27,566 nucleotides of DNA, taken from the IMG/VR virus record IMGVR_UViG_3300043543_000393, positions 1-27,566 of that record. One strand, written 5' to 3'. The DNA comes from a virus. A model generated the notes under the pieces. That model saw only the letters and a list, made by a program, of their open reading frames with translations, made no database searches and was not told the DNA's origin. The translations under genes and the position numbers were made by a program. This document shows, in pieces, positions 1-27,566 of this stretch (its first letter is position 1; each line of letters starts with the position of its first letter).

Positions 1-160
1 CGCGCGCATACGAGCCGCCGGAGACCTCGGTGCCGCCGCCGGCGTCGGTAGGCGCGGCGGTGAACAGCGCCACATAGATGGTGGGCAGCGACCCGATGGA
101 GGTCTTGCCGGTGGTGTGATCGAGCACCTTGCGCGACCAGTAGTCGGACATGCCAGACAT
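1..160 (-). CDS. Phage tail-fibre/tail-associated structural protein, N-terminal part (cut by window edge)
   Basis: Only the first 53 codons lie in the window; the gene continues off the left end. The protein starts MSGMSDYWSRKVLDH and contains the stretch YVALFTAAPTDAGGGTEVSG, which is typical of a small family annotated as phage tail-fibre-like structural proteins, where a LALFT-AxPTDAG-type segment lies near the N-terminus. The start at 160 has a very good ribosome binding site, AGGAGGGATAG directly before ATG. An in-frame ATG three codons further in is a weaker alternative. It is the next gene after the glycosyltransferase on the same strand, so tail genes probably continue to the left. 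Confidence 0.6.
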   Translation of the reverse strand, partial: MSGMSDYWSRKVLDHTTGKTSIGSLPTIYVALFTAAPTDAGGGTEVSGGSYAR

Positions 161-187
161 CTATCCCTCCTATGGCTGATTTACGAT

Positions 188-215
188 GCGCGCCGCGGGT
201 TAGCCCGCGGCGCGC
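188..215 (-). terminator. Perfect 12-bp hairpin between glycosyltransferase and tail gene
   Basis: Positions 188-199 and 204-215 are perfect complements (GCGCGCCGCGGG and CCCGCGGCGCGC) around a 4-nt loop. It lies just past the stop codon of the glycosyltransferase gene. On the minus strand no T-run follows, so it may be an attenuator, an RNA-processing or RNA-stabilising hairpin, or a Rho-dependent stop rather than a classical intrinsic terminator. Confidence 0.5.
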
Positions 216-225
216 CAGAGACCGC

Positions 226-1263
226 TTAATCGTTGGCGACGAGACGCACCGCCAAGCGCGGGCGCTTGTTGACGGGCAGGATGGAGGCCTCGGTCTTGAT
301 GTCGATGACGCTGCCGTCGGGGCGCGCGATCTGTCGCGCGTAGATCGGCAGGCCCACGGTGTTGACGGTCTCGATCAGGTTCGCCGGCGCCCCGTAGGTC
401 ACAAAGGTGTCCATGGTGCCGAGCGTGAAGGCGGCGCCGGCGGAAAACGTGCGGCGGTCCTCATAGCCGCCGAAAACGCAGACGCTCGGCGTTCCCACCG
501 CCTGGGCCAGCGGAATTATCATGCCGGGCGCGGCGAAGATCAGCGCCGCGCGCCGGATGAGGCCGATCAACGTTTCGAGATCGAGTTCGCCGCGATGGAA
601 TTCCGCGTCGGCCCGTATCGGCTCGCCCACGATCCATTCCACATTCGGCACGAAATCGCCGATGCTGATCACGTGGTACCGATCACGGATCGAGCGGAAC
701 AATTGCGCGTAGGCGGCATGATCGGGATTGCGCAGCTCGCCGCTGTCCCATTCGCGCCGCACGTGCAATGGGCGATAAATGAGGATCGGCTTATCCGTGG
801 CGAATTGCGCGATCACCCGATCCGCCGCCGCAAGCCACGGCTCCGGCACGGGCAGGCGGAAATCGAGATCGTCGCGCGGCAACAGGCAGAAGCCGAGCAT
901 GGCGGCGGGGATGGAGCCCCATTCCCGCACGCCGTCGACCTGATACCAGACCGTTATCCGCGCCGCGTTGCGCGCGATCGGCCGGCGGCTGTAACAGGCC
1001 GCCTGCCGAAGCTGGTTCTTGTGCTGCGTGCGCAACCCGGTCTTGGCCGGGATCAGGTGCAGCCGATCGCAGGTCAGGTCGTGATAGAGCGACGGCCAGG
1101 GGGTTTCGAGCCAAATTTCCCGGCCTCGCTTCAGCAGCGCGCGCACGACGACGCGCTGATGCACGTTGTCGCCCAGGCCGCGCATGCCGACGAGATGAAC
1201 GGGGCGACCCGCGTCGAGCGGTCGGATCGCGCCACCGCGCAATTGCCGCAGGCGCAGCGACAC
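226..1263 (-). CDS. GT-B glycosyltransferase, family 9 (heptosyltransferase)-like
   Basis: 345 residues with the two-Rossmann layout of glycosyltransferase family 9 (ADP-heptose:LPS heptosyltransferase type). The N-terminal half has the signature LVGMRGLGDNVHQ (about residues 24-36), followed by a first domain ending in the strand/helix EIWLETPWPSLYHDL. The C-terminal half starts at KPILIYRP (about 185) and carries the donor-site-like block FAAPGMIIPLAQAVGTPSV (about 268-286). The predicted activity is transfer of a nucleotide-activated sugar; donor and acceptor cannot be read from the sequence. The start is a GTG without a clear ribosome binding site and is uncertain. The position is unusual: inside the head module, 15 bp after the DUF2190 gene and before tail genes. 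It could act on virion proteins or on host surface glycans. Confidence 0.75.
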   Translation of the reverse strand: MSLRLRQLRGGAIRPLDAGRPVHLVGMRGLGDNVHQRVVVRALLKRGREIWLETPWPSLYHDLTCDRLHLIPAKTGLRTQHKNQLRQAACYSRRPIARNAARITVWYQVDGVREWGSIPAAMLGFCLLPRDDLDFRLPVPEPWLAAADRVIAQFATDKPILIYRPLHVRREWDSGELRNPDHAAYAQLFRSIRDRYHVISIGDFVPNVEWIVGEPIRADAEFHRGELDLETLIGLIRRAALIFAAPGMIIPLAQAVGTPSVCVFGGYEDRRTFSAGAAFTLGTMDTFVTYGAPANLIETVNTVGLPIYARQIARPDGSVIDIKTEASILPVNKRPRLAVRLVAND

Positions 1264-1278
1264 GGCACGCTAGGATGC

Positions 1279-1593
1279 TCAGCCGAGGCGCACCAGGCCC
1301 GTGGTTGCCGTTTCCGCCGCATCGGCGACGGCGACGCCGATCAACGGCGTGTAGGTGTCGTCAGTGGTGCAGGCGGCGCCGTCGAAATAGATGAGGTCGC
1401 CCACCCCCCATTGCTGACCGGCAACCTTGGGCAACTCGAACACGCCCATGGTCTTGATCGGCACGGACTCGCCCGATGCAGCGGCGCCGACCGCCACGCC
1501 GATCAAATTGCCGATGCGCACAAGATCGCCCGAGGCGATGGTTCCGGGCGCAGTCACGGTGATGACGTCGCCGGATTGCACGAAATTCTTCAT
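1279..1593 (-). CDS. DUF2190 family protein (probable capsid decoration/stabilisation protein)
   Basis: 104 residues, nearly all beta strand by appearance, beginning MKNFVQSGDVITVTAP with the repeated pattern GDLVRIG-N-IGVAV and ending in GVAVADAAETATTGLVRLG. This matches the DUF2190 family, small proteins regularly found beside the major capsid gene and thought to cover or stabilise the capsid surface. The ATG at 1593 is preceded by AGGAGAA at a suitable distance. It lies immediately downstream of the major capsid gene, separated by two hairpins, one with a T-run, suggesting its expression is set apart from the capsid gene. Confidence 0.8.
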   Translation of the reverse strand: MKNFVQSGDVITVTAPGTIASGDLVRIGNLIGVAVGAAASGESVPIKTMGVFELPKVAGQQWGVGDLIYFDGAACTTDDTYTPLIGVAVADAAETATTGLVRLG

Positions 1594-1618
1594 ATCGCAT
1601 TCTCCTGCGTTTCACGTG

Positions 1619-1650
1619 AAAAACACGGGCGGCGCATGCGGCGCCGCCCG
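1619..1650 (-). terminator. Intrinsic terminator downstream of major capsid gene
   Basis: Positions 1626-1635 and 1641-1650 form a perfect 10-bp GC stem (CGGGCGGCGC/GCGCCGCCCG) with a 5-nt loop. On the minus strand the stem is followed by TG and five T residues (complement of 1619-1623). It would end or reduce transcripts coming from the capsid gene before the DUF2190 gene. Confidence 0.7.
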
Positions 1651-1657
1651 CAAGGTG

Positions 1658-1686
1658 CGGAGCCACAGCGAGGCGGCGTGGCTCCG
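1658..1686 (-). other. Second hairpin in the capsid-DUF2190 gap
   Basis: Positions 1658-1666 and 1678-1686 pair perfectly over 9 bp (CGGAGCCAC/GTGGCTCCG) around an 11-nt loop. It sits between the capsid stop codon and the intrinsic terminator. No T-run follows it, so it may protect the 3' end of the capsid mRNA. Confidence 0.45.
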
Positions 1687-1701
1687 TGGGAGGTTTGGGT
1701 T

Positions 1702-3720
1702 TTAGTCTGCGCTGCGCAAGAGGCCGCGCCAATCGAGCGCCTTGGCGGCGAAGTCGTGCCGCACCTTGAACTCGACGCCATCCAACTCGAAACCGACGCG
1801 CTGATCGAGGAACGGCTCGGTCTGCCCTTCGAGCCGGGCGTATTCGATCGTATCGATTAGATTCGGATCGGCGGCGAGATACCAGGCGCTTGTGCCGAAC
1901 AGGCGCGGCTCCTCGATGATCTGCAAAGAGCCGGCGAACGGATTGACATCGTCCGGCTTCGCCGGAGTGGTCTGTGCCATGAGCTTGCGCGCCTCGATGG
2001 CGCGCGGCCCCGGCGGCACCAGGATGAAGCGCGGCCGTGCGGCGATATAGTCCTCGCCGCCCAAGTCCTTCTGCCCTGCCATTATCTCCCATGCCTCGGC
2101 AAGCGCCTGTTCGGTGACCTGGACAGAAGTGATAACGTTGCTGTGTTCAGCGCTGAACAGAGCGAACCCGTCCGCCATACCCGGATTCGACGTGAGCTCG
2201 GCATAGACCAGCGCCGATTCGAGATCGGCGGCGCGCTGGCCAGCGGTGGATAGCGCGCGGTCGAAGGCGCGCAGATCGTCGTTGACGATCGCCTGCCGCG
2301 TGAGCGCGACGATGCGGCCGAAGGTGGCGAGCTTGTAGGTCTCGCGCCCCTCGGCGATGGTGCCGTAGGAGAATTCGGCACCTTCCGCCACCGGCTTGAG
2401 CGTCGGGAAGTTGCCGACCTGCGTCGGATACATCGGCTTGAAGTCGGTCGCGGTAATGCCGCGCGTCCAGGCCTCGAACGTGCGCGGCGTGGAGGCATAG
2501 GCCTGCCGCAGCCGCTTGCCCGCCACCGCCGCCAAAATCAGCGGGAAATCCGACGTCGAGTGATATCCCGCCGCCCGCGTCGCCGTGTAGGCGACTTCGT
2601 TGGCGGTCATGCCGCGCGTGCGCGTGCCCGCCGTCTCAAGGCAGTCGCGCGCCACGTCGACGAGCGACATGCCGCGATACTCCTTGGCGCGGTCGGTGAG
2701 CTGGAACACCGTGGGCGCCGCGCGATGCAGGATCGCCTCGGCCAGCGCCTCGCGCCGCGTCACCGTGGCGTCGAGGCCGCCGGCCGGCATCGAAATTTGC
2801 GTGTGCCCGACGCCGCGCGAGTCCTGCTCTTCGAGCTTGCGCAGCACGGCATCGCGCGCCTGCGGCACGGAAACCCCGCGCGCCACCAGATCGTCGACGA
2901 ACGCCTCGTCCAGCTTGAAGCGTTTGCCGAGCGCCTGGATCGCGGCGATGCGCTCGCGCTCCTCGCGCCGCACCTCGTCGACGTTCGGCTGCGGCGCGGA
3001 AGCCATCGGCGTCGGCGCGGGCGCCGGTGCCGGAGGCGGAGCCGCATTCGGCGCGCTACCGCGCTTATCGAGCGTGTCGATCAAGTCGCCCTGTTCGCCG
3101 GCGACGGGCGTGTCATGCTTGGTCATCCTTGACCCATCAGGTTGCGCCGCCGGCTTGGCGGCAAGATCGTCGCCCCGGACCACGACGCATGGCGCGAGCG
3201 CCGCATCGCTGCGGATGTGCGCTCCCGGGTCCGCCGCGACGGGCACGGCGGAGATTTCCAACGGTTCCCAATCGACGGCGCGCCAGAGTTCCGGCTCGCC
3301 GTCGCGCTTCTCCACCTCGTACTTGTGCACTTGGTAGCCGACCGACACCTGGCGGATGATGCCATCCTGAATGTCACGGAAGATCGCCTCGGCGCGCTCG
3401 CTGAAGCGCACCGTGGCGACGCCCCTGCCGTCGACGATGCGCGCCGAGCCCGGCTCGACCACGCCGATGATGCCGTCGAGTTCGAAGGCGTTGTGCGCAT
3501 CGAGGAACGGCGCGCCGGAGTTCAGCCGCTCAAGGCGCACCGCGCCGGGCTCGACGACGAGTTCCTCGTCGACATCCTCGGCAAAAAACCGCCGGCGCCG
3601 CACGCGCGCGCCGGTGGTCCAGATCACCTCAACCGTGCGCTTCTCGGTATCGGCCGTTTCCGCGCGCAGGTCGACTTCGCGCGCGAGCCGCGGCAGCATC
3701 AGGTTCTTCTGCGTCGGCAT
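1702..3720 (-). CDS. Prohead protease / major capsid protein fusion
   Basis: 672 residues joining two head functions. Residues 1-170 are an HK97-type (U35-like) prohead protease: a His at about 76 in LDAHN, a Ser at about 126 in RQVSVGY, and the family block WEPLEISAVPVAADPGA (about 151-167). Residues about 220-245 form an Ala/Pro-rich linker and about 246-300 a charged helical scaffold-like region. Residues about 315-672 are the capsid protein, with typical blocks such as TRQAIVNDDLRAF and ILVPPGPRAIEARKLM. Single-chain protease-scaffold-capsid fusions are a known phage arrangement; the protease is expected to cut the chain during maturation. The start MPTQKNL at 3720 is preceded by AAGGAA; the longer open frame upstream is Arg/Ser-rich and unlike protein. 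The gene overlaps the portal 3' end by 92 bp. Confidence 0.9.
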   Translation of the reverse strand: MPTQKNLMLPRLAREVDLRAETADTEKRTVEVIWTTGARVRRRRFFAEDVDEELVVEPGAVRLERLNSGAPFLDAHNAFELDGIIGVVEPGSARIVDGRGVATVRFSERAEAIFRDIQDGIIRQVSVGYQVHKYEVEKRDGEPELWRAVDWEPLEISAVPVAADPGAHIRSDAALAPCVVVRGDDLAAKPAAQPDGSRMTKHDTPVAGEQGDLIDTLDKRGSAPNAAPPPAPAPAPTPMASAPQPNVDEVRREERERIAAIQALGKRFKLDEAFVDDLVARGVSVPQARDAVLRKLEEQDSRGVGHTQISMPAGGLDATVTRREALAEAILHRAAPTVFQLTDRAKEYRGMSLVDVARDCLETAGTRTRGMTANEVAYTATRAAGYHSTSDFPLILAAVAGKRLRQAYASTPRTFEAWTRGITATDFKPMYPTQVGNFPTLKPVAEGAEFSYGTIAEGRETYKLATFGRIVALTRQAIVNDDLRAFDRALSTAGQRAADLESALVYAELTSNPGMADGFALFSAEHSNVITSVQVTEQALAEAWEIMAGQKDLGGEDYIAARPRFILVPPGPRAIEARKLMAQTTPAKPDDVNPFAGSLQIIEEPRLFGTSAWYLAADPNLIDTIEYARLEGQTEPFLDQRVGFELDGVEFKVRHDFAAKALDWRGLLRSAD

Positions 3721-5227
3721 TTCCTTCGCTCGCTTTCTGCAATTGTCCCTGTTGCGACACCTTGCGCGGATCGCTGTCGAGCACGATGCCGAGCCGATCG
3801 AGCACGGCATTGGTCTCGGCGATCTCCGCAAGGATCGCATCCGGGTTGTAGCCGCGCGCGGCGATGGCCTGGCGCAGCGTCTTGGTGCCCATGCGGATTT
3901 CCATCAGGTCGGCGGCGGCGTCCTTCTGCGGGTCGACCGCCTCGAAGCCGCTCGGCTGCCAGGTGACGGCGGCCGCTGGCTCGGGCACGAGTCCGGCGGC
4001 CCAGGCGCTCTCGACGAACCAATCCCATACCGGCTGGCAGAACACCGGGATGACGAGCTGCCATTGCAACGCGCTGACCATGCGGCGGAATTCCACCAGC
4101 CCCGCGCGGATCGACGAATAGTTGACCTGGCTCAGATCGCCGGTGAGCAACTCATAGGGGATGCACCAGCCCGCGGCGATGATGTGCAGTTGCGCGCGCA
4201 GCCATTCGCTCACGCCGGCCACCGCCGCCGGCTGATTGAATTCGATGTCCTTGGCGCCGCGGGCATAGGCAATCAGGCCCGGCTCGAACTGCTCGACGAC
4301 CTTGCCGTCGGAATCGGTGACCGACGGGGCGATGCCCTGCTCGGCATCGTCGGCGGCGGTGACGATGCCGACCAGGCAAGCCTCGGTCTTCTTGCGGACC
4401 AATTCCGCATTGGTCCAGTCGTCGAGATCGCGCAGCGCGCGGATGACCGGCGCGCCCCACGGCACGCCGCGCTGCTGCACGCGGTCGCGCCGGAAGAGAT
4501 GCACCATGCTGTCCGCCGGCACGCGCGACGACGAACGGCTTGCCACAAGCGTCGCGCCGATATCGCCGGGATGATCGGCGAACAACCAATAGGCAACGCG
4601 GCGGCCGAGCGCGTCGTATTCGATGCCGCGCACGATGCGCCCGCCGTTGCCGCGCAGGCTATCGGTGCGCGATTCGTCGAGGTGATCGGCTTCCAGCGCC
4701 TGCAGTTGCAGCGGCACGATCAAGCCATCTTCCGCACGCCGCATGCGGCGGCGAATGAAACACTCGCCCGCTTCCACCATCTCGCGCACGGCGAGCGTGG
4801 TGAGCGCATGGAAATCCCCGCGCCCGTCGGCATCGCATTGCGCCGACCAGCGCGCCCATAATTCGTCGAGGCGCTTGTTCAGCGCCGCATCGCCGGTGGC
4901 GGCGTAGGGCGTGAACCCGTCGCCGACGATGTTGTTGACCCAGGACGCCACCGCCTTCGCTGCGTGCGGGTTGTTGCGCACGAGATCGCGCATGCGGTTG
5001 CGCAAGATCGCTCCGGCGGCGGCAATCTCGCTATCCGCCGATGTGCCGGGCGTGCGCCAGCCGTCGGTGCGGCGGCCCTGCGCGGCGCCGTCATAGGCGC
5101 GGCGCGAGAGGTTCGCGAACGCCAGCCGTCCGGCCAGGCGCTTTGCACCGTAGCGCGGCGCGATCCGGGCGATGGCGCGGTCGAGCAGCGTCGGCGCAAC
5201 CGATGAGGCAATGCCGGCCGATCTCAT
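3629..5227 (-). CDS. Portal protein, lambda family
   Basis: 532 residues, the usual length of lambda-type portals (Phage_portal_2 family). The diagnostic N-terminal block is RNRMRDLVRNNPHAAKAVA followed by the VGDGF motif (about residues 65-95). Further in are GECFIRRRMR and the central region with IPYELLTGDLSQVNYSSIR (about 355-373). Portals form the dodecameric ring at one capsid vertex through which DNA is packaged and to which the tail joins. Start and stop overlap both neighbours: ATGA with the gpW-like gene upstream and a 92-bp overlap with the capsid fusion downstream. The last 30 residues are low-complexity and may have been shaped by that overlap. Confidence 0.92.
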   Translation of the reverse strand: MRSAGIASSVAPTLLDRAIARIAPRYGAKRLAGRLAFANLSRRAYDGAAQGRRTDGWRTPGTSADSEIAAAGAILRNRMRDLVRNNPHAAKAVASWVNNIVGDGFTPYAATGDAALNKRLDELWARWSAQCDADGRGDFHALTTLAVREMVEAGECFIRRRMRRAEDGLIVPLQLQALEADHLDESRTDSLRGNGGRIVRGIEYDALGRRVAYWLFADHPGDIGATLVASRSSSRVPADSMVHLFRRDRVQQRGVPWGAPVIRALRDLDDWTNAELVRKKTEACLVGIVTAADDAEQGIAPSVTDSDGKVVEQFEPGLIAYARGAKDIEFNQPAAVAGVSEWLRAQLHIIAAGWCIPYELLTGDLSQVNYSSIRAGLVEFRRMVSALQWQLVIPVFCQPVWDWFVESAWAAGLVPEPAAAVTWQPSGFEAVDPQKDAAADLMEIRMGTKTLRQAIAARGYNPDAILAEIAETNAVLDRLGIVLDSDPRKVSQQGQLQKASEGNADAEEPDAAAARARSRPARGNGRYREAHG

Positions 5228-5433
5228 CGATCGCCCCGGCCGAATGCGGCATAGCCGGCGACCGGGCGCGGCCGCCCTTGCGCCGCGGCCATCGCCCCCT
5301 CGATGGTCTCGATCCGGCGTTTCAGATCGGCCTCCGAACCGTATTCGACGGTCTTGCCGTCATAGCTCACCCGCAGCGTGCCGCTCGCGTAGGCGCGGCG
5401 CAATGCATCGAGCTCGGACTGCGTCCATGCCAT
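5224..5433 (-). CDS. Head-tail joining protein, gpW-like
   Basis: 69 residues: MAWTQSELDALRRAYASGTL, then a beta hairpin (VSYDGKTVEYGSEADL) and a final helix. This fits the small phage head-tail joining proteins of the gpW type that plug the portal after packaging, and it is encoded as usual between large terminase and portal. The start at 5433 was chosen because it overlaps the terminase stop as TGATG and has AAGGG nine bases upstream. Two in-frame upstream ATG codons would add ten residues with no family likeness. It ends in an ATGA overlap with the portal, so terminase, gpW and portal are translationally coupled. Confidence 0.8.
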   Translation of the reverse strand: MAWTQSELDALRRAYASGTLRVSYDGKTVEYGSEADLKRRIETIEGAMAAAQGRPRPVAGYAAFGRGDR

Positions 5434-7448
5434 CAGAACCATCCCTTGCGGCCGCCAAGCCAATCGGATCGACGTTTTTCGCCCGGCGGCGTCGGCGGCC
5501 TGAGCTGCCCGGCGGGCGGCGCAGCCGGTTCATCGGCCGCATGCAATTGCAGCTCGAACGAGCGCCACTTCTCGTTCGACCAGCGGTCGATGCCGACCAG
5601 CCACGCCGCCGCGCGCGCATAGACGCGGCAATCGAGCGCCTCGTTGCGCTCGCGCATCTGTTGCCATTCCAGCTTGGCGAACCCGCGTTTGGTCTTCACC
5701 GTAACGAGTTGCTCGGCCACAAGCTGCTTGATCCATTCGGCGGTGACGCCGAGCGGAATGTGAATGTAGCCGTCCGGATAGACGGCGCCGGACTTGATCT
5801 CCTCGTCGGTCGGCCGATCGAGCCGCAGAAAGCGATAGGTTTCGGACTTGAACACCGCGACCGAAACGTTCCAAACTTTCGCGCCGCGCCGAAGTTTTTT
5901 TCCGCCCTCGCCCACATCGACATATGAGGGGCCGTCGACCGGCGTCGAGCGGTCGAAACCATGCGCGCCCTTGACGGCGATCGCCTGGCCGGCGCCGGTA
6001 CGGCGCACCCAGGCATAGACCTGCGACGTGGTGCGGCCGTCGCCGGAGTCGACCGCAAGCCGCGCCAGCCGCATGTGGGCGCCGTCCTCGTGCTTCCAGG
6101 TCTGGTCGAGCAGCTCTGTGAGCCGGCTCCACACCTCCTGCCGCGAAGTGTCGCCTTCTAACACGACATGATCGACGAGCCAGCTTTCCAAGCGCCGTCC
6201 CCAAGCCCACACATCGACCTCGATGCGGTCGTGCTGCACGTCGGCGCCGGCGGTCAGCACCAGGCCGCCGCGCGGCACCAGGCCTAATTTCCCCTCGCGC
6301 CGCTCATAGAGCCGCTGCCAATCCGGCGCCTCGCCGCGTTCCTGCCAGCTCTCGCCGAGCAGCGTGTTCTTTGCCGTCTTGATCGCGGCGTCGTTGCCCT
6401 GCGCCGCCTCCCATTCGCGCGCGATCTGCGCCCACGACAGCCAGCCGACCGGCGAATAAAGGCCCGAGATGTGAAAGCCGATCACGTGCGGATCGCTGCT
6501 TTCCGCCGTCGCCCGCCATTCGCCGTTCGCGAGCATTTCCGTCTTGCAATGCTCGGGGATACCATGCTCGCAATGCTCGCAGATGTATTGCGCCGTTTCC
6601 GGCTTGCCCTTGTCCCAGCGCAGGCGCTCGAATTTCAGCCATTGCATCGCGCCGCAATGCGGGCACGGCACGAAGTAGCGCCGCTGATCGGAGGCCTCAT
6701 ATTCGCGCTCGATGCGCGAAAGCCCCTTGATCGTCGGCGTGCTCACGATGAAAATTTTCCGCCGATGACCGAACGTCCGCGTCCGCGCGATCGCGAGCGC
6801 AACCGGATCACCCTCGCCGTCGACGTCGCCCGGATAAGCGTCCACCTCGTCCAGGAATACCCAGCGCGCCGGCATCGAGCGCAAGCCGACGGCGCTGTTG
6901 GCGCCGGCGAGCACAAGCTGGCCGCCGGCGAAGCGCTTTGCGAACACCGTGTTGCCGGAATCGCGCGAGCGCGCCGGCATGATCAGCGCCCGCAGCTCCG
7001 GGCTTTCCTCGATCAGCGGCTCGATGCGCTGCTGCGAGAGCCGCTTCGCCAGATCGGTCGTCGGCTGCACCGCCAGGAACGGCCCCGGCGCCTGGTGGAT
7101 CACGTAGCCGATCCAGTTGTTGCCGGCTTCGGTCGCGCCGACCTGCGCCGCCTTCATGAACACGATCCGCCGCGCCGGATGCGACGGCGACAGCGCGTCC
7201 ATGATCGCCCGCATGTAGGGCGTGCGCTCGGTGCGGTAGCGGCCGGCCTCCGAGGCCGCGCGCGACGACAGAATGCGGTAGCGATCCGCCCATTGCGAGA
7301 CCGTCAGCGCCGGGTCGGGCGCAAGGCCCCGCGCCCAGGCACTAACAACGTCGGCCTCGCCGTCATAGCCTGCTCCGGACCCCGATCCGGGGGCTTTAGC
7401 GGAGCTCGACGCGGACGTCCGAGAGCGCGGCGAGGTGCTGTCGGACAT
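5433..7448 (-). CDS. Terminase large subunit, GpA family
   Basis: 671 residues, the packaging ATPase-nuclease. Visible elements: adenine/P-loop region with the deviant Walker A KAAQVGATE (about 99-107), Walker B VFLDE (197-201), coupling motif STPT (236-239), a zinc-binding pair CPHC (262-265) and CEHC (290-293) typical of GpA terminases, and a nuclease domain with acidic residues at ADVQHDRIEVD (D403) and LAVDSGDG (D467, D470). The protein cuts concatemers and pumps DNA through the portal. The N-terminal 30 residues are Ser/Gly-rich and overlap the small terminase gene by 53 bp. The C-terminal Pro-rich tail ends just where gpW begins. Confidence 0.95.
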   Translation of the reverse strand: MSDSTSPRSRTSASSSAKAPGSGSGAGYDGEADVVSAWARGLAPDPALTVSQWADRYRILSSRAASEAGRYRTERTPYMRAIMDALSPSHPARRIVFMKAAQVGATEAGNNWIGYVIHQAPGPFLAVQPTTDLAKRLSQQRIEPLIEESPELRALIMPARSRDSGNTVFAKRFAGGQLVLAGANSAVGLRSMPARWVFLDEVDAYPGDVDGEGDPVALAIARTRTFGHRRKIFIVSTPTIKGLSRIEREYEASDQRRYFVPCPHCGAMQWLKFERLRWDKGKPETAQYICEHCEHGIPEHCKTEMLANGEWRATAESSDPHVIGFHISGLYSPVGWLSWAQIAREWEAAQGNDAAIKTAKNTLLGESWQERGEAPDWQRLYERREGKLGLVPRGGLVLTAGADVQHDRIEVDVWAWGRRLESWLVDHVVLEGDTSRQEVWSRLTELLDQTWKHEDGAHMRLARLAVDSGDGRTTSQVYAWVRRTGAGQAIAVKGAHGFDRSTPVDGPSYVDVGEGGKKLRRGAKVWNVSVAVFKSETYRFLRLDRPTDEEIKSGAVYPDGYIHIPLGVTAEWIKQLVAEQLVTVKTKRGFAKLEWQQMRERNEALDCRVYARAAAWLVGIDRWSNEKWRSFELQLHAADEPAAPPAGQLRPPTPPGEKRRSDWLGGRKGWF

Positions 7449-7944
7449 ACGATTCCAAAACCGTTTCCATAGCGTGCGGATCGACGCGCAGTTCGGCCGC
7501 CATCAGCGCCGCCACGCGCGGCGGCCAGTTGAGCCATGAATCGCGCTCCTCGCGCGCCAGCCGGAACACGAGCGCGGTGGCGCGAGCCCGGTCGATGAGC
7601 TCGCCGCGGCGCTCCTGCAGCTTGAGCCGCGCCAGATGCGCCTTGGCGATCTCGTGCGCGGTACGCGCCTGCACGAAGGTGACGTTGCCGCCCGCAGGCA
7701 GACCCTGCTCTTTCAGCGTCTCGCGCACCGAACCGACCGCCGCTTCCGGCACCGGCTTGATCCGCGCTGGCTTGTCGGCCCGCTGGCGCTGTTTGCTCGG
7801 GTCGGTCATGGCGGCGCGCCGAATGTCGGAGGCGCGCGCGTCGATCGAGCCGTCGGGGAACAACACCAGCCTTCCGGCAGCACGCGCCTTCTGCACGGCA
7901 CCACGCGAGATGCCAGCATGGGCCGCATATTGCCGGTCACTCAT
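7396..7944 (-). CDS. Terminase small subunit-like DNA-binding protein
   Basis: Up to 182 residues from MSDRQYAAHAGISRGAVQ, an N-terminal helix-turn-helix of the Nu1/TerS type (about residues 1-22, followed by GRLVLFPDGSIDARASD). The middle is Lys/Arg-rich, then comes a long helical region with ARTAHEIAKAHLARLKLQE. Close relatives are often labelled 'elements of external origin' and stand directly before GpA-type terminases, as here, so a DNA-recognition role in packaging is inferred. The start is uncertain: ATG at 7944 has GAGGG too close for an ideal spacing, while ATG at 8004 would overlap the methyltransferase gene by 29 bp. Confidence 0.7.
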   Translation of the reverse strand: MSDRQYAAHAGISRGAVQKARAAGRLVLFPDGSIDARASDIRRAAMTDPSKQRQRADKPARIKPVPEAAVGSVRETLKEQGLPAGGNVTFVQARTAHEIAKAHLARLKLQERRGELIDRARATALVFRLAREERDSWLNWPPRVAALMAAELRVDPHAMETVLESYVRQHLAALSDVRVELR

Positions 7945-7975
7945 TCCCTCATCGGCGACATGAGGCGGCTCTGCC

Positions 7976-9328
7976 TCATGCTGCTCGCGCGATCTTAAGT
8001 TCATCGAACGCACAATCATCAGCCTCGCGAACGGCTTTGCCGCTGGCAAAGCGCTGCCACCGCTCCACGATCACGTCGCAGTAGCGGGGATCTATCTCCA
8101 TCGCGAGGCAGGTTCGCCCCATGCTCTCCGCGGCAATGATTGTCGAGCCGCTGCCGGCGAACGGTTCGTAGATCAGATCGCCGCGCTTGCTGTTGTTGAG
8201 GATCGGCCGGCGCATGCACTCAACCGGCTTCTGGGTTCCATGCACGGTCGCTTTGTCCTCGTCGCCGGCATATCCGATCTGCCAGACCGTCGATTGATCG
8301 CGCGCGCCCTGACAGTGACCGCTCGCGCCCCTGCGCACCGCGTAGAAGCAAGCCTCGTGCTGCCAGTGATAATCTCCACGGCCGAGCACGAAGCGCGGCT
8401 TCACCCAGATGATCTGCGAGCGAATCTGGAAGCCGCAGGCCTCCAGGCTCTCGGCGACCGTGCGCGCATGCACGCCCGCGTGCCAGACATAGGCGACGTC
8501 GCCCGGGAACAGAGTCCACGCCTCGCGCCAATCGGCCCGGTCGTCATTCGAGACACGGCCGGTGCGCGCGGTCGCCGACACGCCGGCTTCGTTGCGCCAG
8601 GCCGGATCGTAGTCGACTCCATACGGCGGATCGCTGACGAGCAGGTGGGGTGTCGCGCCGCCGATCAATCGTCCGACGTCGTCGGCACTCGTGGCATCGC
8701 CGCAGAGCAATCGATGCTCACCGAGCAGCCAGAGATCACCGGGTCGCGTAACGGGATCGGCGGACGGCTCCGGAACGCTGTCCTCGCCGTCCGCCTGGCC
8801 CCCCGCCGCATCAAGTCCGTCGAGCAGACGATCCAGCTCGTCCTCGCCAAACCCGAGGAGACCGAGATCGAGGCCATCCTCCTTGAGCCGAGCCAGCTCG
8901 GCTGCGAGCAGCTCGTCATCCCAGCCGGCGTTGAGCGCGAGCTTGTTGTCGGCGATCACGTAGGCGCGGCGCTGCGCCTCGGTCAGATGATCGAGCACCA
9001 CGACCGGCACGGCATCGAGCCCGAGACGGCGCGCCGCCTCGAGGCGACCGTGCCCGGCGATCACCGTGCCGTCGCCCGCGATCAGCACCGGATTGGTCCA
9101 GCCGAATTCGACGATGCTGGCGGCGATCTGCGCCACCTGCTCATCCGAGTGCGTGCGCGGGTTGCGCGGATAGGCGGAGAGCCGGTCGAGCGGCCAGAAC
9201 TCGATCCGTTCCGGCGCAAAGCGCAAATGGCGATGGCTTCCCAAAATTTTTGCCTGCCGCTGGCGACCGATCGCGCCTTCGCCGCCCGCATACGCCGGCC
9301 GCCGGGAAGAACCTAAGCCCGCCCCCAT
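7976..9328 (-). CDS. ParB-domain DNA methyltransferase (N4/N6 amino-methyltransferase)
   Basis: 450 residues. Residues about 35-145 form a ParB/Srx-like domain: LDRLSAYPRNPRTHSDEQV, IVEFGWTNPVLI and the GHGRLEAARRLG motif (92-103). The C-terminal half is a beta-class amino-methyltransferase in which the catalytic motif DPPY (233-236) precedes the SAM-binding motif FAGSGST (390-396). Such proteins methylate adenine N6 or cytosine N4 in DNA; the target sequence cannot be predicted. The ATG at 9328 is favoured because it follows the stop of the upstream gene as TGAAATG; a GTG at 9367 is possible. No partner endonuclease lies beside it. It precedes the terminases and could mark phage DNA before packaging. 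Confidence 0.88.
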   Translation of the reverse strand: MGAGLGSSRRPAYAGGEGAIGRQRQAKILGSHRHLRFAPERIEFWPLDRLSAYPRNPRTHSDEQVAQIAASIVEFGWTNPVLIAGDGTVIAGHGRLEAARRLGLDAVPVVVLDHLTEAQRRAYVIADNKLALNAGWDDELLAAELARLKEDGLDLGLLGFGEDELDRLLDGLDAAGGQADGEDSVPEPSADPVTRPGDLWLLGEHRLLCGDATSADDVGRLIGGATPHLLVSDPPYGVDYDPAWRNEAGVSATARTGRVSNDDRADWREAWTLFPGDVAYVWHAGVHARTVAESLEACGFQIRSQIIWVKPRFVLGRGDYHWQHEACFYAVRRGASGHCQGARDQSTVWQIGYAGDEDKATVHGTQKPVECMRRPILNNSKRGDLIYEPFAGSGSTIIAAESMGRTCLAMEIDPRYCDVIVERWQRFASGKAVREADDCAFDELKIARAA

Positions 9329-9329
9329 T

Positions 9330-9692
9330 TCAGAGCGCAAATCGGGAGAATGCGCGCTGAGTAGCACGCAGGCGTCGCAAGGTCAAGGTATCGCGCCGCG
9401 CCCGCGAGCGTGGGGCGGGAGGAGAAAGGGAGGAGGTGGGGGAGGAGATCACGGCGAGGGGGATGCGCGGCTCGCCCCAGCGCCACAACTGCCACCAGCG
9501 CGGCGGCGTCCAGCCGGCGGCTCTAGCGATCCGCACGGCGGCCGCCATAGCCTCGGCAGCCGTCGGCCAGCCGTGCGTGCTGCACGTATGAGTGCCTGCG
9601 GCGTCACGCCAGCGGATCGTGTATCCGTAGCCTATCGCTCGCCGAGGCCCGGCGAGTAGTCCACGTTGGCCCAGATCAGCCTCGGCGGCCAT
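9330..9692 (-). CDS. Hypothetical small phage protein
   Basis: About 120 residues. The best-formed part is GYGYTIRWRDAAG, then STHGWPTAAEAMAAAVRIAR and GWTPPRWWQLWRWGE: a short beta unit followed by a helix and a Trp-rich motif. This pattern occurs in small unnamed proteins of alphaproteobacterial prophages; no function is known to me. The C-terminal 40 residues are Ser/Pro/Arg-rich. The start is unclear: ATG at 9692 or 9746, neither with a strong ribosome binding site. It is the first gene of the leftward packaging/head operon and its stop is one base from the methyltransferase start. Confidence 0.55.
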   Translation of the reverse strand: MAAEADLGQRGLLAGPRRAIGYGYTIRWRDAAGTHTCSTHGWPTAAEAMAAAVRIARAAGWTPPRWWQLWRWGEPRIPLAVISSPTSSLSPPAPRSRARRDTLTLRRLRATQRAFSRFAL

Positions 9693-9734
9693 CCGATGTT
9701 CTGCACGCCGAGATACATGGCTCTCTGTGGCCCC

Positions 9735-9775
9735 TGTATACGTCATTGTGCCGTATATGCCTATGCGGCAATGTG
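9735..9775. promoter_or_regulatory. Dyad-rich divergent intergenic region
   Basis: The gap between the leftward head operon and the rightward small-gene string holds two overlapping dyads. TATACG (9737-9742) and CGTATA (9752-9757) are inverted copies of the half-site used in the three early operators, but with a 9-bp rather than 3-bp spacer. CATTGTGCCG (9744-9753) and CGGCAATG (9766-9773) form an imperfect inverted repeat. A control site for one or both directions is plausible, but no convincing -35/-10 pair was found. Confidence 0.3.
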
Positions 9776-9907
9776 CCGCACCCAGCACACGCTCGCCGCT
9801 CAGCGGGCTCGCCTGCGCACGCTGGTGCGGGCGGAGCGGATCTTGGCCGCGCTCGCCGCCGCGCTACCAAACGCTAACGCGCCAAGTGGTATCTCCCGCG
9901 AGCGAGG

Positions 9908-10687
9908 ATGAGGCAGGCGATCGACATCGAGCGGCTGCTGTGCTGGGCGTACCGGGATGAGTTGCCCAAGCGCGACCTCTCGGCCTCGGGGTGGGATTCC
10001 GTCGCTGGCTACCTCGCCCGCGGCGGGGTGGCGGTCGACGTGGATCCCTGGGAGGCATATCTGCGCCCGCAGCGCTATGCCTATATCGGACCGCCGCATC
10101 GCGATGCGATCATGATCGAGGCGATGGTGGCCCGACTCGAGGACGCAGTGATCGAGTGGCCAGCGGCGCAATCGATGCTGCTCGGCGAGCTCGCGCCCTA
10201 TCTGACCCCGGAGGCGGAGTGGATCATCCGCCGGCTGCGCGCCCACACCGCAGGTCTCGTGCGCGCGCACGCGCGCATGGGGACGCGACCGATGTGGGAC
10301 GTATACTGGCGGCTCGGGCCGATGCTAGCGCCCAACAACCGGCCGATCGTGCAGTATATCGACCGCCACGGGCGACTCGTGATTTGCCACGGGGGGAAAC
10401 GCGAGTGGCTGCGCGGCGGCCGCTGTCCGCTGCGTCTGTACCTTGGCGCGCGGCCGGGCGAGCGTGATCGGCTCAGCGAGCGTCCAGGCGGTGCGCTGGC
10501 GGAGATCGCCAGCGCGCGGTGGGAATATCTGGCATGGCACGCGGGGCTGTGCGCGCTCGTGACGATGGCAGAATCCGGCTGGCAGCTTGATCGGTTTCGG
10601 CCTTTGCCGCCGCGCGCCGCGCGCGTGCCATGGCGCGACGGTGTCGAGCCGCAGCCTAGGATTCTGAGCCCAATCGAGCCGTCGTAA
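9908..10687 (+). CDS. Hypothetical phage protein, 259 aa
   Basis: 259 residues, soluble, no membrane segment. It begins MRQAIDIERLLCWAYRDELPK and has a Trp/Tyr-rich body with alternating helices (IMIEAMVARLEDAVIEWP, ARWEYLAWHAGLCALVTMA). I recognise no domain with a defined activity. Codon choice is consistently GC-ending as in neighbouring phage genes, which supports it being real. The start ATG follows GAGCGAGG almost directly. It is the first gene of a plus-strand group lying between two minus-strand operons, so it has its own transcription unit. Confidence 0.6.
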   Translation: MRQAIDIERLLCWAYRDELPKRDLSASGWDSVAGYLARGGVAVDVDPWEAYLRPQRYAYIGPPHRDAIMIEAMVARLEDAVIEWPAAQSMLLGELAPYLTPEAEWIIRRLRAHTAGLVRAHARMGTRPMWDVYWRLGPMLAPNNRPIVQYIDRHGRLVICHGGKREWLRGGRCPLRLYLGARPGERDRLSERPGGALAEIASARWEYLAWHAGLCALVTMAESGWQLDRFRPLPPRAARVPWRDGVEPQPRILSPIEPS

Positions 10688-10896
10688 CCGCGCATCAACC
10701 ATACGCAGGCGATACACTTGTGCGGCTCGACGGATTGACTAGCCTCCGAGGCGTTGCACTACGCCCGGCGGCCGCCGCAGCCCCGGGCGTATGTTTTTGG
10801 CGCGCCGCAGCCCAGATCCCCCTCAGCGGCGCGTCCGGCGCCCCACGCGCCATCGCGGCCCATCTCTCCCCGGATGGGCCGCACAATTTTCGATCG

Positions 10897-11316
10897 ATGA
10901 TGGGCCGCTACCGCAAGACCGACCAGCGCCGCTCGGCGTCCGTCCCGGCCGAACTCGCGCCAGACTACGTGCTGCGCCTCGTGCTGCCGCGCACGCTGGC
11001 CTATGCCGTGGCGCCCGGGCCGACCGGCCTGCCAGGCGTGACGGTGCTGCGCGGCGACGTGGTGGAGACGCGCGGGCGCCGCTGGCAGTGGGTGGTCGAG
11101 CAGACCGCTGCTTACGTCGGCGGCCTCGCGCGTGCCGCGGCTCAGCAGGTGACCATGCAGGCCGTGCTGACGCGCGACGCCTATCCCGGCCTTACCGCCG
11201 AGGCACCGTGGCGCCCTGCTGTGCGGCGTTCGCTCGCGCTGATCGTCGTGCCGTGGGCCGCCGTGGTGATTCCGCGCGCGCTCGATCCTGCTATGATCGT
11301 GCCGCTTCGCCCATGA
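10897..11316 (+). CDS. Hypothetical phage protein
   Basis: 139 residues from MMGRYRKTDQRRSASVPAEL. The centre (VLRGDVVETRGRRWQWVVEQ) looks like beta strands, followed by a helix (GGLARAAAQQVTMQAVL) and a hydrophobic C-terminal stretch (LALIVVPWAAVVIPRAL) that could be a buried strand pair or a weak membrane segment. No family is recognised. An in-frame upstream ATG at 10720 would add 59 residues of Ala/Pro/Arg-rich sequence that looks non-coding, so the shorter start is preferred, though no good ribosome binding site precedes it. It ends in an ATGA overlap with the next gene. Confidence 0.5.
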   Translation: MMGRYRKTDQRRSASVPAELAPDYVLRLVLPRTLAYAVAPGPTGLPGVTVLRGDVVETRGRRWQWVVEQTAAYVGGLARAAAQQVTMQAVLTRDAYPGLTAEAPWRPAVRRSLALIVVPWAAVVIPRALDPAMIVPLRP

Positions 11317-11582
11317 CCACAGTCGAGCGCCTACGCCGCCGCCATCCAGTGCCCAGCCCGCTGCCCAGCCCGCGCCCGACCGAGTTGGCGCAGCAAGGCA
11401 TGACGCCGCGCGAGATCGCCGACGCGCTGGCCAAAATCGAGCAGCAAGCACGTCGCCTGCGGCCGCCGCTGCGGCAGGAGCCCGAATCGTTCCACGAGGA
11501 CAAATCCGAACTGCTGCGACTGCTGCGCCTGCTTGAGGCCGCCGTGCGGCGCGGCCTGCCCTGTCCGGAGCATCTGCGATGA
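11313..11582 (+). CDS. Hypothetical small helical protein
   Basis: 89 residues starting MTTVERLRRRHPVP, with a short Pro/Ser repeat, then TPREIADALAKIEQQARRLRPP and a Leu-rich helix (SELLRLLRLLEAAVRRGLP). The TPREIADALAKIE stretch resembles one helical half of a DNA-binding or coiled-coil motif but is too short for a family call. It is locked to both neighbours by ATGA overlaps (11313-11316 and 11579-11582), which is the main evidence for translation. Confidence 0.55.
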   Translation: MTTVERLRRRHPVPSPLPSPRPTELAQQGMTPREIADALAKIEQQARRLRPPLRQEPESFHEDKSELLRLLRLLEAAVRRGLPCPEHLR

Positions 11583-11785
11583 TTGACGACCGCGAGGCTG
11601 CGATCGAGGCGGCGCGCATCGAGGCCGAGATCGAGGCCGAGCACGGCACCGTCGACATCCAGCGCGTCGTCGTGTGCCAAGGGCCGCCTTGGTGTTACGG
11701 CTCGAATGGTTGCGCCTGGTGTACCGTGGTCACGATCCATCCGGACGGCCGCGTCGTGCGCGCCGAACCGCCGCTACCGGTGTAG
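11579..11785 (+). CDS. Hypothetical small Cys-rich protein
   Basis: 68 residues. An acidic helix (EAAIEAARIEAEIEAEHG) is followed by four cysteines spaced C-x5-C-x5-C-x2-C (VCQGPPWCYGSNGCAWC, about residues 32-48), which could bind a metal. A beta hairpin follows (VVTIHPDGRVVRAEP). It starts in an ATGA overlap with the preceding gene and ends 5 bp before the next ATG. Function unknown. Confidence 0.5.
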   Translation: MIDDREAAIEAARIEAEIEAEHGTVDIQRVVVCQGPPWCYGSNGCAWCTVVTIHPDGRVVRAEPPLPV

Positions 11786-11790
11786 CCACC

Positions 11791-11976
11791 ATGCCATGGA
11801 CTGCCGATGATGCGCGTGCGAAGACGCGCAAGGCCAACACGCCGGCAAAACAGCGCCAATGGGCCGCCGTCGCCAACAGCGTGCTGGCGCGCGGCGGCAG
11901 CGAGGCGAGCGCCATCCGCCAAGCCAATGCGGTCGTGGCGCGGCCGCGCAGCCGGCTCGCCCGCTATCGCGCCTAA
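11791..11976 (+). CDS. Hypothetical small basic protein
   Basis: 61 residues: MPWTADDARAKTRKANTPAK, then QRQWAAVANSVLARGGSEASA and IRQANAVVA, ending in a basic tail. Small proteins of this build (an MPW start, a Lys/Thr-rich strip, a WAAVAN-x-VL helix and a final A-IR-ANA helix) recur in phage and bacterial genomes without known function; they superficially resemble ChaB-like small proteins. The stop overlaps the next ATG as TAATG. Confidence 0.55.
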   Translation: MPWTADDARAKTRKANTPAKQRQWAAVANSVLARGGSEASAIRQANAVVARPRSRLARYRA

Positions 11977-12410
11977 TGGCCCGCCCGAGCAAATATTCGC
12001 CGGTCATTGCGGCCACGATTTGCAGCGCAATCGCCGACGGGGTGTCGGTGCGCAAGATTTGCGCGCTGCCGGAATTCGCTCGTCTTGCTCAGATCGGTCG
12101 TGGTCATATCAGCCATCACTTGATTTCGAGCTGGATTGCGCACGGGCCGCATAGCTCACGCGGCAGGCCATGCTCACAGCGGCTGGTAACGCCATTGCGC
12201 GCTGCCGCTGCGCTACCCCGCGGCGCTTCGAACTCAATGGGCGCGGCCGGGAGCGCCCGCCGCACCGCCGCCGCGTCGCCATCAGCTAGCGTCTCTCTGG
12301 CGCCAGCCATCCGATTTCCTCTTTTATCTGCCGATCAGTCACGCGACCGCGACCGCCACAAAACCAGCACGAAATTATCGACTCGCAACATCGCGGGCAC
12401 GACCGCGTAA
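11976..12410 (+). pseudogene. Decayed small-terminase-like helix-turn-helix gene
   Basis: The reading frame opens with MARPSKYSPVIAATICSAIA and continues DGVSVRKICALPE, a standard beginning of phage small-terminase/transposase-type helix-turn-helix proteins. After about residue 33 the usual second helix pair is missing, and the remaining 110 residues are Ser/Arg/Ala-rich and lie antisense to two small genes that look real. The functional part therefore seems to end near 12110 and the rest is probably read-through. It starts in a TAATG overlap with the preceding gene. A complete small terminase stands elsewhere (7396-7944), so this copy may be a remnant. Confidence 0.4.
12116..12310 (-). CDS. 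Small protein with a CxH..C..C zinc-ribbon-like end
   Basis: 64 residues. The C-terminus carries RCEHGLPRELCGPCAIQLE, a C-x-H-x7-C-x2-C arrangement found in small uncharacterised phage and rhizobial proteins and likely to bind zinc. The N-terminal half is Ala-rich. The start is preceded by GAGGAAA with a spacing of about six bases. It overlaps the gene upstream by 25 bp and is the last gene of the leftward early operon, facing the plus-strand group. Confidence 0.5.
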   Translation of the reverse strand: MAGARETLADGDAAAVRRALPAAPIEFEAPRGSAAAARNGVTSRCEHGLPRELCGPCAIQLEIK

Positions 12411-12510
12411 ATGTATGGGGGTCCCACTCCACATCGAGCGGGATGACAGCAATCGCCATTGCCGAGAACGGCGAGAGGCAGAGCATCTGGAGGAATTTAC
12501 GGCGCTGCAT
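12286..12510 (-). CDS. Small protein with Tat-like leader and two CxxC pairs
   Basis: 74 residues. The start MQRRKFLQMLCLSPFSAMAI looks like a twin-arginine leader (RRKFLQ followed by a hydrophobic stretch). Four cysteines follow in two pairs, SCPRCCES and CWFCGGRGRV, the second resembling a DnaJ-type CxxCxGxG zinc knuckle half. Export of a metal-binding protein by Tat is possible, but the RR may be chance. The start has GAGGTGA seven bases upstream. It lies between the 167-residue gene (3-bp gap) and the CxH..C..C gene (overlap). Confidence 0.5.
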   Translation of the reverse strand: MQRRKFLQMLCLSPFSAMAIAVIPLDVEWDPHTFTRSCPRCCESIISCWFCGGRGRVTDRQIKEEIGWLAPERR

Positions 12511-12513
12511 CGG

Positions 12514-13017
12514 TCACCTCGTCGCCATCCCCCACAGCACCGCCAGCTCGTGCAGGCACTCGCGGAACCGCCGCCCGAGATAATCCCGACCGCGCCGCGT
12601 CACGAGCCAGCGCGCCCGCGCCGCCTCGCGCAGCGACAGCCCGCGGCCGCAGATATCCTCCATCAAGCGGTACCCGCGCGCACCGAGCTGGGCGCGGCTC
12701 GCTTCCAGATCGCGCATCGCCCGCAGTTGCGCCTCGCCCGGCACGTCCGGCGGCCGCCCGCCGTCCACCCGCTCGCGCGTCGGATCGATCCCGCGCGCGC
12801 CACCGAGCTGCGCCAGCTCGTAGGCGCGCTGCCAGCGCCGCCCCGCCTCGTATTCATGCCGCGCAACCTCCCCGCGCGACCACAGCCAGGCGAGATGATC
12901 GTCGCGCACCTGCACCAGCGCCCTGCCGGGATCGCCGTAGGGATCGACGATCTCTACCTCCGCGGTGCGTATCTGCGGTGGCACGTCGCTCGCGCGCAGA
13001 TCATGTTTTTTGCTCAT
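12514..13017 (-). CDS. Hypothetical protein, DUF6456-like
   Basis: 167 residues. After a 50-residue acidic/hydrophobic lead comes RHEYEAGRRWQRAYELAQLG, then a helix around QLRAMRDLEASRAQLGARGY, then a sigma-like C-terminal segment LMEDICGRGLSLREAARARW with the tail HELAVLWGM. The layout (a YxAGxRW start, a middle linker, then a helix-turn-helix-like end) resembles DUF6456-type proteins of alphaproteobacterial prophages, thought to bind DNA. It follows the 249-residue gene with a 17-bp overlap. Confidence 0.55.
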   Translation of the reverse strand: MSKKHDLRASDVPPQIRTAEVEIVDPYGDPGRALVQVRDDHLAWLWSRGEVARHEYEAGRRWQRAYELAQLGGARGIDPTRERVDGGRPPDVPGEAQLRAMRDLEASRAQLGARGYRLMEDICGRGLSLREAARARWLVTRRGRDYLGRRFRECLHELAVLWGMATR

Positions 13018-13750
13018 CTAATCTCATGGCTGGTGGCCCGAGCGCATCAGCGACCCGCTCTGGCCCACTGTACTGTGCGGTATCGGATTGGTTTGCTTCC
13101 ACCACATGGCGGCGATCCTCGTTGAGCGATTCGATAAGCGACAGGGAAATCAGCCGGCCGTCGGAAGTGTAGACCGGCGCGCGGCCGGCCGCCCTATAAT
13201 CGCGCAGGATGAACTGATCGCGCTCGGCAAGGATTTTGCTAATCTGAGCGTCGGACTTTTGTTCGCGCGCCGCATTCGCCTTGAGCGCATCGAGCGCCCG
13301 ACGCACCTGTGCATCGACACGCGCCTGCTCCTCCGGCGTCCGAGTGCGCTTCTCCCACTGTTCCGCTTCGTAGTTGTCACGCTCCCGCCATTGCTGTTCG
13401 AGTTGCCGCAACCGTTCTTCCTCCCGGTTGCGCCTTTCGATGATGGCATCGCAGAAATCGCGGACCTCCTTGACCGTCGGAAGCCATTGGCACCTGGACG
13501 GCAGCCCCGAGCGCGGGTCGGTGGCCAAAACCACAACATCGTCCGGATATTCGTCGAGCACCGCGCAAATGGCGGCCGCATACACTTCCGGGTCAGCCGC
13601 TTCGTCCCTTCGGTAGCAGCCGCACAATATCCGGACCCTCTCCAACCGGAGCGAGCTGCGGTCGCGGGCCGAAGCTAATTCCTTCGACCGCGAGGCGTTC
13701 TGCAGCGCGCCCAACGCTACGATCCCGATCGGGCGTATCGTATCGTCCAT
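13001..13750 (-). CDS. Hypothetical protein of the replication module, 249 aa
   Basis: 249 residues. The conserved-looking core is RLERVRILCGCYRRDEAADP, then VYAAAICAVLDEYPDDVV and a WLPTVKEVRDFCD block, followed by a long charged coiled coil (about 105-185, EERLRQLEQQWRERDNYEAE). Proteins with this layout follow replication genes in many alphaproteobacterial phages; their function is unknown to me. The start at 13750 has GGAGG with an eight-base spacing. It overlaps the end of the replication gene by 158 bp in another frame, an unusually long overlap. Confidence 0.6.
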   Translation of the reverse strand: MDDTIRPIGIVALGALQNASRSKELASARDRSSLRLERVRILCGCYRRDEAADPEVYAAAICAVLDEYPDDVVVLATDPRSGLPSRCQWLPTVKEVRDFCDAIIERRNREEERLRQLEQQWRERDNYEAEQWEKRTRTPEEQARVDAQVRRALDALKANAAREQKSDAQISKILAERDQFILRDYRAAGRAPVYTSDGRLISLSLIESLNEDRRHVVEANQSDTAQYSGPERVADALGPPAMRLDEQKT

Positions 13751-14552
13751 TCGCCTTGCCTCCTCTCTTGCCGATGATGACCCTCAGGTGGCGTTCGATC
13801 CACGCGACGGGATCGACGATCCGGTTTCGCTCGGCCTCCTCGATCAAGCCGACGACGTGGATTGCCTCATCCTCGACCAGCTTGAGCCAGCGGCCGAGCA
13901 ACGAGCGGCAGGCGTTCGGCGTCCTGCCGGTGATCGCCGCGAGCTTCGAAAGTCCGGTGCTGAAAAGCTCTGTTCTCGGGTCGGCTGCCGCCGAAGGCGG
14001 CGCGCGAAGCGCGGCATCGCCATCAGCAGGCACGACGCTCATTTTTTGCTGCGTCGCAGTATTTTTTTGCGACGCACACGGCAGACAAACACTCTGACTC
14101 TCTATAGGTAACTCTGTCTTTATCTCTGTCTTTATCTCTGTCTCTGTCTCTCTCTCTTTCTCTGGGCTAGCATCCTGCTTGCGCTCTGCTAGCGGCGCGC
14201 TAGCGTCATGCAAGCATGGTGCTAGCAACGTGCTAGCAGCCTGCTTGCATTCGTCTACGTCGTTCTCAATGCTGAAAAATCCGGCCTGAATGAGAGGATC
14301 GAGCGCCGCGACGAAATCCGGCTCGGCCATGTGCAGCCGAAAGGCGATCTGCTTCACGCTGCCGACGATCTGTCCGTCCCTGTATTCGCTCGCCAGCAGC
14401 CAGAGCAACGGCGCTAGCGCCCTGCTAGCAACCGGCAAGCAGTGAAATTCGTAGTCGTCGAGAAGTTGCCGGTGCAGCTTGATCCAGCTCGGCGACCGGT
14501 CTTTGTAGTGCTGGAACCGCTCCCAGTGCTTGGGCGTGATCTTGACCTTCAT
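13593..14552 (-). CDS. Phage replication initiator-like protein (carries a putative origin)
   Basis: 319 residues in three parts: residues about 1-95, a helical N-terminal domain with winged-helix character (SWIKLHRQLLDDYEF, GSVKQIAFRLHMAEPDFVAA); about 100-190, a low-complexity linker with repeated ETEIKTEIKTEL and Ser/Ala runs; and about 195-319, a helical domain (GRTPNACRSLLGRWLKLVED). This layout is that of phage replisome organisers such as lambda O or DnaD-like primosomal proteins: N-terminal origin binding, flexible linker, C-terminal helicase-loader contact. The start at 14552 has AAGGAG at good spacing and an ATGA overlap with gcrA. The linker-coding DNA contains 11-bp-spaced repeats, a purine tract and an AT-rich dyad. 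Confidence 0.65.
   Translation of the reverse strand: MKVKITPKHWERFQHYKDRSPSWIKLHRQLLDDYEFHCLPVASRALAPLLWLLASEYRDGQIVGSVKQIAFRLHMAEPDFVAALDPLIQAGFFSIENDVDECKQAASTLLAPCLHDASAPLAERKQDASPEKERETETEIKTEIKTELPIESQSVCLPCASQKNTATQQKMSVVPADGDAALRAPPSAAADPRTELFSTGLSKLAAITGRTPNACRSLLGRWLKLVEDEAIHVVGLIEEAERNRIVDPVAWIERHLRVIIGKRGGKANGRYDTPDRDRSVGRAAERLAVEGISFGPRPQLAPVGEGPDIVRLLPKGRSG
14050..14076. repeat. AT-rich inverted repeat inside the replication gene
   Basis: TGCGTCGCA (14050-14058) and TGCGACGCA (14068-14076) are perfect 9-bp inverted copies around GTATTTTTT. A further run of six T residues lies at 14042-14047. It is among the few AT-rich spots in this GC-rich window and sits beside the pyrimidine tract and the 11-bp repeats, as expected for the unwinding part of an origin. 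Confidence 0.6.
14112..14164. repeat. Pyrimidine-rich microsatellite tract
   Basis: About 53 bases of almost pure C/T on the plus strand. They include two exact 12-bp copies of CTGTCTTTATCT (14114-14125, 14126-14137), two CTGTCT units and a CT run. On the coding strand it is a purine tract encoding the Glu/Thr/Lys repeats of the replication protein linker. Strong strand asymmetry of this kind can favour duplex opening. Confidence 0.7.
14166..14248. repeat. Array of eight 11-bp-spaced iterons (putative origin)
   Basis: Six-base elements start at 14166, 14177, 14188, 14199, 14210, 14221, 14232 and 14243, exactly 11 bp apart: GCTAGC, GCTTGC, GCTAGC, GCTAGC, GCAAGC, GCTAGC, GCTAGC, GCTTGC. Five are the full palindrome GCTAGC and three differ at one central base. 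The five bases between copies are not conserved. Because 11 is not a multiple of three, the spacing is not explained by a protein repeat. One helical turn per element would place binding sites on one face of the DNA. It lies in the linker-coding part of the replication gene. Confidence 0.75.
14413..14440. repeat. Second cluster of three 11-bp-spaced iterons
   Basis: GCTAGC at 14413 and 14424 and GCAAGC at 14435 keep the same 11-bp spacing as the main array. They lie 165 bp from the end of that array, near the codons for residues 38-47 of the replication protein. The distance between the clusters (14243 to 14413, 170 bp) is not an exact multiple of 11. Confidence 0.6.
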
Positions 14553-15025
14553 GCCGCCATCTCCTTCCGCGCCTGTTCTGCATTTTCCTCCGCCTCCCGT
14601 TCCTGCTTCGGCCGCCAGGGCCGGAACGCGACCGCCGCATGCGCGGCGCAGTACGAGCCCGCCTCCGTCGGTCGGCCGCAGAACGTGAACGGGCCTTCGC
14701 CGTAGGGCCAGCGGCAATCGCCAGCGGAGAGATCGAGCAGATCGAGATGCAATGGGCACGGCTCGGGCGCCGCCGCCGGCGCGGCCGGCCGCAGCTTTTC
14801 CGTCCGGCGCGGCACGATCCGCAGCAACGGCCGCTGTTTTTTCCGACGGTCGCCAGGAATTCTCGGCTGCGCGATCTTCGGCTTCTTAAGCTGCATCCGG
14901 TGCGCCTTGCCGATTACCGCATTGCGCGAGATCCCGAGTTCGACAGCGATCTGCGCCGCCGACATCATGGGCCACAGCTCGACGAGCCTGGCGATCATCG
15001 CGTCAGTCCACATTGCTTTGCCCAT
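14549..15025 (-). CDS. gcrA: GcrA-family cell-cycle transcription regulator
   Basis: 158 residues. The N-terminal helix-turn-helix reads MWTDAMIARLVELWPMMSAA then QIAVELGISRNAVIGKAHRM (about residues 5-44), the hallmark of GcrA. The C-terminal part has the other family block, GDCRWPYGEGPFTFCGRPTE followed by GSYCAAHAA, with paired cysteines. In Caulobacter, GcrA binds RNA polymerase with sigma-70 and activates promoters carrying GANTC adenine methylation. A phage copy could redirect host cell-cycle transcription or control phage promoters. It lies in the leftward early operon between a 62-residue gene (23-bp overlap) and the replication gene (ATGA overlap), downstream of an adenine methyltransferase. 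Confidence 0.9.
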   Translation of the reverse strand: MGKAMWTDAMIARLVELWPMMSAAQIAVELGISRNAVIGKAHRMQLKKPKIAQPRIPGDRRKKQRPLLRIVPRRTEKLRPAAPAAAPEPCPLHLDLLDLSAGDCRWPYGEGPFTFCGRPTEAGSYCAAHAAVAFRPWRPKQEREAEENAEQARKEMAA

Positions 15026-15191
15026 GGCTTGCCTTTTTTGTCTCAGGTTCGACCGGACGGCAGGCGCAAACCCACTCGCAGGCGATGCTGTAACGGCGAT
15101 GCACCGGCCCCAAGTCGTAGGCCGGACACCAGCCGAGCCGGAGATAGTCGTCGAGCTGTTCCCAAGTGACGTAACGAAAAATTCGAATCAT
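15003..15191 (-). CDS. Small conserved-looking phage protein
   Basis: 62 residues: MIRIFRYVTWEQLDDYLRLG then WCPAYDLGPVHRRYSIACEW and VCACRPVEP. Small proteins of this kind (a wxxVxxxxxxxYLRLGW start, then a Trp/Cys segment ending in C-x-C-x5-P) occur in Hyphomicrobiales prophages; function unknown. The start overlaps the stop of the preceding gene as ATGA and its end overlaps gcrA by 23 bp, so it is translated with them. Confidence 0.6.
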   Translation of the reverse strand: MIRIFRYVTWEQLDDYLRLGWCPAYDLGPVHRRYSIACEWVCACRPVEPETKKASHGQSNVD

Positions 15192-15733
15192 GCGGCGCAC
15201 TCCGCTTCGTAGCCAATGCATCGGCGCCATGTGGGAACGCTGCCGCAAACCTCGGCAATCGGCACGATGCGGCACTCGGTCCTGTTGCATTGCTCGGTGA
15301 CGCTGACCGGATAGGACGTGTGCCGCGGCCAGAACCAGTCTTGCAATTGCGGGAAGTCGATCAGATAGCAATCGAGCTGCGTTTCGGCGCGATTGGCAAA
15401 ACAATACAGCAGATAGTCGGCCTGGCCGTAAAACATCCAGCCTGGGCTTTCGCGCTTCGCAACCGTGCAGCTCTTGGTTTCGAGCGCGAAGGCGGTATAG
15501 GGCCGATCCGTCTTCGGCCAGCGGACTATTTTTTCCTCGATCGAAATCGCGCCGCCGTCCCTGCGCTGCACGATGGTGTCGACCGCATAGCGTTTTTGCA
15601 GAATCGTCGCCATGCGGCCCTTGTCGACCGTCACGTAGCGGCCATCGAGCGCATATTTGCCGTAGAAGAGCGGCGCGAGAATTTTGTCGCGCAAGCGACG
15701 CTGGCATTCGTTGTCGCGGACGAATTCGTTCAT
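15188..15733 (-). CDS. PD-(D/E)XK-like nuclease or related protein
   Basis: 181 residues. The region around residues 50-70 reads YAVDTIVQRRDGGAISIEEK, which offers the D-x13-E-x-K arrangement (D52, E66, K68) of PD-(D/E)XK phosphodiesterases. ALETKS (about 83-88) and YGQADYLLYCF (about 98-108) follow as the expected core strand and helix. No specific family is recognised. It begins in an ATGA overlap with the ParB/MT-A70 adenine methyltransferase, so a restriction or DNA-processing role linked to that methylation is conceivable but unproven. Alternatively it is a housekeeping phage nuclease, or an inactive fold relative. Confidence 0.5.
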   Translation of the reverse strand: MNEFVRDNECQRRLRDKILAPLFYGKYALDGRYVTVDKGRMATILQKRYAVDTIVQRRDGGAISIEEKIVRWPKTDRPYTAFALETKSCTVAKRESPGWMFYGQADYLLYCFANRAETQLDCYLIDFPQLQDWFWPRHTSYPVSVTEQCNRTECRIVPIAEVCGSVPTWRRCIGYEAECAA

Positions 15734-16818
15734 TCGGCGGCCTGTTGCGCGACGGGTTGAAAGAGGTTGAGGAAATCGGGACGGGCGCGGCGCTGGAACA
15801 ATTCGCCATAGATCGGGCCGTAGGAGGCGGCGCGCACGACGTTGTAGAATTCTTCCGGCTTCTCGGAGTGCTCGCCGACCGGCGCCTCGAAATGCGTGGC
15901 GATGTCGTCCCGCCGCGTGCGCAATTCGCCGCGCACCCCGAACAGCACATGCTCGGTCGAATTGCGGAAATAGGAGCCCAAGCCCAAGCGCGGCTTGACC
16001 CAAGTCAGGACCGTCTTATGGGCGAAGCCCCAGCGCGCCATCAATTCGACGGCGCGCGTCATGAAATTATTGGTGGTCCAGAGATAGAGATGGCAATTGT
16101 CTTCCGCCCATTGCGCCACGTCGAGCGCCAACAGCTCGTCGTGAGTCATGGTGGCATAGCCGGGCGCCGCGCGGCCGGCCAACGAGAGCCACTCGTAGTC
16201 CCAAGGCGGATCGACCACCAGTGTCTTGAATTTTCCCGGCACCGGCGCGAGGCTCGCAACGCGCTCCTCGTCGCGCATCATGCGCAGCTTGCGATAGGCC
16301 CCGGTCACCTTGCCGGTGCGGTCCATCTCCTCGACCAGGCGACCGAATTTTTCCGGCTCCGCCTCCGCCGCCTCCACCACGGCGGCGATCTTCTCCACCG
16401 TGCGGCCGGACACGCCGGCGAACGCGCCGATCTTGTCGCGCGTTTCGCCGGCATCTTTATTCCGGAAATTTTCCGGATTTTTCGGCGGCCTGCCGCGCGG
16501 CGTTGCGACTAGAGATGCCATCGCCCGGCGGATCGCCTCGATCTCGCTTGGCAGAAAATCCTTGCGCTGGCTGTTCTCCGCGAATTCCCCGCGCACAATG
16601 TCGTCCAGATCGACTTCGGTGACCGGAATCTCCTTCCAGCCGAGCAGCTTGGCCGCCGCCAGCCGCCGCGCGCCGGCGATCAAGCGGCCCTGCTTGGTCA
16701 CCACGATGGGATGCAGCAGGCCGACCTCGCGCATGCTGCGCGCGAGTCCGTCGACATCGCCAAGATCGCGGCGATGCCGCACGCCAATCTCGATGCTGTC
16801 GAGCTTGCGCAGCTTCAT
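15730..16818 (-). CDS. ParB-domain plus MT-A70 adenine methyltransferase
   Basis: 362 residues. Residues about 1-100 are a ParB N-terminal-like domain with RSMREVGLLHPIVVTKQGRL and GARRLAAAKLLGW (49-61). The middle (about 105-185) is a helical ParB/KorB-like HTH region (GAFAGVSGRTVEKIAAVVEA). Residues about 195-362 are an MT-A70 methyltransferase with catalytic DPPW (203-206), YLWTTNNF and WVKPRLGLGSYFRNSTEHVL. Such phage proteins methylate adenine N6 in DNA. The start MKLRKL at 16818 overlaps the upstream stop as ATGA; the longer open frame before it is an Arg-rich shadow of the neighbouring gene. It is the second ParB-methyltransferase fusion in the window, from a different methyltransferase class. 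Confidence 0.9.
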   Translation of the reverse strand: MKLRKLDSIEIGVRHRRDLGDVDGLARSMREVGLLHPIVVTKQGRLIAGARRLAAAKLLGWKEIPVTEVDLDDIVRGEFAENSQRKDFLPSEIEAIRRAMASLVATPRGRPPKNPENFRNKDAGETRDKIGAFAGVSGRTVEKIAAVVEAAEAEPEKFGRLVEEMDRTGKVTGAYRKLRMMRDEERVASLAPVPGKFKTLVVDPPWDYEWLSLAGRAAPGYATMTHDELLALDVAQWAEDNCHLYLWTTNNFMTRAVELMARWGFAHKTVLTWVKPRLGLGSYFRNSTEHVLFGVRGELRTRRDDIATHFEAPVGEHSEKPEEFYNVVRAASYGPIYGELFQRRARPDFLNLFQPVAQQAAE

Positions 16819-17366
16819 CGCACCCAGCGATAGGCGATGACGCGCGCGCGCGAATAGACGCCGACGCCGACCGCGTTGTTGTGATTGCCGGAGAGGATGA
16901 TCGGATCGTCGCCGGCATAGCCCTGCACGATGCCGACGTGGCCGCCGCGCGCGCCGCGGCTGAGCACCGCGACGCAGCCGACGCAGCCGTGCGGCGCCGG
17001 CGCGCCGATGCGCGCCCAGGCGCGCGCGCGCCACAACGCCCGATCGGCGAGGCCGAAGTGGTGCTGCAACCAGCATCCGCACCAGCGGCGCGGCGGGCAA
17101 AAGGGTGGGCGGCCGCCGCCCGGCGCGTCGAGGAGGAACCGCGCGGGATACGCGATGGCGGCCGCCCGCGGGAGCGTCGGCGGTGGCGATGGGGCGAGCT
17201 CCCGCATCTCGTATTGATCGGTGGCCTCGCGTGCCTCGGCGGCCAGCATCAGCGCCAGCAGCGCGGCGGCCGCGGTCACGAGAACCGCGAGCCAGCGCAA
17301 CAGGCGATGCGCGCGGGCGCGGGCGAACGAGTCTTTGACCGGCTCGGGCCAGACAAAATGCGGCAT
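16815..17366 (-). CDS. Membrane-anchored TIGR02594/CHAP-like cysteine hydrolase
   Basis: 183 residues. One membrane segment (about 23-44, LLRWLAVLVTAAAALLALML) is followed by a Pro-rich spacer and a domain with WCGCWLQHHFGLADRALWRA (Cys96), SRGARGGHVGIVQGY (His143) and ILSGNHNNAVGVGVY (Asn161), ending RVIAYRWVR. This Cys/His/Asn layout is that of the TIGR02594 CHAP-like family, usually peptidoglycan hydrolases; the topology would place the domain in the periplasm. The start at 17366 has AGGAGGAGG seven bases upstream. Its place in the leftward early operon, away from the lysis cassette, is odd for an endolysin. It could help entry, act in superinfection exclusion or modify the wall. Confidence 0.65.
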   Translation of the reverse strand: MPHFVWPEPVKDSFARARAHRLLRWLAVLVTAAAALLALMLAAEAREATDQYEMRELAPSPPPTLPRAAAIAYPARFLLDAPGGGRPPFCPPRRWCGCWLQHHFGLADRALWRARAWARIGAPAPHGCVGCVAVLSRGARGGHVGIVQGYAGDDPIILSGNHNNAVGVGVYSRARVIAYRWVR

Positions 17367-17438
17367 GCGTCGGCCTCCTCCTGGCACGAAAACAACGGAC
17401 GCGGAACGGAAACGAAAACGCGGACGGCTGCGGATCGC

Positions 17439-17618
17439 TCAGCGGCGGCGCTGAGCGTCGATGCCGGCGATCAGAAGGAAAATGACGGCGAAGGCGGCGA
17501 AGAAGATCGCGCTCTTGCGGTCACCGCCGTCGAGCACGGCGAGCGCGCCGGTAGTCATAGCGCCGGCGATCAGCGTCGCGATCGCGCCGGATATTCCAAT
17601 TTGAAAATTGCGCAGCAT
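17439..17618 (-). CDS. Small two-helix membrane protein
   Basis: 59 residues: MLRNFQIGISGAIATLIAGA leads into a first hydrophobic helix (about 7-28). A short charged loop (DGGDRKS) follows, then a second helix (AIFFAAFAVIFLLIAGI, about 37-53) and a basic tail. The start has AAAGGGA eight bases upstream. The size and two-helix hairpin resemble phage holins or small inner-membrane exclusion proteins. It stands next to the membrane-anchored cysteine-hydrolase-like gene, so the two may work together at the envelope. Confidence 0.6.
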   Translation of the reverse strand: MLRNFQIGISGAIATLIAGAMTTGALAVLDGGDRKSAIFFAAFAVIFLLIAGIDAQRRR

Positions 17619-17681
17619 GGAATGTCCCTTTCAGTGGCCATGGAAGGAACGCAAAGGTCCGCCGCATCGCGGGCCGTTACA

Positions 17682-17926
17682 TCAGTCGAAGATTTCGGAG
17701 AGCAGCACGGCGGCCGCCCGTGGCGGCGGCCGGCGCGTGCCGGCGAGATAGTAGGAAGCGGCGCGAAGCGAACAGCGCAGGCGAAAGGCGAGCTCGGCGT
17801 CGGTCTTGACCGGCCAGAGCGCCTTGCAGACGGCGCCGAATTTCGAGCCGCTGCACGCGCGGCAAGATGGGCGATCAATTCCCGGCGCGCCATCGCCGCC
17901 TGTCGATCGAGTGCGGGCGTTCTCAT
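17682..17926 (-). pseudogene. Probably frameshifted small regulator-like gene
   Basis: A start at 17926 (MRTPALDRQAAMARRELIAH) overlaps the preceding stop as ATGA, but that frame soon becomes Ser/Pro/Arg-rich. From about 17840 the neighbouring frame carries the protein-like sequence FGAVCKALWPVKTDAELAFR continuing RCSLRAASYYLAG, ending at 17682. That segment resembles small phage proteins with a WPxKT-A-LA-R-G-S-RAA-YWLAG pattern, helix-turn-helix-like. One missing base around 17840 would join the two parts into about 80 residues. It is a frameshift mutation, a sequencing error or, less likely, programmed slippage. Confidence 0.5.
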
Positions 17927-18156
17927 GCCGCGCCCCGATTCTGTCTCGCCCTCGCGGCGGCAAGCGCCGCCAGCGTCGCCACCGTCACGCCCTTGATCTT
18001 GAGCCGACGGGCGGCAATGGCGGTGCGCAGGAAATACGCAGCGGGGATGGAGCCCCGCTGCCGCATGGTCTGAGCATGGCCCACCGGAATGCCGATCTCC
18101 CGCGCGAACCGGGCCGGGCCGCCAAACGCCGCAAACACATCTTCGAACGTGCGCAT
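17923..18156 (-). CDS. Helix-turn-helix regulator (Cro/YdaS-like, carph-isopro type)
   Basis: 77 residues: MRTFEDVFAAFGGPARFARE then IGIPVGHAQTMRQRGSIPAA and a basic helical tail. The FGGPARFAREIGIPVGHAQTM stretch is a compact helix-turn-helix of the kind found in phage Cro-like proteins, and the RGSIPAAYF end is typical of the carph-isopro group. The start at 18156 lies just after promoter and operator elements; an in-frame ATG at 18192 would lie upstream of the promoter's -10 and is unlikely. As first gene of the leftward early operon, sitting directly on two dyads that recur at the rightward promoter, it is the best candidate for the protein that binds them. Confidence 0.75.
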   Translation of the reverse strand: MRTFEDVFAAFGGPARFAREIGIPVGHAQTMRQRGSIPAAYFLRTAIAARRLKIKGVTVATLAALAAARARQNRGAA

Positions 18157-18165
18157 GCTGCGCTG

Positions 18166-18192
18166 TCTATACGAAACGTATAGGCTTGTCAA
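18166..18192 (-). promoter_or_regulatory. Promoter of the leftward early operon
   Basis: On the minus strand TTGACA (18192-18187) and TATAGA (18171-18166) are 15 bp apart, a short but usable sigma-70 spacing. The -10 lies inside the perfect operator at 18167-18183 and the -35 touches the second operator. Transcription would start near 18160, just before the regulator's ATG at 18156, implying a nearly leaderless mRNA. Confidence 0.5.
18167..18183. promoter_or_regulatory. Operator 1, perfect 17-bp dyad
   Basis: CTATACG-AAA-CGTATAG, 7-bp arms perfectly inverted around 3 bp. It covers the -10 of the leftward promoter. The same sequence with one changed base occurs at 19030-19046 on the rightward promoter. 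Confidence 0.75.
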
Positions 18193-18204
18193 TACGCAGC
18201 GTAT
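18192..18204. promoter_or_regulatory. Operator 2, partial dyad
   Basis: ATACG-CAG-CGTAT, 5-bp arms around 3 bp. It matches the inner part of operator 1 and is centred 23 bp from it, about two helical turns, which would allow cooperative binding on one DNA face. It abuts the -35 of the leftward promoter. Confidence 0.6.
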
Positions 18205-18372
18205 CGGGCTTTCTGGCGCAAGTCACGGTTGCCATTTTCGTGCGATTGATAGGTGCTTACCGTCCAGCCGAAAGCCCGCGCCGCCGCCGCGGCGGAGGCA
18301 AAGCCGGCGCGATGACCCGATCACGGACGTTGCTGTGGAATGGGCCGCGCGGGTGCGCAGCATGGTGCAAAG

Positions 18373-18960
18373 ATGAAGCCGCTCAAATTGTGCGCTATCG
18401 CCCTTCTCTGCACGGCTACAGAGGCCGCGGCGCAGCGATCCGGTTGCGGCTATCTTTTGCGTTGCACCGAAATCCCGGAATGGCGATTGCAGCTCGAACG
18501 AATGGAGCAGGAACGGCGGGAGCAAGAACGCCTGCGGCAGATTGAGGAGCGCGAGCGCGAGCACCGGGAACGGGAGCGCAAATTGCGCGAACAGGCCGCA
18601 GCGGCCGATCGCGCGCGATATAGGGATCTCCTGCGCCAGCCCGACAAATATCAAGGAATCCTGCTCAAATTTACCGGAAAGGTCGTGCAATCTGTCCAGC
18701 ACGGCGACTTGTTCGCCTTGCGCGTCAATATCAACCGCAGCGGCGGTGTATGGGTCGACACCATCTGGGTCGATTACGTGCGCCCCAAGCATGAGCGCAG
18801 GCGCATCGTCGATGACGACCTGGTGAGCTTGCGCGGCCGATTGGTCGGCATCAAAAGCTACGTATCGATTGCCGGCCAGACGATCCAAATCCCCCATATT
18901 ATCGCCTGCGATCTGCGCCCAGAGGGCGTGACCGTCCTCACAGCCCCCGCGAATTGCTAG
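18373..18960 (+). CDS. Exported coiled-coil/OB-fold-like protein (possible lysogenic-conversion gene)
   Basis: 195 residues. MKPLKLCAIALLCTATEAAA is a signal peptide with an AAAQ cleavage site. Two cysteines follow (C25, C31), then a highly charged coiled coil (about 39-85, rich in E/R/Q). The C-terminal half begins RDLLRQPDKYQGILLKFTGK, then VVQSVQHGDLFALRVNINRS, WVDTIWVDYV, DDLVSLRGRLVGI and YVSIAGQTIQIPHI. That series matches the small OB-fold-like (tRNA_anti-like) domains seen in exported proteins, where a 'PDKYKGKKVKFTGKV' lead is typical. The start at 18373 was chosen to begin at the leader. It stands alone on the plus strand between the two early promoters, a usual place for immunity or exclusion genes. 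Confidence 0.7.
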   Translation: MKPLKLCAIALLCTATEAAAQRSGCGYLLRCTEIPEWRLQLERMEQERREQERLRQIEEREREHRERERKLREQAAAADRARYRDLLRQPDKYQGILLKFTGKVVQSVQHGDLFALRVNINRSGGVWVDTIWVDYVRPKHERRRIVDDDLVSLRGRLVGIKSYVSIAGQTIQIPHIIACDLRPEGVTVLTAPANC

Positions 18961-19018
18961 CAAAAATGCCCGTTTTTCTGGCGGGTGGATAACGCCTCCC
19001 CGGCCCATACATTTCGTG

Positions 19019-19047
19019 TTGACATTCTTCTATACGTTTTGTATAGA
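19019..19047 (+). promoter_or_regulatory. Rightward early promoter with embedded operator 3
   Basis: TTGACA (19019-19024), a 17-bp spacer and TATAGA (19042-19047) make a near-consensus sigma-70 promoter. The dyad CTATACG-TTT-TGTATAG (19030-19046) fills most of the spacer and the -10 and differs from operator 1 by a single arm base. A bound regulator would block polymerase. The first gene starts at 19072. Confidence 0.8.
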
Positions 19048-19055
19048 TAAGCGCA

Positions 19056-19083
19056 GGCAGGGAGGTCGCCTATGAAATACGCC
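19056..19083 (+). repeat. Direct repeat of ribosome-binding leader, copy 1
   Basis: GGCAGGGAGGTCGCC-TATGAAATACGCC covers the ribosome binding site and first codons of the 80-residue gene. A copy with one added C is found at 19294-19322 at the start of the next gene, so the two proteins share the start MKYA. Confidence 0.7.
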
Positions 19084-19314
19084 CGCCATCGCTGGATCGA
19101 TCGCCACCGCACCTATGGTTCATGGCGCGCGCGCTGCGCGCGCTGCGGCCTGGAACGCGATCAACGCTTCGCCTACGGCCGCCATTGGGTCGAGTGGCGC
19201 CAGGCTGGCGGCGAATGGTTCGCCGCTTCACAAACGCCGGCCTGCGAGGTCATGCCGTCCATCAGCGGAGCCGATCGATCCAGCGATGGCGCTGGCAGGG
19301 AGGTCGCCCTATGA
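19072..19314 (+). CDS. Small Cys/Trp-containing hypothetical protein
   Basis: 80 residues: MKYARHRWIDRHRTYGSWRA then RCARCGLERDQRFAYGRHWV and EWRQAGGEWFAASQTPAC. A CARCG pair (with one later Cys) and alternating aromatic/basic residues suggest a small zinc-ribbon-like fold; similar Trp-rich short proteins occur in alphaproteobacterial phages without known function. It is the first gene after the rightward promoter and has a good GGGAGG ribosome binding site. The last 15 residues (from about ISGADRSS) are low-complexity and run over the copied leader of the next gene. Confidence 0.55.
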   Translation: MKYARHRWIDRHRTYGSWRARCARCGLERDQRFAYGRHWVEWRQAGGEWFAASQTPACEVMPSISGADRSSDGAGREVAL

Positions 19315-19322
19315 AATACGCC
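19294..19322 (+). repeat. Direct repeat of ribosome-binding leader, copy 2
   Basis: Second copy of the leader at 19056-19083 with one extra C. It supplies the ribosome binding site of the 38-residue membrane protein while being read in another frame as the end of the 80-residue protein. Confidence 0.7.
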
Positions 19323-19427
19323 TTCACCGTTGAGGCCCTGATCGGGATCGCGCTGTTGACCGCCGTGGTGCTGGCCGCGGCGCAGGTGGCGCAAAAATTC
19401 TCCGTCGTCATCGCGGTGCTGCCATGA
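19311..19427 (+). CDS. Short single-span membrane peptide
   Basis: 38 residues, nearly all one membrane helix: MKYAFTVEALIGIALLTAVV then LAAAQVAQKF. It has a full ribosome binding site (GGGAGGTCGCCCT) and ATGA overlaps at both ends, which strongly supports translation. Function unknown; such early-expressed membrane peptides can act in exclusion or host takeover. Confidence 0.6.
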   Translation: MKYAFTVEALIGIALLTAVVLAAAQVAQKFSVVIAVLP

Positions 19428-19723
19428 CGCAGGTGCGCACCGACCGAGACATCTACCTCATCCGCTGCCGCCACGGCCGCGCCGACTACATCCGCGAGCG
19501 CGATGTGGCCGCCTGCGATCGCAAGACCACGGTCGAGGACATTGCCTCGGGCGAGGTCGAGCACGTGATCGCGGTCTATTGCTCCAACCCCGAGGAGGGC
19601 TGGGCGCGCGACGTGAGCGAGGACATCGCCCACGACGTGCTCGCCTACTGCCGCGACCGCTACGGCGAGGTGCCGTCGCACGTCGCCGACTTCGTCACCG
19701 AATTCATGCCGTGGGCAGCATAG
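19424..19723 (+). CDS. Hypothetical early protein, 99 aa
   Basis: 99 residues, acidic and soluble: MTQVRTDRDIYLIRCRHGRA, an EDIASGEVEHVIAVYCSNP strand-helix unit, then DVSEDIAHDVLAYCRDRYGE and VADFVTEFMP. No family is recognised. It starts in an ATGA overlap with the membrane peptide gene, and its codon use matches its neighbours. Confidence 0.6.
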   Translation: MTQVRTDRDIYLIRCRHGRADYIRERDVAACDRKTTVEDIASGEVEHVIAVYCSNPEEGWARDVSEDIAHDVLAYCRDRYGEVPSHVADFVTEFMPWAA

Positions 19724-19748
19724 GGCGCATCGCGAGCGCGGGCCTGCA

Positions 19749-19820
19749 GTGATCCGGGCCGACGGCACGCGCGAATGGTGGCGCGATGGCAAATGGATTC
19801 ACGAGGAGCAGCCGCGATGA
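19749..19820 (+). CDS. Mini-protein, 23 aa
   Basis: A GTG start gives MIRADGTREWWRDGKWIHEE then QPR, ending in an ATGA overlap with the next gene. The pattern 'I-R-DGT-EWW-DGK' resembles the repeat unit of longer phage proteins that begin with ADGT-WWRNGK, so this may be a shortened member or an upstream peptide that couples translation of the next gene. Weak ribosome binding site. Confidence 0.35.
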   Translation: MIRADGTREWWRDGKWIHEEQPR

Positions 19821-20068
19821 CCAACATCCCGATCACCAGCACCGCCGCCGCGCCCGCAAGCCTGGCGCTCGGCCTGCACGAGGCGATCTTCGCCCACTTT
19901 CGGCAACACGGCAACGACGGCCAGGCCTGCGCGCAGATCATCGAGGCCATCGTCGCGCTGGCGCGCGACTACGAGCAGGCGGATCGGCATTTCCGCTGGC
20001 GACTAATCCGCAAATTGGCGGAGGCGCGGCGAGTTCCAACGAGTGGAGAGTTAGGAGACGCAAAATGA
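19817..20068 (+). CDS. Small hypothetical early protein
   Basis: 83 residues from MTNIPITSTAAAPASLALGL, with helices LHEAIFAHFRQHGNDGQACA, QIIEAIVALARDYEQA and FRWRLIRKLAEARRVPTS. All-helical by appearance, no family recognised. The start overlaps the mini-protein stop as ATGA, and its own stop overlaps the ERF gene start as ATGA. Confidence 0.55.
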   Translation: MTNIPITSTAAAPASLALGLHEAIFAHFRQHGNDGQACAQIIEAIVALARDYEQADRHFRWRLIRKLAEARRVPTSGELGDAK

Positions 20069-20841
20069 GCCAAGCCAATCTCATTAGGCCGGAAGAAACG
20101 GCATCGCGAGCAATCGAGCAGGAGGCCGCGGCCATCACCCCATTGCAGATGCTCGACCGCGCCATTGCATCCGGCGCGGACATGGAGGTTTTGACCAAGC
20201 TGATGGACCTATATGAGCGGTGGCAGGCGAATCAGGCGCGCCGCGCGTTCAACGAGGCCATTGCCGCGGCCAAGGCGGAAATTCCGGTGATTGCCAAGAA
20301 CCGCGAGGTGGATTTCATCTCGCAGAAGGGCCGCACGCACTATCGCTATGAGGATTTTGCCGGCATCGCGCGCGTCATCGACCCGATCCTCGCCAAGCAT
20401 GGGCTATCCTATCGATTCCGGACCACCGCTGCCAATGGCGTTCTGACCGTCACTTGTGTTCTCTCGCATGTCGCCGGCTATGCCGAGGAAAACAGTCTGC
20501 CGGCCTCCTACGATGAGACCGGCAACAAGAACCCGATCCAGACGATAGGATCGACGCAGACCTATCTGCAACGCTACACGCTCAAGGCCGCGCTGGGTCT
20601 TGCCGCGTCCGACGATGACGACGGGCGGGCTGCGGCGGCCGCGGAAACCATCTCGCCCGAGCAGGTGGCCGAATTGCAGGACCTGATCGCCGCCTACGGC
20701 GCGCCGAAGGAGAAATTCCTCAAGTACCTGAAGATCGAGAGCCTGGTCGAATTGCCGGCGGCGCAATTTGCGAAGGCCAAGGCGGCGCTCGAGCGCTGGA
20801 AGGCCGGCCAGGCAACTCAGGCCAAGAAGGCCACGCCATGA
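20065..20841 (+). CDS. erf: ERF-family single-strand annealing protein
   Basis: 258 residues. The ERF domain lies at about 45-190: LMDLYERWQANQARRAFNEA, an FISQKGRTHYRYEDFAGIAR block, IDPILAKHGLSYRF and the diagnostic IGSTQTYLQRYTLKAALGLA followed by an acidic ASDDDDGR. ERF proteins form rings on single-stranded DNA and anneal complementary strands in phage recombination or genome circularisation. The C-terminal helices (about 195-258) are Lys/Ala-rich. AGGAG precedes the start, and an ATGA overlap joins it to the YqaJ exonuclease, its usual partner. Confidence 0.92.
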   Translation: MSQANLIRPEETASRAIEQEAAAITPLQMLDRAIASGADMEVLTKLMDLYERWQANQARRAFNEAIAAAKAEIPVIAKNREVDFISQKGRTHYRYEDFAGIARVIDPILAKHGLSYRFRTTAANGVLTVTCVLSHVAGYAEENSLPASYDETGNKNPIQTIGSTQTYLQRYTLKAALGLAASDDDDGRAAAAAETISPEQVAELQDLIAAYGAPKEKFLKYLKIESLVELPAAQFAKAKAALERWKAGQATQAKKATP

Positions 20842-21473
20842 CCGAGACATTGCAAGGCACGCCGGAATGGCATCTGGCCCGGCTCGGCAAGGTCACCGCC
20901 TCGCGCGTGGCCGACGTGGTGGCGCGCACGAAGAATGGCTACGGCGCTTCGCGCGCCAACTACATGGCCGAGCTGATCGCGGAGCGGCTGACTGGCACGC
21001 CGGCCCCGGATTACGTCAGCGCCGCCATGCAATGGGGGCTCGACAGGGAGCCGGAGGCGCGCATCGCTTACGAATTGTTCTATGGTTATGAGGTTGCGCC
21101 GGTCGGCTTTATCGATCATCCGAGCATTGCAATGTGCGGCGCGTCGCCGGACGGGCTGATCGGTGACGACGGACTCGTCGAGTTCAAATGCCCGAACACC
21201 GCGACGCACATCGATGCGTTGCTCGGCGCGACGATTGAGAAAAAATATCTGCTGCAGATGCAATGGCAGATGGCCTGCACCGGCCGGCGCTGGTGCGATT
21301 ACGTCTCCTACGACCCGCGCCTGCCGACGGAGATGCAATTGCTGGTCCAGCGCGTGGTGCGCGACGACAAGCTGATCGAGGAATTGTCTGGCGAGATCGT
21401 CGGCTTCTTGCGGGAGCTGGACGAAAAACTCGCCGCGCTGAAGGCGCGCTATCAAACCAGGCAGGCGGCATGA
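20838..21473 (+). CDS. YqaJ-family phage exonuclease (lambda Exo-like)
   Basis: 211 residues with the YqaJ/lambda-Exo fold: QGTPEWHLARLGKVTASRVA at the N-terminus, WGLDREPEARIAYE (about 66-79), then the PD-(D/E)XK core SPDGLIGDDGLVEFKCPN with D105, E115 and K117, and YLLQMQWQMACTGRRWCDYV after it. These enzymes chew 5' ends to create the single strands that ERF-type annealers use. The gene is translationally coupled to both neighbours by ATGA overlaps. Confidence 0.92.
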   Translation: MTETLQGTPEWHLARLGKVTASRVADVVARTKNGYGASRANYMAELIAERLTGTPAPDYVSAAMQWGLDREPEARIAYELFYGYEVAPVGFIDHPSIAMCGASPDGLIGDDGLVEFKCPNTATHIDALLGATIEKKYLLQMQWQMACTGRRWCDYVSYDPRLPTEMQLLVQRVVRDDKLIEELSGEIVGFLRELDEKLAALKARYQTRQAA

Positions 21474-21994
21474 GACCGATCATCTGCGAATGGGACGGCG
21501 AAGCGTTGCGCCCGATCCGGCACCAGCGCAAGACGGCGGCTGGGCAATTCGTCGTCGGTCGCCGCTATGTGATGACCGCCGTCGAGCAACGATCGTGGGC
21601 GAGCCACAACCATTACTTCGCGGCGCTCAACGAGGCATGGCTCAACCTGCCTGAGGACCAGGCGGAGCGGTTCCCATCTGCTGATCATTTGCGCAAGTAC
21701 GCGCTGATCAAGTGCGGCTATGCCGACGAACAATCCATCGTCTGCTCCTCGCACGCGGAGGCTCTCCGCGTGGCGGCGTTCGTCGGGCCGATCGACAGCT
21801 ATGCGGTGGTCGCGATCGACGGCCGCGTCGTGCGACGATTCACCGCCAAATCGCAGTCGCGGAGCGCCATGGGCAAAGCCGAATTCGAGAGATCAAAGCG
21901 CGCCGTGCTCGACTACGTGGCTGGCCTGATCGGCACCACCGCAGAGCAGCTCGCGGATCATGCCGCGCCGGCGCCGCAACCGGAGTTTGCCTGA
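21470..21994 (+). CDS. Conserved-looking hypothetical protein of the recombination module
   Basis: 174 residues: MRPIICEWDGEALRPIRHQR, then QFVVGRRYVMTAVEQRSWAS, HNHYFAALNEAWLNLPEDQA, FPSADHLRKYALIKCGYADE and a final helix bundle. Proteins with this HNHYFA-x-NEAW-NLPE and LRKYALIKCGY pattern follow recombination genes in several Hyphomicrobiales prophages. The role is unknown to me; a position between an exonuclease and an HNH nuclease suggests DNA metabolism. The stop and the next start share TGATG. Confidence 0.65.
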   Translation: MRPIICEWDGEALRPIRHQRKTAAGQFVVGRRYVMTAVEQRSWASHNHYFAALNEAWLNLPEDQAERFPSADHLRKYALIKCGYADEQSIVCSSHAEALRVAAFVGPIDSYAVVAIDGRVVRRFTAKSQSRSAMGKAEFERSKRAVLDYVAGLIGTTAEQLADHAAPAPQPEFA

Positions 21995-22413
21995 TGCCGC
22001 GCGCCGTGAAGGAGTGGATCGGCCGCAGGCCGGAGGCTCAGCCGCCGCCGCGGGTGAAGCTGCGCATCTGGTGGCGGCAGGGCGGCCGTTGCGCCGAATG
22101 CCGGCGCGAGGTTTACGCGCGCGACAAGCCGCAGTTCGACCATGTCGTCGCGCTCGTCAACGGCGGCGAGCACCGCGAGAGCAATTTGCGCATGCTGTGC
22201 GGCTGGTGCCATGGACAAAAGACCCGCGCCGACGTGCGCGAGAAGGCGCGGGTGGCGGCGCGGGCGAAGTCGCATTTCGGGCTGCGCAGCAAGCGCAGCC
22301 GCTGGCCCTACGGGCGAGGCTCGCCCTGGAAAAAGAAAATCGGCGGACAAATTGTGAGACGTTACCAATGCAAAGGAGATGAAGATGAAAAGACGCTTTT
22401 TCGTGATCGATGA
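21994..22413 (+). CDS. HNH endonuclease
   Basis: 139 residues. The HNH core spans about 30-76: C33-x2-C36 (RCAECRR), the DH pair in QFDHVVALVNGG (D49, H50), N64 in RESNLRMLCGWC, and C69-x2-C72-H73. The four cysteines would hold a structural zinc and His50/Asn64/His73 the catalytic metal. The C-terminal tail is strongly basic, suited to DNA binding. HNH proteins near terminase genes assist packaging, but this one lies in the early recombination operon, so a recombination or host-DNA role is more likely. Codons at the end overlap the next gene. Confidence 0.85.
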   Translation: MPRAVKEWIGRRPEAQPPPRVKLRIWWRQGGRCAECRREVYARDKPQFDHVVALVNGGEHRESNLRMLCGWCHGQKTRADVREKARVAARAKSHFGLRSKRSRWPYGRGSPWKKKIGGQIVRRYQCKGDEDEKTLFRDR

Positions 22414-22630
22414 CGAAAACCTGCCATCATGGTCGACAAAAACCGATAGTCCCGAATCGTTCTCCACATTTGCGGCCGCTCTGAAGCGCGCGAAAGAGTG
22501 CGCAGAGGCATCGCCTGGCGTAGATATTTTAATCTGCGAGACACACACGATCGTCACCGCAACAGTTGCGCCAGCATCTGTACGGAAAGTAACCCGGAGC
22601 CGCAGCAGCCGGCGTCTGTACGGTAAGTAA
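22385..22630 (+). CDS. Hypothetical early protein, 81 aa
   Basis: 81 residues from MKRRFFVIDDENLPSWSTKT. The layout is a beta hairpin (RRFFVIDDENLPSW), a helix (STFAAALKRAKECAEASPGV) and a strand (DILICETHTIVTATV), then a basic tail. The start at 22385 was chosen for AAGGAG six bases upstream; an ATG at 22379 lies within that site. No family recognised. It overlaps the HNH gene end by 29 bp. Confidence 0.6.
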   Translation: MKRRFFVIDDENLPSWSTKTDSPESFSTFAAALKRAKECAEASPGVDILICETHTIVTATVAPASVRKVTRSRSSRRLYGK

Positions 22631-22631
22631 C
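22577..22631 (+). repeat. Short direct repeat pair
   Basis: TCTGTACGGAAAGTAAC (22577-22593) and TCTGTACGGTAAGTAAC (22615-22631) differ at one base and are 38 bp apart. They straddle the end of the 81-residue gene, the second copy directly preceding a GTG. Either a small tandem duplication or a pair of protein- or RNA-binding sites. Confidence 0.6.
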
Positions 22632-22864
22632 GTGAGCGAACAGCGCCGGCCCTTCACCCCGCGCACGCTGGCATCGTCGAGCGTTTCGGTCGCGCCGCTG
22701 TCGGCCCGCGCGGCTGGCGCTCTGAGATCGCGGTCATCCGCGAGCTGCTTGCGCCGGATCTCAAAACCGCATTGGCGCTGATGCGCCGATACCCGGAGGT
22801 AAAAATTCATATCCACGAACAGGAGAGCCAAAATGGACATCGGCAGGCCCGTAAAAATTGTTGA
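22632..22864 (+). pseudogene. Small gene interrupted by a one-base frameshift at a C run
   Basis: A GTG start gives MSEQRRPFT, then the frame runs into a poor Ser/Arg-rich sequence. Another frame from about 22658 onward has no start but reads PAHAGIVERFGRAAVGPRGW, SEIAVIRELLAPDLKTALAL and MRRYPEVKIHIHEQE, a well-formed helical protein. The two meet at CCCC (22657-22660); one added C would give a continuous protein of 77 residues. Helix-rich, no known family. Mutation, sequencing error in the homopolymer, or slippage are all possible. Confidence 0.5.
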
Positions 22865-23021
22865 ACGGCAACCCCTAGTATGGATCGCTTGCGACCCGCA
22901 CGCGCCGGAGATGCTGCGTCAGCATCGCCTCAGCCTCGACATGCTGTGCCAATTGGCGCAGCTCAGGAAGTCGCGCGAGAAAGAGAAGATTGTCGAACAT
23001 CAACAGCAATCGGTGAAATGA
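22833..23021 (+). CDS. Small hypothetical early protein
   Basis: 62 residues: MDIGRPVKIVERQPLVWIAC then DPHAPEMLRQHRLSLDMLCQ and a charged C-terminal helix (LRKSREKEKIVEHQQQ). AGGAGAG precedes the start at a good distance. The stop overlaps the next ATG (ATGA). Function unknown. Confidence 0.55.
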   Translation: MDIGRPVKIVERQPLVWIACDPHAPEMLRQHRLSLDMLCQLAQLRKSREKEKIVEHQQQSVK

Positions 23022-23242
23022 CGATGTACGTCATCGCCCGCGATCGCGAAACCGGCCAATGGGTCTGTCTCGGCCGAACAGAGTGGCATCCGCCGATGCG
23101 GATCGGGCGCAAGACAGTGGCGGGAACATACAGCGACAACATTCCCCGTGCGGCCCGGCGCTCGCCGTTCTGGCGCGACCTGCGCGTGGTCGGCGAGAAC
23201 GACGAAATTTTGCAAAGCCTACTCAATAAGGAGACAACATGA
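23018..23242 (+). CDS. Small hypothetical early protein
   Basis: 74 residues: MTMYVIARDRETGQWVCLGR, then TEWHPPMRIGRKTVAG and FWRDLRVVGENDEILQSLLN. Mostly beta by appearance with a final helix. ATGA overlaps on both sides show it is part of the coupled operon. No family recognised. Confidence 0.55.
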   Translation: MTMYVIARDRETGQWVCLGRTEWHPPMRIGRKTVAGTYSDNIPRAARRSPFWRDLRVVGENDEILQSLLNKETT

Positions 23243-23628
23243 GCGCGCTGATGTTTGACGTGAGCGAGGGCGACATCATGAATGCGATCGCGATTGCGAT
23301 CGCCGAAAGTTTTTCCGGCGAGCGCCGCGATGCGATGATCCGCGACATCGTGCGGGCGCATTTGGCCTACAAGGAGAGCGTCTATGACAAGGAAACCCTA
23401 CTCGCCAAGCGCGTCGGTAAAATCATTCGTGATATCGCCGAGCAAAAGCTGGCGGAGGTAGTGCAATCATGGGAGCCGGACATTGAAGCGGTGGTTAATC
23501 GCTGTTTAGGCCCGGTCTGCAAGGCGACGGTGCTGGAGCAATTGGAGCGCGCGATTCAGCGCGTTGCGCTCGGAAAATTCCGCCTTGACGCAACGATCGA
23601 TGCGGAGGAGCGATGCGATGAAAGCTGA
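23239..23628 (+). CDS. Hypothetical helical early protein, 129 aa
   Basis: 129 residues, almost entirely helical: GDIMNAIAIAIAESFSGERR, then IRDIVRAHLAYKESVYDKET, IIRDIAEQKLAEVVQSWEPD and LEQLERAIQRVALG. AAGGAG stands five bases before ATG. No family is recognised; the build would suit an oligomeric accessory DNA-metabolism protein, but this is only an impression. Confidence 0.55.
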   Translation: MSALMFDVSEGDIMNAIAIAIAESFSGERRDAMIRDIVRAHLAYKESVYDKETLLAKRVGKIIRDIAEQKLAEVVQSWEPDIEAVVNRCLGPVCKATVLEQLERAIQRVALGKFRLDATIDAEERCDES

Positions 23629-23974
23629 GAGCGCCGCATGCCGCTGGTGCGGCAAAAGCCACGATGGGCTATGCCCGCAGCAACCGCTCGTCTGGACGGA
23701 GACATGCCGCTGGTGTGGCAACCATCACGCCGGAAAGTGCCCGTTGGTGCGCGCCATCGAATACTATCCCGACGGCGCGATCAAGCGGGTGGAGTTTGCA
23801 ATGCCGGCGGACAATCCGCCGTCGCTGCCATCGCCATCGACGCCGCAGCCTCGGAGAGAATCCGTGATGCAGTGTGCGATCTCCCGCGCGAGCAGCGGCG
23901 GGACGGCGTTTCCTATCTGGCGAAAAGCGGAGTTCATTGTCCCCGCGAAGACAAATCCATCGGGAAAGGACTGA
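23618..23974 (+). CDS. Protein with two tandem zinc-knuckle-like motifs
   Basis: 118 residues as read. Two copies of a C-x2-C-x3-H-x3-C unit stand at the N-terminus: CRWCGKSHDGLC (8-19) and CRWCGNHHAGKC (30-41). They are followed by LVRAIEYYPDGAIKRVEFAM, a beta hairpin found after such knuckles in other small phage proteins. The spacing is one residue shorter than the retroviral CCHC knuckle at two places. A nucleic-acid-binding role is likely. From about residue 50 the frame lies antisense to the end of the cytosine methyltransferase gene, and the Pro/Ser-rich tail may be partly a by-product of that overlap. It is the last gene of the rightward operon. Confidence 0.6.
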   Translation: MKAESAACRWCGKSHDGLCPQQPLVWTETCRWCGNHHAGKCPLVRAIEYYPDGAIKRVEFAMPADNPPSLPSPSTPQPRRESVMQCAISRASSGGTAFPIWRKAEFIVPAKTNPSGKD

Positions 23975-25293
23975 AGCCGAGCCGCCTCACGGACTGTTAC
24001 CACGCGCGCCTGCGCACTGTCGTAGTGGATATGGGTGTAGGTGTCCTTGCCAATGTGGGCCGTGAGCGTCCGTACGGGGCGGTCCGGATGCATCTTCCAC
24101 CACCGGTTCGGAAACTTTGCCGGATCATACGGCGGAACGATGCTTTTCCGCAGCGCCCGCCACTCGGCACTCCCAGGCTTCACGCCGCGACGCCGTGCCC
24201 GTGCTTCAAACAGGCGCAGAGCAATCTGATGTGCCTCCGGGTACTCATCACCAGGCTCCATCGCCCGGAAGATGGGAGCGTCGCGCGGAAGATATCTCAA
24301 CACGTGGTCATACACGCCGTCGCGCTCCTCGAATCCCGGCCACGAGCGCATCGCACAAGCGTAAGGCGAAAGGTTGGTCCAGGCGGTCCTCCGATACGAC
24401 ACCCGTTCATCGAAGCGCCTCGCTCCACGGCGAAGTCTGCCTTCGAGGTGAAGGGTCACCGGCGGAAGATCGGCGATCGCCTCCTGCGCTGTCACAGCAC
24501 GCGGAAGCTCGTCATGACCGGTATCGGCTTCAATGAAGCCATCGGCGCCGGAAATTCTGATCAACTTCAAGGCGACCGCTCGGGCCCCGGCATATCCGGG
24601 GGGAAGTTCGCATTTGTGGGTTGCTTTCGGAAAGCGAAGCACGGCACCGACATCCCGATGGAAGGCAATCATGTACACACGATCGCGCATCTGGGGAACG
24701 CCGTGGTGTGCGGCGTTGATGAGTGAATAGGCTGCGTCGTAGCCCATGTCGTCGAGCGACTCGACGATCTCCTGCATGACGTTGTGCCCGCCATGGTTCA
24801 GAATGTCGGGCACGTTCTCCATCAGCAGCCCCAGGGGCTTCAGCCGCTCGACATAGTGCAAATATCGCAGATAGAGATTTGCTCGCGGATCAATTTTGAA
24901 GGCGCGCGGATGATCGGCGACCTCGCGAAGCTTGGCGCGTCCCACGCGCGCATAGGCCTGACAGGGCGGCCCGCCGACTATGAGGTCAAACGCTTCAGCG
25001 GGATTCCCAAGCCCAAACTCCTCGACCAGCTGTTCCGGCTCGACGGTCGAGACGTCGCGCGGTTGCGCGTGGTGCGCGATGATCCGATCAGGCTTGCCCT
25101 TGAAGAAATTGACTGCGTGAGAGCGGGCGGCGAGCTCATCCGTCTCCATGGCGGCGACGATCTCGCAGCCAGCCGCCTGGAATCCGAGGCTGAGGCCCCC
25201 GCAGCCGGCGAACAAATCGAGCACGCGTGGGCGCGCACGCGGCGTGCCGCTCAGCCGCCGCAGCTTGGCGGCGATGGCAATTGACGATTTCAT
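23764..25293 (-). CDS. DNA (cytosine-5) methyltransferase
   Basis: 509 residues with all main motifs: I (VLDLFAGCGGLSLGF, about 24-38), IV with the catalytic Cys in GGPPCQ (Cys111), VI (MENVP, about 158-162), VIII (QMRDR, 201-205), IX region (RLQSFPDGFVF) and X (RQIGNAVPPLLAREIA). The target-recognition domain lies at about 215-430. It adds a methyl group to C5 of cytosine in a specific DNA sequence. The start MKSSIA at 25293 leaves out 57 upstream residues that look non-coding; no strong ribosome binding site is visible. It diverges from a truncated AspBHI-like endonuclease gene, so it is probably the surviving methylase of a restriction-modification pair, and protects phage DNA. Confidence 0.92.
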   Translation of the reverse strand: MKSSIAIAAKLRRLSGTPRARPRVLDLFAGCGGLSLGFQAAGCEIVAAMETDELAARSHAVNFFKGKPDRIIAHHAQPRDVSTVEPEQLVEEFGLGNPAEAFDLIVGGPPCQAYARVGRAKLREVADHPRAFKIDPRANLYLRYLHYVERLKPLGLLMENVPDILNHGGHNVMQEIVESLDDMGYDAAYSLINAAHHGVPQMRDRVYMIAFHRDVGAVLRFPKATHKCELPPGYAGARAVALKLIRISGADGFIEADTGHDELPRAVTAQEAIADLPPVTLHLEGRLRRGARRFDERVSYRRTAWTNLSPYACAMRSWPGFEERDGVYDHVLRYLPRDAPIFRAMEPGDEYPEAHQIALRLFEARARRRGVKPGSAEWRALRKSIVPPYDPAKFPNRWWKMHPDRPVRTLTAHIGKDTYTHIHYDSAQARVVTVREAARLQSFPDGFVFAGTMNSAFRQIGNAVPPLLAREIAHCITDSLRGCGVDGDGSDGGLSAGIANSTRLIAPSG

Positions 25294-25407
25294 CTGTCGG
25301 TTCTGGTCCGCCCCCGATGCGCCTGGTGCCGCAGCCAGGTTACCAGGTCCGGCGAATTTTGCCAGGCCCGGAATGCCGGGGCGATAACGTTTCTGGAGGA
25401 GGATGCG

Positions 25408-25677
25408 ATGGGGGGCGAGGGGAGAATTGTCCCGTTCAACGATCTGGCCACAGCGGACCTTCACGTTGATGCGGTCTACGAGGGGGGACGTGTTGGCAAT
25501 GCCGGCGATGATCCCTTGCCACGCCTTCTCAGTGTCTCAAACATGGGCGGCTTTCGATACCGCGGAACCCTGGCCGCGCTTGAGATGGTTGTCCTCACAT
25601 CGACCCTCAGTGATCCAGACTGGCCCGACGAGCTGGACCGCGAATCGCCGCTTCGGGGTCACACACAATGGAAATGA
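25408..25677 (+). pseudogene. Truncated restriction endonuclease (AspBHI N-terminal domain)
   Basis: 89 residues: VPFNDLATADLHVDAVYEGG, GNAGDDPLPRLL, SVSNMGGFRYRGTLAAL, MVVLTSTLSDPDWPDELDRE, then stop. This is the N-terminal domain named after restriction endonuclease AspBHI, found in type II and modification-dependent endonucleases several hundred residues long. Everything after the N-terminal domain, including any nuclease core, is missing; the next gene on the other strand ends directly at 25678. GGAGGAGGATGCG precedes the ATG. Head-to-head with a cytosine-5 methyltransferase, 114 bp apart, it is best read as the broken partner of a restriction-modification pair. Confidence 0.65.
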
Positions 25678-25983
25678 TCATGGCGGCGGCGGCACGCGCT
25701 CAAGGCGGTCCATGCGGCGCTCGATGGCGGTGAGCTGCGATTTCAGTTCCGCCGTCGCCACGGTTATGGCGGTCAGCTTTTCGATCGCGGTCTCGATATT
25801 GGTGATGCGGCGGTTGATGGCCTTGTCCACCGCGACGATCTGCCGATCGAGATAGCGAATTTCCGTGATCGCGCCGTAGTAGGCGCCACCGGCGCCGAAA
25901 ATGATCGAGCAGACGGTGAGCACCTGACCGAGATTGACGGTCAGTTCGAAGCCGCGGCGGCCATTTTCACGTTTGCGGTTCAT
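25678..25983 (-). CDS. Membrane-anchored coiled-coil protein of the lysis region
   Basis: 101 residues. After a basic start (MNRKRENGRRGFELTV) comes one membrane helix (about 16-38, GQVLTVCSIIFGAGGAYYGA), then a long coiled coil (YLDRQIVAVDKAINRRITNI and IERRMDRLERVPPPP). An anchored periplasmic coil resembles inner-membrane spanins, but a better-placed overlapping pair is present nearby, so it may be an accessory lysis or exclusion protein. The start at 25983 overlaps the preceding stop as ATGA. It is the last gene of the lysis operon. Confidence 0.6.
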   Translation of the reverse strand: MNRKRENGRRGFELTVNLGQVLTVCSIIFGAGGAYYGAITEIRYLDRQIVAVDKAINRRITNIETAIEKLTAITVATAELKSQLTAIERRMDRLERVPPPP

Positions 25984-26300
25984 CGCTCGGTCAGATAATT
26001 GCCCATCAAGCGCGGCACGAACAGGCAGTAGGTGCGCGCGCGGTCGTGGGCGATATAGCGGCTCTGCACCGCATCGTAATCGCAAGCGCAGCGCCAAAAC
26101 TTGCCGTCCTCGGAGAATCCGGCCCGCCCGACCGTCTCGCCGCTCGCGACGATCCGCCAGCGGTCGCCCGGCAGCGGAATGACATCGCGCAGCCCAACCT
26201 CAAAGCAACAGCCGTTGGTCACGCAGCATCGCTGCGGGATCCAATCCGGCGCCGCCGCGCTCAGCGACAGCGACAACAGAACCACGAGGCATGATTTCAT
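25980..26300 (-). CDS. Exported Cys-rich protein of the lysis region
   Basis: 106 residues. MKSCLVVLLSLSLSAAA is a signal peptide, followed by CCVTNGCCFEVGLRDVIPLP and a beta-rich region with FWRCACDYDA and YCLFVP. The eight or so cysteines point to a disulfide-bonded periplasmic protein. Similar proteins (a CC-x4-CCFE lead, then PLPGDRW and FWRCACD) recur beside lysis genes of alphaproteobacterial phages, function unknown to me. It is joined to both neighbours by ATGA overlaps. Confidence 0.6.
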   Translation of the reverse strand: MKSCLVVLLSLSLSAAAPDWIPQRCCVTNGCCFEVGLRDVIPLPGDRWRIVASGETVGRAGFSEDGKFWRCACDYDAVQSRYIAHDRARTYCLFVPRLMGNYLTER

Positions 26301-26494
26301 TGCGCGCCCCCGCAGATTGCCCGCCATGCCGCGTTATGCGCCTTGATCTGCCGGATCGTGCCGTCGGTGTCCTTGTTCGACCACCGGATCGGCTCGAACG
26401 CCGAGCAGGCGACGGCGTCAGTCCCGACGGAAGCCGTCGTCATCGCGCAGCCGGGCAGGATCGGAAGCAGCGTCAGCAGCAGCACGGCGCGCAT
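26297..26494 (-). CDS. Outer-membrane spanin (Rz1-like lipoprotein)
   Basis: 65 residues. MRAVLLLTLLPILPGCAM is a lipoprotein signal with the lipobox LPGC (Cys16). The mature part has VACSAFEPIRWSNKDTDGTI and IKAHNAAWRAICG, the pattern (C-AF-PI-WS-DT--TI-Q-KAHN) of Rz1/LysC-like o-spanins. Such proteins sit in the outer membrane and, with the inner-membrane spanin, fuse the two membranes at lysis. The gene starts inside the upstream small membrane-protein gene, in another frame, overlapping it by 77 bp, as is common for spanin pairs. Confidence 0.75.
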   Translation of the reverse strand: MRAVLLLTLLPILPGCAMTTASVGTDAVACSAFEPIRWSNKDTDGTIRQIKAHNAAWRAICGGAQ

Positions 26495-26645
26495 CGCGCG
26501 CCTTGGCGATGAGATCGAGCGCATGGGTGGCGGATTCCGCGATGGCTTCGGCCCGGCCAGCGCCCCTTGCCCGCAGCTCGCGCGCCATGGCGAGCACGGC
26601 GAGAACGATGCGGGCGAGTGCTAACAGAGCCGCAAGCCAATTCAT
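26418..26645 (-). CDS. Inner-membrane spanin-like (Rz-like) protein
   Basis: 75 residues: a membrane helix at the N-terminus (MNWLAALLALARIVLAVLAM) and a charged helix behind it (ELRARGAGRAEAIAESATHA, LDLIAKARDARRAAADA). This signal-anchor plus periplasmic helix topology is that of i-spanins, although it is short for the class. The overlap with the Rz1-like lipoprotein gene supports the pairing. It starts in an ATGA overlap with the holin gene. Confidence 0.6.
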   Translation of the reverse strand: MNWLAALLALARIVLAVLAMARELRARGAGRAEAIAESATHALDLIAKARDARRAAADAASDPARLRDDDGFRRD

Positions 26646-26830
26646 TCGGTCTTGCTCTTCATCGCCGGCGTGTCGGTCACGAAGCGCAGGATGGCGCCGA
26701 CAATGCCGATCACAGTGACGGCTATGCCGGCGCGCTCGGAGCCGAGCAGATCGACCCAGTCGGCGGCCTGAAGGACGCCGAGCACGGCGATCGCTACGTT
26801 GAAGGCGAGCGTCTTCCAACCCTTGAACAT
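26642..26830 (-). CDS. Holin-like small membrane protein (DUF7940-like)
   Basis: 62 residues with two membrane stretches, about 7-22 (TLAFNVAIAVLGVLQA) and about 34-52 (AGIAVTVIGIVGAILRFVTD), ending in TPAMKSKTE. The KGWKT-FN start and the G-LRF-T-TP end match a small phage holin-like family. Holins open the inner membrane so the endolysin can reach the wall. The start has GGAGG exactly five bases upstream. It lies between endolysin and spanin genes, as expected. Confidence 0.75.
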   Translation of the reverse strand: MFKGWKTLAFNVAIAVLGVLQAADWVDLLGSERAGIAVTVIGIVGAILRFVTDTPAMKSKTE

Positions 26831-26904
26831 GAAAACCTCCATGGGGTGAGCGCCGCATTCACGGCTGGGCGCGGGAGCCGACCACAAATATGCAGACGAA
26901 AACG

Positions 26905-27435
26905 TCAGGCTTCGTTCAGCGACAGCGCGCCGGTCGCTTCGAGATGGATTGGGCGCACGTTGGCGGGCTGGATGCGATAGAGCGGGCGGCGCGCGGCATA
27001 AAGGCGGGCCTTGGCGATCCGCGCGATGCAGACCCGATCGGATTGGTTGCCACCGAGCACGTGAAATGCGGACGCGTCCTCGCCGACATAGAGGCCGACA
27101 TGGCCGCCGCCGCCGCGCGTGAAGACGAGCACGTCGCCCAGCGCCGGCGCCGGCGCTTTGGCGCCGAAGGCGGACCACGACAGCGCCCAAAGCGGATGCT
27201 TCGGAAGCTCCTTGCCGGCGCGTTTGGCGACCACCGCCATGAACAGGCCGCACCATGGAATGCTATCGGCCTTGTAGATATCGGCGACCTCGCCGCCGAC
27301 CTCCTTCGCCCAGGCGACGATGGTCGGGTTGTTCGCCGAGCCCGGCTTCTCCATCGCGCCGAAGAGCTTCAGCGCCTCGACGATCATCTTCGGTCCCGGC
27401 TCGCGCGCGAGCCAGGCGTAGCGGGATGGCAGCAT
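26905..27435 (-). CDS. Endolysin, TIGR02594/CHAP-like peptidase
   Basis: 176 residues. The start MLPSRYAWLAREPGPKMIVE is followed by the catalytic pattern IPWCGLFMAVVAKRAG (Cys62), ALGDVLVFTRGGGGHVGLYV (His112) and VLGGNQSDRVCIARI (Asn130), the hallmarks of the TIGR02594 CHAP-like endolysins that cut peptide bonds in peptidoglycan. There is no signal peptide, so release depends on the holin downstream. GGGGGG nine bases before ATG serves as the ribosome binding site. A second protein of this family, with a membrane anchor, is encoded at 16815-17366. Confidence 0.88.
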   Translation of the reverse strand: MLPSRYAWLAREPGPKMIVEALKLFGAMEKPGSANNPTIVAWAKEVGGEVADIYKADSIPWCGLFMAVVAKRAGKELPKHPLWALSWSAFGAKAPAPALGDVLVFTRGGGGHVGLYVGEDASAFHVLGGNQSDRVCIARIAKARLYAARRPLYRIQPANVRPIHLEATGALSLNEA

Positions 27436-27448
27436 TTGTAAATCCCCC

Positions 27449-27566
27449 CTACATAGCCTCGGTGCGCGAAATTTCGTAAAATCGCACGCCATTGGAGCGG
27501 AAGGTTAGGGTAAACGACTTGCCGCTCTCGGTGCCGGTCGACAGCGCACCAGCCGACACGAACGAG
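27449..27566 (-). CDS. C-terminal end of a probable tail protein (cut by window edge)
   Basis: Only the last 38 codons are in the window; the sequence ends SGKSFTLTFRSNGVRFYEIS then RTEAM and stop. A beta-rich C-terminus directly before lysis genes on the same strand suits a tail fibre or baseplate protein, but the fragment is too short for a family call. Confidence 0.4.
   Translation of the reverse strand, partial: SFVSAGALSTGTESGKSFTLTFRSNGVRFYEISRTEAM

Follow-up and report, generated by a model that had tools for sequence, protein, structure and literature searches.

Our comparative analyses suggest that the replication initiator gene of the phage studied here carries the phage's replication origin within its own coding sequence, laid out on the plan of lambda, with a 6-bp site in every helical turn and a specificity that can be swapped. 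We consider this reading likely (probability of about 0.78); all of the evidence is comparative, without binding, replication, or read-coverage data, and binding of the N-terminal domain (N-domain) to the sites, strand opening in the neighboring purine-rich tract, helicase recruitment, and the start of replication at the array are all inferred. The feature is read as a phage origin because its order of elements inside an initiator gene, iterons followed by a purine-rich stretch and an inverted repeat, is that of lambda. The layout is kept by hundreds of distantly related phages in which the sequence of the sites varies together with the DNA-binding domain, as would be expected of an origin embedded in a gene, although this reading has no experimental data behind it. 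The original prediction of a probable phage origin, made from sequence alone, is supported to this extent.

The replication initiator gene and its neighborhood

The window, i.e. the whole 27.6-kb phage record that was analysed, encodes a 319-aa replication initiator on the minus strand (CDS 13593-14552; the strand given here is a correction). In a profile search, the gene product matched phrog_26426, annotated as "replication protein," with E=5.2e-34 over residues 5-152, corresponding to the N-domain and linker. An AlphaFold2 model divides the protein into a winged-helix N-domain (aa 1-97), a disordered linker (~98-186), and a helical C-terminal domain (C-domain; ~190-263), with pLDDT values mostly above 90 in the N-domain and mostly below 60 in the linker. 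A fold search of the PDB with this model returned no significant match (best E ~1, the weak ones including winged-helix regulators), a sequence search of the PDB gave no matches, and no relative of the protein was found in a plasmid collection. The O-like family phrog_345 fell short of significance against the 319-aa protein (E=0.097) but is strongly matched, mainly via the C-terminal half, by some relatives of other families that bear the tract described below.

The gene is flanked by a GcrA-like regulator and by a gene whose product has no convincing family match. The GcrA-like cell-cycle regulator (14549-15025, minus strand; Pfam E=1e-27) lies immediately upstream and overlaps the replication gene by a few bases. 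No helicase or loader gene adjoining the replication gene was identified in the window, whereas dnaC-like, helicase, or ATPase genes come after the homologous gene in Iodobacter phage PhiPLPE, Cylindrospermopsis phage Cr-LKS3, and Vibrio phage phiV208, which are among the annotated relatives. Elsewhere, the phage encodes two proteins in which a ParB-like N-domain is fused to a DNA methyltransferase, one of MT-A70 type at 15730-17100 and the other at 7976-9367 (both minus strand), and a recombination module on the strand opposite the replication gene, consisting of an Erf-like annealing protein (19786-20841, plus strand) beside a RecE-like exonuclease (20838-21473, plus strand).

Phased hexamer sites in the initiator gene

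Array B, in the linker-coding part of the gene (14166-14248), comprises eight 6-bp sites, each GCTAGC or a stop-avoiding GCWWGC, at an exact 11-bp step; exact GCTAGC starts at 14166, 14188, 14199, 14221, and 14232, and one-base variants start at 14177 (GCTTGC), 14210 (GCAAGC), and 14243 (GCTTGC). Array A (14413-14440) has GCTAGC at 14413 and 14424 and GCAAGC at 14435, again with an 11-bp step, and lies in the part coding for the N-domain (CLPVASRALAP). The first site of array B (14166-14171) directly adjoins a CCAGAG box on the minus strand (CTCTGG on the plus strand; 14160-14165), with which the array is in fixed register and at which a purine-rich tract begins. This tract (AGAGAGAGACAGAGACAGAGATAAAGACAGAG, about 14112-14165 on the minus, coding strand) is our proposed strand-opening or loading element. 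Beyond it lies a 9-bp inverted repeat with arms TGCGTCGCA (14050-14058) and TGCGACGCA (14068-14076) around an AT-rich 9-nt loop.

Most of the original description of these elements held. Eight elements, five GCTAGC and three one-base variants, had been claimed every 11 bp from 14166 to 14243, which is confirmed by the sequence and by the nulls below, and a pyrimidine tract with 12-bp repeats (~14112-14165) was correctly seen, being the purine tract of the coding strand. Three more elements had been placed at the same step at 14413-14440; these keep an 11-bp step among themselves but not with the eight, the distance from 14243 to 14413 being 170 bp (170 mod 11 = 5). All elements had been assigned to the linker-coding part, whereas the sites at 14413-14435 code for the N-domain, and of the inverted repeat described as AT-rich, only the loop is so, the 9-bp arms being GC-rich.

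When the full window was dinucleotide-shuffled 60 times, the longest ladder at any step from 6 to 40 bp had 3 rungs, compared with the 8 observed. Among 10,000 synonymous-codon permutations of the 319-aa gene, neither the 7 GCTAGC (mean 1.35) nor a ladder of 8 (maximum 6) was ever reached. The step of 11 bp is not a codon multiple. An 11-bp step cycles through the three reading frames, one of which puts the TAG of GCTAGC in frame, and the variants in array B are spaced 33 bp apart because an exact GCTAGC at these positions would give an in-frame TAG stop. The same holds across relatives, where exact GCTAGC accounts for 0/196 sites in the stop-prone frame, with GCTTGC (48) and GCAAGC (14) as the chief replacements (62 together).

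Conservation of the sites at the DNA level

Relatives of the protein were gathered from IMG/VR and GTDB genomes (100 encoding loci), with hosts including Bradyrhizobium, Micavibrio, Planctomycetes, and Gammaproteobacteria. Nearly all of these loci carry two GCTAGC clusters, A at CDS positions ~106/117/128/149 and B at ~276-310. When 51 representatives less than 70% identical were compared with a codon-preserving null obtained by synonymous permutation, GCTAGC was observed 205 times against an expectation of 34.6 ± 5.1, and the count of GCWWGC pairs spaced by 11 bp was 137 (5.1 ± 2.5 expected). The further strongly enriched distances, 21, 22, 32, 33, 43, and 44 bp, are near whole helical turns, and in a rhizobial group the step alternates between 10 and 11 bp, averaging 10.5; the sites are thus helically phased. 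A check proposed in the original prediction, an alignment of relatives to see if the 11-bp step persists where codons differ, is satisfied by these data, the spacing lying far above the null in divergent relatives and also in the subfamily described below.

The density of GCTAGC was 205 per 36.9 kb within the gene versus 25 per 266 kb outside it. Under a region-specific codon null, clusters A and B were each enriched on their own (for the array A region across the family, 111 GCTAGC versus 17.8 expected), whereas the 3' remainder of the gene showed no excess. GCTAGC-N5-GCTAGC occurred at 16 places in ten host genomes, 13 of them inside the replication gene, and the GCTAGC ladder used as sole bait found 87 unique places, of which 75 lay within an open frame of the GCTAGC replication-gene family, with the purine tract downstream in 69/84. 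A GCTAGC ladder near position 3687 of locus L321 does not lie in a long open frame, is apparently outside any replication gene, and could be a noncoding iteron array. Together, these data show that iteron-like sites within the initiator coding sequence are conserved as DNA.

The purine-rich tract

In relatives, the coding strand past array B is ~80% purine over 40 bp, and the purine fraction of the tract (0.801) exceeds that expected from its amino acids (0.726; sd of the mean 0.0045). The excess is seen in codon choice, since threonine is encoded by ACA in 81/91 cases within the tract versus 81/380 elsewhere, and arginine by AGA in 69/87 versus 73/680. Together with the permutations above, these data show that selection acts on the DNA of the array and tract independently of the protein; array and tract also stand in fixed register. 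We also considered whether the tract escapes constraint from the protein; this is weakened by the finding that it keeps one reading frame in 54/57 family genes, although codon choice still shows selection at the DNA level and two loci, L128 and L126, read the tract in another frame. Relatives show a moderate enrichment of a short inverted repeat past the tract (mean stem score 13.6 versus 11.2, p ~1e-7).

A switch of core sequence in a sister subfamily

Relatives with a FQHFKDRRPPWIKL-type N-domain lack the GCTAGC ladder and instead carry GATATC at an 11-bp step. Compared with synonymous permutation, this subfamily has 34 sites versus 9.9 and 21 pairs at 11 bp versus 0.3. In both subfamilies, sites fall at -39/-28/-17 relative to a common CYAGAG box at the start of the common CCAGAGACAGAG purine tract. 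Position -17 is the stop-prone, variant site of the GCTAGC subfamily; GATATC, on the other hand, is stop-free in every frame, and its frame use is even (11/12/11). No counterpart of array A was found in the GATATC subfamily genes examined.

The core sequence is inherited with the N-terminal winged-helix domain and not with the C-domain. A tree of the N-domains of 244 genes requires 3 changes of core, versus at least 56 when shuffled. For the same 98 genes with a common C-domain, the C-domain tree requires 17 changes and the N-domain tree only one. Part of this association reflects physical linkage, as the array comes immediately after the code for the N-domain. Between L060 and L288, the C-domains are 89% identical but the N-domains and cores are different, with a jump in DNA identity at the purine tract. 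GCTAGC is carried by some genes whose N-domain is GATATC-like (L190, L196, L398, and L401), and the phiKX1 protein, which has the C-domain in common but a different N-domain, has no GCTAGC ladder. One locus (L279) has a hybrid array upstream of the tract, in which two GATATC come after one GCTAGC and all three share one 11-bp register. Intact relatives without phased repeats, named in the original prediction as a refuting case, were not found as a rule; most relatives without GCTAGC carry GATATC ladders, and among the relatives checked only a few isolated genes (L102/L103 and L244) lacked a clear ladder.

Other initiator families reached through the tract

As an unbiased bait, CCAGAGACAGAGACAGAG alone was run against viral contigs and found 72 unique places, namely 33 GCTAGC ladders, 14 GATATC ladders, and 25 others. 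These 25 show periodicity at lag 11 (z=9.4) and lag 22 (z=4.9), with cores that include GTAACG, GTGACG, GACGCC, and GATGCC, although a few are unrelated purine repeats (e.g. L182). Of the other genes linked to CCAGAGACAGAGACAGAG, eight that were scanned matched replication-initiator PHROGs of several kinds. In seven loci (L144, L147, L151, L153, L163, L173, and L176), replication genes have 11-bp-phased GTGACG/GTCACG, GTAACG, GATGCC, or GACGCC cores preceding the same tract. A separate observation concerns ydaU of the E. coli Rac prophage (L424), considered as a possible distant counterpart, which has repeats in its linker-coding part (CDS nt 300-460) at lag 33 (z=4.7) and more weakly at 11, 12, and 23; it is possible that these are the Rac origin oriJ, but the evidence is suggestive only.

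A bolder reading, which we regard as no more probable than its negation, is that many phage initiator families use one modular origin design, in which an interchangeable N-domain and one-turn-phased iterons of matching sequence stand in fixed register to a common (GAGACA)n purine tract. The tract would then be both a common element for strand opening, R-loop formation, or loading and a recombination joint for swaps of specificity.

Discussion

In the mechanism that we propose, the N-terminal winged-helix domain would bind the 6-bp sites. With one site in each turn of the helix, the bound copies would all face the same side of the DNA and form an ordered array, or would wrap the DNA as in lambda's O-some. 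At its end the array meets the purine-rich tract in fixed register, and there the strands would open, a step that array-induced strain, transcription through the gene, or both would assist. Transcription-aided opening is plausible, as a transcript carrying the coding-strand purines would be expected to hybridise stably with its template. The C-domain, tethered through the disordered linker that the origin DNA encodes, may then bring in the helicase or its loader. A GC-skew plot, proposed originally as a further check, was uninformative on the origin, showing only a broad minimum at ~14-17 kb that is confounded by gene direction.

Among the alternatives, the most serious is that the array is an operator, bound by the N-domain or by another phage repressor to control transcription of the replication operon, the origin lying elsewhere. 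Short palindromic sites for a winged-helix protein would fit an operator too, array A is near the gene start, and autoregulation by initiators at iterons is common and established for plasmid Rep proteins. Array B, however, is mid-gene, far from the start and in fixed register with the purine tract, and the layout is repeated in other replication-initiator families and agrees with the known order of elements in lambda's origin, so we consider an operator unlikely. A partition site bound by a filament-forming adaptor, like the 11-bp repeats of R1 parC or tubC, is less probable still. In its favor, R1 parC consists of 11-bp repeats in two clusters, and the window encodes the two ParB-like/methyltransferase fusions. 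Against it, the array lies in a replication gene and not beside parR/parM, and the neighboring genes are not the adaptor and motor genes that would mark an R1 parC-type centromere; the array is also present in the dwarf myovirus PhiPLPE, which we take to be lytic, and its core tracks the N-domain of the initiator.

It is similarly improbable that the repeats act in the mRNA, through RNA structure or control of translation. The sites are transcribed and palindromic, but exact spacing by 11 bp (or 10/11) has no special meaning for RNA, the TT or AA that avoids the stop is the preferred replacement although it destroys the palindrome, and GATATC would fold only weakly. That the pattern merely follows from conserved amino acids (ASRALAP, LAECLQDA, ETETE) combined with codon bias is all but excluded, since the codon-preserving null refutes it. 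Some of the residues encoded at the sites are indeed conserved, and the tract is read mostly in one frame, but the pattern vanishes under synonymous permutation, the tract prefers ACA and AGA codons, and GATATC sites occur in all three frames.

If the origin reading is correct, origins could be predicted from sequence in many phages, so far unstudied, that infect Alpha- and Gammaproteobacteria, Planctomycetes, and cyanobacteria. Initiator-origin recognition could be tested directly with naturally occurring pairs of initiators, unlike in DNA specificity but alike in the rest of the protein. The coding sequence holds a second, DNA-level code, down to the stop-avoiding variants of the sites, and the common tract prompts one to ask how strand opening is brought about at origins of this kind. 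An origin of this type is not described in the open-access literature that we searched, including the genomics paper on the PhiPLPE group, which has no text on origins; subscription papers were outside the search.

Several known systems resemble parts of this arrangement. Bacterial oriC, with its DnaA boxes and DnaA-trio, also sets double-strand sites in fixed register with a strand-opening element of short repeats, but uses an AAA+ initiator and other sequences. The R1 parC and tubC centromeres likewise consist of arrayed repeats, of 11 to 12 bp, to which small DNA-binding proteins attach; they differ in serving partition and in being noncoding, outside an initiator gene and without a purine tract. 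The PLE satellites of Vibrio cholerae also pair a phage-satellite initiator, RepA, with iterons, but these are three semi-palindromic iterons of ~30 bp in a noncoding region (PMC8263062). Closer are the origins of lambdoid and Stx phages (O/gp18 types), which, as here, have iterons inside the gene; these are bound by the O protein of the phage, but are large and at about two-turn spacing.

The lambda origin in gene O is the nearest parallel, and the general plan of lambda O originally claimed for this gene held. In both, iterons in the linker part of the initiator are followed by a coding-strand purine-rich stretch and then by an inverted repeat (GTCAGAG...CTCTGAC in lambda), and lambda O binds DNA through its N-terminal part and recruits through its C-terminal part, as we propose for the 319-aa initiator. 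The claimed difference from the 18-bp iterons of lambda held as well, since lambda has four such iterons with starts 20-24 bp apart, or about two turns, whereas the present gene has 3-8 hexamers at 11 bp, or one turn. Lambda's stretch is also A-rich and AT-rich, whereas the tract of the GCTAGC family is of (GAGACA)n type, ~50% AT, and in fixed register with the sites. The suggestion of a new origin class is therefore borne out only in part, the feature being an apparently undescribed variant of the lambda-type in-gene origin.
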